64,000 nucleotides of DNA. Origin: an uncultured Clostridia bacterium (lineage in GTDB: Bacteria > Bacillota > Clostridia > UBA1381). The number at the start of each line of letters is the position of its first letter. Positions within the stretch are counted from its first letter, which is position 1. The stretch covers positions 1 through 64,000 of the forward strand of contig CANQJC010000005.1 in NCBI GenBank assembly GCA_947624165.1, written 5' to 3'. Under the pieces are notes generated by a model. That model had not been told where the DNA came from. It worked only from the letters and a program-made list of their open reading frames with translations, and searched no databases. Of this stretch, positions 1-64,000 are shown piece by piece. The position numbers were made by a program, and so were the translations under genes.

Positions 1-40
1 GATTTTCAGTCCCTTGCTCTACCGACTGAGCTACAGAAGC
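1..40 (-). tRNA. tRNA-Phe (GAA), truncated by window edge
   Basis: Reverse complement GCTTCTGTAGCTCAGTCGGTAGAGCAAGGGACTGAAAATC: D-arm and anticodon loop with GAA. Confidence 0.9.
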
Positions 41-43
41 AAA

Positions 44-120
44 TGGCGACCCGGATGAGGCTCGAACTCACGACCTCTAGCGTGACAGGCTAGCGTTCTA
101 ACCAACTGAACTACCGGGCC
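44..120 (-). tRNA. tRNA-Asp (GTC)
   Basis: Reverse complement GGCCCGGTAGTTCAG...CTGTCAC...GGTTCGAGTTC-type T arm, 7-bp acceptor stem, encoded CCA. Confidence 0.93.
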
Positions 121-174
121 ATTACCGCATACGTTGTGCGGCGGTTTATGTTTTTCTTTCGAAAAATATAAACT

Positions 175-250
175 TGGTGGGAGTTACAGGGCTCGAACCT
201 GTGACCCTCTGCTTGTAAGGCAGATGCTCTCCCAGCTGAGCTAAACTCCC
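175..250 (-). tRNA. tRNA-Val (TAC)
   Basis: Reverse complement GGGAGTTTAGCTCAGCTGGGAGAGCATCTGCCTTACAAGCAGAGGGTCACAGGTTCGAGCCCTGTAACTCCCACCA. Confidence 0.95.
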
Positions 251-432
251 ATAAAATCGCCTTTTCGGCGACATGAATTATTATAGCAGAATGGAGGTTG
301 CTTGTCAACACTTTTTTTTAAAAATTTTATATTTTCACTGATATTTGTATTTATTTTTATTATAGAATATTGTATAATAAAGTAAATATATGCACAGAAC
401 AAATAACCGTATTTGCGGGAGGAGAGGTTATT

Positions 433-1464
433 ATGAGAGTTAGCGTCAAAAAGCTTATGCTTCTTGTGTGCGCGGTATGCGCGTTGTTTTTGTCGGGCTG
501 TTCCGTAGACGGCGGCGAGGAAACCGAGGATCTCTCGGACGCTTACGCTTTTGTGGGCAAGAATATCCAGAATACATACATGCAGAGGATGTACGAGGGT
601 TTTCAGACGGCTTGCTCCGAGATGGGAGTGAAGTCCGTATACAAGGCTCCGGAAGCGATAACGTCCGCGAAACAGATAGAAATTATAAACGAGCTTACGA
701 GCGGCGGCGTAAAGGGTATCGCCGTTGCCGCGAATGATTTCGACGCGCTCTCGGACGCGCTCCACGACGCGATGGATAAGGGTATAAACGTTATATCGCT
801 CGATTCCGCGGTAAACAGCCATTCCAGACAGACGCATATCCAGCAGGCGGACCCCGAAAAAGTCGGACGCGAGCTTGTCAGAACGGCGTATGAGCTTACG
901 GGCGGCGACGGCGCGATCGCGATACTCACTTCCACGCGCGAAGCCACAAACCAGAATTTGTGGATAGACTATATGAAAAAGGAAGTAGAGGAAAATCCCG
1001 ACAAGTACGCGTCCATGCCTATCGCCGACATAGCTTACGGAGACGACGATCTAATGAGATCCGTTTCCGAAACGGAGCGTATTCTCCGCAACTCCGACAT
1101 AAAGGTCATAATTGCGCCCACCGCCGTCGGAATACAGGGCGCGGCGCAGGTCCTTGCCGAAAAGGGATCCGACGTAAAGCTTACGGGTCTCGGTATGCCG
1201 TCGCAAATGTCGCAGTATATCGAAAGCGGCGTGTGCGGAGCGATGTTTTTGTGGAACCCCGTGGACGTGGGCTATCTTGCGGCGTACACGCTTAAGGCTC
1301 TCGACGACGGCACAATAACGGGCGCGGCGGGCGACTCCATAACAACGCCGATGCTCGGAGCAAGGAACGTCGTTCCGGCAATCGACGGCGGCACAGAGGT
1401 AATGCTCGGCGATTTGCTCAGGTTTGACGCTTCAAATATAAACGAGTGGAAGGATCAATTCTGA
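433..1464 (+). CDS. Periplasmic sugar-binding lipoprotein (RhaS/ABC sugar substrate-binding family)
   Basis: Lipobox LSGC; periplasmic-binding fold motifs (GKNIQNTYMQRMYEGFQ, GIAVAANDFDAL, NVISLDS); RBS ggagag before ATG 433. Confidence 0.8.
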   Translation: MRVSVKKLMLLVCAVCALFLSGCSVDGGEETEDLSDAYAFVGKNIQNTYMQRMYEGFQTACSEMGVKSVYKAPEAITSAKQIEIINELTSGGVKGIAVAANDFDALSDALHDAMDKGINVISLDSAVNSHSRQTHIQQADPEKVGRELVRTAYELTGGDGAIAILTSTREATNQNLWIDYMKKEVEENPDKYASMPIADIAYGDDDLMRSVSETERILRNSDIKVIIAPTAVGIQGAAQVLAEKGSDVKLTGLGMPSQMSQYIESGVCGAMFLWNPVDVGYLAAYTLKALDDGTITGAAGDSITTPMLGARNVVPAIDGGTEVMLGDLLRFDASNINEWKDQF

Positions 1465-1475
1465 TTTAACGAATT

Positions 1476-2474
1476 ATGAGTAAATCCAACAATCAAAAGC
1501 TGAAAATTTTATATGTAATGCGTATGCTTATCGAGGAGACCGACGAGGAACACCCCTTATCCGTCGCTGAGATCATAAAGCGTCTGGACTCAAACGGAAT
1601 AAGCGCGGAAAGAAAGAGTATTTACGATGATATCGAAACGCTCAACCTCTTCGGCTTAGACATTTTAAGCAGGCGAAGCGAACCGAGAGGATATTACGTC
1701 GCTTCGCGTGATTTTGAACTGCCGGAATTGAAACTGCTCGTCGACGCGGTGCAGTCGTCCAAATTCATAACCGAAAAAAAATCGCGCGAACTCATAAGAA
1801 AAATCGAAGGGCTTGCCGGACGCTTCGAAGCGAGGGAACTGCAAAACCAGGTCGTGGTCTCCAACAGGATAAAAACAATGAATGAAAGTATATATTATAA
1901 TGTAGATAAAATTCATTCGGCAATATCCTCAAATTCCCAAATAAGCTTCAAATACTGCGAATGGACAGTTGAAAAACGTCTCGAACCGAAGCGCGGCGGC
2001 GCGCTTTACACTGTAAGCCCTTGGGTACTCACATGGGATAACGAAAATTATTACCTGCTCGCCCACGACAAGGAAAGCGGCGGGATACGTCATTACAGAG
2101 TGGACAAGATGCTCGGCATAACAATTATCGGCGAGGAACGCGGCGGCAGAGAACAGTTTGAAAAATTCGACATAGCCGCTTTTTCGAAGAGCACCTTCGG
2201 AATGTTCGGCGGCGAGGAAACGGAGCTTGAGATACTTTTTTCAAACAGCCTTATAGGCGTCGTTATAGACCGTTTCGGCAAGGAAGCCGCAATACGCCCG
2301 CACGGCGCGGACACTTTCGCCGCGCGCGTCAAAGTCAACGTCAGCGCGCAGTTTTACGGCTGGCTTGCCGCGCTCGGACCGAGCGCGCGCATAATCGCGC
2401 CGCAGTCCGAAACGCTTAAATATACCGAATATATGGAAGAAATTCTAAATTTATACAACAACAATCTTACATAA
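1476..2474 (+). CDS. WYL-domain transcriptional regulator
   Basis: N-terminal HTH (RKSIYDDIETLN) plus WYL region (SPWVLTWDNENYYLLAHD). Confidence 0.85.
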   Translation: MSKSNNQKLKILYVMRMLIEETDEEHPLSVAEIIKRLDSNGISAERKSIYDDIETLNLFGLDILSRRSEPRGYYVASRDFELPELKLLVDAVQSSKFITEKKSRELIRKIEGLAGRFEARELQNQVVVSNRIKTMNESIYYNVDKIHSAISSNSQISFKYCEWTVEKRLEPKRGGALYTVSPWVLTWDNENYYLLAHDKESGGIRHYRVDKMLGITIIGEERGGREQFEKFDIAAFSKSTFGMFGGEETELEILFSNSLIGVVIDRFGKEAAIRPHGADTFAARVKVNVSAQFYGWLAALGPSARIIAPQSETLKYTEYMEEILNLYNNNLT

Positions 2475-2651
2475 ATTGGTAAAAATCTCTGTACATATTC
2501 ATAAAAATTATGTAAACCTTAATGAAATTATTGTCAAAAAAATGGTTTTTGAACAAATTTTATTGACAAATCGAGCCGCGGTGGTATAATATCGCTCAGT
2601 CAAGGTAATAATCCTTTATGAATAATTGATGAAATGGAGGAGGTTTTAACC

Positions 2652-2909
2652 ATGAAACAATTTTCTTACACCATACGCGGTGAGCAGGGACTTCACGCGC
2701 GCGGCGCGGGTCTGCTCGTCAAGGAAGCGCAGAGATATATGTCAAATATAAGCATCGAATATAACCGCAGGATCGAAAATTTGAAGAGATTGTTCACCGT
2801 AGCGTGCCTGGGCGTTAAGCAGGGCGATAAAATCATCATCAAGGTCGAAGGCAACGACGAGGAACAGGCGGCATACGCGCTCGAAAATTATTTCAGAAAA
2901 AATCTGTAA
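2652..2909 (+). CDS. HPr-family phosphocarrier protein, divergent at the Ser46 position
   Basis: EQGLHARGAGLLVKEA (His15 site conserved); NLKRLFTVACLGVKQGDKI aligns to the HPr Ser46 segment. Confidence 0.8.
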   Translation: MKQFSYTIRGEQGLHARGAGLLVKEAQRYMSNISIEYNRRIENLKRLFTVACLGVKQGDKIIIKVEGNDEEQAAYALENYFRKNL

Positions 2910-2916
2910 AAGAAAA

Positions 2917-2972
2917 GCCTTTATATTCGCTCCGTGAAGCGCGCTTTAAGAGCGGATATAAAGGTTTTTTTA
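2917..2972 (+). terminator. Rho-independent terminator
   Basis: CCTTTATATTCGCTC...GAGCGGATATAAAGG followed by T-run. Confidence 0.8.
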
Positions 2973-3003
2973 CGCGGCGCGGCGCGCCGTTTTTTTTATG
3001 CGT

Positions 3004-3471
3004 TTATATGTCGAGGATCTTCACGTCGACGCGTCCGTTTTCTATTTTTGCTTCGGCGTAGGTACGCGTAAAACGCACGCTTCCCGGATTTAAAAGAATC
3101 GTACCGTAATCATAGGAAACAAGCGGACGGTGCGTGTGTCCGAATACGATAAGAGACGGGTCTGCGGAGCTTGCCGCCGCGCGGAGCGTCGAAAACGCCG
3201 GCTCGTATTTGACGCGCTGCTCGTGACCGTGCGCGATAAAAATACGCGCCCCATCTATCCCGACGGTGATTTTATCCGGCGCGCGTGAAAAAAAGTCATT
3301 GTTGCCGCGCACGTAATAAATCGGCAGATCGGGATAAATATATTCCAGATCCTCGGCGTCGCGCGCGCAGTCGCCCGCGTGTATCACCGCATACGGACGT
3401 TCCTTTTCTATTATCGCGATACATGGGTCGGTACAGCCGTGCGTATCCGAAAAAATAACGACCTTTTTCAT
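3004..3471 (-). CDS. YfcE/MJ0936-type metallophosphoesterase
   Basis: MKKVVIFSDTHG, VIHAGDCARD, YYVRGNND, FGHTHRP motifs. Confidence 0.9.
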   Translation of the reverse strand: MKKVVIFSDTHGCTDPCIAIIEKERPYAVIHAGDCARDAEDLEYIYPDLPIYYVRGNNDFFSRAPDKITVGIDGARIFIAHGHEQRVKYEPAFSTLRAAASSADPSLIVFGHTHRPLVSYDYGTILLNPGSVRFTRTYAEAKIENGRVDVKILDI

Positions 3472-3637
3472 ACGTTTTTGTTCCTTTCTTTTCTTGTATT
3501 TTAATATATCACACGCGTCATATTTTGTCAAAGCGCGCCGTCGAAAAATTTTTTTGTCTCGACAACGCGATCCGACAAAATATTCTATCTGTCAGTGATA
3601 CAATAAGTTTGACATCTGCATTGGAGGAATATTTAAA

Positions 3638-5938
3638 ATGACACAACCGGAAATAAAGGAACGAAGGGGTACGGAAGCTCTCCGCGCTCCGCTTTTAAAG
3701 GATATCGGAGCGACGACGCTGTTGATCCTGGCGGGAAGGGCTTCGGTACTGGGAATGTTTCCTTTCGGAATGGCTTTTTTCGCTTCGTGTTTCGACAAAA
3801 GCATAGCTTACATCGGAATAACCGCGCTGTGCGCCGCGCTTATGACGACGAGCGGCAGCTATATGCTCGTCAAGTACCTCGTCGCCGCGCTCGTTTTTTG
3901 GATATACACGCGTTTCGGCAAAGAGCGCGGCATTGTTGCGGACGCCGCATGGTGCGGCGGTTCGATGCTTGTCGGTTCGATCGTTTATCTGCTGTATAAC
4001 TTCGCCGGACTTTACGATATTTTGATAATATTTATAGAAGCGATAGTCACGTCCGTGATGTACATAATTTTCCAAAAGTCAAAGCAGTTGATAAAAGACA
4101 GATCAAAACGCGCCCGTACCGCGCAGGACGAGCTTATAAGCGTTTCGGTGAGCGTCGGCGTAATGATAACGGGTCTTTCGGGGATAGTTTTTCCGTATAA
4201 TATCGCGCTTTCCAATATAATTTCCGTTTACGCGGTTCTCTGCATTTCGTTTTACGGCTCGCTCGCCGCGGCGGGAAGCGGCGGACTGTGCATAGGTTTT
4301 CTCGCGTCGATGTCGTCGCCGAGCGCGGTAATAATGATGGGAATTTTCGGTATAAGCGCACTCTTTTCGAATTTACTGAAGGCGTTCGGACGCTTCGGCG
4401 CGGCGATAGGATTTCTGGGCGGCACGGCGGTCGCCTTGCTTTACGCTTCCTCGAACTACGCGCTCCCCGTCACAATTGCGGAGACGGCGATCGGCGCGCT
4501 GCTGTTCGTCGTAACGCCGTCAAAATGGCGCGGCGCGCTGAGCGCGTTTTTCTCGACGTCTTTGAAGCTTGAAACGCTAAGCTCCGATGTACGCGTAAAG
4601 CAATACCTTACAATGCGCCTTGAAAAAATATCGGACGCGTTCCGTTCGCTCGAAGAATGTTTTGAAAACGCGTCGGGCAAACGCTTAAAGACCTACGGCA
4701 AGGACGCCGCGTCCCTTCTTGACGAGGTTTCGGGAAGGGTCTGCGACAGCTGTCCCAACGCCGTGAGGTGCTGGCAGAGCGATTTTACACGTACCTACCG
4801 AAATATAATGCTTCTTCTCGACACGATAGAAAGCAAGGGCACTCTCACGCCGTCGTCTGTCCCGACCGCTTTCAGGGACAGATGTCTGAGAGACGATATA
4901 TTCGTTACGGAATTTAATCACGTGTACGAGATGTACAAGAAAAACCTTGTGCGCGTCGGCGAAGCGGTAAACGGCAGAGACATCGTCGCGCGGCAGTACG
5001 GAGAAATATCGTCGCTTATGCGAGGTATGGCGGACGAAGTCGCCGCCGGATTCACGTTCCGCGAGGACATGGAGGAAAACATAGTGAGCGAGCTGGACAA
5101 GCGCGGAATAATCGCCTTTGAAGTAAGCGTTGTCGAGGACGGACACGGCTGTATGGAGGTTTATCTCGGCGTTGACAAGGGCGTTGAGGTCGGCGCGATT
5201 TCAAGGACTCTCGAGGAGGTCCTTGAAACGCCTATGGCGTACCGCTGCGACGTTGCCGGAGGTCTTATGAAATTCACGTCCTGCGCGCGTTACGAAGCGG
5301 AAATAGCCATACGCCGTGTGACCCGCGACTTTACAGACGTGTCGGGCGACTGCATAGACAGCTTTTCCTCCGACGACTATAAGCACTATGTCGTTATTTC
5401 CGACGGAATGGGCAGCGGACGGCGCGCCATGACGGAAAGCCACATAACATTGAAGCTTCTGCGCGAGTTTCTTCTTTCCGGCTTCGGGGTGCGTACCTCG
5501 ATAGACATGATAAACTCCGTTTTATGTTTAAAGCTCGATTACGAATGTTTCTCGACGATCGACCTGCTGTGCGTCGACCTCATGACGGGGATATGCGAGT
5601 TTTACAAGATAGGCGGCGCGGAAAGTCTGGTACTTCACGGCGCGGACGTCGAAACGATATTTTCGGTATCGCTCCCCGCGGGAATGATATCCGATATAAA
5701 AATACAGGGACAGACAAAGCGTCTTTCCTCCGGCGACGTTATCATGATGATGACGGACGGCGTGAGCGAAGCCGGTTTCGGCGCGGGCGGGACAAACTGG
5801 ATAAAAAAAGAGATCAAAACGCCTTTCGATACCATGGAGGAACTTGCGCAGTCTGTTATAGACGCCGCCGTGAAAAAAAGCCGCGACTCCGTTCTCGACG
5901 ATATGACCGTCGCCGCCGTTCGGCTTAAAGAGATATGA
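3638..5938 (+). CDS. spoIIE: Stage II sporulation protein E (SpoIIE, PP2C phosphatase)
   Basis: Multi-TM N-terminus; PP2C motifs SGDCIDSFSSDDYKHYVVISDGMGSGRRA and MMTDGVSEA. Confidence 0.93.
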   Translation: MTQPEIKERRGTEALRAPLLKDIGATTLLILAGRASVLGMFPFGMAFFASCFDKSIAYIGITALCAALMTTSGSYMLVKYLVAALVFWIYTRFGKERGIVADAAWCGGSMLVGSIVYLLYNFAGLYDILIIFIEAIVTSVMYIIFQKSKQLIKDRSKRARTAQDELISVSVSVGVMITGLSGIVFPYNIALSNIISVYAVLCISFYGSLAAAGSGGLCIGFLASMSSPSAVIMMGIFGISALFSNLLKAFGRFGAAIGFLGGTAVALLYASSNYALPVTIAETAIGALLFVVTPSKWRGALSAFFSTSLKLETLSSDVRVKQYLTMRLEKISDAFRSLEECFENASGKRLKTYGKDAASLLDEVSGRVCDSCPNAVRCWQSDFTRTYRNIMLLLDTIESKGTLTPSSVPTAFRDRCLRDDIFVTEFNHVYEMYKKNLVRVGEAVNGRDIVARQYGEISSLMRGMADEVAAGFTFREDMEENIVSELDKRGIIAFEVSVVEDGHGCMEVYLGVDKGVEVGAISRTLEEVLETPMAYRCDVAGGLMKFTSCARYEAEIAIRRVTRDFTDVSGDCIDSFSSDDYKHYVVISDGMGSGRRAMTESHITLKLLREFLLSGFGVRTSIDMINSVLCLKLDYECFSTIDLLCVDLMTGICEFYKIGGAESLVLHGADVETIFSVSLPAGMISDIKIQGQTKRLSSGDVIMMMTDGVSEAGFGAGGTNWIKKEIKTPFDTMEELAQSVIDAAVKKSRDSVLDDMTVAAVRLKEI

Positions 5939-5962
5939 CGGTTCGTTTTAATACGTAAAAAT

Positions 5963-6005
5963 AAACGGCGGGTCCTTATCGAGCAGGGAGCCGCCGTTTT
6001 TTTTA
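5963..6005. terminator. Terminator between convergent spoIIE and metA
   Basis: AAACGGCGG...CCGCCGTTTTTTTT. Confidence 0.75.
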
Positions 6006-6920
6006 TTTGATGCTGTCGATATCGTACGGTGTGATTTGATAAACGAAATAATTGAGCCAGTTTGAGAACAACAGGCTTGCGTGCGAACGCCAGCGGACGA
6101 TAGGCTTTTTCGTCGGATCGTCGTTTGGGAAATAATGCTTCGGCACAGGAGGGTTTTTACCTCTTTCCAAATCGCGGAAATATTCGTCTCTCAGCGTGTT
6201 CGCGTCGTATTCGGAATGTCCCGTGACAAAAATCCTTCTGCCGCCTTTTGTGAATACGATATATACTCCCGCCTCTTTGGATTCGGCGAGTATTTCAAGT
6301 GCCTTGACTTTTTCTATGTCCTCGCGTCTTACCTCCGTATGCCGCGAATGAGGAGCGTAAAATTCATTGTCAAAACCGCGTATGAGCTTTGCTGTACGGC
6401 GGTTTATTTTATGCTTGAATACTCCCGAGCATTTTGCTTCAAGCGTGTGCTTCGGCACGCCGTAATGATAATAAAGCCCCGCCTGCGCCGCCCAGCATAT
6501 ATGGAGCGTGGACGTCACGTGCGTTGTCGACCATTCCATTATTTCCTTAAGCTCGTCCCAGTAGTCTACCTCCTCGAAATCAAGGTTCTCCACCGGTGCG
6601 CCGGTTATGATCATTCCGTCGTATTTCGCGTTTTTTATCTCGTCAAACGTCGTGTAAAACGCGGACATATGCTCCGACGGCGTATTTTTTGATTTATGCG
6701 AATCCATCTGCAAAAAATCTATTTCTACCTGAAGCGGCGAGTTTGAAAGCAGACGCAGAAGCTGCGTTTCCGTCGTTATCTTTGTCGGCATAAGATTAAC
6801 GATTACGATTTTAAGCGGACGTATGTCCTGATGCATCGCCTTTTTTTCGCTCATAACAAATATATTTTCTCTGCGAAGCTGCGACGTTGCCGGCAGCTTG
6901 TCGGGTATTTTAATAGGCAT
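6003..6920 (-). CDS. metAA: Homoserine O-acyltransferase (MetA family; Glu111 suggests acetyl-CoA)
   Basis: [42 protein letters not shown] motifs; GAPVE with E at residue 111. Confidence 0.92.
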
Positions 6921-7125
6921 ATCGTTTCGTTTCCTCCTTTATGCTTACATAATTATAGCACATACCGCCGCGTCTTACAAGTGAAATAAATAATATTGAG
7001 ACAATAAATGTTTTATGATATATTAAAAATACGGAATATTTTATGACGTTTCTTAAGAAAAATTAAGAATTTTAACAGCTTATTTTTAAGAATTATATGT
7101 TACTATAATATCGGAGGTGAGAAAA

Positions 7126-7806
7126 ATGAAAATACTTGTTGTTGATGACGACAGAGAAATAGTCGACGGTATATCCATTTTTCTGTCGGGCGAGGGGTAC
7201 GAAACACTGAAGGCTTACAACGGCATGGACGCGCTGGAAATGCTGAATGAAAACGACGTGCATTTGATGATTTTAGACGTGATGATGCCGAAGCTGGACG
7301 GTATAAAAACACTGATGAAACTCAGGGAAAGCCGCAATATTCCCGTTATATTGCTCAGCGCGAAATCGGAGGACGCGGACAAGATTTTGGGACTTACCGC
7401 AGGCGCGGACGATTACGTGACAAAGCCCTTTAACCCGTCCGAGCTTATGGCGAGAGTAAAATCACAGCTTCGCCGCTACACCACGCTCGGCTCGATCGCG
7501 GGTAAAGGCGGCGTCATAACGATATCGGGCTTATGCATAAACACCGAAAACAGGACCGTCACGGTAGACGGCGAGGAGGTGCGGCTAACGCGGATAGAGT
7601 ATAACATACTGGAGCTTCTGGCGCGTAATCGGGGACGCGTATTTTCGACCGAGGAGATTTATAAACGCGTGTGGAACGAAACCGCCGTGGTCGGGGACAA
7701 CACCATAGCCGTGCATATACGCCACATACGCGAAAAAATAGAAATAAACCCGGGAGAGCCAAAATATCTTAAGGTGGTTTGGGGCGTCGGTTATAAAATT
7801 ATTTGA
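7126..7806 (+). CDS. OmpR/PhoB-family response regulator
   Basis: KILVVDDDREIVDG receiver, LMILDVMMPKLDG, winged-helix C-terminus. Confidence 0.93.
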   Translation: MKILVVDDDREIVDGISIFLSGEGYETLKAYNGMDALEMLNENDVHLMILDVMMPKLDGIKTLMKLRESRNIPVILLSAKSEDADKILGLTAGADDYVTKPFNPSELMARVKSQLRRYTTLGSIAGKGGVITISGLCINTENRTVTVDGEEVRLTRIEYNILELLARNRGRVFSTEEIYKRVWNETAVVGDNTIAVHIRHIREKIEINPGEPKYLKVVWGVGYKII

Positions 7807-7822
7807 AGGGGAGTGTTTTACA

Positions 7823-9868
7823 ATGAAAAAATTTCTGTATTCAAGCTATACAAAATTTGCCGCCGCGTTTCTTTGCGTTGTTCTTACCGCGTTCGGGACG
7901 ATTTACGCGGTCGACGGATTCATAAAATTCTGCGCGGAGAATCGTTCGGTTTACGAGTTTGAAAACTCTTTTGAGGAATCCCGTCTTGTGGACGCGATGC
8001 TTTCCGCGGCGGAAGCGAACGTATACAGCGCGTACTTCAACTACGCCGAAACGCGCGAAAACGGCGGCGATAAAGCTGACGGCGCGGCGGTTGGCGAATA
8101 TTTGGACGATCGTCTCGCTTCATCGCCGTATGTGTGGGACGGAGCGTGGGACGGAGCGGTAAATTACTTTGTCAGCGTAAACGGCAGGATTTACACAAAC
8201 TGCGGTGCGAAAAGCGCGGAGGAATTGGAAAATACGCGTTTTTACAGATATTACTCAAGGGATAAAAACGGACGCGTGACGCGTTACGGCACAACGAATA
8301 TGACATACGACCGAGTGCTCGGCATATCGGATTACGCCGGCGATACGGACGCCGTGATTATTTGCTCCAATATCAGCGACGAGTACGCCAAAACGCTTGA
8401 AAATGCGTGGAACGAGCAGTCGGATATCATAAAGAATATATTTGTCGCCGCGTCCGTTTGCATTATTCTCATATTGCTGCTTTCCGTATACTTAATATGC
8501 GTGTCGGGCAAAAACAGGGACGGCGAAACGCGTACCATGTGGCTCGATTCCGTATGGACGGAGGTCCATCTCGCGCTTATGTTCGGCGCGGCGATAGGGG
8601 CGGCGGTCATTTTCGCGGTACTTCTCGACGGCTACCAAACGTCGCACTTTCCGACGTATATGCTGCGCTCCGTCACAACTGCGTCAGCCGCTGCGGGCGA
8701 AGCGGTGCTCATAACGTCGGGACTGTCGATAGTACGTAAAATAAAAAGCGGATCGTTTATAAAAACAAGTATTGTTTGCCGTATTGTCAAGCGGTGTTTT
8801 GGAATTTTCGTAAAAATTCTTCGCCGGATACGGAAATGGCTTAAACGCTGCAAGGACGCGGCAAAGCTTATCGTGTCAAAGAAATCGGGCGCGATGTCGT
8901 TCGCCGCGCTCTTGATCTACACGGCTCTCATAGCCGTTTGCGGACTTCTTGTTTTCGAGACGAGCGGCGCGAGCGTTATGATCGGCGTTATGCTGTTTTG
9001 CGTCGGCGCATTTGTGCTTGCCAACCGTGGAGCGGATATCGACAAGGTACGCGCCGGCGCGGCTGAGATAAGGAACGGAAATCTCAATTATAAAATACCC
9101 GAGGTCAGATCCTCCGACATAAAGATCCTCGCGGAAAATATCAACGAGATTGGCGACGGACTTAATAAAGCGGCTGCCGCGAAGCTCAAAGCCGAACGTC
9201 TCAAAACCGACCTTATCACCAACGTGTCGCACGACCTCAAAACTCCTCTGACCTCCGTAATAAGCTACACGGAGCTTCTCTCAAGGGTCGAAGGACTGCC
9301 GGAGGAGGCTGCGGATTACGTGTCGATAATAGCGAAAAAAAGCGAAAATCTGAAAAAACTGACGCAGGATCTGTTTGAAATATCAAAGGTACAAAGCGGC
9401 AGCGAAACATTTGCCCGCGAGACGCTTTCCGCCGCCATGCTCGTTTCCCAGACGCTTGCCGAGCGCGACGGAGAAATTCAAAAATCGGGTCTGACGTTTT
9501 GCGTCAATACGGACAAGGAATTGTTTTTTACCGCCGACGGCGGGAAGATGTCGAGAGTTATGGGAAACCTCGTCGACAACGCGGTAAAATACGCCATGAA
9601 GGGTACGAGAGTTTTCGTGTCTGCGTTCGGACGCGGAAACGACGTTGTCATTGAGGTCAAGAATATTTCCGCGTACCCGATGGAGTTTGACGCGGAGGAA
9701 ATAACGGGACGTTTTGTCCGCGGCGACAAGTCGAGGACGGACGACGGCAACGGTCTCGGACTTGCCATAGCGAAAAGCTATACCGAAGCCTGCGGAGGAA
9801 GGTTCGATATCATTATCGACGGCGACCTGTTTAAAGCGGTAATTTGCTTTGAAAAACATGACAACTGA
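7823..9868 (+). CDS. Membrane sensor histidine kinase
   Basis: Multiple TM segments, HAMP-like region, H-box TNVSHDLKTPLTSVISY, NLVDNAVKYA, GNGLGLAI. Confidence 0.92.
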   Translation: MKKFLYSSYTKFAAAFLCVVLTAFGTIYAVDGFIKFCAENRSVYEFENSFEESRLVDAMLSAAEANVYSAYFNYAETRENGGDKADGAAVGEYLDDRLASSPYVWDGAWDGAVNYFVSVNGRIYTNCGAKSAEELENTRFYRYYSRDKNGRVTRYGTTNMTYDRVLGISDYAGDTDAVIICSNISDEYAKTLENAWNEQSDIIKNIFVAASVCIILILLLSVYLICVSGKNRDGETRTMWLDSVWTEVHLALMFGAAIGAAVIFAVLLDGYQTSHFPTYMLRSVTTASAAAGEAVLITSGLSIVRKIKSGSFIKTSIVCRIVKRCFGIFVKILRRIRKWLKRCKDAAKLIVSKKSGAMSFAALLIYTALIAVCGLLVFETSGASVMIGVMLFCVGAFVLANRGADIDKVRAGAAEIRNGNLNYKIPEVRSSDIKILAENINEIGDGLNKAAAAKLKAERLKTDLITNVSHDLKTPLTSVISYTELLSRVEGLPEEAADYVSIIAKKSENLKKLTQDLFEISKVQSGSETFARETLSAAMLVSQTLAERDGEIQKSGLTFCVNTDKELFFTADGGKMSRVMGNLVDNAVKYAMKGTRVFVSAFGRGNDVVIEVKNISAYPMEFDAEEITGRFVRGDKSRTDDGNGLGLAIAKSYTEACGGRFDIIIDGDLFKAVICFEKHDN

Positions 9869-9878
9869 TGAATAAAAA

Positions 9879-9918
9879 AACGCTCCGCGAAGAAAATACG
9901 CGGAGCGTTATCCTTTTT
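9879..9918 (+). terminator. Rho-independent terminator
   Basis: AACGCTCCGCG-aagaaaata-CGCGGAGCGTT then T-rich tract. Confidence 0.8.
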
Positions 9919-9979
9919 TGCCCTGTGAGAGAATAAATTCATCTCGCGTAAATTATACTAAAAAAACGAGGTGATTTAT

Positions 9980-10690
9980 TTGTGCAACGAAAATGAAACG
10001 CATAACGACAGCTCTCCCGACAAAATCGAGCAGGAGCGCGAACAGATAAAGGAATTCGGGAGCGTTGAGACGAAAAGCCCGCGCGGGAATATACATTGTC
10101 TCAACATAATCGGTCAGGTCGAGGGACACATGACCCTGCCGCCGCAGAATAAGACCACGAAGTATGAGCATATACTGCCGCAGCTTGTCGCGGTGGAGGA
10201 GGACGACGACATAGACGGTCTTATGATACTTTTAAATACCGTGGGCGGCGACGTGGAAGCGGGGCTTGCGATAGCGGAGATGATAGCCGGAATGAGCAAA
10301 CCCACGGTTTCTCTCGTGCTGGGCGGCGGGCACAGCATCGGCGTGCCGCTGGCGGTAAGCGCGGATTATTCCTTCATCGCGCCCACCGCCACAATGACCG
10401 TGCATCCGCTCAGAATGAGCGGCGTGGTAATAGGCGTGACGCAGACCTTCAGATACTTTCGGAATATGCAGGACAGGATAATTGAATTTGTCGTGTCCAA
10501 TTCGCTCATTTCACGCGCCGAATTTGAGCGTCTTATGCTCGCGACGGACGAAATCGCCAACGACGTCGGCAGTATACTCTTCGCGCCCAAGGCTGTGGAA
10601 TGCGGACTGATAAACGAAATGGGGTCTTTGAGGGCGGCTCTCGAAAAGATGTATGAGCTTATAGCAAAGAAACGAGAGGAAAAGAAATAA
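9980..10690 (+). CDS. ClpP-like/TepA translocation-enhancing protease family
   Basis: [38 protein letters not shown]; probable TTG start at 9980 after RBS gaggtg. Confidence 0.85.
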
Positions 10691-10759
10691 AAACTCCTTG
10701 CAAAATCGCGCGCGATAGTGTATAATATAGCGGTATACTTGCAGAAGGAGGAAATGAAT

Positions 10760-11980
10760 ATGCATGATAATGTGTATGACGTATTGTCGGAACGCGGTCT
10801 GATAGCACAGACGACACACGAGGAAGAGATCCGCGAATTACTTGGAAAGGAAAAAGTCACGTTCTATATCGGCTTCGATCCGACTGCGGACAGCCTTCAC
10901 GTAGGACATTTTCTTCAAATGGTCGTTATGCGCCATATGCAGAACTACGGTCACAGACCTATCGCCCTTGTCGGCGGCGGTACGGGACACGTGGGCGACC
11001 CTTCGGGACGCACGGATATGCGCTCGATGATGACTACCGAAACGATAAATCATAACTGCGAATGTTTCAAGGAACAGCTTTCGAAGGTAGTGGACTTTTC
11101 GGACGGCAAGGCGATAATGGTCAATAACGCGGACTGGCTTTTGGAGCTTAATTACGTCGATTTTCTGCGTGATATCGGCTCGTGCTTTTCCGTAAACAAA
11201 ATGCTTACGGCTGAATGCTTCAAGCAGAGACTTGAAAAGGGACTTTCATTCCTTGAATTTAATTATATGCTTATGCAGAGCTATGATTTTCTCATGCTCA
11301 ACCGCAAATACAACTGTAAGCTGGAACTGGGCGGCGACGACCAATGGAGCAATATCCTTGGGGGAATAGACCTTTGCAGAAGAAAGGACCGCCAACAGGT
11401 TTACGGCATGACCTTTACCCTTCTCACAAACAGCGAGGGCAAAAAAATGGGAAAAACAGCCGCCGGCGCGGTATGGCTCGACCCCAAGCGCACTTCGCCT
11501 TACGACTTCTACCAGTATTGGGTGAATGTCCAGGACGACGATGTAATAAAGTGCTTGAAGCTCCTCACATTCGTACCCATGGACGAGATCCGCGAAATGG
11601 AAAAATGGGAGGGACAAAAGCTCAACGAAGCGAAACGCCTTCTCGCATACGAGGTGACAAAGCTCGTACACGGCGAAGAGGAAGCGGAAAAAGCGAAAGC
11701 CACCGCCGAAGCCGTGTTCGCGAAAGGCGGCGTGTCCGACGATATGCCGACGACCTTGATACCCGACGTTGTTGGAATGGGCGTGCCGGACATGCTCGTA
11801 AAAACAGGCTTGCTTTCCTCAAAGGGAGAAGCAAGAAGGCTCGTTCAGCAGAACGGACTGACGATAAACGACGCGAAATATACCGATGTGAACGGCGTTG
11901 TCACAGCGGACATGCTCACTGACGAAGGAATTATTATTAAAAAAGGCAAAAAAACATTCCATCGGGTAGTCGTAAAATAA
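10760..11980 (+). CDS. tyrS: Tyrosyl-tRNA synthetase
   Basis: [31 protein letters not shown] motifs, C-terminal S4 domain. Confidence 0.96.
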
Positions 11981-11990
11981 GATAATAAAA

Positions 11991-12013
11991 AAACCGCGGT
12001 TCTCCGCGGTTTT
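11991..12013 (+). terminator. Rho-independent terminator
   Basis: AAACCGCGGttctCCGCGGTTTTATTTTTT. Confidence 0.75.
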
Positions 12014-12047
12014 ATTTTTTAGCGATAACATAATGGACGACAAACGC

Positions 12048-12725
12048 TTACTCGTCGCTGTCCGAACCGATGTTCATGTTGATGTCCTCGTCCGTCTCGT
12101 CCTCGTCGGTAACAAGCTCCATTCTGTTTATCGAAACTTCATACGCCGTCTTTGTAATGGATTCCTCGTCGCTTATGCGCTTCTGATAAATTCTGGACTG
12201 AATACGTCCCCAGATTTTCACATTGTCGCCGACATTCAGGTTTTTCGCGAATCTCGCATTACGTCCCCACGCTATAATGGGTATGTAATCCGATTTGTTG
12301 TAGCTTCTGTTTACGGCGAGAAGAATATCCGTTATTTCGCGTCCGAAAGGAGTTGTGCGGTAAATCGGCTCCTTGCATATGAAACCGTTGAGATAAAGCA
12401 TATTCGGATTTTTTGTTTCGAGATCTTCAAAATGACTGATGTCCTTTGCAAAGACGGTGAGAATAAGTCTGTTGTCGCCGTTTTCGTAGCTGTTGTACGA
12501 GCGGAACTGCCCCGTCACCTCAACTCTGTCGCCGACGTTGTATTCTCCGTCCATTATCAGCCTTTCCGACACCATAATGCGTATATTGTCGTCGGTTCCG
12601 CTCAGTCTCGGGACCTTCACCGTACACGTATAAAATTTTTCACCGTAAATTTCATGATTGAATTTAAATTTATCCTCAATCATACCTATAATGGTAGCCT
12701 GGTTATTGGTTATATTGTTATCCAT
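12048..12725 (-). CDS. Single-stranded DNA-binding-like protein with two apparent OB-fold segments
   Basis: Two segments with SSB-like features (GDRVEVTGQFRSYNSYENGDNRLILTVFAK and ILLAVNRSYNKSDYIPIIAWGRNARFAKNLNVGDNVKIWGRIQSR). Confidence 0.75.
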   Translation of the reverse strand: MDNNITNNQATIIGMIEDKFKFNHEIYGEKFYTCTVKVPRLSGTDDNIRIMVSERLIMDGEYNVGDRVEVTGQFRSYNSYENGDNRLILTVFAKDISHFEDLETKNPNMLYLNGFICKEPIYRTTPFGREITDILLAVNRSYNKSDYIPIIAWGRNARFAKNLNVGDNVKIWGRIQSRIYQKRISDEESITKTAYEVSINRMELVTDEDETDEDINMNIGSDSDE

Positions 12726-13074
12726 ACGTACAAACCTCCTCTGACGTGATTAAATAACTTTTATCATCATGTTATATTTATTCCGATTTTACTTCTTTTA
12801 TTCTTAATTTATCACTTTTTAAATATATTATACCGCGGATTCGCGGCGACAATTCGTATTTAATCTCCGTATATCCTTATATAGCATTATAGCACCTAAC
12901 TTTTTCTTTGTCAAGGAAAATAGCCGCCGTGCCGCCCGCCGCCGCAGCGGAGAAATTTGCGAAACGTTTTTTTCCGCGCTTTAAGTTTAGCCTTGACAAA
13001 CGAATACCAAAATGCGATAATATATTGAATAGGAACAAAAATTTTTTAAAAACTACGGAAGGGATGTGCGCGAA

Positions 13075-13275
13075 ATGACCGTCATTTCTGTTGTCGCTTT
13101 AATTTTATGCGCGGCGGCGTTGTTTATGACCTTTAAAGCGGAATTTGTCGTCAGGAAGCTTTTGAAAAAGGAATGTGACGAAAAAATGACGCTGCGAGTC
13201 AAGTACGTCGCTCTCGGCGTGGCGGTAGTCGCGTTTTTGGCGATATTCCTCCTCGACCGAAGCGGCGTAATGTAA
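13075..13275 (+). CDS. Small two-TM membrane protein, unknown function
   Basis: Hydrophobic segments MTVISVVALILCAAALFMTF and YVALGVAVVAFLAIFLL; RBS-like ggaaggg upstream. Confidence 0.5.
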   Translation: MTVISVVALILCAAALFMTFKAEFVVRKLLKKECDEKMTLRVKYVALGVAVVAFLAIFLLDRSGVM

Positions 13276-13282
13276 CGATTGT

Positions 13283-13372
13283 GTAAGCCTCCCTTTGCTA
13301 CGGCGTTTGTTGCTTCGCAACACGCCTACAACACGCTATGCGTGTTGTTCACTTTAACAAGGGGGCCTTACA
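13283..13372. repeat. Palindromic repeat element, left of valS
   Basis: CTCCCTTTGCTACGGCGTTTGTTGCTTCGCAACACGCCTACAACACGCTATGCGTGTTGTTC; inverted copy at 16330-16410. Confidence 0.85.
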
Positions 13373-13434
13373 ACGCCTAAATCATAATTTACATCAACCA
13401 ACCAACAACATCCAAAAAAGGAGAAAATATAAAC

Positions 13435-16077
13435 ATGGAAGACAAAAACAACATCTCAAAAACCTACGACCCGTCCGAATTTGAGGACAGGATATACAAT
13501 AACTGGGTTGAAAAAGGCTATTTTCACGCCGAGCCCGACGACTCCAAAGAGCCGTTTACAATCGTGATCCCGCCACCCAACGTAACGGGACAGCTCCACA
13601 TGGGACACGCCCTCGACGAAACGCTTCAGGACATTCTTATCCGCTACAAGCGTATGCAGGGCTATAACGCGCTGTGGATACCCGGCACCGACCACGCGGG
13701 AATAGCGACGCAGATAAAGGTCGAAGCGGAGCTTCGCGAAAAGGAAAATCTTACGCGCTACGATCTGGGACGCGAAAAATTCCTCGAGCGCGTATGGGAT
13801 TGGAAAAAGATGTACGGCGACAGAATTATAAATCAGCTAAAGAAAATCGGCTCGTCGTGCGACTGGGACAGAGAACGCTTTACTATGGACGAGGGCTGCT
13901 CGAAAGCCGTCCGCGAGGTATTCGTAAACCTCTATAACAAAGGGCTTATCTATCAAGGCTCGCGCATCATAAACTGGTGTCCGCACTGTATCACGGCTCT
14001 TTCCGACGCGGAAGTCGAGCACGAGGAGCAGGCGGGACATTTCTGGCACATCAAATACCCGATAAAGGACGGCGGCGGCTACGTAATAATCGCCACAACG
14101 CGTCCCGAAACGCTTTTGGGCGATACGGCGGTCGCGGTAAATCCCGAGGACGAGAGATACAAGGACTTGGTAGGCAAAACGCTCATCCTGCCGCTCGTAG
14201 GACGCGAGATCCCCGTTATCGCGGACGAATACGTTGACAAGGACTTCGGAACGGGCTGCGTTAAAATCACGCCCGCGCACGACCCCAACGACTTCGAGGT
14301 CGGCAAACGCCACAACCTCGAACAAATCAAGGTAATGAACGACGACGCGACGATAAACCATTACGGCGGCAAGTACGAGGGCATGGATCGCTACGAAGCG
14401 AGAAAGGCTATCGTAAAGGATTTGGAGGAGCAGGGCTTGCTCGTCAAGGTCGAGGACCACAGCCACAACGTCGGCACGTGCTACCGCTGCGGAACAACGG
14501 TAGAGCCTATAATTTCAAAACAGTGGTTCGTAAAAATGAAACCGCTCGCCAAGCCCGCTATTGACGCGGTCAAAAACGGCGACACGTCGTTTATCCCCGA
14601 GCGTTTCTCAAAAATCTACATGAACTGGATGGAAAACGTTCTCGACTGGTGCATTTCGCGCCAGCTTTGGTGGGGACACAGGATCCCCGCGTTCTACTGC
14701 GGCGAGTGCGGCGAAACGACCGTTTCAAAAGAGGACATTACCACCTGCCCGAAATGCGGCGGCAAGGTTCATCAGGACGAGGACGTACTCGACACGTGGT
14801 TCTCGTCGGCTCTGTGGCCATTCTCAACGCTCGGCTGGCCCGACAAAACCGAGGAACTCGACTACTTCTACCCGACGAGCGTGCTCGTTACGGGCTACGA
14901 TATAATATTCTTCTGGGTTTCGAGAATGGTATTCTCTGCAATGGAGCATACAGGCAAAGCACCGTTCAAGCACGTGTTCATTCACGGACTTGTCCGCGAC
15001 TCGCAGGGACGCAAGATGTCAAAGTCGCTCGGCAACGGTATCGACCCGCTTGAAATAGTTGACAAGTACGGCGCGGACGCGCTGCGCTTCACACTTGCGA
15101 CCGGCAACGCGCCCGGAAACGATATGCGCTTCTACATCGAGCGCGTCGAAGCGAGCAGAAACTTCGCAAACAAGATATGGAACGCGTCGAGATTTACACT
15201 GATGAACCTCGACATAACCGAAAACAAGCTCCCCGCCGCAAGCGAGCTGCAGCTTGAGGACAAGTGGATTTTATCGCGCTACAACGACACGGTCAAGGCG
15301 GTTACGGAGAACATCGACAAATTCGAGCTTGGCGTCGCGCTGTCGAATTTGTACGATTTCATATGGGACACGTTCTGCGACTGGTATATAGAGCTTGTAA
15401 AGCCGCGCCTGTTCGACAAAGAAAACGCGACGGGCAAAACGGCGCAGTACGTTCTCACATACGTGCTGTCAAACACAATGAAGCTGTTGCACCCGTTCAT
15501 GCCGTTCATAACCGAGGAGATCTGGCAGCACCTCCCGCACGAGGGCGAGAGCATTATGATAAGCAAGTATCCCGAATATGACAAAAACCTCAGCTTCAAA
15601 GCGGAGGAAAGTGCGATGGAGCTTATCATGGACGCTATCACGGCGATAAGGAACCGCCGCGCGGAAATGAACGTACCGCCGTCAAAGAAGGCAAAGACGA
15701 TAATCGTGACCGACAAGGCGGACGTATTCGAGAAGGGTAAAATTTTCTTTGAAAAATTAGCTTCATCAAGCGAAGCGGTAATACAATCGGACAAGAGCGG
15801 AATTGACGCGAATGCGGTAAACGTTGTAGTGCCGTCAGCCGAAATATTCCTGCCGCTTGACGAGCTTGTTGACAAGGAGAAGGAATTACAGAGATTACAG
15901 ACCGAAAAGAAAAAACTCGAAGGCGAAATAAAGCGCGTTGAGGGCAAGCTGAATAACCAAGGCTTCGTTTCAAAAGCGCCCCGGAAGGTAATCGACGAGG
16001 AAAAAGCGAAGGGCGTAAAATACCGCGAAATGCTCGATAAAGTCCTCGCCAGTATCTCGTCCATGGAACAATTATAA
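13435..16077 (+). CDS. valS: Valyl-tRNA synthetase
   Basis: [61 protein letters not shown]-terminal coiled coil. Confidence 0.97.
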
Positions 16078-16100
16078 TTTTCGGTATATTATAAAATACC

Positions 16101-16173
16101 GTAGGGGCGGTCATTGGCCGCCCGCAATTTTTAAACCCATACGTCGTAGGGGCGAACTGTGTTCGCCCGCCCG
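16101..16173. repeat. Two GTAGGGGCG...CGCCCG short palindromic repeats
   Basis: gtaggggcggtcattggccgcccg (16101-16124) and gtaggggcgaactgtgttcgcccgcccg (16146-16173). Confidence 0.8.
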
Positions 16174-16182
16174 CAAGGCCCC

Positions 16183-16408
16183 CTTGTCAAAGGGGGCTGT
16201 CACGCGTAGCGTGACTGGGGGATTCCTTTTCGATTTTTACGATGAATCCCTCCACCGCCTTCGGCGGTCCCTTTTGCTACGGCATACGAGCAAAGCTCTA
16301 TGCCTACGACGCTGAAGCGTCGTTCACCTCCCTTTAACAAGCGAACAACACGCTTGCGTGTTGTAGGCCGTGTTGCGAAGCAACAAACGCCGTAGCAAAG
16401 GGAGCCTA
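16183..16408. repeat. Mosaic of small palindromes, partly an inverted copy of 13283-13372
   Basis: GTCACGCGTAGCGTGAC, CCGCCTTCGGCGG, GACGCTGAAGCGTC, ACAACACGCTTGCGTGTTGT, TGTTGCGAAGCAACA in series. Confidence 0.85.
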
Positions 16409-16429
16409 ACACCACCCACAGGAGCCAAT

Positions 16430-17560
16430 ATGAAACCAATCCGACACATAACCGCATTTATCAAGCGCGAAACGGTACTCAGCATCGCGGCGGTACTCGC
16501 GATCGCGTCGTCGTTTTTCGTAACGCCCGACGCGCAATACCTAAACTACATAGATTTCCGCACGCTCTCACTCCTTTTCTGTCTCATGGCTGTAATGGCA
16601 GGCTTTAGGAAAACGGGCGTGTTTTCTATGCTCGCGGAAAAAATGCTCCGACGCGTCCGCGGCGTTAAGAGCCTTGTGTTCATACTCGTAATGCTCTGCT
16701 TTTTCTTCAGCATGCTTATCACAAACGACGTCGCGCTTATCACCTTCGTGCCGTTCACCTTCATCACGCTCGACATGCTCGGCGGGGACGAAAAAAAGCG
16801 GCTCATGATCCCCACGGTAGTAATGCAAACGATAGCGGCGAATCTCGGCAGTATGCTCACGCCGATAGGCAACCCGCAGAATTTGTACCTTCAAGGCTTG
16901 TCGGGGCTGGGCTTGGGCGAATTTGTGACGCTTATGATTCCCTACGTTGCCGTATCGTTTTTGCTGTTGGCAATATGGATTTTCTTTTTCGGCGGCAAAA
17001 ACGAGGTAACGGTCAGCCTCACCTCCGCGCGTCTCGGCTCAAAAAAGAAAATCGCGGTCTGCCTGACCGCGTTTATCATATGCCTTTTAACCGTCGCGCG
17101 CGTGATTGACTACCGCCTGACGCTCGTTATCATAATCGCGCTGACCGCCGCGACCGACTATAAAATCTTCGCCGACGTGGACTACACGCTGCTCCTTACG
17201 TTTATCGCCTTTTTCATCTTTATCGGCAACATGGGACGAATACCGGCGTTTGAGCATTTCCTGCAAAGCGTAATCACGGGCCGCGAATGTCTGACCGCCG
17301 TACTGTCGAGCCAAGTCATAAGCAACGTCCCCGCCGCGCTTCTGCTGTCGGGCTTTACCGATAACTTTAAACCGCTCATCATCGGCGTGAACATCGGAGG
17401 ACTGGGAACATTGATAGCGTCAATGGCGAGCCTTATATCGTTTAAGCTTTTGGTACACGAAAACAAGACGCTCAGAGGGAAATACATGATATATTTCACC
17501 GTTTCGAACCTGCTGTTCCTTTTCGCGCTGCTCGGAGTATACTTTTTTATAGACGGATGA
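16430..17560 (+). CDS. SLC13/ArsB-NhaD superfamily anion/cation transporter
   Basis: About 10 TM segments; TNDVALITFVPFTF and NLGSMLTPIGNPQNLYL motifs; start placed at ATG 16430 because the upstream ORF extension lies in the repeat. Confidence 0.8.
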   Translation: MKPIRHITAFIKRETVLSIAAVLAIASSFFVTPDAQYLNYIDFRTLSLLFCLMAVMAGFRKTGVFSMLAEKMLRRVRGVKSLVFILVMLCFFFSMLITNDVALITFVPFTFITLDMLGGDEKKRLMIPTVVMQTIAANLGSMLTPIGNPQNLYLQGLSGLGLGEFVTLMIPYVAVSFLLLAIWIFFFGGKNEVTVSLTSARLGSKKKIAVCLTAFIICLLTVARVIDYRLTLVIIIALTAATDYKIFADVDYTLLLTFIAFFIFIGNMGRIPAFEHFLQSVITGRECLTAVLSSQVISNVPAALLLSGFTDNFKPLIIGVNIGGLGTLIASMASLISFKLLVHENKTLRGKYMIYFTVSNLLFLFALLGVYFFIDG

Positions 17561-17683
17561 CCGCAGTATTTTTTTGCAATTTATCCGTCTTTTTCAATTT
17601 TAACTATTGCAAAAATAAATAAAATACTATATAATATTTATATCAATTTTATTAAAAAATAACAAGAAAGGCGGACAAAACCA

Positions 17684-18946
17684 ATGTACGATGTAAAAAA
17701 AGGCTATGAAGTAGCCAAGGAATACTATGCTCAGTACGGCATTGACGTGGACAAGGTAATTGAGATATGCGACCAAACTCCGATTTCAATGCATTGTTGG
17801 CAGGGTGACGACGTTCTCGGCTTTGAAAAAAGAGAGGGAGGACTTACCGGCGGTATCCAGACCACCGGCGACTATCCCGGCAGAGCGAGAAACGCCGAGG
17901 AGCTCAGAGCCGATATCGAAAAGGCGATGGAATTTATTCCCGGCGAATTAAAGGTCAACCTTCACGCAAGCTACCTTGAAGCCGACGAATTTGTAGACAG
18001 AAACGAGATCGAACCGAAGCACTTTGAAAAATGGGTAAACTGGGCGGTCGACAAAGGCGTGGGTCTTGATTTTAACCCGACGTATTTCTCGCACCCCAAG
18101 AGCGAGAAGGCAACTCTTTCCTCGTCCGACGAGAGCATCAGAAAATTCTGGGTAGAGCACGGAATCAGAGTTCGCCGTATAGCCGAATATTTCTATAAGA
18201 AAACGGGCAAGGTATGTGCGATCAACCACTGGACTCCCGACGGCGACAAGGAATTTCCCGTTGACACGCTCACTCCGAGACTTCAGTTGAAGAAATCGTA
18301 TGACGAAATTTTTGAAGCCACCAAAGACGTTGAGGGCGTAATGGACGGTATCGAATCAAAGGTATTCGGTATCGGCGCGGAAAGCTTCACGGCGGGTTCT
18401 CATGAATTTTGCATGGGCTATGTAATGTCGAAACAGAGCGACCATATCATCATGACGCTCGACAACGGACATTATCACCCGACGGAAATGGTATCCGCAA
18501 AGCTCGGCGCGGTGTTCGCTTTCTCAAAGAAGGTGCTTCTCCACGTAACGCGTCCCATAAGATGGGACAGCGACCACGTTGTCGGCTTTGACGACGAGAC
18601 AAAGGCGATAATGGAGGAGCTTGTCAGACTTGGTAAGCTTCAGGATACATACATCGCGACAGACTTCTTCGACGCTTCGATAAACAGAATCGCGGCGTGG
18701 GTTATCGGTATGAGAAACACAAGAAAGGCTCTTATGGCCGCGCTTCTCCAGCCGAACGACGATATGAAGAAGCTCGAAGCCGACGGCGACGTTTCCGGCA
18801 GACTTGCCTACACGCAGGAATTTAAAGCCGCTCCGTTCTCGCTCGTATGGGATTATTACTGCGACAAGACGGGTAAGGGAGTAGGACTTTCATGGCTTGA
18901 CGAGGTACGCAAGTACGAAAAAGACGTTTTGCTGAAGAGAAATTAA
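17684..18946 (+). CDS. rhaA: L-rhamnose isomerase
   Basis: YGIDVDKVIEICDQTPISMHCWQGDDV...GGIQTTGDYPGRA; LDNGHYHPTE; HVTRPIRWDSDHVV. Confidence 0.95.
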   Translation: MYDVKKGYEVAKEYYAQYGIDVDKVIEICDQTPISMHCWQGDDVLGFEKREGGLTGGIQTTGDYPGRARNAEELRADIEKAMEFIPGELKVNLHASYLEADEFVDRNEIEPKHFEKWVNWAVDKGVGLDFNPTYFSHPKSEKATLSSSDESIRKFWVEHGIRVRRIAEYFYKKTGKVCAINHWTPDGDKEFPVDTLTPRLQLKKSYDEIFEATKDVEGVMDGIESKVFGIGAESFTAGSHEFCMGYVMSKQSDHIIMTLDNGHYHPTEMVSAKLGAVFAFSKKVLLHVTRPIRWDSDHVVGFDDETKAIMEELVRLGKLQDTYIATDFFDASINRIAAWVIGMRNTRKALMAALLQPNDDMKKLEADGDVSGRLAYTQEFKAAPFSLVWDYYCDKTGKGVGLSWLDEVRKYEKDVLLKRN

Positions 18947-18952
18947 AACACA

Positions 18953-18987
18953 AAAAAACGGAGCGCATTCCCGCGCCCCGTTTTTTT
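18953..18987 (+). terminator. Rho-independent terminator
   Basis: AAAAACGGAGCGC...GCGCCCCGTTTTTTT. Confidence 0.7.
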
Positions 18988-19051
18988 AATGCGAAACGGG
19001 CGGCGGCATAAGCCGCCGACCCGTTCCGAATAATTGGGTTATGAAGATTTT

Positions 19052-20161
19052 TTATTCAAGCACGTACACGACGCAGCTTCTTCTGCCGAAACCGAACGCA
19101 TTATCGGGATAACACAGGTCGATCCTGTTACCCTTGATCGCGCCGCCCGTATCCTCCGCGCTTGCGACGCCGTAGCTCCAGGAGCCGTCGGGCGCGGTAA
19201 CGTAAACCTTGGAACCGAGCGGGATAACGTTCGGATCCACCGCGACGATCCCGTATCGAAGCGAGCTGCCCATCGCCGAAACGGCATAGCCGCCGTTTTC
19301 CGAGTGAGACGTTGAATAAGCCGTCGCGGTCATCGTTATTTTCCTTTTGTATTTATAGCCGTTTATGCTGCCGCCGTCGTCGCTGACGTCAGCCGAGCTT
19401 TTCGGCTCGGGAGTCGGCACGGCGGTGCCTTTTGCGATTACTTTATTGCGCGGCTCGGACGCGACGCTTTCTCCGAGCACCGTGCGTTCAACCTCCTGCC
19501 CGTCCTGATATGTGATCCTGTTTTGGATCTCCTTAACGCCGTCCTCGCCCTCGTCGATGACCTTTTCCTGTCCCTGCGGCAAATCGGGATCGTCTACATA
19601 TTCGACGTCTCTCTCGATAGTTTCCGTCGTAACCTCATCCTCAAGATTTATCGACACAAGCTCTATCGTGTCCCCGTCGGAATTTATGCGGTCAAGCTCT
19701 CCCGGTATGTACCCCGCCTCGACGAGTGCCTCCTTTGCGTCGGCTTTTGTGACGGTGACCGTGTTTTCGTAATCTCCCGCTTTGATTTTCACACGCTTGC
19801 CGCGTGTGATAACAATATCGTCCTTGTCGGAAATAGGCTTATGCACCGAAACATTTAATCTATCCGTTTCCGATATGTCAAGCCCGCGCTCCTCGAGAAC
19901 GTCCTCGACGCTTTCGCTGCGCGTTCTTACCTTCTGCGTTTCTTTAAGCCCCGTGAACTCGTTTATTTCCGTTATGGTAATTTCCTTCGCGGAAACGCCG
20001 TACACGGTGCATAACGCTGTAACGGTTATGACCGCAGCTGACGATAACGCGATTATCGCTTTTGTGCGCCGCGCTTTCTTCTTCGCCGCGCGCCGCGCGA
20101 TATGCTCCTTACGCATTTCGTCGAGCAGCTCTCGTTTAGATTTCTTTTCCTGTGTAGTCAT
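19052..20161 (-). CDS. YabE-like protein: DUF348/G5/3D domains (cell-wall hydrolase-related)
   Basis: N-terminal TM; DUF348-like repeats (EFTGLKETQKVRTRSESVEDVLEERGL); G5-like; 3D domain MTATAYS...DPNVIPLGSKVYV...EDTGGAIKGNRIDLCY. Confidence 0.88.
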   Translation of the reverse strand: MTTQEKKSKRELLDEMRKEHIARRAAKKKARRTKAIIALSSAAVITVTALCTVYGVSAKEITITEINEFTGLKETQKVRTRSESVEDVLEERGLDISETDRLNVSVHKPISDKDDIVITRGKRVKIKAGDYENTVTVTKADAKEALVEAGYIPGELDRINSDGDTIELVSINLEDEVTTETIERDVEYVDDPDLPQGQEKVIDEGEDGVKEIQNRITYQDGQEVERTVLGESVASEPRNKVIAKGTAVPTPEPKSSADVSDDGGSINGYKYKRKITMTATAYSTSHSENGGYAVSAMGSSLRYGIVAVDPNVIPLGSKVYVTAPDGSWSYGVASAEDTGGAIKGNRIDLCYPDNAFGFGRRSCVVYVLE

Positions 20162-20443
20162 AAAAAGTTAATCCCCTTTCATTACTCGAAGCACAGTATA
20201 CTACAAAAATGTTACAATGTCAATAGTTTTATTACAATTTGATTACAAAAAAATTTCAAATATTTCAAAACTAACTTTTTTTGCCATTTATGCTTCCATT
20301 TATTACTATTTATATGCATATAATTTACAATATATTACATAAAAAGTAAAATAATCCGATGAATTGTCATTTACAATTCATGTATAGCGGGGAAGAGCTT
20401 CGGAAATAATAGGTAACAAAAGAAAGAATACGGAGTTGTATGT

Positions 20444-20713
20444 ATGAAGGAATTAACAAAAAAGGTCGTAATACTCAATAATTTTACTTCGCCCTACGTC
20501 AGCCAGGCGATAATCGTCCTGAGAGACTGTAATCCGAAGCTTGAAGGCAAGGCGGTCGCCGACGCGGAGCAGATAGTGAGCCGATATATCGAGAAAATAC
20601 AAAAAGACGGACGACCCGTAAAGACCGTCCGTAAAAAACCGCGCGTATTAAAATTTTTGATTGGTTTAACCTTGACGGCTCTGCTGTGCGCCGCCGTCAA
20701 AAGCTTGATTTAA
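20444..20713 (+). CDS. Small protein with C-terminal TM, unknown function
   Basis: RBS then ATG; C-terminal LKFLIGLTLTALLCAAV; cytosolic charged N-terminus. Confidence 0.55.
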   Translation: MKELTKKVVILNNFTSPYVSQAIIVLRDCNPKLEGKAVADAEQIVSRYIEKIQKDGRPVKTVRKKPRVLKFLIGLTLTALLCAAVKSLI

Positions 20714-21492
20714 TTGAAATTCGCGTCTATGTAGTTTATATAATCTTTGTATTTTGAAGCCGCCGTCGACGCTGCGTCGTATGTGAAATCGTAGTAAACG
20801 GAAAGTCCGTTCCTTACGATACACTTTCTGTGATACACCTTACCGTTTACCTCTGCGGTGATAGAATACCATTCGCTTGCAGCGTGCATTTCGGGATCGC
20901 CGGTCGCGCCTATCTGCGCCATGTACTCCTTCATCATGTCCTTCGGCTCGCCGATTTTCGTGTCCTGAGCTATGATCATTCCCGCGCCGCCCAGCGTGTC
21001 CGTAAGGTTGATTTTTTCGCTGCCGCTCGTCGTGTTTGAACGGAACGACGAGGGATAGGGACATGTAATGTTCGCCACAGTCACCTGCGAATAGCCGTCC
21101 TTGAGAGACTGTCCTCCCGCCGACGGAGACGCGCTCGGTACGGGCGACGCGACGACCGCCGACGGCGCGGCGGTATTTACCGCTGCCGATTCCGTGTTGT
21201 TGTCGGGGAACATATTATATCCTATAAGTACGCTTGCCGCCGCTATAAGTACAATTATTATCACAAATATGAAAGCATGGCTCTTGCTTTTTATTCTTTC
21301 CTTGCTGCGCGCTTGCTTCGCTTCCTTCTCGGCAAGACGCTTTTTTCTGTTTAATCGCTCGGCTTTCAGCTCCTCGATCTCGCGCTGGCGCGCGTCCCTG
21401 CTGCTTTCGCGGTTTTTTCTGACCGATTGACCGCATCTGTCGCAGTATCTCATACCTTCCTTGAGCTGTCTGCCGCAATTCTTGCAGTACAT
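20710..21492 (-). CDS. Zinc-ribbon membrane protein
   Basis: MYCKNCGRQLKEGMRYCDRCGQ ribbon, charged region, one TM, extracellular domain. Confidence 0.8.
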   Translation of the reverse strand: MYCKNCGRQLKEGMRYCDRCGQSVRKNRESSRDARQREIEELKAERLNRKKRLAEKEAKQARSKERIKSKSHAFIFVIIIVLIAAASVLIGYNMFPDNNTESAAVNTAAPSAVVASPVPSASPSAGGQSLKDGYSQVTVANITCPYPSSFRSNTTSGSEKINLTDTLGGAGMIIAQDTKIGEPKDMMKEYMAQIGATGDPEMHAASEWYSITAEVNGKVYHRKCIVRNGLSVYYDFTYDAASTAASKYKDYINYIDANFN

Positions 21493-21698
21493 AAAACCCC
21501 TCCGGATATTAGTCTAATATGATTATACTATATATTGTAGTCAATTGCAAGTAATTTTCGTAATTTTATTACATATAGATTACAAAAAACAATATAGACA
21601 TGAAATATTTGTAACAATAATGCAATATACGTCATGTAAAAATACGTCGCGCCGATAGCGCAAGCCGTATATTCCGCTGCGGAGGAAGGACGAAAATT

Positions 21699-21727
21699 AA
21701 AAACGCCGGTACAAAACCGGCGTTTTT
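21699..21727 (-). terminator. Terminator closing the phage-like operon
   Basis: AAAAACGCCGGT-acaaa-ACCGGCGTTTTT. Confidence 0.8.
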
Positions 21728-21732
21728 AAGTA

Positions 21733-22518
21733 TCAACCGAGCTTTGAAAGGCGGTATAACAAAACGCACGTCCAAAGCTTATGCTCATCGAGATTAAGTC
21801 CGTTTCCGTCCCCTGCGACTATCCCGTTGTCCGCGCACCACTTGACCGCTTCGCGCGCCCATTCGGGCATATTCGCGTCCACGTAATTATAAATCATTTT
21901 CGGTTTTTTTATCTCGTTTTCGAGCGCGGTGATTTTTTGCCCGTTTGCTTCGATAAGCCTTTTTAACTCCTCGTATTTGTCCATGCCTATATCCTCCTTT
22001 CCGCCGCCGGTTATCGCGCGGCATATCGCGTCCGCGACCGTTTCCGCGCCGATTTTTTTATACAGCTGTGCGTCCGCGGCCGAATCGACAAAGCACGTTT
22101 CCACGAGTATGGCGCGCGCGGCGGTATGGCGTATTACGTACAGGTTGGAGCCGTCTTTCACACCTCTGTCCGTAAATCCCAGCGCAGCCATGTTTTCACA
22201 TACGCGCTTTGCTTCGGTGTGCTTTTGCGCGTTATACGTAAACGTTTCCGTACCGTGACCGCCCCCGCTGTTGAAATGTATTGATACGAATAAATCGAGC
22301 GGCTGCGCGTTCGCGAGAGCGCATATTTCCGCAAGATTCGCGCTTGTCGTCGCCGCGCGGTCGTTTGTACAGTCCACGACCGTATGGCCGTTTTTTCTCA
22401 ATTGATCCATGAGCGCGCGTCCGACGTTTCTTGTTTCCGTGCTTTCGTCCATTATACCGACCGCGCCGCATCCCGGCGTGCCGGAAACGGTGTGTCCGCA
22501 GTTTATTCCGATTATCAT
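21733..22518 (-). CDS. N-acetylmuramoyl-L-alanine amidase (endolysin, Amidase_3-like)
   Basis: IIGINCGHTVSG, FVSIHFNSG, ILVETCFV motifs; C-terminal SLH-like WAREAVKWCADNGIVAGDGNGLNLDE segment. Confidence 0.88.
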   Translation of the reverse strand: MIIGINCGHTVSGTPGCGAVGIMDESTETRNVGRALMDQLRKNGHTVVDCTNDRAATTSANLAEICALANAQPLDLFVSIHFNSGGGHGTETFTYNAQKHTEAKRVCENMAALGFTDRGVKDGSNLYVIRHTAARAILVETCFVDSAADAQLYKKIGAETVADAICRAITGGGKEDIGMDKYEELKRLIEANGQKITALENEIKKPKMIYNYVDANMPEWAREAVKWCADNGIVAGDGNGLNLDEHKLWTCVLLYRLSKLG

Positions 22519-22632
22519 ATTCGTCACTCCCTTGATAAAGATTTAATAAACGTCCTCCCGCCCGAAAAGGGCGGGGGGACATTTTGACGCTTACTGCGCC
22601 GCCGATTGCTTTATTTATACGGCGGCGCGGAT

Positions 22633-23031
22633 TTATGAGTCGCCGCCGTCTCTGAGCTGCAAAAGAATATTTTTCATCTCCGGCGGCATCTTCGGCGACA
22701 CCGCCGCTATATTCTCAAGCACCGAGATCGCTTCGTTTGCTATGTAAAACATGATCACGGTTTCTCTCAAAGCCTCCGCGCCCGTAATGCTCCGTATCAC
22801 GTTTGCAAGCGCGACGGTCACGAGTATAATGATTTTTTTCAGTATTCCTTTATATCCTATTTCGCTTGACATTCTTTTTTGATACACGGCTTTTATTATC
22901 CCCGTCATGTAATCCATGACCATGACGGCTGTCAACGCTTTAACGCCCGCGTCCCACTGACCGAACGCCGCGGCGGCCGTGCCGCATATCACTCCGAAGA
23001 ATATGCTTACGGTGTTGAAAAGCTTTTCCAT
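22633..23031 (-). CDS. Phage holin family protein
   Basis: Hydrophobic N-terminus, VMVMDYMTGIIKAVYQKRMSSEIGYKGILKKI motif, position next to amidase. Confidence 0.88.
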   Translation of the reverse strand: MEKLFNTVSIFFGVICGTAAAAFGQWDAGVKALTAVMVMDYMTGIIKAVYQKRMSSEIGYKGILKKIIILVTVALANVIRSITGAEALRETVIMFYIANEAISVLENIAAVSPKMPPEMKNILLQLRDGGDS

Positions 23032-23052
23032 GACGTTACCTCCCTCCGTACC

Positions 23053-24462
23053 TTATTGCGTCGCTATTTTTCTGCCGTTCAGAACAACGCTGCCGTCCGC
23101 GTCCAAGCCGATAACGTTGTTTCCCATATATATCGCGTTCGGATGTACGTTCCCCGTAAAACGCATATGTCCGTCGCTGTCGAACGATATCGCAGCGGAG
23201 TTTTTTCTGTCCGTAACGCTGAACTCAAACAGACCGTCTTTGTTACCGATAAGAACCTTTGTTGCCCCGCTGCTTTTCACGGTCATCAGATCCGATATAA
23301 TGGAGATCGACCCGTTGCCCGTCACGACGGACATACCCGAGTTTTTAAACGTGCCTTTAACGGAACCGGCGCACAGGTCGCCGCCCCTCGTCGTTACCCT
23401 GCCGTAACGATGCGTCGCCGAACTGATTTGACTGAGGTAAAAAAATAAGTCCTTTTTTACTCTGCCTATTGAAATGACCGTGTTGTTCGGCTGATAAGGA
23501 TAATATTCCATACGTATCACGCGTTCCGATATGACCGCGCCGTTGTCGCATATGTCCACCCTGTCGCCGATACTCAATTTTTCGCCGCTGTATTCGGCGA
23601 GCTTTGATATGTCTGCATACGTACCCGTAATATTTACGGACGGAACGTCTATGCGGTTTTCATTTTCGGAGCTGAACTCCCATTCCGCGCGCTCGAGTAT
23701 TCCTTCGGGATCCGTATAATCGGAGTAATTGCGGTAACCGCACCGTATGCCGTACACGGACTTCATCGGACTGTCGATAAACTGCGTGCCGCCGTTTACG
23801 CTTCCTATATGCGCGTCGTCCGCGCCGTAAGGATAAAGACGCGTAACGATATCCGTTATGTCCCGTTCGATTTGAATGTCGTACATGTTTTTTGTAACGT
23901 CGAGACGTACCCTTGTGTCGGAACCGATACGATCCACAAGCGCGATTTTATAATTGTCGGCGTACAGCTCGCCCTTTCCGCAGCTTTCCGTTATGTCCTT
24001 TACCACGTCGAACGGATTTGTTTTGTCTGTCGAGAAATAGTCGATCAGAAATCCGTCGTGGTCTATGCTTTTCATTCCCAACGCTTCGATCTCTTTGTCG
24101 CTCATTATCGTGAACGGCGTGCCGGAAAACGCTTTTTTCAAAACCTGCGACGGCTTCACGCCCATCATGTCGGGTATATTCTGAATATGTACCGACGGCG
24201 CGTCGGCGTTGTAAACATGGCTGCATTCTGCGGTGTATACGCCTTCGCCCCCGATATTTTTTGTGAGCTTCATTATTCTGTATGCCGCTCCCTCGCACAC
24301 GACGATTTTGTTTTCCGCAAGCATATCCGCGGAATGTGACGGACACGTGAACGTCAACATTCTGTCTCCGTTTATCTCCTGCGTCACCTTCACGTCGGAC
24401 GCGTTCGGTATGGGTATTCCTTTCTCAAACGTTTTGCTGTTATATTCAAAAAGCTTCAGCAT
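23053..24462 (-). CDS. Phage tail protein (prophage endopeptidase tail/tail-tip type)
   Basis: Position after Dit; MLKLFEYNSKTFEKGIPIPNASDVKVTQEINGDRMLTFTCP; IEMEYYPYQPNNTVISIG-like region. Confidence 0.75.
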   Translation of the reverse strand: MLKLFEYNSKTFEKGIPIPNASDVKVTQEINGDRMLTFTCPSHSADMLAENKIVVCEGAAYRIMKLTKNIGGEGVYTAECSHVYNADAPSVHIQNIPDMMGVKPSQVLKKAFSGTPFTIMSDKEIEALGMKSIDHDGFLIDYFSTDKTNPFDVVKDITESCGKGELYADNYKIALVDRIGSDTRVRLDVTKNMYDIQIERDITDIVTRLYPYGADDAHIGSVNGGTQFIDSPMKSVYGIRCGYRNYSDYTDPEGILERAEWEFSSENENRIDVPSVNITGTYADISKLAEYSGEKLSIGDRVDICDNGAVISERVIRMEYYPYQPNNTVISIGRVKKDLFFYLSQISSATHRYGRVTTRGGDLCAGSVKGTFKNSGMSVVTGNGSISIISDLMTVKSSGATKVLIGNKDGLFEFSVTDRKNSAAISFDSDGHMRFTGNVHPNAIYMGNNVIGLDADGSVVLNGRKIATQ

Positions 24463-24467
24463 ACCTC

Positions 24468-25310
24468 TCACCCCCAATCTATCGTCGCGGGCGTTGCGTT
24501 ATACACAAACTGCGGAGTAAACGAAAAGCTTATCGACAATTTGTCGGCGGCGGAATGACCGACGGTGATTTTGTTGCAGCCCTGCTCAAATTCAAAAAAA
24601 TCCCCGTATACGGACAGCATTTTGCCGTTTCCGTCCGTAACGGTCTGACGTTCGAAGTCCACCAGCGCGGTGCCTGTCAGCTCGTACCCGATGGATCTGT
24701 CTCCCATATTGAGACTTGTTCTTCCGCGCGAATTTTCTATTCTGACGAGCGGACGCGCGGGACGGTCCCCGTAATTAAAAAATTCTATAACGTCGCCGTT
24801 TTTCGCTTCAAAGTTATATTTTTCGTCAATGCCTATCGGTATCGACGATTCGAGAAGCACGCCCGGCGAATCGAGCAAGATCCCCTCCTCGCCGGAAAAT
24901 ATGAACGAAGCGAACGGCTTGACGCGAAACGACGCTTCCAGCGACGCGTTTTTACCGCCGTGTTCCGGCATATAAATAATTTCATCGCTTATTTTTGCGT
25001 CCCACTTCAAATACGGCATATCGTCGAATATAAGCTCCCCGCCGCCCATGAGCCACAGCGCGATCGCGCCGAGCTTATCCTGAAGCGCGGAAAGATTGTC
25101 GGCGTACACGCCGAGTATCACGGTAAAAGTACGGTCGTAATAAAATTCGCGTCCGAACGGATTGGCGGCTGAAAAATCATATTCGCCGTCGCGGCACGCC
25201 AAATCCGCGCTTACGCGTTTGACCTCGGGACGTATCGGACGCGACCGTGTTTTCACGGTCACGCCGAAATCCGAGGAATGACGGTCTTTAAAAGTAAATC
25301 CGTTTCTCAA
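24468..25310 (-). CDS. Phage distal tail protein (Dit-like); likely TTG start
   Basis: AAGGAGG RBS 8 nt before TTG at 25310; RNGFTFKDRHSSDFGVTVKTRSRPIRPEVKR; ORF-track start would overlap the upstream gene. Confidence 0.75.
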   Translation of the reverse strand: MRNGFTFKDRHSSDFGVTVKTRSRPIRPEVKRVSADLACRDGEYDFSAANPFGREFYYDRTFTVILGVYADNLSALQDKLGAIALWLMGGGELIFDDMPYLKWDAKISDEIIYMPEHGGKNASLEASFRVKPFASFIFSGEEGILLDSPGVLLESSIPIGIDEKYNFEAKNGDVIEFFNYGDRPARPLVRIENSRGRTSLNMGDRSIGYELTGTALVDFERQTVTDGNGKMLSVYGDFFEFEQGCNKITVGHSAADKLSISFSFTPQFVYNATPATIDWG

Positions 25311-25323
25311 ATCCGATTCCTCC

Positions 25324-27054
25324 TTAATGGTAAATTCCGCGGGCAATACTGATTCCGACTCTGTTTTTGAGTGCGTCCACAATGTCGTCCGAGCCCGCGC
25401 TTATGCTTATGTTTCTGTTGTCCGAATACGAGCTTGAATTGACGCGAATGGATTTTATCGCGCTTATCGCCTGTTTCAAGAGCGTCTCGACGGTATTCTC
25501 CATACTTTTCATGTCGCTGTTTACGCTGTTTACTATATCCTCTATGCTCAGTCCCGACTGCTCGATCGAAGCGAGCAGATATTTTTTGTTTGCTTCGATC
25601 TCCGCATAGTCGTCCTCAAGTCTGGCGATAGTTTCTGAGTGAGATTTTTGCAGACGATACATTTCCTCCTCGCGTCTTATCTTTTTCATTTCTTCCTGAA
25701 GGGATTTGTACTTGTCTATGCCGCGCTGAGTGACCGCGCCCTCAAAAATTTCAAGCTGACGCGAAATATCGGCTTTCGACGCGTTCCTGTCCTCGACCTC
25801 CCATTTTTCGGAAAGCGATTTTTCCTCGCTGTCGAACTGCGCCTTCATATTTTTTATGTAATCTCTGCGGTCTGAAAGCAGCTCGTCGAGCGCGTCCGTT
25901 TTCGCCTTGTAGAGATTAAGCTCCGCGTCCATCGTGTCGTCGCGGTATTCCTGCCAATCTATAAACCCGCCGTCGTACATCTCCTTTATACGCTCGATGC
26001 TTCGCTCGTAGAATTTAATGGGACTGTCTCCCGCTTCCTCCCAGTCGTCGTAAGTATCGCGTATCTTCTTCCAGTTTTTCGCGTCGCTCTGCCATTTTTC
26101 GTACACATCGTGCGACTGCTCGTTTTCGAGCTTGCCTATTTTCAAATCGACGCCCGACTTATAACTGTAAAAATCGTCCCATATTTCCTTAAGCTCCTCG
26201 GACGAATATTCGGTCGAAGCCACCATTTGGCTCACCATTCCGTTATAATTTTCGATTTGCCGCTTGTATGACGCGATTTGCTCCGCGACGCTCATATCGT
26301 TTACTTCCGTTTGATACTTTATCCACGCGTCGGAGCTTTTCTTGTAATCCGCAAGAGCCTTTTCGTTAGACTGCTTCAGCTCCTTGTTGATTTTCTGCTG
26401 CGCGGAGAATATCTCCTCCTGTATCTCCTTCACAGCTTCGCCGTCGTACATGAATTGTTCAAGCAGTCCGTTCCACCACGAAAGCTCCTCTCCGGCGGAT
26501 ACGTTGTTCGTCCTTTTGTAATGCGTAAAGTCCGATTTTTTCGCTTCAAAATCGGCGTTGTTTTTACCGGAAGCGTAATGCGGCAGCCCAAGTCCCGACA
26601 TAATGGCGCGCGTTTCCTCGGACGTGTAAACCTTGTCGCCCTTCGCCAGCGGCACGATCACGTCCCTGCCGGAAAACATCATCAGCCGTCCGCGGCTTTC
26701 CACCAGCTCTCTCGGATCGCGCGCGCCCTTTTCGTCGTTTATGACCGCAAGCCCCTCGCGCGCGTTTTTTGTTCCGTGCGCCAGACGCGGCATTCCCGAC
26801 ACGCTGTATCTTACCGAAACGGTAACTGTTTTGTCTTTGAGACTGTTTATGTTGGCTCTCGCGCTCGCGACGCCCGCCGCCGTATTATCGACCGCGCTGA
26901 GTTTGATTTTTGCTTCCTTACCGTTGAATTCATCCATTATTTTCGCGCCGGACGCGTTCAGGTCCGCGATCGCGGACCGCGCCGCGTTTACCGACGATAT
27001 CAGCCCCGACGCGTCGCCCGTAATGGACACAGAAAGATTTGCAGCTTCAGCCAT
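25324..27054 (-). CDS. Phage tail tape-measure-like protein
   Basis: Long coiled-coil C-terminal half, position between tail chaperones and Dit. Confidence 0.7.
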   Translation of the reverse strand: MAEAANLSVSITGDASGLISSVNAARSAIADLNASGAKIMDEFNGKEAKIKLSAVDNTAAGVASARANINSLKDKTVTVSVRYSVSGMPRLAHGTKNAREGLAVINDEKGARDPRELVESRGRLMMFSGRDVIVPLAKGDKVYTSEETRAIMSGLGLPHYASGKNNADFEAKKSDFTHYKRTNNVSAGEELSWWNGLLEQFMYDGEAVKEIQEEIFSAQQKINKELKQSNEKALADYKKSSDAWIKYQTEVNDMSVAEQIASYKRQIENYNGMVSQMVASTEYSSEELKEIWDDFYSYKSGVDLKIGKLENEQSHDVYEKWQSDAKNWKKIRDTYDDWEEAGDSPIKFYERSIERIKEMYDGGFIDWQEYRDDTMDAELNLYKAKTDALDELLSDRRDYIKNMKAQFDSEEKSLSEKWEVEDRNASKADISRQLEIFEGAVTQRGIDKYKSLQEEMKKIRREEEMYRLQKSHSETIARLEDDYAEIEANKKYLLASIEQSGLSIEDIVNSVNSDMKSMENTVETLLKQAISAIKSIRVNSSSYSDNRNISISAGSDDIVDALKNRVGISIARGIYH

Positions 27055-27056
27055 GA

Positions 27057-27248
27057 TCACATCTCCTTTCCGTAAAACATTTTAAGATGTTCGCTTGCGT
27101 ATTCCTCCGTATCGTCTCCGGCAGCGTCAAGCAGATAAAAAAGCGTCCATGGATTTTGTCTGCCCACCTCGTCAGGCAGGAGATGATAATACTGTAAAAA
27201 CACGGGATAAATATCCCTTAGCATTCCTCTCCCGCCTGACGTCACGCG
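27057..27248 (-). CDS. Tail assembly chaperone GT extension, expressed by -1 frameshift
   Basis: Reading frame RVTSGGRGMLRDIYPVFLQYYHLLPDEVGRQNPWTLFYLLD continues from slippery A_AAA_AAC; no independent RBS needed. Confidence 0.75.
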   Translation of the reverse strand, partial: RVTSGGRGMLRDIYPVFLQYYHLLPDEVGRQNPWTLFYLLDAAGDDTEEYASEHLKMFYGKEM

Positions 27249-27511
27249 TTTTTTGACGAAAGCGCGTCGATGTAGAAGCCCCACAGCTTTATGCACAGCT
27301 TGGAGCGTTCGCCTATATCCATAGCGTCTATAACGTCCTGCGTTGCCTGCGTCCCCTCGAACATGTAATCCAGCGCGCCGCGGCATATGCTCAGCGGACC
27401 GTGCGCGTCGCCGCTGTTATGCGCGTCGTTTATGATGCACATCGCCTCGAAGTCAAACGGCTTTGAAACATATTTTTTGTCATCTTTTGTAAATGTTAAA
27501 GTGTGCTGCAT
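27242..27511 (-). CDS. Tail assembly chaperone G
   Basis: MQHTLTFTKDDKKYVSKPFDFEAMCIIND..., precedes tape measure gene; ends DALSSKNA*. Confidence 0.75.
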   Translation of the reverse strand: MQHTLTFTKDDKKYVSKPFDFEAMCIINDAHNSGDAHGPLSICRGALDYMFEGTQATQDVIDAMDIGERSKLCIKLWGFYIDALSSKNA

Positions 27512-27555
27512 AATATTTTCTCCTTCGTAAATTTGTTTTGCGTTTTTGTCACGCT

Positions 27556-28155
27556 TCACGCCTTCGGATAATAATTCATATTCGTGAACCACTGTTCCTC
27601 GAACGTGTCTCTTTCCGTACCCTCGGGCAGATCGCTTTCGTCGAAATACGCGTAATAATTACTGTCAAAATCACGCTGTACCGCCGTGTACGAAGCCTTT
27701 GCCGTCTGCTTGTCGATAGAGCCGCTCGAAGGCTTCGTTTTACCGCCCACGTTCGACGCGAAGCTGTAAGAGCCTTTGTAATATCTAACGTAGCGGTACG
27801 AGCCGTCGGACTTCAAAATCCTCCACGCCACGCCGAAATAAACCGTTTTCGTTTCGCTGCCCACCTCAACTACGCCGTCCTTGAGCGTAAGTCCGCGCCA
27901 CATTGCGTCCACCTCCGGCGGGATATCGGCGTTGGTGATCTCGTGACCGATTTTTTCTATGTAGCTCGATGTTTCGTACGCGCCGTTGTCCGCGTCAAAA
28001 ACGTCGTTGCCGCCTTCGTCCGTCGGCGAAATTTCGACCGTTCCCTTGAGCGTGTACGGCGAGCCGTACTCCGCGCCCTCGTCGTTGTCCGAAGTAAGCT
28101 TGAAAAACGTGTATTTGTCCACGCCTATTGTGGGCAGGGGTTTCTTGTTATTCAT
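27556..28155 (-). CDS. Phage major tail protein
   Basis: Size, position, PLPTIGVDKYTFFKLTSD...EGAEYGSPYTLKGTVEISPT. Confidence 0.75.
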   Translation of the reverse strand: MNNKKPLPTIGVDKYTFFKLTSDNDEGAEYGSPYTLKGTVEISPTDEGGNDVFDADNGAYETSSYIEKIGHEITNADIPPEVDAMWRGLTLKDGVVEVGSETKTVYFGVAWRILKSDGSYRYVRYYKGSYSFASNVGGKTKPSSGSIDKQTAKASYTAVQRDFDSNYYAYFDESDLPEGTERDTFEEQWFTNMNYYPKA

Positions 28156-28210
28156 ATTTTTTTCCTCCGTTTATGTATTCTTTAATAAAATTGCCGGATC
28201 CCATATTTAC

Positions 28211-28552
28211 CTAAACGGTAAAATATTTCTGGAATCTCATCGTTTTATGGTAAATCTTTTCGCCGTCAGCCGGTACGTCCATGGACATTTCTCTTGTCCA
28301 TGCGTCGCTTTCGAGCGCGTCGTTTACCTGTATTGCGAGCGTTCCGCACTCGGACGGAACGTTTGACCATATGTCGATTTGTATACGCCCGTTCTGGACG
28401 CATTCGATATTATCCGCGTAAAACGCGCCCTTGTCCGATATGCTGTAATAGCTTATTACCGGCAGCTTCGTAAACCTTTTGGGATACTGATAGACCTTTT
28501 CGCATTTTACGCTTTTTAACGATTTTTCCGCTTCGATGTTAACGTCAACCAT
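28211..28552 (-). CDS. Phage tail terminator-like protein
   Basis: Position between gp10-like and major tail protein; FTKLPVISYYSISDKG. Confidence 0.6.
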   Translation of the reverse strand: MVDVNIEAEKSLKSVKCEKVYQYPKRFTKLPVISYYSISDKGAFYADNIECVQNGRIQIDIWSNVPSECGTLAIQVNDALESDAWTREMSMDVPADGEKIYHKTMRFQKYFTV

Positions 28553-28570
28553 TTAAGCCTCCTTCATCTG

Positions 28571-28894
28571 TTATCCGAAAATCTCGCCGATAGCTTTTGC
28601 CGCCGCTTCGACGTTCGTTTCGAGAAGCGCGGGTACGAGATACGGCTGCGCCCGCGCGCGCGACGTGCCGAACTCGACATACGCCGCGTAATCGGCGTCC
28701 GCGCTTATCCGCGCGGACTCCGAATCAGCCGATACCGTTATGGAATCGCGCAGCGCGCCCGTATCAACGGGGCATATTTCCTTAGCCCTGACGCACACGT
28801 CGTCCGCAAGACGCTTCACGCACGCGGCGAGAGCCTGCTCGGCGCGCGCTTCGATGTCGTCCAAACCGTTATCGTATGTAATCTCGATCCTCAT
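28571..28894 (-). CDS. HK97 gp10-family protein
   Basis: AKEICPVDTGALRDSITVSAD...YAAYVEFGTSRARAQPYLVPAL. Confidence 0.88.
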   Translation of the reverse strand: MRIEITYDNGLDDIEARAEQALAACVKRLADDVCVRAKEICPVDTGALRDSITVSADSESARISADADYAAYVEFGTSRARAQPYLVPALLETNVEAAAKAIGEIFG

Positions 28895-29201
28895 ACCTCG
28901 TCCTCCTCAGAACCGCCGTACAGCCCAAGCGTCTCGGCGATACGCCGGCGATCAAATAATATTCGCCGCCGAAGAGAATATACCTTCCGTTGCCGAGCAG
29001 GTCGCTGTTATCGCTGTAAAGCGTATAAACCGTGTCGTTTTCGAGGCCGTATGCTTTTTCATTTGTGTCGGCGCGGTATGGCTGGAGGTCGCATACGAGC
29101 GAACCGAGCGGTTTCATCACGCCTTTGTCTCCGTAGCTTTCGCCCTCGCGCTCGTATACCTCCGTTTTCGCGTCGTAAAATCTCTCAAATGGATCTGTCA
29201 T
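28869..29201 (-). CDS. Phage head-closure/head-tail adaptor protein
   Basis: Position; YAREGE-type sequence and RYILFGGEYYLIAGVSP. Confidence 0.65.
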   Translation of the reverse strand: MTDPFERFYDAKTEVYEREGESYGDKGVMKPLGSLVCDLQPYRADTNEKAYGLENDTVYTLYSDNSDLLGNGRYILFGGEYYLIAGVSPRRLGCTAVLRRTRYEDRDYIR

Positions 29202-29557
29202 CCGCGTACCTCCTTGACGGAGAGATCACTCGGCACCTTTGCGTCTCGGCTGACGAACGGCTTGAGTCTCGACGCGTATTCGCGTATGAAGTCATATTCC
29301 TCGTCCTTGTATTCAACGCGTCTGTCTCCCTCTGTTATCACTTTAACGCCGCCGTCGTAATTAGACTGATAGCGTCTCGCGGCAAGCGTAGGGATAAAGC
29401 TTTCCAGCTGACGCGGAAGAGCTTCCAGGCGGCAGTATGCCTTCGCCGCGTCCGTCACTTCGTCGATCATCAGCAGGATAACGTCGTCCTTTTCGTCGTC
29501 GTTTATCCCAAGCAGCAGCTTCGTCGCCTTCAGGAATTCTGTTTTGGCGTCCTCCAT
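29198..29557 (-). CDS. Phage head-tail connector (gp6-like)
   Basis: KLLLGINDDEKDDVILLMIDEVTDAAKAYCR, typical gp6-like helical segment. Confidence 0.75.
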   Translation of the reverse strand: MEDAKTEFLKATKLLLGINDDEKDDVILLMIDEVTDAAKAYCRLEALPRQLESFIPTLAARRYQSNYDGGVKVITEGDRRVEYKDEEYDFIREYASRLKPFVSRDAKVPSDLSVKEVRG

Positions 29558-29581
29558 AATTAACACAGCCTTTCCGTTTTA

Positions 29582-30403
29582 TTATTCTGCGGTCTTAAAC
29601 ACGTAGATCGCGTTCTTCTTGTTGTCAAGCACAAAAGCATCGTAATAAACTCTGCCCTCGACAAGCCAGCCGTTTATGCCGGGAGGGTTGTCGTGTATTT
29701 TATACTCGGACAGCTTAACGGGCGATGTCGTCGCCGACTGATGCGTTATGATAAGCTCCACATTTTCGGGGAGATACGACTTCGGAACCACGATAACGGG
29801 TATTCCGTCCACCGTGCCTATCTGACCCTTGACGAGTATCTCCTGCGACGCGTCTCCGTTCTTTATGAAGCTTGAATCCTCTTTGATATATCTGTAAAAA
29901 TCGCTTGACACAAACGCCGCGCAGCCCGCGAGCGGCACGTTGTTTTCGATAAGCTCCGACGCGCCCTTGAGAAACGCGTCGTATGCGAGCGTGGCGGAAA
30001 GGGAACCCGTTTCTATCTTTCCCGCTCCCTCGCATATTTTTTCAAAACGGTACTTGTCAATCTCAGGAACAACGACCTCGCGGATTTGTCTCTGCAAAGC
30101 CGCGCCGGCGGCGTTCGCCATCTGCGTATCCGAGTAAGTCCCTCTGTCGATCGTAAACGTAAAACTTCTGTCGCGGCTCATTGTAAGCTCCTGAACCGTG
30201 TTCTCAAGCTCCGCGGGCGTTCCGTAACGGCTCGTTCCCGTCGCCGTATAGTCGTTCATCTGCGCGGTCGGTATTTTATAGACGTTGACCGTCTTTACGC
30301 CGACAAAATCATAATCGTCGTTGACCGCGGCTGTCGTCATTGATTCTCTCGCGAATTTTTCGTCAATTTTCTGAGCGTATTTGCTTGCGTAATTTATTGC
30401 CAT
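29582..30403 (-). CDS. Phage major capsid protein
   Basis: Position after scaffold; MAINYASKYAQKIDEKFARES...IPVIVVPKSYLP. Confidence 0.82.
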   Translation of the reverse strand: MAINYASKYAQKIDEKFARESMTTAAVNDDYDFVGVKTVNVYKIPTAQMNDYTATGTSRYGTPAELENTVQELTMSRDRSFTFTIDRGTYSDTQMANAAGAALQRQIREVVVPEIDKYRFEKICEGAGKIETGSLSATLAYDAFLKGASELIENNVPLAGCAAFVSSDFYRYIKEDSSFIKNGDASQEILVKGQIGTVDGIPVIVVPKSYLPENVELIITHQSATTSPVKLSEYKIHDNPPGINGWLVEGRVYYDAFVLDNKKNAIYVFKTAE

Positions 30404-30434
30404 AGTATATGATCAATCCTTTCTTTTGTTTATA

Positions 30435-30950
30435 TTACATTCCCAGTCCGTTCAGGAACGGGTCCGCGTCGTCCTGCTTTTCTTTGGAAATTCTGGGCAG
30501 CGAGCCTTTCAAACGGCCGGAAAGTCCCGCCTCGATCGCCTTCATGTATTCTTTCTTGAAAACCGAAATATTTTCAAGCATAACGTCCTTGTCGCTGTCC
30601 GCTACCATACGCGCGAAGGCGACGGGCAGATTCTGCGCTTCAAGCTCCTTCGCCGCTTCGAATTCGGCTCTTTCGCTTATGTACTGCTGTCTTTCGCTCT
30701 CAAAGTCCTTTTCGCGCTTCTCGATTTCGAATTTCGCTCTTTCGTCTTTCGACATGGACGCAAGCTTTATTGCGTCCTCTCTTTCGGAAGCGATTTTCTC
30801 CTCAAAATCCTTATCCCAGTCGGACTTTGCTTCTTCGAGTGCTTCCTTCACATACTCTGCGACGAGTGCCTTAAGCTCGTCGTTCTTTTCCGATGTTTTG
30901 TTTTCGGGCTTTTTTTCGGTAAAAATACCCTTTTTCTTCTTTTCGTACAT
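30435..30950 (-). CDS. Phage capsid scaffolding protein (DUF4355-like)
   Basis: Highly charged coiled coil between portal and capsid genes. Confidence 0.78.
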   Translation of the reverse strand: MYEKKKKGIFTEKKPENKTSEKNDELKALVAEYVKEALEEAKSDWDKDFEEKIASEREDAIKLASMSKDERAKFEIEKREKDFESERQQYISERAEFEAAKELEAQNLPVAFARMVADSDKDVMLENISVFKKEYMKAIEAGLSGRLKGSLPRISKEKQDDADPFLNGLGM

Positions 30951-30974
30951 AAATTTTTTCCTTTCTGTAAATAA

Positions 30975-32273
30975 TTATTTTTTATCCTCGTCGCTTCGTT
31001 CTCTTTCCGCTTTCATGGCCTCCTCCTTGGGATCGCCCACGAAGGAAAGCTGCGCGAGAAGCGTCTCCCGCGCCGCGATGCCCTGAAGATTACGCACCAT
31101 CTGCGACACCTCCAGCTCGTTCACGGGCATATTTCTCGTAAAGGTCACGTCTACCCTGTGTATCGGAACGTATTCCATCGCGCCCTTGAGCGTGAGGAAG
31201 CTCACATAAAGCTCAAAACGCTTTTTGAGCGATTTCGAAAAATACCTTTCCTTGTTCCTCACGTGCTGCTCGAAGCCCATAAGCTTATATTTTATCGCCA
31301 CGCCCGACAGGTTGGACCCGAAGGTACGGTCGGACAGGTCCGGCACCATAGAGAAACGGTGTATGTCGGTTTTAAGCGCGTCCTTTAAGACCTCAACGTC
31401 GTTTTCCGACATGACTTTTGCCAGATACTGCGCCGTCGCGCCGTCATATCCCATGAGTATCCGCTCCTCTCGGAGCTTCTTTGCCTGATTGCTGTCCAGG
31501 TCTATTCCCGTGAGAAACAAAAACGCGTCGACAAATTGCTCCTTGTCGTTCACCCTGTCCGACTGAAGAATGTTATACGCGTCTATGAGCGGTATAAGCT
31601 GCTCGAAGTCGCCCTGACGTTCTTCGTTGTTCCTGTACTCTATCATCGGTAGCTTTCCGAAATAATGCCTTCTCTTGTCCGCAAGACGCATATTCGCAAA
31701 ACTGTCCCTGCCGCTTTCGTAGGTGTAAAGCATCGTATCGTCGCACACAAGACAGCACACTCCCGTAACTCCTCCGTTCAGGTCGCGCTTTTTGTAATAA
31801 TGTATGCCGCACAGCGGATTTTCGCCAACGCCCGCGCCGTACACGATGAAGGTGTTCGCGGGCGGGAGACACACGCTTTTCGGCGCGGACTCCTCGTCGG
31901 CGTAAATAAGCTCGTAAGCCCTGCCGAAGATACTCATCGTTTTTTCAAGCTCTGCGTCTATGCTCGCCATATCCTGAACATAAAAGCTGTTTTTGACCGC
32001 TTCGATGTCATAACCCTCGGAACAGGTGTAAGCGACGGGATTTCCGACAAGATAACTCTTTGCAATGTCCACAATATACTTTGCGTGATTGCAGACGATT
32101 TTATTATTGGCAATTTTATCGCTCGAACGTTTCCGCGAACAGATATCATGGCGGCCCGTGTAATAATCGAAAAGCCGGTTAAAACGTCCGCGTTCCAGCG
32201 AGTGACGCTCTATGAGCCGCGCAAGTATTTTTTCGTCGATCCCGTCCTTTAAAATTTCCTCGTCAATAACCAT
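30975..32273 (-). CDS. Phage portal protein (SPP1 gp6-like)
   Basis: YYTGRHDICSRKR...NNKIVCNHAKYIVDIAKSYLVGNPVAYTC; LSGVAIKYKLMGFEQ. Confidence 0.9.
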   Translation of the reverse strand: MVIDEEILKDGIDEKILARLIERHSLERGRFNRLFDYYTGRHDICSRKRSSDKIANNKIVCNHAKYIVDIAKSYLVGNPVAYTCSEGYDIEAVKNSFYVQDMASIDAELEKTMSIFGRAYELIYADEESAPKSVCLPPANTFIVYGAGVGENPLCGIHYYKKRDLNGGVTGVCCLVCDDTMLYTYESGRDSFANMRLADKRRHYFGKLPMIEYRNNEERQGDFEQLIPLIDAYNILQSDRVNDKEQFVDAFLFLTGIDLDSNQAKKLREERILMGYDGATAQYLAKVMSENDVEVLKDALKTDIHRFSMVPDLSDRTFGSNLSGVAIKYKLMGFEQHVRNKERYFSKSLKKRFELYVSFLTLKGAMEYVPIHRVDVTFTRNMPVNELEVSQMVRNLQGIAARETLLAQLSFVGDPKEEAMKAERERSDEDKK

Positions 32274-32295
32274 AACATTTCCTTTCTGTTACCTG

Positions 32296-33543
32296 CTATA
32301 TATTCAGGCAGCTTCTGTTTATTATTCTCGCTTTTCTCCTTTGTGCTTCGTCCTCGACGGCGTAGCGCACCGCGTCGATCGAATGATTGTTCCTGTCGGG
32401 ATAACACGATGTAAACTCACCGTCCGCGCCGCGCTCAAGCTCATATTCGCTGAACTCGCGCGCCGTGTTGGGGCAGCTCGACGGATCGATTACGATTTTT
32501 TCAAGACCTTGAAGGTACCGTATGCCGTGACTGACGCTGCCCCGACCCTTGCGCGCACCCCTGGCTCTGAGTCCCGCTTCGCGCAAATCGTTTATACTTT
32601 TCGGTTCCGCGCTGTCGCAGACGATCATTGTATCCGCGAACCCCTTGGAGAGTATCTCATCGGCGGCGCGGCTGTTTGTCATACCCCTCGCGTAGATCTC
32701 GTCGAAGATAAACAGGACGTTATTATGCAGACTGCACACAACGTAAGCGAAGGGGTCAGCCGCGAAGCCGAAGTCGATACCGCATCTTATTCTGTCAAAG
32801 GATTCTCTCTCACCGCGCGTGATCGGACGTATTTCGAGATTGCCGAAAATCTCCCCGCCCGTGCCTGTCGCCTCGCCGAGATACTCGTGTCTGTACCGTT
32901 CCGGATTTGCGTTTTTAAGATATTCCGCTTCCAGAAAAAACGGTTCTCCGAGCCACTCGCGCGGCACGTCGAGATAAGTGCTTTTATGGACGAGCGTATC
33001 GGGACGCTCCGTAAGCGTCTCGCGGTTTATCCAGTTGTTTCGGCGCGGCGGCGGGTTAAACGAATAAAATACCGTAAACTTTTCACCGCCGCGCATGACC
33101 GACTGGTTGATCGTGCGGATTTCGCTCATACCCCCGAATTCGTCCGCTTCCTCGTACCATATATATCTCATATACCCGCTCGTGACCTTGAGCGACTTGA
33201 GCTTATGCGGCTTGTCGGAGCCGCGGAACATGATTTTCTGACCGGTCTTTTTGAAAATCATTTCGGGAATACTCGGCTTAACGTCCCATAAATGCCCGAC
33301 GCCGAGCATTTCGATAGCCCATTCCGTCTGAGCGAAAACGCTGTCGCGCAGATGCGCGCCGACCTTACGCAGTATCAGCGCGTTCGCGTTCGGGTCCTTC
33401 ATTACCCCCAGCACAAGCTCGATGCTTGCAAAGCTCGATTTTGTGCTGCCGCGCCCGCCGCACAGCCAGATGTGCGTATAGTCGTCGAGTGAATTGTGAA
33501 CGCCGTAGAACGACGGCGCGATAAGCGCGTCAAGGCTCTTCAT
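32296..33543 (-). CDS. Terminase large subunit (PBSX-type)
   Basis: WLCGGRGSTKSSFASIEL Walker A; IWYEEADEF Walker B; CGIDFGFAADPFAYV nuclease domain. Confidence 0.93.
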   Translation of the reverse strand: MKSLDALIAPSFYGVHNSLDDYTHIWLCGGRGSTKSSFASIELVLGVMKDPNANALILRKVGAHLRDSVFAQTEWAIEMLGVGHLWDVKPSIPEMIFKKTGQKIMFRGSDKPHKLKSLKVTSGYMRYIWYEEADEFGGMSEIRTINQSVMRGGEKFTVFYSFNPPPRRNNWINRETLTERPDTLVHKSTYLDVPREWLGEPFFLEAEYLKNANPERYRHEYLGEATGTGGEIFGNLEIRPITRGERESFDRIRCGIDFGFAADPFAYVVCSLHNNVLFIFDEIYARGMTNSRAADEILSKGFADTMIVCDSAEPKSINDLREAGLRARGARKGRGSVSHGIRYLQGLEKIVIDPSSCPNTAREFSEYELERGADGEFTSCYPDRNNHSIDAVRYAVEDEAQRRKARIINRSCLNI

Positions 33544-33736
33544 TTTTCTTCTCCGCGATATTGTCGACGATTATGACGTCGCCGTTTTTTACGTTATGCG
33601 AATCGGTAAACATACCGTAATACCTTCCGAGAAGCTCCGCAGCCTTGAATGAATCCGCAAGACGGATATCGTCGTCGCCGCGCCGCATTATAAAGGTGAG
33701 AAAAGCGAGGATCTCATCTTCATTGGCTGTCTCCAT
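33530..33736 (-). CDS. Short terminase small-subunit-like protein (68 aa)
   Basis: Overlaps start of terL; DSFKAAELLGRYYGMFTD motif of small terminases; HTH N-terminus absent; RBS ggggtg. Confidence 0.65.
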   Translation of the reverse strand: METANEDEILAFLTFIMRRGDDDIRLADSFKAAELLGRYYGMFTDSHNVKNGDVIIVDNIAEKKNEEP

Positions 33737-33749
33737 ATCATCACCCCAA

Positions 33750-33956
33750 TCAAAACAGCACGTCGCATCTGTACAGACATTCGCTGCATCCCATACAGTC
33801 CTCGTCGTCGTTGAGATAATAATGATCCGGCTCATATGCTCCGCACACGGGACATCTTTGAACTTCGCGCTCGGAATAATAATCCTCCCCGTAGCGTCCC
33901 GTTCTGTCCGCTTCCATTACCAAAACCGCCAATGGGTCGTCGTTAGAGTAAATCAT
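33750..33956 (-). CDS. Small zinc-ribbon protein, first gene of phage-like operon
   Basis: CPVCGAYEPDHYYLNDDEDCMGCSEC. Confidence 0.65.
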   Translation of the reverse strand: MIYSNDDPLAVLVMEADRTGRYGEDYYSEREVQRCPVCGAYEPDHYYLNDDEDCMGCSECLYRCDVLF

Positions 33957-34027
33957 ACGCGCTCCTTTCTTATCTTTTGAATATCTTTATGTCATAAAAA
34001 TATACCGGTAATCTTTAAGACAAGACG

Positions 34028-34056
34028 ATTATATCATAAAAAGATACTTTTGTCAA
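34028..34056 (-). promoter_or_regulatory. Sigma-A promoter for phage-like operon: TTGACA-N17-TATAAT with operator-like motif in spacer
   Basis: Minus strand TTGACA AAAGTATCTTTTTATGA TATAAT. Confidence 0.88.
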
Positions 34057-34186
34057 TAAATAATTTCTTATTAAGATACAATTGTGATATTTATCAATTT
34101 TTCAGATACTTTTTTTAAAAAATTCTTGCAAAAAGTCTTTTTTTATGATACTATACTGTAAACAATAATATCACGGAGGGATTTTT

Positions 34187-34813
34187 ATGACCACGGGCGA
34201 GAGAATAAAGCGTTTGAGGAAAGAGCACAAGCTGACCCAGGAGGAGCTCGGCGCGAAGATAGGCGTAAAGAAGGCGGCGGTACAGAAGTACGAAAAGGGT
34301 ACGGTAAAAAATATAAAGCGCGACTCTCTTATAAAGCTGGCGCAGATTTTGGACACCACGCCCGAATATCTGCTCGGCTGGGAGGACACGCCGTCGAACG
34401 CCGAGCCGCTGGGCGAGGGAGAATACGTCATGATACCCGTGATAGGCAGGGTCGCGGCGGGAATACACTGTTTCGCGGAAAATAACGTTCTCGATTACGA
34501 GCCTGTTTTGCGGAGCGAGATATTGAGCGGCGAGCAGTATTCCTTCCTGCGCGTCGTCGGCGACAGTATGTACCCCGTTTTTATGGAGGGAGACCTTGTA
34601 CTCGTGCGCTGCCAGACGAGCGTCGACAGCGGCAGCTACGCCGTCGTCACGATAGACGGCGAGGACGGAGTGGTAAAACGCGTGGTATACGGAAACGACT
34701 ATATAGAGCTTCAGTCGATAAATCCGATGTACCCGCCGCGCCGCTTTGAGGGCGAAGACGTGCTGCGTATACGCGTATTCGGACTTGTAAAGGAAATAAA
34801 GCGAAAGTTTTGA
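34187..34813 (+). CDS. LexA/CI-like repressor: XRE HTH plus S24 autopeptidase
   Basis: RIKRLRKEHKLTQEELGAKIGVKKAAVQKYEKG; AAG cleavage site (GRVAAGIHC); VVGDSMYP catalytic Ser; VVKRV catalytic Lys. Confidence 0.93.
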   Translation: MTTGERIKRLRKEHKLTQEELGAKIGVKKAAVQKYEKGTVKNIKRDSLIKLAQILDTTPEYLLGWEDTPSNAEPLGEGEYVMIPVIGRVAAGIHCFAENNVLDYEPVLRSEILSGEQYSFLRVVGDSMYPVFMEGDLVLVRCQTSVDSGSYAVVTIDGEDGVVKRVVYGNDYIELQSINPMYPPRRFEGEDVLRIRVFGLVKEIKRKF

Positions 34814-34844
34814 TAAATAATTTGTAAAAAAGGAGCATAAAATA

Positions 34845-36095
34845 TTGTACCGATATAAAACACTGACAAACGGCATACGCGTCGTAGCCGAAAAAATCAA
34901 TTACCTCAAATCGGTTTCCATAGGTGTGTGGATAGGCAACGGCTCGCGCTTCGAAAACGCCGAGGTAAACGGCGTGTCTCACTTTATAGAGCATATGCTT
35001 TTCAAAGGGACGCAAAAGCGCAGCGCGGCGCGTATCGCCGGCGAAATAGACGCAATAGGCGGTCAGATAGACGCGTTCACCACGCGCGAATATACATGCT
35101 TTTGTACAAAGACCCTCGACTGCCACGCGGAGCTTGCCGCGGACATACTTTCCGATATGCTTTTTTCTTCGCGTCTGGACGCGGTCGACATGGACCTTGA
35201 GCGCGGAGTTATAGGCGAGGAAATACGTATGTACGAGGACGATCCGGACGAGCTTGTGTACGACCTCTCCTCGCTCGCGGTATGGGGCGACACGCCGATG
35301 GGCAGACCGATCCTCGGTACGCACGAGTCGCTCGCCGCCATAACGCCGGAAATAATGCGCGGTTACATGGATAAACATTACACATCTGCAAATACTATAA
35401 TATCCGTGGCGGGGAATTTCGACGACGCGCTTTTCGACTTGCTCGAAAAATATTTCGGCTCGCGCGCGATGTCGTCCGAAACGCCCGCCATACCCGAAGC
35501 ACGCTACACCGGCGGCGTAAATATTGCCCGCCGCAAGGAGATAGAGCAGGTGCAGCTCGTCGCGTCGTTTAACGGTATAGACGCAATGGACGAGAGCGTG
35601 TACAGCCTTCTCGTTTTCAACAACGTTTTCGGGTCGGGAATGTCGTCGCGTTTGTTTCAGAATATACGCGAAAAGCGCGGACTTGTGTATTCCATATACG
35701 CCGGACACAGCGCGTATACGGGCGCGGGCGTCTTCGATATATCCGCGGGAATGAACCCGAACAGCGTCGGCGAAGTCGCAAAGTTTATTTCGGAGGAAAT
35801 AAACGTTATAAAACGCGACAAGCTCACCGAAGAGGAGATACAAACGTCAAAAGAGCAGCTTAAAGGCAGCTACATACTGGCAAACGAAAGCACCGACGCG
35901 CGCATGCAGGGTGCCGGACGCTCTTTGCTTTTGGGAAAGCCGATATATTCGCCCGAGGAGACGCTCGGCAAAATAGACGCGGTCGACCTCGACAGCGTAT
36001 CGGAAATAATCGACAGAGTTCTTGACCCTTCGACGCTCAGCGTCGCGGCGGTCGGACCGATAGACAGCGCGGATAATTTGTTCGATTTGGCATAA
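34845..36095 (+). CDS. M16-family zinc peptidase (TTG start)
   Basis: GSRFENAEVNGVSHFIEHMLFKGT (HxxEH); RBS aaggag before TTG 34845. Confidence 0.93.
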   Translation: MYRYKTLTNGIRVVAEKINYLKSVSIGVWIGNGSRFENAEVNGVSHFIEHMLFKGTQKRSAARIAGEIDAIGGQIDAFTTREYTCFCTKTLDCHAELAADILSDMLFSSRLDAVDMDLERGVIGEEIRMYEDDPDELVYDLSSLAVWGDTPMGRPILGTHESLAAITPEIMRGYMDKHYTSANTIISVAGNFDDALFDLLEKYFGSRAMSSETPAIPEARYTGGVNIARRKEIEQVQLVASFNGIDAMDESVYSLLVFNNVFGSGMSSRLFQNIREKRGLVYSIYAGHSAYTGAGVFDISAGMNPNSVGEVAKFISEEINVIKRDKLTEEEIQTSKEQLKGSYILANESTDARMQGAGRSLLLGKPIYSPEETLGKIDAVDLDSVSEIIDRVLDPSTLSVAAVGPIDSADNLFDLA

Positions 36096-36296
36096 AGCGT
36101 GACAAAACGCGGGATATAGCGTATTCCCTCCGACGGAACGGAACGATATATCCTTGTGCCGCGCCGAATGACAAAACTCCGCGCTTTATCAAAAATTTAT
36201 ATAAATTTTTACCAAAACACTTGCATTTTTTTTATTTTTGTAATATCCTATACATAGTGGATTGCTATGTAAATTTACGGGAAAGGGTGAATAATC

Positions 36297-36548
36297 ATGG
36301 AATTTAACGAAACAATGAAAATTAACCTTGAGTTCGATAAAGAACAGGAGGTTAAGGAAGTCGTTTCAAAGGTGTACGAAGCTCTGAAAATCAAGGGCTA
36401 TGACCCCATCAGCCAAATCGTAGGCTATATCCTTTCGGGCGACCCCACCTACATAACAAGCTATAACGGCGCGAGGGGTCTTATAGTTAAAATAGAGCGT
36501 GACGAGCTTTTGGAGGAATTTGCCAAGACGTATATCAAAACGCTCTGA
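36297..36548 (+). CDS. IreB family regulatory phosphoprotein (UPF0297)
   Basis: [46 protein letters not shown]. Confidence 0.95.
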
Positions 36549-36564
36549 TTTCTCGTGTTTGCGT

Positions 36565-36592
36565 GAAAAAGAGGCATAACGCCTCTTTTTTT
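36565..36592 (+). terminator. Rho-independent terminator
   Basis: AAAAAGAGGC-ataac-GCCTCTTTTTTT. Confidence 0.8.
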
Positions 36593-36653
36593 CTTTGACA
36601 GTACGACCGAAATATGATATAACTAAACGAAGAAGCGACGAAAGGAACATGAT

Positions 36654-37121
36654 ATGGACGAAAAATTCATGCGCGAAGCCGTCAGACAAGCGAAGATCGC
36701 GGCGTCGAAGGGCGAAACGCCGGTGGGCGCGGTCATAGTGCGCGGCGGCGAGATCATATCCCGCGGCTACAACAAGCGCGAGACCAAAAAAAACGCGCTC
36801 ATGCACGCCGAAATAACGGCTGTCGGCAGAGCGTGCGCCAAGCTCGGCGGCTGGAGACTTCCCGGCTGCGATATATACGTAACGCTCGAACCGTGTCCGA
36901 TGTGCGCGGGCGCGATAATAAACGCGCGGATAGAAAATTTGTATTTCGGCGCGTACGACCCAAAGGGCGGCTGCTGCGGCTCGGTAACGAACCTGTTCGC
37001 GGACGGCATGTTTAACCACCGCGTCAACGTCACGGGCGGCGTTATGGAGGAAGAGTGCGCGCGTGTGCTCTCGTCCTTTTTTAAAGCCCTGCGTGAGAAA
37101 AAAAGGAACGGCGGCCCGTAA
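36654..37121 (+). CDS. tadA: tRNA adenosine(34) deaminase
   Basis: MHAEITAV (HAE) and LEPCPMCAGAI (PCxxC). Confidence 0.95.
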   Translation: MDEKFMREAVRQAKIAASKGETPVGAVIVRGGEIISRGYNKRETKKNALMHAEITAVGRACAKLGGWRLPGCDIYVTLEPCPMCAGAIINARIENLYFGAYDPKGGCCGSVTNLFADGMFNHRVNVTGGVMEEECARVLSSFFKALREKKRNGGP

Positions 37122-37175
37122 CGCCGCCGCGCCCGCCAATATCCCGCGCTTTATTATTTATAAGAGGTAATACTT

Positions 37176-37838
37176 ATGAGAATGAGAAAAAAGAAAAATT
37201 GCGCCGCGCGTATGGAACGCTGCGCCGATATATTTGTGAGCGACCCCGCCGCGCTTCGCGGCGCGTGGAACGCGCGTTTCTCCAACGATAATCCGATACA
37301 TTTGGAAATAGGCTGCGGAAAGGGTAATTTTATCGTCGGTATGGCAAAAATGTACCCGAACGTTAATTTCATCGCAGCGGAAAAAGTCAGAGACGTTATA
37401 GTAATGGCTATGGAAAAAGCGAAGGAAGCGAAACTTACGAACGTGCTTTTTACCGATATGGACGCGGAGATCATCGAAAACGTCTTTGAAAAAGGGGAGA
37501 TCGAGCGCGTCTACCTCAATTTTTCCGACCCCTGGAAGAAAAACAAACAGGCGAAACGCCGCCTGACGCACAAACGCTTTCTCGACCGCTACAAGGCGGT
37601 CATGAAGGACGGCTCGTATATATGGTTCAAAACGGATAACCGCGCTCTGTTCGAGTTTTCCTTAAACTCCTTCGCCGCGGAGAATTTCAAAATGGAAAAT
37701 ATAAGCTTCGATCTGCATAATTCTTCGTTTGAAGGCAACGTCATGACCGAATACGAAAAACGTTTCTCCGACGCGGGTATGCCGATATACCGTCTCGAAG
37801 CCGTTTATCTCGGTTGGGAGGACAAGCGCGCCAAATGA
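37176..37838 (+). CDS. trmB: tRNA (guanine(46)-N7)-methyltransferase
   Basis: HLEIGCGKGNFIVGMA; LNFSDPWKKNKQAKRRLTH. Confidence 0.95.
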   Translation: MRMRKKKNCAARMERCADIFVSDPAALRGAWNARFSNDNPIHLEIGCGKGNFIVGMAKMYPNVNFIAAEKVRDVIVMAMEKAKEAKLTNVLFTDMDAEIIENVFEKGEIERVYLNFSDPWKKNKQAKRRLTHKRFLDRYKAVMKDGSYIWFKTDNRALFEFSLNSFAAENFKMENISFDLHNSSFEGNVMTEYEKRFSDAGMPIYRLEAVYLGWEDKRAK

Positions 37839-37960
37839 CGCCGTTTACGCGCGCGGCGCATATTTACACAAAAATAATGAATAAAACATCGCGGGATATT
37901 GACAAACTTCTTCATTAGTAATATAATTACGTCTGTATGAAAATGAAAAGAGGGAAAAAA

Positions 37961-39151
37961 ATGGACAACGATTTTTCAAAATACGGCTTCGCAACTCAGT
38001 GTATACATTCGGGAAACAAGCCGGACGCGGAGACGGGCGCGATCGAACGCCCCATAACAATGGCTAACAGTTACGTTCTTCCGTACGACCCCTCAAAGGT
38101 CAATTGGTCGAGCGCGGACGACGAAAAGCCTATTTATACGCGCAACGGCGGTGCGAACCAGATGTATCTTCAGGAAAGGCTCGCTCTTTTGGAGGGCGGC
38201 GAGGACGCAGTTGTTTTAGGCAGCGGCGTGGCGGCTCTTTCCGGCACGTTTTTCTCGCTTTTAAAAAGCGGCGACCATGTGGTTTTCTCGGACGTGACAT
38301 ATATCGCGGTATATCGTCTTTTGAACGAGCTTTTCAACAATAAATTCGAGGTGGAGACAACGATCGTCGATACCTCCGACCTCGACGCGGTAAGAAAAGC
38401 CGTGAGACCCAATACGAAACTTATACATATAGAATCCCCCGGAAACCCGACGCTTAAGATTTCCGATATAAGAGAAATAGCAAAAATCGCGCACGAAAAC
38501 AACGCGCTGCTGTCGGTCGATAATACCTTCTCCACGCCGTTCAATCAAAAACCGCTTGAACTGGGCGCGGATATCGTAATTGAAAGTCTGACAAAATATA
38601 TAAACGGTCACGGCGACGCGATGGGCGGCGCGGTGATTTCGACAAAGGAAATTATCGGACGGATAAAGTCTCAGGCGATGGTAAATCTGGGAGGAACAAT
38701 AAGCCCGTTCAACGCGTGGCTCATTATGCGCGGTTCGTCCACGCTCCCGCTGAGAATGAAGCAGCATAACGAGAACGGACAAAAGGTCGCGGAATATCTC
38801 GAAAGCCTTCCCTGCGTGACGTTTGTCGCGTACCCCGGACTGAAAAGCTTTAAAGGACACGAGATCGCAAAAAAGCAGATGAAGGGCTTCGGCGGTATGC
38901 TGTCCTTCGGCATAACGGGCGACCACGACAAGCATAATGAATTTGTCAGCCACCTGAAAATCATTACGTCCGCCGTATCGCTCGGACACGGCGCGAGCCT
39001 TATCGCCTTTCTGGGCGAGGACGACGAGCGTCAGTACCTGTTCCCGGACGAATTCAGCAACGGCTTCTTCCGCATGAGCATCGGTACGGAGGACGCGGAG
39101 GATATCATAGGCGATCTCGACCGCGCTTTCAGAGAGGTCGGACTGCTGTAA
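37961..39151 (+). CDS. Cys/Met metabolism PLP-dependent enzyme (trans-sulfuration family)
   Basis: LGSGVAALSGTF, DNTFSTPFNQKPLELGADIVIESLTKYINGHGD. Confidence 0.92.
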   Translation: MDNDFSKYGFATQCIHSGNKPDAETGAIERPITMANSYVLPYDPSKVNWSSADDEKPIYTRNGGANQMYLQERLALLEGGEDAVVLGSGVAALSGTFFSLLKSGDHVVFSDVTYIAVYRLLNELFNNKFEVETTIVDTSDLDAVRKAVRPNTKLIHIESPGNPTLKISDIREIAKIAHENNALLSVDNTFSTPFNQKPLELGADIVIESLTKYINGHGDAMGGAVISTKEIIGRIKSQAMVNLGGTISPFNAWLIMRGSSTLPLRMKQHNENGQKVAEYLESLPCVTFVAYPGLKSFKGHEIAKKQMKGFGGMLSFGITGDHDKHNEFVSHLKIITSAVSLGHGASLIAFLGEDDERQYLFPDEFSNGFFRMSIGTEDAEDIIGDLDRAFREVGLL

Positions 39152-39231
39152 TCAATTTAATGCTTTCGGCACGGCATACGCGTCGTATCGGAATCGGTTT
39201 AATAAATCAAATATATTTATGGAGGTAAATT

Positions 39232-40797
39232 ATGACACAGCAAAACATTTGCATTATGATTTCCATCGTCGCATACCTGCTTGTGGTACTCGGTATCGGC
39301 GTATGGTTTTCACGCAGAAACAAGACCGCCGACGATTTCTACCTCGGCGGCAGAAAGCTCGGTCCGTTCGTAACGGCGATGAGCGCGGAAGCGTCGGACA
39401 TGAGCAGCTATCTGCTTATGGGCGTTCCCGGACTTGCGTTCCTCACGGGTATCGCGGACGCGTCCTGGACGGCGATAGGACTTATCATAGGTACATACCT
39501 GAACTGGCTTATCGTCGCGAAAAAATTAAGACGTTATTCGAGCCGTATCGGCGCGACGACTATTCCGGCGTTCTTCTCCGAACGCTTCAAGGATAAGTCA
39601 AGGATATTAAGCGTTATCGCGGCGATAGTTATCATAATCTTCTTCGTACCGTACACGGCTTCGGGCTTTGTGGCGTGCGGAAAGCTGTTTAATTCGCTCT
39701 TCGGCGTTGACTACATGATAGCGATGCTCATTTGCGCGTTCGTAATCATCATGTACACGATGCTCGGCGGCTTCATGGCTGCGAGCACGAGCGACTTTTT
39801 ACAGAGTATAATAATGACGATAGGTCTTGTGATAGTTGTAGGCTACGGCGTTGTAAATGCCGGCGGCTTCGGCGCGGTCGTTGAAAATGCGAAAGCGATC
39901 CCCGGCTATTTCAGCCTGACTCAAACATACGACCCCGCGACGAACAGCTCTGCGGTCTACGGAGCGTTCAGAAGCTGCTCGATGCTCGCGTGGGGCTTGG
40001 GCTACTTCGGTATGCCGCACATTCTTCTGAGATTCATGGCTATCGAGGATGCGAAGAAACTGAAGCTCTCAAGAAGAGTAGCGTCGCTGTGGTGCCTTAT
40101 CTCGCTTGCCGTAGCGGTATTTATCGGTATCGCGGGCATGGCTCTCGTAAGCAAGGGCGTTATGGCTCCGCTTTACGACAACGCCGCCGTCGCGGCGGGA
40201 ACTGCGGGCGCGCAGTCGGAGAACGTTCTTATTGAAATTTCAAAGCTGATAGCCCAGCACGGCGTACTTGCGGCGATCATCGCGGGCGTGATACTCGCGG
40301 GAATACTGGCGGCGACGATGTCAACGGCTGACTCGCAGCTCCTCGCGGCTTCCTCGTCCGTATCGCAGAACATCATCAAGGAAAAGCTTTTCCCGAAGAT
40401 GACCGAGGAAACGACGATGATAGTGGCACGCTTCACACTCGTTATAATAGCGGTGGTTGCGGCGTTCTTAGCGCGCGACCCGAACAGCTCTGTATTCGGC
40501 ATCGTATCGTTCGCATGGGCGGGCTTCGGCGCGGCGTTCGGACCTGTAATGCTCGCGGCTCTGTTCTGGAAGCGCACGACGAAGCAGGGCGCGCTTGCCG
40601 GAATGATAGCGGGCGGCGCGATGGTATTCATCTGGAAATACGGCATAGCGAAGCTCGGCGGCATTTTAGCTATATACGAACTGCTGCCGGCGTTCATATT
40701 CGGACTTATCGCCATTATCGTGGTAAGTTTGCTCACAAAAGAGCCGGACAAGGACACGGTCGAAATTTTCGACGAAGTAACCGCTATGAAGGATTGA
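39232..40797 (+). CDS. putP: Sodium:solute symporter, PutP-like proline symporter
   Basis: DFYLGGRKLGPFVTAMSAEASDMSSYLLMGVPG; many TM segments. Confidence 0.88.
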   Translation: MTQQNICIMISIVAYLLVVLGIGVWFSRRNKTADDFYLGGRKLGPFVTAMSAEASDMSSYLLMGVPGLAFLTGIADASWTAIGLIIGTYLNWLIVAKKLRRYSSRIGATTIPAFFSERFKDKSRILSVIAAIVIIIFFVPYTASGFVACGKLFNSLFGVDYMIAMLICAFVIIMYTMLGGFMAASTSDFLQSIIMTIGLVIVVGYGVVNAGGFGAVVENAKAIPGYFSLTQTYDPATNSSAVYGAFRSCSMLAWGLGYFGMPHILLRFMAIEDAKKLKLSRRVASLWCLISLAVAVFIGIAGMALVSKGVMAPLYDNAAVAAGTAGAQSENVLIEISKLIAQHGVLAAIIAGVILAGILAATMSTADSQLLAASSSVSQNIIKEKLFPKMTEETTMIVARFTLVIIAVVAAFLARDPNSSVFGIVSFAWAGFGAAFGPVMLAALFWKRTTKQGALAGMIAGGAMVFIWKYGIAKLGGILAIYELLPAFIFGLIAIIVVSLLTKEPDKDTVEIFDEVTAMKD

Positions 40798-40862
40798 TAA
40801 AAATAACGATCGTCTTACCGCGCCGCATCGCGGCTGCGGGACGATACGCGGATCATAACGAT

Positions 40863-40896
40863 AAAAAACGACTGCCCCTTCGGACAGTCGTTTTTA
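40863..40896. terminator. Bidirectional terminator
   Basis: AAAAAACGACTGCCCCTTCGGACAGTCGTTTTT. Confidence 0.78.
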
Positions 40897-40897
40897 A

Positions 40898-42073
40898 TTA
40901 CCAATATTTTTCCCAATCGCTTACAAGCCGCGTCAAAGCCTCCATATAGAAATAGTCTCCCCATGCGTTACACTCGTCGACGCCGCCGTTGCGGCATTGA
41001 TTTGTCGGGGTTTTTTTGGAATATGTACCATGCAGCAGCAGCCCGTTCGAGCAATCGCGGCTTTTTACCGCGCACGTATCTGATATCGCTTTAAGTATAC
41101 GCTTCGCCGCGCCCTCGTAATAATCGGATTGCTCGCGCGGCAGATTTTTTGCCATCTCAAGCATTCCGCATACCGCGATAACTCCCGCGGAGGAATCGCG
41201 CGGCTCGCCGCTTCCCGTGTCGAAATCGAAGTCCCAGTACGGCACGAGGTCGTCGGGAAGATGTTCGATAAAATAATCCGTCACGCGTACAAAAATATCC
41301 GCGTAACGCTCGTCGCCGAGCCTTTCATACGCCAGCGCGCTGCCGTATATGCCCCACGCCTGACCCCGCGCCCACGCGCTGCCGTCTCGGTTTCCTTGGT
41401 TTGTAACGCCCCTCACGCCTTTTCCCGTCTCGGGATCGAAAAAGTAAGTGTGATAAGTCGAATCATCGGGACGCACGATATAATTCGTCGCGGTAAGTAT
41501 ATGACTTTTCGCCTTTTCGGCGTAGATCGGATCGCCGGTAACGTCGCTTGCCCAGAACAAGAGCGGCATATTCATCAGACAGTCTATGATAAGCCTGTAA
41601 TTATCCTTCGCGCCCATGTCGCCCCACGCCTGGAAGAATTGTCCCTTTTCATGGAACCGCGTCAACAGATTGTCCGCGGCGGCAAGCGCGGCTTTTTTAC
41701 CCGTCTCGCTGCCGGTAAGCTTGTACGCCGCGACGCATGAGGGCGTGTACAAAAATCCCATATCGTGATGATCGACGTTTATTTTCTTTTCGATCCTGTC
41801 AAGAAACGATTCGACCTGCGTCAGCGCGGCGTCCTTGAATTTCCCGTCACTGGTACGCTCGTATGCGAGCCATACCTCGCCGGTCCAAAAGCCCTCCGTC
41901 CAGTCGGTGTTGTACGACTTGGGATAAAAATTATTTTCACTGTTGGCGGCAGGGAAGCAGCCGCGAAAATCGTCAAGATTTTCCCCGACCAGCCTTACGG
42001 CGTTCGCGAGCGCGCGTTCCGCTTCGTCTTTCCCAAACGGCGGATAAGCCGCCAAAGCGTCTTTTGTCATCAT
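40898..42073 (-). CDS. GH88-family unsaturated glycuronyl hydrolase
   Basis: VDHHDMGFLYTPS, GDMGAKDN.., RDGSAWARGQAWGIYGSALAYE, SGEPRDSSAGVI. Confidence 0.88.
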   Translation of the reverse strand: MMTKDALAAYPPFGKDEAERALANAVRLVGENLDDFRGCFPAANSENNFYPKSYNTDWTEGFWTGEVWLAYERTSDGKFKDAALTQVESFLDRIEKKINVDHHDMGFLYTPSCVAAYKLTGSETGKKAALAAADNLLTRFHEKGQFFQAWGDMGAKDNYRLIIDCLMNMPLLFWASDVTGDPIYAEKAKSHILTATNYIVRPDDSTYHTYFFDPETGKGVRGVTNQGNRDGSAWARGQAWGIYGSALAYERLGDERYADIFVRVTDYFIEHLPDDLVPYWDFDFDTGSGEPRDSSAGVIAVCGMLEMAKNLPREQSDYYEGAAKRILKAISDTCAVKSRDCSNGLLLHGTYSKKTPTNQCRNGGVDECNAWGDYFYMEALTRLVSDWEKYW

Positions 42074-42097
42074 AAATCAAACCACCTCGTTGTATGC

Positions 42098-42466
42098 TTA
42101 TTCGATTTCCCCGTGTTTTTCGCAGCGCGAAGACTTTACAATGCGGTTTTTCTCATCGACAAATACGACCGTCGGCTTGTGTTCTTCCGCTTCTTCCTCC
42201 GTCAGGGAACAGTATGACATTATAATGATTTTATCGCCCTTCTGCACGCGTCTCGCCGCCGCGCCGTTGAGACATATAACGCCCGAATTTTTCTCTCCGG
42301 CGATAGTGTACGTTTCAAACCGCTCTCCGTTATTTATATTCACGACCTGCACCTTTTCGTATTCGAGAATATGCGCGGCGCGAAGCAGCGCGCTGTCGAC
42401 CGTAATGCTCCCGACATAATTAAGTTCCGATTCCGTTACGACGGCGCGGTGTATTTTCCCTTTGAG
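42098..42466 (-). CDS. panD: Aspartate 1-decarboxylase
   Basis: [25 protein letters not shown] with GS self-cleavage site. Confidence 0.95.
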
Positions 42467-42496
42467 CATCGTTATTTCCATTCCGACGTTACTCCT

Positions 42497-43342
42497 TTAC
42501 TCAATAATAAAATTATCTATCAGCCGCGTTTTACCTATATAAACAGCCACGGCGCACAGCAGCGGCTTTTGGATTTTAACGAGCGGTCTGAGATTGTCGA
42601 AGCTGACCGCCTCCACATAATCTATTCTTGCGAGCGGCTCTTTTTGTATTTCTCTCTCGACCGTCTCGATAACCGCCGCCGCGCTCTCCTCGCCGTTTTC
42701 GACCATATCGCGCCCCATTTTCAGCGCGCGCGACAGGCACAGCGCGGCTTCGCGCTCCCGCGTGTCGAGATAAATATTGCGCGAGCTTTTCGCCAGACCG
42801 TCCGCTTCGCGGACTATCGGACAGCCCACTATCTCTATATCGAAATTCAGATCCTTGACCATTTTGCGTATAACGCAAAGCTGCTGCGCGTCCTTCTGAC
42901 CGAAGTACGCCCTGTCCGGCGTCACGATGTTAAACAGCTTGCTCACGACCGTGCATACGCCTGCAAAATGGGTCGGTCTTGTCCTTCCGCACAGCGTCTC
43001 TGTAATTTTGGCGACGCTGACGGTAGTGAGCGCGTTGTCGTACATTTCTTCCGCTTCGGGATTAAACAGAACGTCCGCGCCGACCTTTTCGCACAGTGCC
43101 GCGTCCGCTTTTATGTCGCGCGGATAACTCTCGAAATCCTCGTTCGGAGCGAACTGCGTCGGATTGACGAAATCGCTCACCACAACGCGGTCGTTTTCGT
43201 TGACGGCGCGTTCGATGAGACTTTTGTGTCCCTCGTGCAAATACCCCATCGTCGGCACAAGCCCGACGGTAAGAGCGTCCTTTTTCCACTTTTTTATCAT
43301 CGAGCGCAGCTCGCTTATACTCTTGATTACCTGCATTTTCAA
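42497..43342 (-). CDS. panC: Pantothenate synthetase
   Basis: [35 protein letters not shown]. Confidence 0.96.
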
Positions 43343-44172
43343 CCCTCCGTAACGGCTTTCATCGTTTCGTCGTCTATTTTGAATGTATGCTCCTCGGACG
43401 GGAACGAACCGTTTTTAACTTCATCTATATACTTCTTGAATCCCTCCGTCATGACCGCGCCGACGTCCGCGAATTTCTTCGCGAATTTCGGAGTAAATCC
43501 AACCGTCATATTGAGCATATCCTGATACACAAGCACCTGCCCGTCGCATTCCGCGCCCGCGCCTATGCCTATTGTCGGTATGGACAGTATCTGTGTCACA
43601 TACGCCGCCAGCGCGGCGGGTACGCATTCAAGAACGACGGCGAACGCGCCCGCCTCCTCCACGGCTCTCGCGTCCTCGATAAGCTGCTTCGCGCCCGCTA
43701 AAGACTTACCCTGAACCTTGAATCCTCCGAACGTGTTGACCGACTGCGGCGTCATTCCTATGTGCGCCATGACGGGGATAGACGCGTCGACGATCGCCCG
43801 TATATGCGGAGCGAATTTCACGCCGCCTTCGAGCTTGACGGCTTCCGCGCCGCCCTCCTTAACGAGCCTGCCCGCGTTTTGCACAGCGTCGCGGACGGAG
43901 GTTTGATATGACATAAACGGCATGTCCGTCACAATAAGCGCGTTTGACGCGCCGCGCGCCACGGCTGCCGAATGGCTTATCATGTCCTGCATTGTAACGC
44001 GAAGCGTATTTTCGTACCCGAGCATTACCATGCCGAGCGAATCGCCCACAAGTATCGCGTCCACGCCCGCGTCGTCGGCTATACGAGCCGTCGTGTAGTC
44101 ATAGGAAGTGAGCATTGTTATTTTCTCCGAATTCCTTTTGGCGGCGGCGAAACTTCCCGTCGTATTTTTCAT
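43339..44172 (-). CDS. panB: 3-methyl-2-oxobutanoate hydroxymethyltransferase
   Basis: [41 protein letters not shown]. Confidence 0.95.
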
Positions 44173-44406
44173 TATTTTATTCCTTCTTTCCGCATAGGAT
44201 AATAACAAATTCATTTTATCACATTCTTCCCGCGAATACAATAAATTTATTAAAAATAACGCAAAATTAAGCGCGCCGTTTCGCGGCGTGTTTCGCGCCT
44301 TGGCGGCATATTTTTCGCAAAAAAGAAAAAAACTTCTCAAAAACGGTTGAGTTAACGGTAATAATAATATATAATATAAATAATATTAGTGTTTAGGAGC
44401 AAAGAA

Positions 44407-45432
44407 ATGTTCAGTAACGATATAAGCATAGATTTAGGCACGGCTACAATGCTTGTCTATATAAAAAACAAAGGCATAGTCCTGCGCGAACCGACCGTTA
44501 TAGCGGTCAATACAAAAACGAACGAGGTCTGCGCTGTCGGCGAAGCCGCGCTCAAGATGCTCGGCAGGACTCCGCCGCACATACAGGCGGTACGTCCGCT
44601 TATCGACGGAGTAATTTCAAATTTGACGCTTACTCAAGAAATGATACGCTGCTTTTTCAGGAAAATATTTGCGCGCACGATAGGTCACCCGCGCATTATG
44701 ATGTGCGTACCGGGCGGCGTAACGGACGTTGAACAGCGCGCCGTGATAGAAGCCGCGCGAGACGTTGGCGCGCGCGACATCTATATAATCGAAGAACCCG
44801 TCGCCGCCGCTCTGGGCGCGGGCTTTGACATATCGCGTCCGCGCGGAACGATGATAGTCGATATAGGCGGCGGTACGACCGACGTGGCTGTAATGTCGCT
44901 CGGCGGCGTCGTTGTAAGCCGTTCGCTGAAAATAGCGGGCGACGAATTTAACGAAGCGATCGTGCGCTACATGCGTAAGGAAATGGGTATGCTGATAGGA
45001 CCGAGAACAGCCGAAAGGATAAAATTCGAAATAGGCGGCGTAATGCCGCGCTCGAAGGAGATACTCTGCGAAGCCAAGGGAATAAGCGTCCTTTCGGGAC
45101 TGCCCAAATCCGCGATCATTTCTTCAAACGACCTTTATCCGGCTTTCGACGATTTTGTGTATAACATCACCGAGCGCGTCAGAGAGGTGCTTGAAGAAAC
45201 GCCGCCGGAGCTTCACGGCGACATCATATGTGACGGGATAATCATGACGGGCGGCGGCTCGCTCATATACGGTCTGGACAAGCGCATCTCGGACGAGACC
45301 GGCGTGAAAGTAACTCTGGCAAATAACATTGTCGACTGCGTTGCTTTGGGCGCGGGCATCGCGCTCGAAAACATAGATTCCGTTTCCGACCCGACCCATA
45401 TATTCCATAAAAAAGCATATATAAGAGACTGA
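44407..45432 (+). CDS. mreB: MreB/Mbl family rod-shape determining protein
   Basis: SIDLGTATMLVYIKNKGIVLREPTVIA; VDIGGGTTDVAVMSLGG. Confidence 0.92.
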   Translation: MFSNDISIDLGTATMLVYIKNKGIVLREPTVIAVNTKTNEVCAVGEAALKMLGRTPPHIQAVRPLIDGVISNLTLTQEMIRCFFRKIFARTIGHPRIMMCVPGGVTDVEQRAVIEAARDVGARDIYIIEEPVAAALGAGFDISRPRGTMIVDIGGGTTDVAVMSLGGVVVSRSLKIAGDEFNEAIVRYMRKEMGMLIGPRTAERIKFEIGGVMPRSKEILCEAKGISVLSGLPKSAIISSNDLYPAFDDFVYNITERVREVLEETPPELHGDIICDGIIMTGGGSLIYGLDKRISDETGVKVTLANNIVDCVALGAGIALENIDSVSDPTHIFHKKAYIRD

Positions 45433-45488
45433 TTCTCATATACTCCGCGCGCTTCGCGCGCAAATAAAAGAAAGGATACAAATAAGCT

Positions 45489-45950
45489 ATGAAAAACGAA
45501 CCGATTTCCATGACAAACATCGAAATTCAAAAAATTCTTCCGCATCGTTATCCGTTTTTGCTCGTCGATAAAATTATCGAGTTTGAGGAGGGCAAGAGCA
45601 TAACGGGAATAAAGAACGTTACGGCGAACGAGCCGCAGTTTACGGGACATTTCCCCGGCAATCCGATAATGCCCGGCGTGCTTATCGTCGAGGCTCTCGC
45701 TCAGGTGGGCGCGGTAATGCTCCTTTCCATGCCGGAAAACCGCGGTAAGCTCGGCGTATTTACGGGCATAAACAATTTCAAATTCCGCAGACAGGTCGTC
45801 CCGGGCGATACTCTGGAGCTTCACGCGGAGCTTTTGACCTATCGTCACAATATGGGAAAGGCGAACGTGAAAGCGACCGTCGGCGGACAGACGGCGGCGA
45901 TGGGCGAGGTAAGCTTCGCCGTAGTCGATAACGCCGCGAACGAGGAATAA
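45489..45950 (+). CDS. fabZ: 3-hydroxyacyl-ACP dehydratase
   Basis: ILPHRYPFLLVDKI; GHFPGNPIMPGVLIVEALAQ. Confidence 0.96.
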   Translation: MKNEPISMTNIEIQKILPHRYPFLLVDKIIEFEEGKSITGIKNVTANEPQFTGHFPGNPIMPGVLIVEALAQVGAVMLLSMPENRGKLGVFTGINNFKFRRQVVPGDTLELHAELLTYRHNMGKANVKATVGGQTAAMGEVSFAVVDNAANEE

Positions 45951-46687
45951 TGCTTAAAAACGGAGAACGTCTCGACGACCTTCAGAACGGACTTTTTATA
46001 ATACAAAAAAAAGAAGGATTCAAATTCGGCACGGACGCGGTGCTCCTTGCGGATTTCGCAAGGAACGTCCGCTGCGAAAACATGATAGACCTGTGTACCG
46101 GCACGGGGATAGTACCGCTCCTCATGTCCGCAAAAACCCGCACAGAGCATATACACGGGCTGGAAATACAGTCCGACATGGCTGAAATGGCGGCGAGGAG
46201 CGTAGAATATAACGGTCTTACGGACAGAATACAAATAAAATGCGGCGACCTGAAGGACGCTCCCGACATATACGGCGTCGGCGCGTTTGACTGCGTGACC
46301 TGCAACCCGCCGTACATGAAACGCGGTGCGGCGATAGAAAACGGAACGGACGCTCTTTTCGTGTCGCGCCATGAGGTCCTCTGTACTCTTGAAGACGTGG
46401 TCGCGTCCGCGTCGCGTCTGCTGAGGTCCAAGGGCAGATTTTTTATGGTACACCGCCCGTCGCGGCTGACCGACATAATATGCGCCATGCGCGCGGCGCA
46501 TGTCGAACCGAAACGTATGCGCCTTGTCTGTCCCGCGGCGGAGAAACCGCCGAGCCTGCTTCTCATCGAGGGTATGAAGGACGGCGGCAGCGAGCTCAAA
46601 ATCGCGCCGCCCTTGTTCATTTACGGCGCGGACGGCAAATATTCAAGCGAGATAAACAAAATTTACGAACGAAACAAAGAGGAATGA
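45950..46687 (+). CDS. tRNA1(Val) (adenine(37)-N6)-methyltransferase-like SAM methyltransferase
   Basis: FGTDAVLLADFA; DLCTGTGIVPLLMS; CNPPYM. Confidence 0.9.
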   Translation: MLKNGERLDDLQNGLFIIQKKEGFKFGTDAVLLADFARNVRCENMIDLCTGTGIVPLLMSAKTRTEHIHGLEIQSDMAEMAARSVEYNGLTDRIQIKCGDLKDAPDIYGVGAFDCVTCNPPYMKRGAAIENGTDALFVSRHEVLCTLEDVVASASRLLRSKGRFFMVHRPSRLTDIICAMRAAHVEPKRMRLVCPAAEKPPSLLLIEGMKDGGSELKIAPPLFIYGADGKYSSEINKIYERNKEE

Positions 46688-47535
46688 CAATGACGGGGAA
46701 ATTATATTTATGCGCCACGCCGATAGGCAATCTCGGCGACGTGTCGGCGCGCTGTATAGAAACTCTGCGCTCTGCGGACTTGATAGCGGCGGAGGACACG
46801 CGCCGCACCCTGCAGCTTTTGAATCATTTTGAGATATCCGCTCCGCTCACGAGCTATCATGAGCACAATAAACGCGAAAAAGGCGGCTATATAATATCCC
46901 TTTTGAAAAACGGCAAAAACGTCGCGCTCGTGTCCGACGCGGGTACTCCCGCGATTTCCGACCCAGGCGAGGATTTGGTAAAGCTGTGTATAGAAAACGA
47001 TATCGAGGTAACGTCGGTACCCGGTCCGGCTGCGCTCATAAACGCGCTCATTCTTTCGGGACTGAGCGCGAAACGGTTTGCGTTCGAGGGCTTTCTGTCG
47101 GTGAATAAGCGTCACCGTGCGGAGCATCTCAAGAGCGTCGAAAACGACTCGCGCACCCTTATATTTTACGAAGCTCCGCATAAGCTCAGGAACACGATAG
47201 AGGATATGCGCGCCGTTTTCGGCGGCGACAGGAGAATAGCCCTCGCGCGCGAGCTGACGAAGCTGCACGAGGAAATAAAGCGATGCACTCTTGACGAAGC
47301 GGCGGCGTTCTATGAGGAAAACGCGCCGCGCGGCGAATACGTGATAATAGTCGAAGGGGCTTCGCCCGAGAAGGACTGCGGCTCGGAAAACGAATGGGAC
47401 AATATACCTCTTAGGGAACATATAGACGGCTATATAGCCGAGGGTATGAGCGTCAAGGACGCGGTAAAGCGCGCCGCGTCCGAGCGCGGTATCGCGCGGC
47501 GCGACGCATATAACGAATACCACCGCGCGACGTAA
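46684..47535 (+). CDS. rsmI: 16S rRNA (cytidine(1402)-2'-O)-methyltransferase
   Basis: LYLCATPIGNLGDVSARCIETL; AEDTRRT; VSDAGTPAISDPG. Confidence 0.95.
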   Translation: MTMTGKLYLCATPIGNLGDVSARCIETLRSADLIAAEDTRRTLQLLNHFEISAPLTSYHEHNKREKGGYIISLLKNGKNVALVSDAGTPAISDPGEDLVKLCIENDIEVTSVPGPAALINALILSGLSAKRFAFEGFLSVNKRHRAEHLKSVENDSRTLIFYEAPHKLRNTIEDMRAVFGGDRRIALARELTKLHEEIKRCTLDEAAAFYEENAPRGEYVIIVEGASPEKDCGSENEWDNIPLREHIDGYIAEGMSVKDAVKRAASERGIARRDAYNEYHRAT

Positions 47536-47572
47536 AACATAAATCGCACATTCGGAAAGGACGTGTTTTGAA

Positions 47573-47863
47573 ATGAAGAAAAAAACTTTGCTTATGCTGG
47601 GAGCCGCCGCCGCTGCGGGGGTATACGGCGCGGTCACGGGCAAGGGACCGTTTAACAGAATACGATTCAAGGAACAGCACGAGCGGATCTCAAATTATAT
47701 GGAAACGCATTATCCCAAGGCGATATACACGCCCGTCGAAGCGACGGAAAACGGATATGTAACGGTGATAAAGCGGCTCGGAATGAACGACATAATCCTT
47801 TATATCACGATCGACGGCGAAGGAAATTATATTTTTACGGAATCACCCGTCGTACAGTCGTAA
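47573..47863 (+). CDS. Small exported or membrane-anchored protein, unknown
   Basis: N-terminal MKKKTLLMLGAAAAAGVYGAV signal-like segment, RBS present. Confidence 0.6.
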   Translation: MKKKTLLMLGAAAAAGVYGAVTGKGPFNRIRFKEQHERISNYMETHYPKAIYTPVEATENGYVTVIKRLGMNDIILYITIDGEGNYIFTESPVVQS

Positions 47864-47910
47864 CCATTGACCTTCAAAAGGCATAATATATGCTAAAGGA
47901 GGTTTTAACT

Positions 47911-48108
47911 ATGAGTTTATTCGGCGGAGGCTGCAGCAATAACGGCGGCTGGGACATATGGATTTGGATTGCGATAATTGTGGTGCTGATACTTTTATGC
48001 TCCGACGGAAACGTTCTCGGAGCCGGCTCGAACAACAATTCCTGCTGCAATCCCTGTTGCGACCCGTGTGATAACGACCCGTGCGCCGCTAATAACAACT
48101 GCTGCTGA
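47911..48108 (+). CDS. Cys-rich mini-membrane protein (65 aa)
   Basis: MSLFGGGCSNNGG-WDIWIWIAIIVVLILL-...NSCCNPCCDPCDNDPCAANNNCC; RBS aaggagg upstream. Confidence 0.65.
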   Translation: MSLFGGGCSNNGGWDIWIWIAIIVVLILLCSDGNVLGAGSNNNSCCNPCCDPCDNDPCAANNNCC

Positions 48109-48236
48109 CGAGTACATTTCGGAGACCGAACGCGCCGCCCGCGCGACGTCGTTTCGGTCTTCCGCATTTTTCGCGCTCATCGTCGCCGGTGCGGCATTTT
48201 TCGGGCGCGGTGCCTTCGGGCGGAAAGGATAAAAAA

Positions 48237-49361
48237 ATGAGTATGAAATACGGACTTGTTCTCGCGGGCGGCGGCGTGAGAGGCGCGTGCCACGCGGGAG
48301 TATGGAAGGCTCTCGGCGACATGGGCGTCGAGATATCGTCTGTCGCTGGCGCGTCGATAGGCTCTATAAACGGCGCGATTTTCGCCCAGGGCGATTTTGA
48401 CAAGGCGATCGACATGTGGCGCGGCATCACCGCCGCCGATATCGTCAACATGCCGGACGGCGTGAGCAACGGCGACGACTTGTTCGACGTGAAAAACCTT
48501 TCCGAGATAGTCCGCGCGATATACGACGGCGAAGGGTTGGACATGTCGCCGCTCGAGCGTCTCCTCAAAGGTATCATAGACGAGGACAAGCTCAGAAAAT
48601 CACCGATAGATTTCGGCGTGGCGGCGTTCTCGCTGACGCGCAAAAAGGAAATATATAAGTTTAAGAACGAGATACCGCGCGGCGAGATAGTGGATTATCT
48701 TATGGCAAGCGCGTGTATGCCTGGCTTTCGCTCGAAGGTCATCGAAGCCGACAAATTCGCCGACGGCGGCGTTTCGGACAATATGCCCGTCGGTATGCTT
48801 CTCGGCAGGGGCGAGGAAAACATAATCACCGTAGACGTGAAAGGCGCGGGAATATACCGCGATTTTAACACCTCTGGCAAAAACATAATTTCCGTTTGCT
48901 GCGACAAACCCCAAACGGGACTTATGGATTTCGACCGCGAAGGAATAGAGAGAAGCATAAAGGAAGGATATATAAAATGCATGAAAGCCTTCGGACGTTA
49001 TGAAGGCGGGTTTTACGCCTTTAAGTCGGACGACTACCGCCGCGCGAGGGCGAAATATTCGCCCGACCTGATAAGCGGTATCGAGACCGCCGCGCGCATA
49101 TACGGCATAGACGAGCTCAACACGTATGATTTCGACGAGCTTGTCAGACTCACCCTGGACGCGCACGCGGGACACGAGAAAGAAGACGATACGGAGGACG
49201 AAGGGATCGCCGATAAAATACTCCAAACGAGCGAGAAGCATATATTAACGTGGCTCGTGAAAACGCTCCGCTCCGGCGCGGCGGATTTTCTCAAGGACAA
49301 GCTCTCCATGCTCGGTTCGGCTTACGACGCGGCGTGCGCCCTGATGTACTTCAAAAAATAA
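48237..49361 (+). CDS. Patatin-like phospholipase family protein
   Basis: LVLAGGGVRGACHAGV; GASIGSING; ADGGVSDNMPV. Confidence 0.93.
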   Translation: MSMKYGLVLAGGGVRGACHAGVWKALGDMGVEISSVAGASIGSINGAIFAQGDFDKAIDMWRGITAADIVNMPDGVSNGDDLFDVKNLSEIVRAIYDGEGLDMSPLERLLKGIIDEDKLRKSPIDFGVAAFSLTRKKEIYKFKNEIPRGEIVDYLMASACMPGFRSKVIEADKFADGGVSDNMPVGMLLGRGEENIITVDVKGAGIYRDFNTSGKNIISVCCDKPQTGLMDFDREGIERSIKEGYIKCMKAFGRYEGGFYAFKSDDYRRARAKYSPDLISGIETAARIYGIDELNTYDFDELVRLTLDAHAGHEKEDDTEDEGIADKILQTSEKHILTWLVKTLRSGAADFLKDKLSMLGSAYDAACALMYFKK

Positions 49362-49446
49362 AAGCTCGGAAAATGTTGTATTTGTCCGAAAAAAATTGTA
49401 TAATAGCTGTATCGAATATATTTGTTTTTTAAGGGGAAAATAACCG

Positions 49447-50631
49447 ATGAAGAAATTCATTATCATAACGCTGTGCGCCGTCGTCGCCGTCGTTTCCGGC
49501 ATAGGCATACATTACGTGATGTCGCCTGTGGATACTCAGGCTCTTGAGTACGCCATACAGGAAAACTCGATAAACACGAACGGCTTTATTATCCGCGACG
49601 AGTGGGTAATGTACACGCGCAGCGCGGGAACGATCTACCACAGCGTGTCGGAAGGGGACCGCGTGGCAAAGGACAGCGTGATCGGCGCGCTCTTTTACGG
49701 GGACGTGCCGCTCGACAGCATAAAAGAGCTTGCCGTCGTGGACAGCAAGATCAAAAAGAACGTTTCTCAAGCGAATAACCTTTCGTCGGCGGCTCTTGAC
49801 TCCACAAATGTGGAAAACAATATCCGCGAACGCGAAAACCGCATAATCGCGGCTGCCGAAGACAACGATATACTTTCCGTTTCAAAATATAAAAACGATA
49901 TCAACAGTCTCCGCGCCGACAACTCTCTTTCGACGGACAGCTCCGTCGCCGAGCTTGAAGCTCAGCGCGAAAATATCCTCGCCGGCATAGGCGTGGCAAA
50001 GGAGGATATTGCCGCGAACATATCCGGCATTTTCACCACGTATTTCGACGGCTATGAGGAGCTTCTCACACCCGCCGGCATAGACAATTACGACGTGCCT
50101 TACTTCGAATCTCTTTCACAGTCCCCCAAGATCACGAAAATAAGCGAGAAAGCCGACGCGGGAGGAGCCGTGTGCAAGATAGTCAACAATCATGTCTGGT
50201 ACGTCATGACGGACATAAGCTCCGATATCGTCGGAGGACGCTCCGAAGGCGACAGCGTGAAGCTTCGCTTCAACAATATGTCCGCGGAGGAAGCGGACGG
50301 AGAAATTTACCGTATCAGCGACGAAAGTAACGGACGCGTCGTCGTCACGGTGAAATGCTCCAAATATATAGAGAATGTCTTTTCATACAGACTTGCCGAC
50401 GTGGACTTGATTTTTGAAAGTTACAGCGGCTATAAGATCCCGGTCTACGCCGTGCATACCGACGAGGACGGAAAGCAGAAGGTCATCGGCATAAAGAACG
50501 GCAGACAGTACGACTGCTACTGCGACCTGCTCTTCACAAACGCCGAAAGCGGCTACGCCATCGTCGAATCTTCGGAGGACGCGGCGAATAAACTGTCGCA
50601 GATGGAAAGAATTCTTGTAGGCGAAAGGTAA
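49447..50631 (+). CDS. HlyD-like periplasmic adaptor/membrane protein upstream of yggS-sepF
   Basis: N-terminal TM, coiled coil and lipoyl-like segments; genomic context with YggS, SepF, YlmH, DivIVA. Confidence 0.7.
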   Translation: MKKFIIITLCAVVAVVSGIGIHYVMSPVDTQALEYAIQENSINTNGFIIRDEWVMYTRSAGTIYHSVSEGDRVAKDSVIGALFYGDVPLDSIKELAVVDSKIKKNVSQANNLSSAALDSTNVENNIRERENRIIAAAEDNDILSVSKYKNDINSLRADNSLSTDSSVAELEAQRENILAGIGVAKEDIAANISGIFTTYFDGYEELLTPAGIDNYDVPYFESLSQSPKITKISEKADAGGAVCKIVNNHVWYVMTDISSDIVGGRSEGDSVKLRFNNMSAEEADGEIYRISDESNGRVVVTVKCSKYIENVFSYRLADVDLIFESYSGYKIPVYAVHTDEDGKQKVIGIKNGRQYDCYCDLLFTNAESGYAIVESSEDAANKLSQMERILVGER

Positions 50632-50642
50632 GGGTGTGTTTT

Positions 50643-51344
50643 ATGAGTGTGAATATAAAGGAAAATCTTGCCCGAGTGGAGGAGAAGATCACGGCGGCTG
50701 CGGAGCAAAGCGGCAGGACGCGCTCCGATATAACGTTTGTCGCTGTGACGAAAACTCATCCCTGCGATATGATCAACGAAGCCATCGCCCTCGGCGTGAC
50801 TGACATAGGAGAGAACAAGCCGCAGGAGGTACGCGACAAATTCCCGTACGTATCGCCCGTAAAGTGGCATCTTATCGGACATTTGCAGACCAACAAGGTG
50901 AAATATATAATAGACAAGGTCTGTCTGATCCATTCCGTAGATTCCGTCAAGCTCATGGACGAGATAGAGCGGCAGGCGTGCAAACACGGCATAGACATGG
51001 ATATACTCATTCAGGTCAACATTTCGGGCGAGGAATCAAAATCGGGCGTAGCTCCCGACGAATTGGAGCCGCTTCTGCTCCACGCCGCGGAATTGAGCCG
51101 CGTAAAGGTCAAAGGATTGATGACGATTGCTCCGAAAACCGACAATCCTGTTACAAATTCCGTACATTTTGACAACATGAGACGACTTTTTATTGACATA
51201 TCGCAAAAAAAATACTATAATGTTAATATGTCATACCTGTCAATGGGTATGAGCGGGGATTATGAAACTGCCATAAAACACGGTGCCAACATGGTACGCG
51301 TGGGTAGTGCCGTATTCGGCGAAAGAAATTATTCTCAAAAATAA
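50643..51344 (+). CDS. yggS: YggS family PLP homeostasis protein
   Basis: ITFVAVTKTHPCDMINEA; ENKPQEVRDKF; WHLIGHLQTNKVK; LSMGMSGDYETAI. Confidence 0.95.
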   Translation: MSVNIKENLARVEEKITAAAEQSGRTRSDITFVAVTKTHPCDMINEAIALGVTDIGENKPQEVRDKFPYVSPVKWHLIGHLQTNKVKYIIDKVCLIHSVDSVKLMDEIERQACKHGIDMDILIQVNISGEESKSGVAPDELEPLLLHAAELSRVKVKGLMTIAPKTDNPVTNSVHFDNMRRLFIDISQKKYYNVNMSYLSMGMSGDYETAIKHGANMVRVGSAVFGERNYSQK

Positions 51345-51365
51345 TACAGAAAGGGAATAGGGAAA

Positions 51366-51818
51366 ATGAGTATTTTCAGTGCAGTAAAGAACTTTATGGG
51401 TTTTGGCTCCGACGACGATTACTATGATGACGATTACTATGATGAGGAAGACGAGATCGAAGAGGAGGAACCGATGTCCAGACGCTCGTCGTTTTCGAGA
51501 AAAAGCTCGGCAAAAGTAGTTCCGATCAACCCCGGAGCTTCGTCCAGAATAAGAATAATGACGCCGGACGATTTTGAGGATTCCACGGGCATAGCCGATG
51601 AGATCAAAGGCGGCAGACTTGTCATCTTCAATGTCGGCGACCTTGACGCGTCCGACGCGCGCAGAGTTGTAGACTTTGTTTCGGGTGCCGCTTACGGCGT
51701 AAACGGAAATGTCAGACGCGTTTCCGGCGGTATATTTGTCGCCGCTCCCAGACATATCGACATAACGGGCGATAATTTAAAGGAGCATACGAGGAGTTCT
51801 TTTGACTGGAACGTTTAA
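51366..51818 (+). CDS. sepF: Cell division protein SepF
   Basis: N-terminal MSIFSAVKNFMGF amphipathic segment; IMTPDDFEDSTGIADEIKGGRLVIFNVGDLD. Confidence 0.93.
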   Translation: MSIFSAVKNFMGFGSDDDYYDDDYYDEEDEIEEEEPMSRRSSFSRKSSAKVVPINPGASSRIRIMTPDDFEDSTGIADEIKGGRLVIFNVGDLDASDARRVVDFVSGAAYGVNGNVRRVSGGIFVAAPRHIDITGDNLKEHTRSSFDWNV

Positions 51819-51860
51819 TTTGAAGGGTGGTAATACTTTTACCACCTTTTTGAATATGAG

Positions 51861-52616
51861 GTGAACATTACGGACGCGAAACTCTTAACGGCGAAAACGG
51901 AGGATTTGTTCGATCTCTGCGAGAAGTACGCCGAACCGAAGTTTTCACAATTTCTCGACGGCGGCGAGATAGCCGTCATAGAAGACGATTTCCGTATCCC
52001 TTACGGATTCAACACAATGTTTTTCGGAGGATACGAAAGAGCGGAACGAAAAATTTTCGGAGTATTTCCCGAATGGCAGCAAGCCCGCACGGAGGATTTT
52101 CCGCTGCTTGCGATTCGCTTCGAAGTCCCCAAATTCCGCCGTCTCACGCACCGCGACTATCTCGGCGCGCTCATGTCGCTCGGAATAGACCGTTCCAAAA
52201 CCGGCGATATTCTTGTCGACGAGGAGGGCGCGTACGTGTTCGCCGAAAGCGATATTGCGGAATATATCGCGCGCAGCGTGAATAAGATTTCCACGTCCGG
52301 CGTTAAGGGCAGGGTTATCGAACCCGCCGTCATTACCGTTCCGCCGCCCCGCACTGTCGAAAAAAAGTGCGTGTGCGCGTCGCTGCGTCTCGACGCCGTT
52401 CTGTCGGCTGCACTCGGCATTTCCCGCGCGGCAGCGGAAACGCTCATTCGCGGAGGTTCGGTCAAAGTAAATCACCGCGCCGCCTCGGACCGTTCCAAGC
52501 AGGTAAGCGAAAACGATTTACTTTCCGTACGCGGCAGCGGACGGTTTATTTTAAAAGAAACGGGGAATATTACCGGAAAAGGGAGACTACACATAACGGT
52601 GGAGAAATTTGTGTGA
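51861..52616 (+). CDS. ylmH: YlmH-like S4-domain RNA-binding protein (GTG start uncertain)
   Basis: GGYERAERKIFGVFP; DYLGALMSLGIDRSKTGDILV; C-terminal S4 domain. Confidence 0.92.
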   Translation: MNITDAKLLTAKTEDLFDLCEKYAEPKFSQFLDGGEIAVIEDDFRIPYGFNTMFFGGYERAERKIFGVFPEWQQARTEDFPLLAIRFEVPKFRRLTHRDYLGALMSLGIDRSKTGDILVDEEGAYVFAESDIAEYIARSVNKISTSGVKGRVIEPAVITVPPPRTVEKKCVCASLRLDAVLSAALGISRAAAETLIRGGSVKVNHRAASDRSKQVSENDLLSVRGSGRFILKETGNITGKGRLHITVEKFV

Positions 52617-52628
52617 GGAGGGAGTATT

Positions 52629-53069
52629 TTGCTAAGACCGATAGATATCCAAAACAAAGAATTTGAAAAGAAGATCAAGGGTTACAGCTGCGACGAGGTC
52701 GATGATTTTCTCGACGTCGTAATACAGGACTACGAGCTTTTGTGCAAGGAAAATCAAACGTTGAAAAACAAAATCGGACTTCTTACGGAGACCGTGGAAC
52801 GCTATAAGCAAATGGAAAACACGATGCGTAAATCCATGGACATGGCGCAGCAGGCGGCGGCTGATTCGCGCAAGAACGCGGAAGCCGAAGCGAACGCCAT
52901 AATCAACAAAGCCAAGCTTGACGCAAGCTATCTTGCCCGCCAAATCGACGACGAACACGTCAAACGCCATCAGGAAATGCTGTCTCTCAAGGACGAGATA
53001 AACAGCTACAAAACGCGTATGCGAACGTACTGCGCAAACATGCTGAAAATGCTTGACGATATGGAATAA
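52629..53069 (+). CDS. divIVA: DivIVA domain protein
   Basis: LRPIDIQNKEFEKKIKGYSCDEVDDFLDVVI; TTG start after gaggaggg. Confidence 0.93.
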   Translation: MLRPIDIQNKEFEKKIKGYSCDEVDDFLDVVIQDYELLCKENQTLKNKIGLLTETVERYKQMENTMRKSMDMAQQAAADSRKNAEAEANAIINKAKLDASYLARQIDDEHVKRHQEMLSLKDEINSYKTRMRTYCANMLKMLDDME

Positions 53070-53071
53070 AG

Positions 53072-53106
53072 AAAAAGTCTCTCTGACCGACAGAGAGACT
53101 TTTTTT
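53072..53106. terminator. Bidirectional terminator between divIVA and larC
   Basis: AAAAAGTCTCTCTG-accga-CAGAGAGACTTTTTTT. Confidence 0.82.
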
Positions 53107-54321
53107 CTATTCCGTTTTAATATCGGAAAGCGCGAGACCGTTTTCGCGGGCTATCTTCTCCAAATCATCGAACTCCGCTTTGCGCCGCACGACTCCGTAC
53201 CCGCGCGACTCCTTGACGCGCACGCTGCCGTAAGGCGTGTCTGCGGAAGTTTCGCTGCGCTCCAGCACATACCTCTGCGCCGTATGCTCGCGCACCCCGA
53301 TGGTGGTCGTATGCTTAAATATCAGCCGCAGCATTTCCTCGCGCTGCTCGGTACGGCATACGCACGTCAGTATAATTCCCGGTCTGTTTTTCTTCATGCC
53401 GACGGGCGTTGTAAACACATCGAGCGCGCCCGCGCCGATAAGCGTCGTAACGGCGAAGCCTATCGCTTCACCCGTCATATCGTCGAGATTGCAGCACAGC
53501 TCCGACACGTTTTCGCCGTCGTCCTCCGTTTCGCCGTACATGACGCGCAGATAATTTGCCGTTTCAAAATCCTTTGAACCCATTCCGTATCCGATTTTCG
53601 AAACGCGCATAACGGGCGGCGCGCAGAACTCCGACACGAAATGCTTCAATATTGCCGCGCCCGTCGGCGTACACAGCTCCTCCTCGACGCGCGCCGCGTA
53701 TGTCGGCACGCCCAGCAGTATATGCGCCGTGGCGGGGGCGGGTACGGGAAGAACGCCGTGCGCGCAGCGCACAAATCCGCTGCCCGTGTTTACTGCGGAC
53801 GCAAGTATTTTATCGGGATCCAGCTCGTTTATGAGCATACACGCGCCCACAACGTCGGCGACCGCGTCGGCGGTCCCGACTTCATGGAAGTGTATATCGC
53901 TCATCTCGCGTCCATGTACGTGCGCTTCCGCGCCGGCTATCAGAGAATACACGGCAAGCGCGTCGTCGCGCACCTTTTCGGGAACGGCGAGCCGAGATAT
54001 GATTTCCTCGATGTCGCGTATGCTCGTATGAGAATGACCGTGCTCATGCGAATGACCGTGTTCATGTGTATGACCGTGCTCGTGCGAATGACCGTGCTCG
54101 TGCATATGCTCGTCCTCGGTCACGCCCCCGACGACCACGTCCGTATGCGTGCCGGTAACGCCGTTTTTGACGGTTTTTTTCATTACGTATTTTATATTGG
54201 GTATGTTGAGCGCGTTCAGCTTTTCGATTTCCTTTTCAGGCTCCTGAAACAGCTCCAACAGTGCCGATATGATCATATCGCCCGCCGCGCCCATACCGCA
54301 TTCGAAATATAATGTTTTCAT
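53107..54321 (-). CDS. larC: Nickel pincer cofactor biosynthesis protein LarC, fused single ORF
   Basis: MKTLYFECGMGAAGDMIISALLEL; His-rich repeat; HFHEVGTADAVADVVGAC; CTPTGAAIL. Confidence 0.93.
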   Translation of the reverse strand: MKTLYFECGMGAAGDMIISALLELFQEPEKEIEKLNALNIPNIKYVMKKTVKNGVTGTHTDVVVGGVTEDEHMHEHGHSHEHGHTHEHGHSHEHGHSHTSIRDIEEIISRLAVPEKVRDDALAVYSLIAGAEAHVHGREMSDIHFHEVGTADAVADVVGACMLINELDPDKILASAVNTGSGFVRCAHGVLPVPAPATAHILLGVPTYAARVEEELCTPTGAAILKHFVSEFCAPPVMRVSKIGYGMGSKDFETANYLRVMYGETEDDGENVSELCCNLDDMTGEAIGFAVTTLIGAGALDVFTTPVGMKKNRPGIILTCVCRTEQREEMLRLIFKHTTTIGVREHTAQRYVLERSETSADTPYGSVRVKESRGYGVVRRKAEFDDLEKIARENGLALSDIKTE

Positions 54322-54392
54322 CACAATTTCCTCCCGTAACTCATCATAAATCAATTATACCCGAAACGCGCCGTTTTGTAAAGCTCGCAGTA

Positions 54393-54420
54393 AAAAAACC
54401 GCCCCGAAGGGCGGTTTTAA
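54393..54420 (-). terminator. Rho-independent terminator
   Basis: AAAACCGCCCcgaaGGGCGGTTTT. Confidence 0.75.
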
Positions 54421-54421
54421 A

Positions 54422-56341
54422 TCATTCATACATGATGTTTTCTCCCGAAATATGCGCGCGTACCGGCGTACCGTGACGCTTTTGGCCGTAAATATCGGTG
54501 ATTTCAAATTCGAACAGATAATCGCCGTTCGGCACGTTGCTTTCGCTCACGCCCGCGCGCAGCTTCATACCTGCGGGATCCGTCGCGTAGTCGTTTTTCT
54601 TATGCTCCTCGTCGTAGACGGCGAGCAGCGGAGCGATCCTGTCGAACGCGCCGAGCGGGTGGAGAGAGCTTGTGACCTTTCCGTTTTCGTCCGTGCCGGA
54701 CCACGCTCCGATAATGTCATAATCACCGCTTTGCGCGTCGCGTCTGACGCGTATACAGCTTTTTTCACCGTTGAGAATAACGGGTACGGAGTACACCGCA
54801 TAGTCGCCGTGATCCTTTACAAGCCGAATCGTTACGCATTTGCTGATAAGTCTGGGCAGCTTGCGCGAGAACACGTCCTTAAACACGCCGCCCTCCCAAT
54901 TCTGCTCGAGATCCTTGTGCGACGCGAGGAAAACGTATTCGCCCGACTTATCGTCCGCTTTATACACATTCACCGCCACGTCCTTTAAGACGCTCATGTC
55001 GCCCGTCACATTCAAGCCGTAGGAATTTGCGTCCAGAACAGTCATATACTGAAGCTGCTCCATCGCGACGTTGTACGACGTCCACGCCCACGAGGACGTG
55101 TAATCGGCTGTGTTCGACAGCGTGTCCTCGACGCTGCACGACGGACATATTTTACGCAGGAACTCCTTATAATTTACGCTCACTCCGTTGTCCATATACA
55201 TTTGCAGCTCGTCGTTGTCGGGCGATATGGGGTAGTACATGTTCAGCCCCGTGGAATCGTGCTGATTTGCCCCGCACACTCTGTAAACGACCGCGTCGTT
55301 CAGCGCGTCGACTACCGCGTCCGCGGTATTTCCCACGTAATCGTGTATTTTCATCGCCGTGTCGCCGAGGTCTATGAGGTTGGAATACCCCTCGTCCTCC
55401 GTCGCGCCGCCGTACATATGCGCGGACGAGACCGCGTTCGTCATGTTTATGTAATCCGACATTTGATTCGTGGACACGAGCATTTCTCCCGCCATACCGT
55501 CAAAAGCCTGGTTGAGCGTCGACACCTTCGACATATCCACGACCGACATGGCAGTTTCCGCGGCGGTGCCGTTTGCTTCGCTTCCGGCGTAATACAGATC
55601 GCATACGGCTTTGCATATGTCCGCTGTGTCAGAGGACGGGTTGTCGCATACATACTGTAAAACTCCCGCGTAATCGAACGTGTCCGAATCCTGGATACTC
55701 TGCGGGGCGACGAGGTATTTCGAACAGGTCGAGAGCGCGGCTGCCGTTTCTATGCCGCCCATGAGCGACGCGTCGAGACATACGATGTCGAAATGCTGTC
55801 CCGCCAGACTCATGGCGTATGATATCTCCTCAAGGTTGAGACTGTCCCCGTCAAAATTTTCGTCGCTTATCATACCGTCCATCGAACCGCCGCCCGCGCC
55901 GGAAAGTATCAGCATATAATTGTCGGATTTGTAATTTGACACGCCCCACGACAGGAAATCCGTGAGCGTTCTGTAATCGCCCATGTTCGCGGACATTGCC
56001 TGGTCCGCGAGATAAAGCGTGCCGTATCCGGCTTCGAAGCGTTGGTTATAATCGTTGTAAACGCCCTTTGTATTCCATTTCGCGCTGCCCCCGGTCTGCA
56101 CGACTACATTAACGTTTTCGGGATAATCGACGCTCATTATGCTTTCGAGCTTTGCCGACGCCGCGCCGTGCGCTGTTTCTTCGTTCCCGCCGCACATATA
56201 GACGAGAACGGTCCATGATTGACCTGTCGCGGCGGGTCTCGCGTGCTCGGCTCGGTCGTATATGACCTGACCGTTTCCGCATGAAGCGAGCGTAATTACC
56301 GCGATGAACGCGGCGATTATCGTTGCCGTTTTTTTCAACAT
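54422..56341 (-). CDS. Clostripain (C11)-family lipoprotein, predicted catalytically inactive
   Basis: Lipobox LASC; C11 scaffold WTVLVYMCGGNEE, SDNYMLILSGAGGGSMDG, FDIVCLDASLMGG. Confidence 0.85.
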   Translation of the reverse strand: MLKKTATIIAAFIAVITLASCGNGQVIYDRAEHARPAATGQSWTVLVYMCGGNEETAHGAASAKLESIMSVDYPENVNVVVQTGGSAKWNTKGVYNDYNQRFEAGYGTLYLADQAMSANMGDYRTLTDFLSWGVSNYKSDNYMLILSGAGGGSMDGMISDENFDGDSLNLEEISYAMSLAGQHFDIVCLDASLMGGIETAAALSTCSKYLVAPQSIQDSDTFDYAGVLQYVCDNPSSDTADICKAVCDLYYAGSEANGTAAETAMSVVDMSKVSTLNQAFDGMAGEMLVSTNQMSDYINMTNAVSSAHMYGGATEDEGYSNLIDLGDTAMKIHDYVGNTADAVVDALNDAVVYRVCGANQHDSTGLNMYYPISPDNDELQMYMDNGVSVNYKEFLRKICPSCSVEDTLSNTADYTSSWAWTSYNVAMEQLQYMTVLDANSYGLNVTGDMSVLKDVAVNVYKADDKSGEYVFLASHKDLEQNWEGGVFKDVFSRKLPRLISKCVTIRLVKDHGDYAVYSVPVILNGEKSCIRVRRDAQSGDYDIIGAWSGTDENGKVTSSLHPLGAFDRIAPLLAVYDEEHKKNDYATDPAGMKLRAGVSESNVPNGDYLFEFEITDIYGQKRHGTPVRAHISGENIMYE

Positions 56342-56423
56342 GGCAGTACCTCCGTTTTTCTTTTTAATATACCGTTATATATATAATCGGGGACGAATCC
56401 CCGCGGCTGACTTTCAAAAAACA

Positions 56424-56464
56424 GAAAAAGGTGCCGTATTGCTTACCAATACAACACCTTTTCT
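56424..56464 (-). terminator. Probable terminator
   Basis: AAGGTGTTGTATTGGTAAGCAATACGGCACCTTTTT on minus strand. Confidence 0.6.
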
Positions 56465-56481
56465 TTAAGACCTCTTGTAAA

Positions 56482-56652
56482 TTATGCCTGTGAAGGCGCG
56501 CCTACGGGACAAGTACCCGCGCAGGCTCCGCACTCGATGCAAGTGTTTGCGTCGATAACATACTTACCGTCGCCCTCGGTGATCGCGCCTACGGGACACT
56601 CAGCCGCGCAAGCACCGCACGAAATGCAGTCGTCTGAAATTGCGTATGCCAT
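56482..56652 (-). CDS. 2[4Fe-4S] ferredoxin, 56 aa (absent from supplied ORF track)
   Basis: MAYAISDDCISCGACAAECPVGAITEGDGKYVIDANTCIECGACAGTCPVGAPSQA read from minus strand. Confidence 0.93.
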   Translation of the reverse strand: MAYAISDDCISCGACAAECPVGAITEGDGKYVIDANTCIECGACAGTCPVGAPSQA

Positions 56653-56788
56653 TTCCAATACACCCCCTTAAATTCATTATGTTCTGTACATTTACTATTC
56701 TATTGTATCATGAAAACAACTATTCTTCAATAGTTTTTTCAATATTTTAATAGGCGTTGTTTGCCTTTTGGTAACAGAAATACCGCGC

Positions 56789-57616
56789 TCAGGCTTTTTT
56801 GCCGCGCGCCTTTGCCGGTTTGACCTGTGAAACGTCAAACTCCTTCATTGTCGTCTCGGTCTCGTCGTCGAATTTGACCTTCACCGTGCCTTTGAGCAGA
56901 CTGACATATTCGACCGTGCCGTTCCCGTCGGGAGTTTTCACAGCCGCGCCCTGCTTGGGTGCGTTTTTCAGAAGATTTTCATATACGTCCTGCTCGAATT
57001 TGAGACAGCACATCAGTCTGCCACAGGTGCCGGAGATTTTGGCGGGATTAAGGGAAAGCCCCTGCTCCTTCGCCATTTTGATCGAAACGGACGCGAATTC
57101 GCCCAAAAACTGGCTGCAGCATAACGGCCGCCCGCATATGCCTATGGAGCCGAGCGTTTTCGCTTCGTCGCGTACTCCTATCTGTCTCAGCTCGATCCTC
57201 GTTTTAAAAACGGTCGCGAGATCCTTCACAAGCTCTCGGAAATCCACTCTGCCGTCGGCTGTGAAATAGAAAAGTATTTTATTTCCGTCGAATGTGTATT
57301 CCACCTCGACAAGCTTCATTTCAAGCTTGTGCTTCTCGATTTTTTCAAGACATATTCTGTAAGCTTCTCTTTCAAGCTCCTTGTTCCTGTTATATCTCTG
57401 AGTATCCGCGTCGGTGGCGATACGTATGACCGCCTTAACGGGCTTACGGAACTGCTCGGAAGCGATTTCCCGTTTTCCCATTACCACCTCGCCGTATTCA
57501 ATGCCTCTTACCGTCTCGACTATTACATGATCGCCGCACGAAACATCGAAGTCCAGCGGGTCGAAAAAATATGTTTTTCCCGCGCTTTTGAAGCGCACAC
57601 CTATCACATTAAGCAT
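56789..57616 (-). CDS. ricT: PSP1-domain protein (RicT/YaaT)
   Basis: CGRPLCCSQFL, NPAKISGTCGRLMCCLKFE. Confidence 0.95.
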   Translation of the reverse strand: MLNVIGVRFKSAGKTYFFDPLDFDVSCGDHVIVETVRGIEYGEVVMGKREIASEQFRKPVKAVIRIATDADTQRYNRNKELEREAYRICLEKIEKHKLEMKLVEVEYTFDGNKILFYFTADGRVDFRELVKDLATVFKTRIELRQIGVRDEAKTLGSIGICGRPLCCSQFLGEFASVSIKMAKEQGLSLNPAKISGTCGRLMCCLKFEQDVYENLLKNAPKQGAAVKTPDGNGTVEYVSLLKGTVKVKFDDETETTMKEFDVSQVKPAKARGKKA

Positions 57617-57619
57617 ATG

Positions 57620-58102
57620 TCAAAACACCTCTTGCGCCGTCTGTTGCCCGCCTTGCCCCGCGCTCAGCGCGCGTGCCATTTCGGGCGACGGTTCGCAGAC
57701 AAGCAAATTGTCGTTTTTTCCTTTTTTATAAACTATGTACCAAACCCTGCGGTTTGAAAATACCGTGCATCGCATACGGTATACGTTTTTCGTCTTGAAG
57801 CCGGGCTTTTCCCGACCGATATACGATATGTCGCTCACGCGCGTTTCGACTTCCTTGCGGCGGTGTCCTATCGTGCGGGTTATCCTCAGCCGACCGCCCT
57901 TGAGCGAATACGTATACACCGCGCTGTACCGCGTGAGCGCGAAAAAGGCGAGCACGCAGAAAAAGAGAAGCGTTATGAGCGTTCCTATTATTTTGTACCG
58001 CGGCAGCGCGCTGATAATAACGTCGCCCGCGAGCAGCAGTATAATTGTCCACGCGCACGAGAAGAAAAATTCCCTCTTGCCGCCCGTTCTTATTTCTTCC
58101 AA
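57620..58102 (-). CDS. Two-TM membrane protein of unknown function
   Basis: Hydrophobic LLLAGDVIISALPRYKIIGTLITLLFFCVLAFFAL then soluble domain. Confidence 0.6.
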   Translation of the reverse strand: MEEIRTGGKREFFFSCAWTIILLLAGDVIISALPRYKIIGTLITLLFFCVLAFFALTRYSAVYTYSLKGGRLRITRTIGHRRKEVETRVSDISYIGREKPGFKTKNVYRMRCTVFSNRRVWYIVYKKGKNDNLLVCEPSPEMARALSAGQGGQQTAQEVF

Positions 58103-58160
58103 TACTCTGACTCCTTGATCCTTATCTTGATATTATAATATAAAATGTCCGAAATGTCAA

Positions 58161-59537
58161 CTATTTGCGCCTTAACATATTTATCATCTCGGAAACCGTG
58201 CGTATTCCGTAGGCTGCGAAGCCGTCCGGCGTACGAACTCCCTTGAGCGATCTCTTCGGTACGATCGCCGATTTAAAACCGAGCTTCGCGGCTTCGTTCA
58301 GCCTTTTCTCAAGCTGTGCCACGCCGCGCAGCTCGCCGCCCAGTCCGACCTCGCCGATAAACACCATGTCCGGCGGCAGAGGGACGTCCGCCTGACTTGC
58401 CGCTATCGCGGCGCAAATACCCAGATCCGCGGCGGTCTCGTCGATTTTCAGACCGCCCGCGACGTTCAGATACACGTCCGAATTGGACAAATTCATCTTC
58501 GCTCTCTTTTCAAGCACGGCTATGAGGAGAAGCAGCCGATACAGGTCGATACCGTGCGCCATACGCCTCGGATTACCGAAGCCTGTCGGAGTGACGAGCG
58601 ACTGTACCTCAGCCATAACGCCCCTGCTTCCTTCCATCGCGCATACTATCGCGCTGCCGGAAATATCGGTGTTTCTGCCTTCAAGCAGCATCATCGACGG
58701 ATTTTCCACTTCTCTTAGCCCCGTGTCGAGCATTTCAAAAACGCCTATCTCGTTCGTCGACCCGAATCGGTTCTTGACCGCTCTCAAAATCCTGAACGTA
58801 AGCTGTCTGTCGCCTTCGAAATACAGCACGCAGTCGACGATATGCTCCAGAACTCTCGGACCGGCTATCGCGCCCTCTTTCGTCACGTGACCCACGATAA
58901 ACATCGCCGTACCCGTCGATTTCGCGGTACGCATGAACGCGTTTGTCGCTTCGCGCACCTGCGGCACGCTTCCGGGCGCGGAGGATATATCCGCGCGGTT
59001 GATAGTCTGTATCGAGTCTATTATAACAATGTCGGGTTTAAGCTCGTTTATGCAGTCTATGATCGTTTCCGCGTCGGTCTCGCTCATGAGATACAGACCC
59101 TGCGCCGTAACGCCGAGCCGCTCCGCTCTGAGCTTTATCTGTCCCTCGCTCTCCTCGCCGGACACGTACAGAATTTTCTTGTCCTTGCCGATGTTCTGGC
59201 ATATTTGAAGCAGGAGCGTCGATTTTCCTATACCCGGGTCGCCGCCCACGAGTATGAGAGAACCCCGAACGATCCCCCCGCCGAGAACTCTGTCAAGCTC
59301 CTTAAGCCCCGTTTCGTACCGCGTTTCAAACCCGGGCTTAACGTCGCTTATTCGCTTCGGCGCGCGCGCCGCGCCGCTTGCCGCCGCCGATACCGCCCTG
59401 ACTGCGGACCCCTTTTTTTCCTCCGTGACAACGGTCTCCTCCATCGTGTTCCATGTTCCGCACGACGGACATTTGCCGAGCCATTTCGGCGAAGCGTAGC
59501 CGCATTCGCCGCATATATATGTCGTTTTCGTTTTCAT
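58161..59537 (-). CDS. radA: DNA repair protein RadA
   Basis: YICGECGYASPKWLGKCPSCGTWNT; GGDPGIGKSTLLLQ; KNRFGSTNEIGVFEM. Confidence 0.97.
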   Translation of the reverse strand: MKTKTTYICGECGYASPKWLGKCPSCGTWNTMEETVVTEEKKGSAVRAVSAAASGAARAPKRISDVKPGFETRYETGLKELDRVLGGGIVRGSLILVGGDPGIGKSTLLLQICQNIGKDKKILYVSGEESEGQIKLRAERLGVTAQGLYLMSETDAETIIDCINELKPDIVIIDSIQTINRADISSAPGSVPQVREATNAFMRTAKSTGTAMFIVGHVTKEGAIAGPRVLEHIVDCVLYFEGDRQLTFRILRAVKNRFGSTNEIGVFEMLDTGLREVENPSMMLLEGRNTDISGSAIVCAMEGSRGVMAEVQSLVTPTGFGNPRRMAHGIDLYRLLLLIAVLEKRAKMNLSNSDVYLNVAGGLKIDETAADLGICAAIAASQADVPLPPDMVFIGEVGLGGELRGVAQLEKRLNEAAKLGFKSAIVPKRSLKGVRTPDGFAAYGIRTVSEMINMLRRK

Positions 59538-59681
59538 ATCCGTTCCTTTCACTCCCGCTCGTTCGTACAAGGTTTATCATATAACTTTACGGCGTTCGTG
59601 TCAAGTGCGGATTTACGTAAAAAAACAGCCCCGCGTTTCGTTTTACATAATTCCTCTCACTCCAATGTTACATCTCTGTTA

Positions 59682-59790
59682 ATATCCACGTTATCCACGC
59701 GGTTATCCACGTTTTTTACGCTCTTAAAATTTCCTCAAAGCCTGTCCGGCGTTCAAATTATCCACATTCGGCGCGAAAAACGGGGATAAC
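59682..59790. promoter_or_regulatory. Cluster of DnaA-box-like 9-mers
   Basis: aatatccacg, ttatccacg x2, ttatccaca (59758-59766), reverse gttatcccc (59782-59790). Confidence 0.65.
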
Positions 59791-59927
59791 TTTATAAACG
59801 CGCCGGAGTTTACATAAACTTTTGTGTCCCCAAACCGCGTAAAAATCAAAAATTTTTTCAAATTCCTTGACAAACACCTCGTATTTTTATAAACTATATA
59901 TACAAATATTGAAGGGATTGACTTTTT

Positions 59928-61319
59928 GTGAAAAATACGGAAAAAACAATGGATAAGATCGTGGCTCTCTGCAAGGGCAGAGGTTACGTTTATCCCGGCA
60001 GCGAAATCTACGGCGGTCTCGCCAATTCGTGGGATTACGGTCCTTTGGGCGTAGAGTTCAAAAATAACGTAAAAAAGGCTTGGTGGAAAAAATTTATCCA
60101 AGAGTCTAAATATAATGTCGGTCAGGACAGCGCGATCCTGATGAACCCCGAGGTATGGGTAGCGTCGGGTCACGTCGGGGGATTCTCCGACCCTCTTATG
60201 GATTGCAAGGAATGTAAAGCGCGCCACAGAGCGGACAAGCTCATCGAGGACTTCGCCCACGAGAAGGGCGAGGATATCACCGTCGACGGCTGGGCGAAGG
60301 ACAAGATGCTCGCGTATATAGAGGAAAACAACATCGTATGCCCGAAGTGCGGCAAGCACAATTTCACGGATATACGCGAATTTAACCTGATGTTCAAGAC
60401 ATTCCAGGGCGTGACCGAGGATTCGTCGTCGGTCGTGTATCTGCGTCCCGAAACGGCTCAGGGCATATTCGTTAACTTTAAAAGCGTTCAGAGAACGAGC
60501 CGCAAAAAGATTCCGTTCGGCATCGGACAGATAGGCAAATCGTTCAGAAACGAGATAACTCCGGGCAACTTCATTTTCCGCACGCGCGAATTTGAGCAGA
60601 TGGAGCTTGAGTTTTTCTGCGCCCCGGGCACGGACCTCGAATGGCACGCGTACTGGAAGGAATACTGCATGAACTTCCTCCTGAGTCTCGGCATGAAGGA
60701 GGAAAATCTGCGTTTCCGCGACCACTCGCCGGAGGAACTGGCGTTCTATTCGAACGCGACCGCCGACATAGAGTTTATGTTCCCGTTCGGCTGGGGCGAG
60801 CTTTGGGGCATAGCCGACAGAACCGACTACGACTTAAAGCAGCATCAGGAACATTCGGGCGAGAGCATGGAATATATCGACCCGACCACAAACGAACGTT
60901 ACGTTCCCTATTGCATCGAGCCGTCGCTCGGCGCGGACAGAGTTGCTTTGGCGTTCCTTTGCGAAGCGTACGACGAGGAACAGCTCGAAGGCGGCGACAG
61001 CCGCGTAGTGCTGCATCTGCATCCGGCTTTGGCTCCGGTAAAGGCTGCGGTGCTTCCGCTCTCGAAGAAGCTCGACGAGGGCGCGACAGCCGTATACGAA
61101 ACGCTCACAAAACACTTTAACTGCGAGTACGACAACGCCGGCTCGATAGGCAAGCGTTACCGCAGACAGGACGAGATCGGTACTCCGTACTGCATAACAT
61201 TCGACTTCGACTCCCTTGAAGACAATGCTGTTACCGTCCGCGACAGAGACACTATGGAACAGCAGAGAGTGAAAATTGAGGAACTGGAGACATTCCTTAA
61301 TGATAAATTAAAATTTTAA
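59928..61319 (+). CDS. glyS: Glycyl-tRNA synthetase (GTG start, or ATG 59949)
   Basis: [58 protein letters not shown]. Confidence 0.97.
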
Positions 61320-61344
61320 AATACTTTAAGGGGGTATATCGACA

Positions 61345-61782
61345 ATGAAATTTTTTGACGAATTCAAGGAATTTATCGCAAAGGGCAACGCGATGGATAT
61401 GGCGGTCGGCGTAGTAGTCGGCGGCGCGTTCACGGCGATAGTCAATTCTCTCGTTGAGGACATCATAAACCCGTTCTTGGGCTTTTTGGGCGGACTTGCC
61501 GCAAAGGGCGCGAACGCGGTAGGCGCGGGCGGTGCTCTTTCGGAAGCGGAATCGTTCTCGAGCTTTATGATTCCCGGTACGGAGATCGCGATTGGCTCCT
61601 TTGTCGGCGCGATAATCAATTTCCTGCTTATGGCTTTTGTCATCTTCTGCATTGTCAAAGCGATCAACACAATGAAGGACAGAATGGCCAAGAAGGAAGA
61701 GCCGGTCGAGGAAGCACCCGCCGGACCGACGCAGGAGGAACTGCTTGCGGAAATACGCGACCTTCTCAAGGAAAACAAATAA
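61345..61782 (+). CDS. mscL: Large-conductance mechanosensitive channel
   Basis: KFFDEFKEFIAKGNAMDMAVGVVVGGAFTAIVNSLVEDII. Confidence 0.96.
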   Translation: MKFFDEFKEFIAKGNAMDMAVGVVVGGAFTAIVNSLVEDIINPFLGFLGGLAAKGANAVGAGGALSEAESFSSFMIPGTEIAIGSFVGAIINFLLMAFVIFCIVKAINTMKDRMAKKEEPVEEAPAGPTQEELLAEIRDLLKENK

Positions 61783-61792
61783 CAAGCGAATC

Positions 61793-61818
61793 AAACCGCC
61801 TTTCGGGGCGGTTTTTTA
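61793..61818 (+). terminator. Rho-independent terminator
   Basis: AAACCGCCtttcgGGGCGGTTTTTT. Confidence 0.75.
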
Positions 61819-61927
61819 TATCGCGCGCAAAACGCGCCGAATCGTTCGGGTATGCCGATACACACTTGACTTATAATGAAAAATGACATATAATAGCGTT
61901 ATTCGACGAACCGACGGGGGTGAAGAT

Positions 61928-63013
61928 ATGGAAAAGAAAAATACGCAATTCGACTTCGGGAAAAATTGTTTCGACGTGCTGCGTCTGTACAGCGCGTTTT
62001 ACGTAATGACGCTCCACATCATGCGCCATGTGCGCCTGCGCGAGGTGTCTCCCGTGTTCGATTGGTGGAACGGCGTCGTCGTTCTTTTCTGCATAAGCGG
62101 ATTTCTCGTGCCGGCTTCCATGGAACGGAGCAAAAGCGTGTGGGAATTTTTGAAAAAGCGCGTGCTGCGCATAGTCCCTTCCATGTGGATATGCATAATC
62201 GTGGGAATAGCGGCTGCGGCGTTTTTCTGCGGCTTCACCGCGGACGCGTCGTTCGCCAAGTGGTTCCTCGGACAGCTTTTCTTTATCCGCGACCTGCCCC
62301 AGCCCGACTTTATATCGAGCTTCGGCATAGGCAATTTCGAAGCGAATCTGTGGACTATGATATTTACCGTCCAGTTTTATATCATAACGGCCGTCATTTA
62401 CAAACCCTTAAAAAAATGCGGAATAGGCGTGTGGACGCTTATCCTCGTCCTGTCGGCGGCGATGAATCTCGCCGTGCCGTATATGCAGCAGACATTGGGC
62501 GAAACGGGACGCGCCATCGTCTCACATTCCTGTCTGCCGTATTTCTATATCTATTTTGCCGGCTGGTTTATTTACCGCTGGCGCGAAAAAATCGTGCCGA
62601 TACTTAAATATTCTCTGGTACCGTGCGTGCTTCTTTTCATAATCCGCGCCGTTTGGTGTACGAAAACGGGAACGCAGATCGGCGAATATCAGGACATGAT
62701 ACAGGTCGTGCTCCTGTGTATGATGACGATCGGCGCGGGCTACTGCTTCGGCAAAATAAGATTTAAATTCGACCTGTCCTACGGACTGTATCTTTATCAT
62801 ATGGTCGTCGTGGACATATTCGTCCAGACGGGACATATTGGAGGGCAATATATTGTCGCCGTATACGCCGTTTCGCTTCTGTGCGCGCTCGCGTCGCATT
62901 TCCTCGTCGACAACACCGTTGCGCGCCTGTTTAACAAAAAACGGTCCGAAGCCGTAAAACCGATTCCCGCCGCGGAGAAAAAGAACGACGCCGACGAAGA
63001 ATGTGACTTCTGA
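61928..63013 (+). CDS. Acyltransferase 3 family membrane protein
   Basis: CFDVLRLYSAFYVMTLHIMRH; about 10 TM; SYGLYLYHMVV. Confidence 0.85.
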   Translation: MEKKNTQFDFGKNCFDVLRLYSAFYVMTLHIMRHVRLREVSPVFDWWNGVVVLFCISGFLVPASMERSKSVWEFLKKRVLRIVPSMWICIIVGIAAAAFFCGFTADASFAKWFLGQLFFIRDLPQPDFISSFGIGNFEANLWTMIFTVQFYIITAVIYKPLKKCGIGVWTLILVLSAAMNLAVPYMQQTLGETGRAIVSHSCLPYFYIYFAGWFIYRWREKIVPILKYSLVPCVLLFIIRAVWCTKTGTQIGEYQDMIQVVLLCMMTIGAGYCFGKIRFKFDLSYGLYLYHMVVVDIFVQTGHIGGQYIVAVYAVSLLCALASHFLVDNTVARLFNKKRSEAVKPIPAAEKKNDADEECDF

Positions 63014-63018
63014 TTTTT

Positions 63019-63076
63019 GGGGACACTAAATCTTAGGGACAAAAAACGGGGACACTAAAACTCAGGGACACTAAAT
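63019..63076. repeat. Short tandem repeat, two copies (GGGGACACTAAAnCTnAGGGACA)
   Basis: GGGGACACTAAATCTTAGGGACA and GGGGACACTAAAACTCAGGGACA 29 bp apart. Confidence 0.8.
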
Positions 63077-63189
63077 CCAAACCGCCGCTTTCATGTATGA
63101 ACGCGCGGCAAATAAATGATATTTGTATATTGACAACGCAAAACGTTTATGATAAAATATTTTCTAACGACGATGACGAAGACAGTACG

Positions 63190-63428
63190 CCCTTTTTGAA
63201 AGCGAGGAGCGAGCCGCGGACGGTGTGAGCGCGGCGGCGAGTAGATTGGACGGAATATCACTTCCGAGTTGCGTATCGAACGGCAGGGGGCTTGCTTGTT
63301 GCCAGCGGAACCTGCTCAGTAGAATACGCCGGATTTCCCGCGTAACAGGGAACGCATATGATAGTATGACGAGTGGTATAGCGAAGAAAATAAAATCTTC
63401 GTCTTGTTATGCAAGACGAAGATTTTTT
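63190..63428 (+). ncRNA. T-box leader upstream of ileS, with terminator
   Basis: Candidate ATC specifier (63257-63259) in GGAATATCACTTCC; T-box-like GAGTGGTATAGCG (63371-63383); 15-bp terminator stem (63392-63426); ileS downstream. Confidence 0.78.
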
Positions 63429-63501
63429 GATTTTTGTAACATATTCCGAATATTTTCGGAAATTTAACATAAACCCACGAATAACCAAAGGAGGAATATA
63501 A

Positions 63502-64000
63502 GTGTACAAAAAAGTATCGCCCAATCTGAATTTCACGGAGCGGGAAAAGGCAGTCGAAAAATTTTGGAACGACCGCAAAATTTTTGAGAAAAGTATGGAC
63601 TTCCGCAAGGGAAGCGACGTTTATTCGTTCTACGACGGACCGCCCACGGCTAACGGCAAGCCACATATCGGTCACGTTTTGACGCGCGTAATAAAGGATA
63701 TGATCCCGCGTTACCGCACTATGAAGGGCTACCGTGTGCCGCGTAAAGCCGGCTGGGACACTCACGGTCTGCCGGTCGAATTGGAGGTCGAGAAAAAGCT
63801 CGGTCTCGACGGCAAGGAGCAAATTGAGGAATACGGCATCGAGCCGTTCATAAAGGAATGTAAGGAAAGCGTATGGAAGTACAAGGGCATGTGGGAGGAC
63901 TTCTCCGGCACGGTCGGCTTCTGGGCTGATATGGACGACCCTTACGTTACGTACCACAACGACTTTATCGAGTCGGAATGGTGGGCTTTAAAGCAGATTT
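63502..64000 (+). CDS. ileS: Isoleucyl-tRNA synthetase, 5' part (GTG start)
   Basis: RBS aaaggagga; [50 protein letters not shown]. Confidence 0.96.

What the first reader, a model, noticed from the sequence alone, without database searches (positions are those of the whole stretch)
54422..56341. Clostripain-family lipoprotein with both catalytic residues replaced
C11 peptidases carry a catalytic His in (W)DHGGG/NHGSG and a catalytic Cys in FDACLMG. Here the same positions read LILSGAGGGSMDG (His to Ala) and CLDASLMGG (Cys to Ser), confirmed in the DNA at both sites. The fold-defining surrounding motifs are kept, the ORF is long and intact, and it has a lipobox. This suggests a pseudopeptidase with a binding or regulatory role at the cell surface.
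Basis: partly seen in the sequence, partly recalled or inferred. Interest (0 to 1): 0.6.

Follow-up and report, generated by a model that had tools for sequence, protein, structure and literature searches.

The report
Catalytically dead clostripain-family surface lipoprotein
This gut-bacterial gene makes a surface-anchored protein that kept the fold of a protein-cutting enzyme but lost both cutting residues; a whole bacterial family keeps such a disarmed version under selection, so it probably binds something rather than cutting it.

Summary
ORF 54422-56341 (-) encodes a 639-aa lipoprotein with an intact clostripain (C11) domain (PF03415, E=2.7e-31). Ala149 stands at the catalytic His and Ser192 at the catalytic Cys. 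The Asp two residues before the Cys site (Asp190), equivalent to the S1 substrate-specificity Asp of PmC11, is kept.

This is neither decay nor a local oddity. Orthologues occur in 36 of 70 genomes of the same family-level group, and none of the 36 has the His+Cys pair. The 36 form one clade (bootstrap 100, SH-aLRT 99), while all 44 other C11 proteins on the tree keep His+Cys. Inside the clade the two positions drift (14 combinations; at least 12 and 10 changes). Fold, lipobox Cys (36/36) and Asp190 (36/36) are held, and dN/dS is about 0.03-0.15. No His or second His/Cys dyad is conserved. The gene sits in one conserved locus (psp1 upstream in 30/31; ferredoxin between in 21/21). An AlphaFold model (pLDDT 88) matches clostripain.

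Best reading: a vertically inherited C11 pseudopeptidase lineage that works by binding. Catalytic death is strongly supported; the ligand, perhaps a basic peptide, is inferred. Eleven orthologues keep His with Ser and their inactivity is less certain. Closest precedent: bacterial pseudo-orthocaspases.

The parts
54422..56341 (-). C11 pseudopeptidase lipoprotein gene, 639 aa
   Evidence: ORF; PF03415 E=2.7e-31; orthologues in 36 of 70 genomes of the family-level group
56279..56341 (-). lipoprotein signal peptide, lipobox LASC, lipidated Cys21 codon at 56279-56281
   Evidence: sequence; Cys21 in 36/36 orthologues
55178..56203 (-). C11 (caspase-like) domain, residues 47-388
   Evidence: Pfam; AlphaFold model and Foldseek to clostripain 9cip, E=1.7e-18
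55895..55897 (-). codon 149 GCG, Ala at the catalytic His position
55766..55768 (-). codon 192 TCG, Ser at the catalytic Cys position
55772..55774 (-). codon 190 GAC, Asp at the S1 specificity position (PmC11 Asp177), invariant in 36/36 orthologues
   Evidence: PMC4850288
54425..55144 (-). C-terminal mostly beta region, residues 400-639, partly shared with canonical membrane C11 paralogues
   Evidence: model secondary structure; conserved blocks in A2
54395..54418 (-). perfect hairpin AAAACCGCCC-TTCG-GGGCGGTTTT followed by Ts just after the stop codon, likely terminator
   Evidence: read from the sequence; not listed by the scan, probably because the stem takes up the Ts
56425..56463 (-). terminator-like hairpin between the ferredoxin gene and the C11 gene, so the gene is probably transcribed on its own
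56482..56652 (-). small 2[4Fe-4S] ferredoxin gene (56 aa), conserved upstream neighbour
   Evidence: read in 21 of 21 orthologous loci tested
56789..57616 (-). psp1 (RicT/YaaT-like) gene, conserved upstream neighbour
   Evidence: PF04468 E=1.4e-38; in 30 of 31 orthologous loci

Best explanation
The gene encodes a vertically inherited, proteolytically inactive C11 (clostripain-family) pseudopeptidase anchored by a lipid on the outer face of the cell membrane. Shown by sequence: the catalytic His and Cys are gone here and the pair is broken in every orthologue, while fold, lipidation site, S1 Asp and overall sequence are kept under purifying selection. Inferred: the protein works without catalysis, using the retained caspase-like pocket and/or the C-terminal beta region to bind a ligand (most simply an Arg/Lys-containing peptide or protein segment, because the S1 Asp is kept) as an extracytoplasmic binding or sensing lipoprotein. 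Not shown: the ligand, any partner, and the physiological role.
For: Dyad broken in 36/36 orthologues against 0/44 other C11 proteins on the tree, one clade with bootstrap 100 and SH-aLRT 99, a single change of state. Inside the clade at least 12 changes at the His column and 10 at the Cys column, 14 letter pairs. Entropy at the His column goes from 0 in canonical proteins to a value exceeded by only 19% of columns in the clade, while Asp190 stays invariant 36/36. dN/dS about 0.03-0.15 in pairs not fully saturated. Lipobox Cys 36/36 and no conserved His anywhere. Conserved locus: psp1 in 30/31, ferredoxin in 21/21. Model pLDDT 88, pTM 0.85; Foldseek best hit clostripain 9cip, E=1.7e-18. PmC11 Asp177, two residues before the catalytic Cys, is described as the primary S1 residue (PMC4850288). 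Bacterial pseudo-orthocaspases likewise keep the acidic pocket with a lost HC dyad (PMC6426788).
Against: Invariance of Asp190 could be structural; one canonical group has Asn there. Eleven of 36 orthologues keep His with Ser at the Cys site, so residual Ser-based activity is not excluded in those (not in the window protein). No activity, binding or expression data exist. The gene is cleanly absent from some genomes of the same genus, so the function is dispensable there.
Confidence: 0.62

Rival explanations
1. The protein is a dedicated regulator (decoy, chaperone or dimer partner) of an active C11 paralogue in the same cell, as c-FLIP is for caspase-8.
For: The window's own genome has a canonical paralogue (WDHGGG/FDACLM, 852 aa).
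Against: 23 of the 36 genomes with the pseudo gene have no other C11 match, including 11 of the 16 that are at least 90% complete (counted). The paralogue lies at an unlinked locus and belongs to a distant branch.
Confidence: 0.1
2. It is still an enzyme, using different residues (a relocated nucleophile, or Ser192 in place of Cys).
For: Eleven orthologues keep His with Ser, formally a His-Ser pair.
Against: In the window protein the His is Ala; in its genus the Ser is often Pro (3 of 9 orthologues). No His is conserved across the clade; the only conserved non-lipobox Cys is Cys247.
Confidence: 0.07
3. The gene is a slowly decaying remnant without function.
For: Catalytic residues and the flanking Trp-Asp are lost; the gene is missing in some relatives.
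Against: Intact ORF in all 36 genomes, dN/dS about 0.03-0.15, invariant lipobox and S1 Asp, fixed locus across several genera.
Confidence: 0.03
4. It is a surface scaffold or adhesion lipoprotein in which only the C-terminal beta region acts and the C11 domain is a passive spacer.
For: Several C-terminal residues are conserved (Tyr460, Tyr517, Arg531, Asp567, Asp616).
Against: Most of the highly conserved polar and aromatic columns, including Asp160, Asp190, Asp324 and Trp89, lie in the C11 part.
Confidence: 0.18

Closest known systems
Clostripain / PmC11 (MEROPS family C11, Pfam PF03415)
   Same: Domain, fold (9cip TM-score 0.67 on target length), Gly after the His site, S1 Asp two residues before the Cys site
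   Different: No catalytic His or Cys; lipid-anchored; extra C-terminal beta region
Bacterial pseudo-orthocaspases (YS/YN variants, family C14B; PMC6426788)
   Same: Clan CD fold, both dyad residues replaced, acidic specificity pocket conserved, clade-wide conservation
   Different: Different family (p20 metacaspase-like), cyanobacteria and alphaproteobacteria, a few recurrent letter pairs rather than free drift; not seen described there as lipoproteins
CspC/CspA pseudoproteases of C. difficile (PMC6636752, PMC12880746)
   Same: Clostridial dead protease used as a signal-sensing protein
   Different: Subtilisin-like, soluble in spores; no homology. Works-like analogy only
Canonical membrane C11 paralogue in the same genome (G000:C9, locus L001)
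   Same: C11 domain and conserved C-terminal blocks (DIY etc.)
   Different: Keeps WDHGGG/FDACLM; about 30% identity; unlinked locus

Membership tests
Peptidase_C11 sequence/fold family (PF03415) | Profile match above curated cut-off | tested here: met
   109.9 bits against 25.8
Peptidase_C11 sequence/fold family (PF03415) | Caspase-like C11 fold | tested here: met
   pLDDT 88 model; Foldseek top hits all C11 structures, 9cip E=1.7e-18
C11 cysteine peptidases (active enzymes) | Catalytic His in the HG motif | tested here: not met
   Ala149
C11 cysteine peptidases (active enzymes) | Catalytic Cys in the D(A/S)C motif | tested here: not met
   Ser192
C11 cysteine peptidases (active enzymes) | Asp at the S1 site (PmC11 Asp177) | tested here: met
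   Asp190, 36/36 orthologues
C11 cysteine peptidases (active enzymes) | Cleavage after Arg/Lys | not testable with these tools
   needs purified protein
Clostripain equivalog (TIGR02806) | Score above the curated cut-off of 550 bits | tested here: not met
   33.2 bits
Pseudopeptidase (functional class) | Homologous domain with essential catalytic residues lost | tested here: met
   36/36 orthologues lack the pair
Pseudopeptidase (functional class) | Maintained by selection, not a pseudogene | tested here: met
   dN/dS about 0.03-0.15, intact ORFs, synteny
Pseudopeptidase (functional class) | No catalytic activity in assay | not testable with these tools
   needs bench assay
Bacterial lipoprotein | Signal peptide ending in lipobox with invariant Cys | tested here: met
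   LASC, Cys21 in 36/36

The most novel reading that the evidence does not exclude
One lineage of family C11 gave up proteolysis at its base and was retained family-wide as a surface receptor for basic peptides: the S1 specificity Asp stayed fixed while the catalytic pair drifted freely, a natural separation of substrate recognition from catalysis in a caspase-like fold.
Probability: 0.28. Interest if true: 0.62.

Novelty: new variant of a known kind. Interest (0 to 1): 0.47.

Why it matters
Proteins of this kind are likely to be annotated as clostripain-related peptidases by homology and counted as gut proteases. A whole clade of them has no catalytic pair in any of 36 genomes, so such annotation would be wrong as to activity. 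The clade offers a natural experiment: same locus, same fold, same S1 residue, with catalytic letters released in many combinations. That makes it directly testable whether a caspase-like pocket can be reused as a binding site. Pseudopeptidases are known in clan CD family C14 (pseudo-orthocaspases, MCA4); the open-access papers searched here turned up none in C11, which is a limited search.

Tried and rejected
Relocated dyad: no conserved His, only Cys21 and Cys247 conserved. Pseudogene: rejected by dN/dS, intact ORFs and synteny. Assembly error: rejected by 36 independent genomes. Partner of an active paralogue: disfavoured, most carriers lack one. Link to sporulation: SpoIVA is found in 65 of 70 genomes whether or not the C11 gene is present, so the test does not discriminate. 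Operon with psp1/ferredoxin: neighbours are conserved, but a terminator-like hairpin lies between and the upstream block persists intact where the C11 gene is absent, so the synteny looks like vertical inheritance rather than a functional unit. Downstream neighbours differ between the loci compared (larC in the window, acyltransferase in L121/L122). Residue-level pocket geometry could not be measured because model coordinates are not exposed.

Full report
Observation. The ORF at 54422-56341 (-) is intact, 639 aa, with an N-terminal lipoprotein signal peptide (LASC). It matches PF03415 Peptidase_C11 over residues 47-388 at E=2.7e-31, and only weakly the clostripain equivalog TIGR02806 (33 bits against a cut-off of 550). 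The DNA gives GCG (Ala) at codon 149 and TCG (Ser) at codon 192, the columns of the catalytic His and Cys in canonical C11 proteins.

Orthologues in the genus. Of 16 genomes of the genus (own included), nine carry the gene, the eight others at 52-69% identity. Their His-site letters are seven Ala, one Ser and one Glu; their Cys-site letters are six Ser and three Pro. Asp190, the GGG after the His site and LMG after the Cys site are invariant. The own genome also has a distant canonical paralogue with WDHGGG and FDACLM.

Orthologues in the family. 37 of 70 genomes of the family-level group have any C11 match, and 36 of them carry this gene; no match of comparable strength was found in the other 25 genomes of the order. 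Records of the group include Candidatus Ornithomonoglobus merdipullorum and the isolate Lachnospiraceae bacterium MD329. I read the catalytic columns in all 36: HS 11, QS 4, AS 4, EG 3, AP 3, GS 2, DA 2, and one each of SG, QC, DN, DG, SC, ES, SS; none is HC. L107 and L114 keep Cys but have lost His; the HS group keeps His but has lost Cys.

Tree. With the two catalytic columns left out, the 36 form one clade (SH-aLRT 99, ultrafast bootstrap 100) against 44 others that all have HC. The presence of the pair changes once on the tree; inside the clade the His column needs at least 12 changes and the Cys column at least 10. This fits one loss of catalysis followed by free drift. The order of loss, and whether the two Cys-bearing members are retentions or reversals, is not resolved.

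Selection. Nei-Gojobori dN/dS is 0.11 for L004/L005 and 0.03-0.15 for the other pairs whose dS could be computed, some with high and therefore imprecise dS. Mean column entropy is lower in the pseudo clade (1.76 bits) than in the canonical set (2.10), but the sets differ in breadth. Within the clade the His column is more variable than about 81% of columns, while in canonical proteins it never varies; Asp190 is invariant. Columns conserved in canonical proteins and released in the clade are 54, 138, 147, 149, 192, 213, 215 and 264. Three of these are the dyad and the Trp two residues before the His; 213 and 215 lie in the SEE stretch downstream of the Cys.

No other dyad. Over the full length no His column is conserved in 33 or more of 36. 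The only conserved cysteines are Cys21 (lipobox, 36/36) and Cys247 (35/36). Asp160, Asp190 and Asp324 are invariant.

Locus. In 30 of 31 orthologous loci the psp1 gene lies upstream on the same strand, usually preceded by a small membrane-protein gene and often radA. A 56-aa ferredoxin gene lies between psp1 and the C11 gene in all 21 loci examined. In four genomes of the genus without the gene, radA, the membrane-protein gene, psp1 and ferredoxin are intact and an amidohydrolase-like and an MreB-like gene follow directly (these two named from their sequences only), so absence there is real and clean. A terminator-like hairpin separates ferredoxin and the C11 gene, and a perfect 10-bp hairpin with Ts follows the stop codon (read).

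Structure. AlphaFold2 with a 32-sequence alignment gives pLDDT 88.1 and pTM 0.85. Foldseek against the PDB puts clostripain 9cip first (E=1.7e-18, TM 0.67 on the target), then the Parabacteroides and Bacteroides C11 structures. The residue equivalent to PmC11 Asp177, described as the primary S1 residue conserved through C11 (PMC4850288), is Asp190.

Interpretation. Shown by sequence: loss of the catalytic pair, clade-wide; retention of fold, lipidation site and S1 Asp; purifying selection; fixed locus. Inferred: no peptidase activity (very likely here, less certain for the HS members). Inferred with moderate confidence: a binding or sensing role at the membrane surface, with basic peptides the simplest candidate. 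Precedents: bacterial pseudo-orthocaspases keep an acidic pocket without the HC dyad (PMC6426788), and C. difficile uses the dead proteases CspC/CspA to sense germinants (PMC6636752, PMC12880746; titles and abstracts only). A regulator-of-paralogue role is disfavoured because 23 of 36 carriers have no other C11 match. A sporulation link could not be tested because nearly all genomes of the family have SpoIVA.

Novelty. Pseudopeptidases are a known kind and known in clan CD. In the open-access papers searched I found no account of a C11 pseudopeptidase lineage; MEROPS and subscription journals were not searchable. I rate it a new variant of a known kind.

Noticed in passing
L051, L052, L053, L054, L055, L058 (C11 ORFs): A clade of C11 proteins, mostly from rumen-type Clostridia, keeps His and Cys but has Asn in place of the S1 Asp (FNTCLS), which suggests a different P1 specificity.
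   Followed up: partly
L074, C11 ORF (Armatimonadetes MAG SKYB128): A 992-aa C11 protein with DHGSG but YDASEM, Ser at the Cys position: possibly an independent loss of the catalytic Cys outside the Clostridia.
   Followed up: no
L032 and L043, C11 ORFs: Orthologues with FDASCM: a Cys stands one residue after the catalytic position, with Gln at the His site.
   Followed up: no
G000:C9:13311-14219 (L001): The genome's canonical C11 paralogue is an 852-aa membrane protein with a long Gly/Ser-rich N-terminal part starting MDRTNRPRGREKNVTGGG; close copies occur in genera g2 and g4 (L148-L151).
   Followed up: partly
L164-L167: In four genomes of the genus lacking the gene, amidohydrolase-like and MreB-like genes directly follow ferredoxin; the C11 gene is cleanly absent.
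   Followed up: partly
window 53107-54354: larC (nickel insertion protein, PF01969) with a His-rich repeat (EHGHSHEHGHTHEHGHSHEHGHSH); its position relative to the C11 gene changes between genomes.
   Followed up: no
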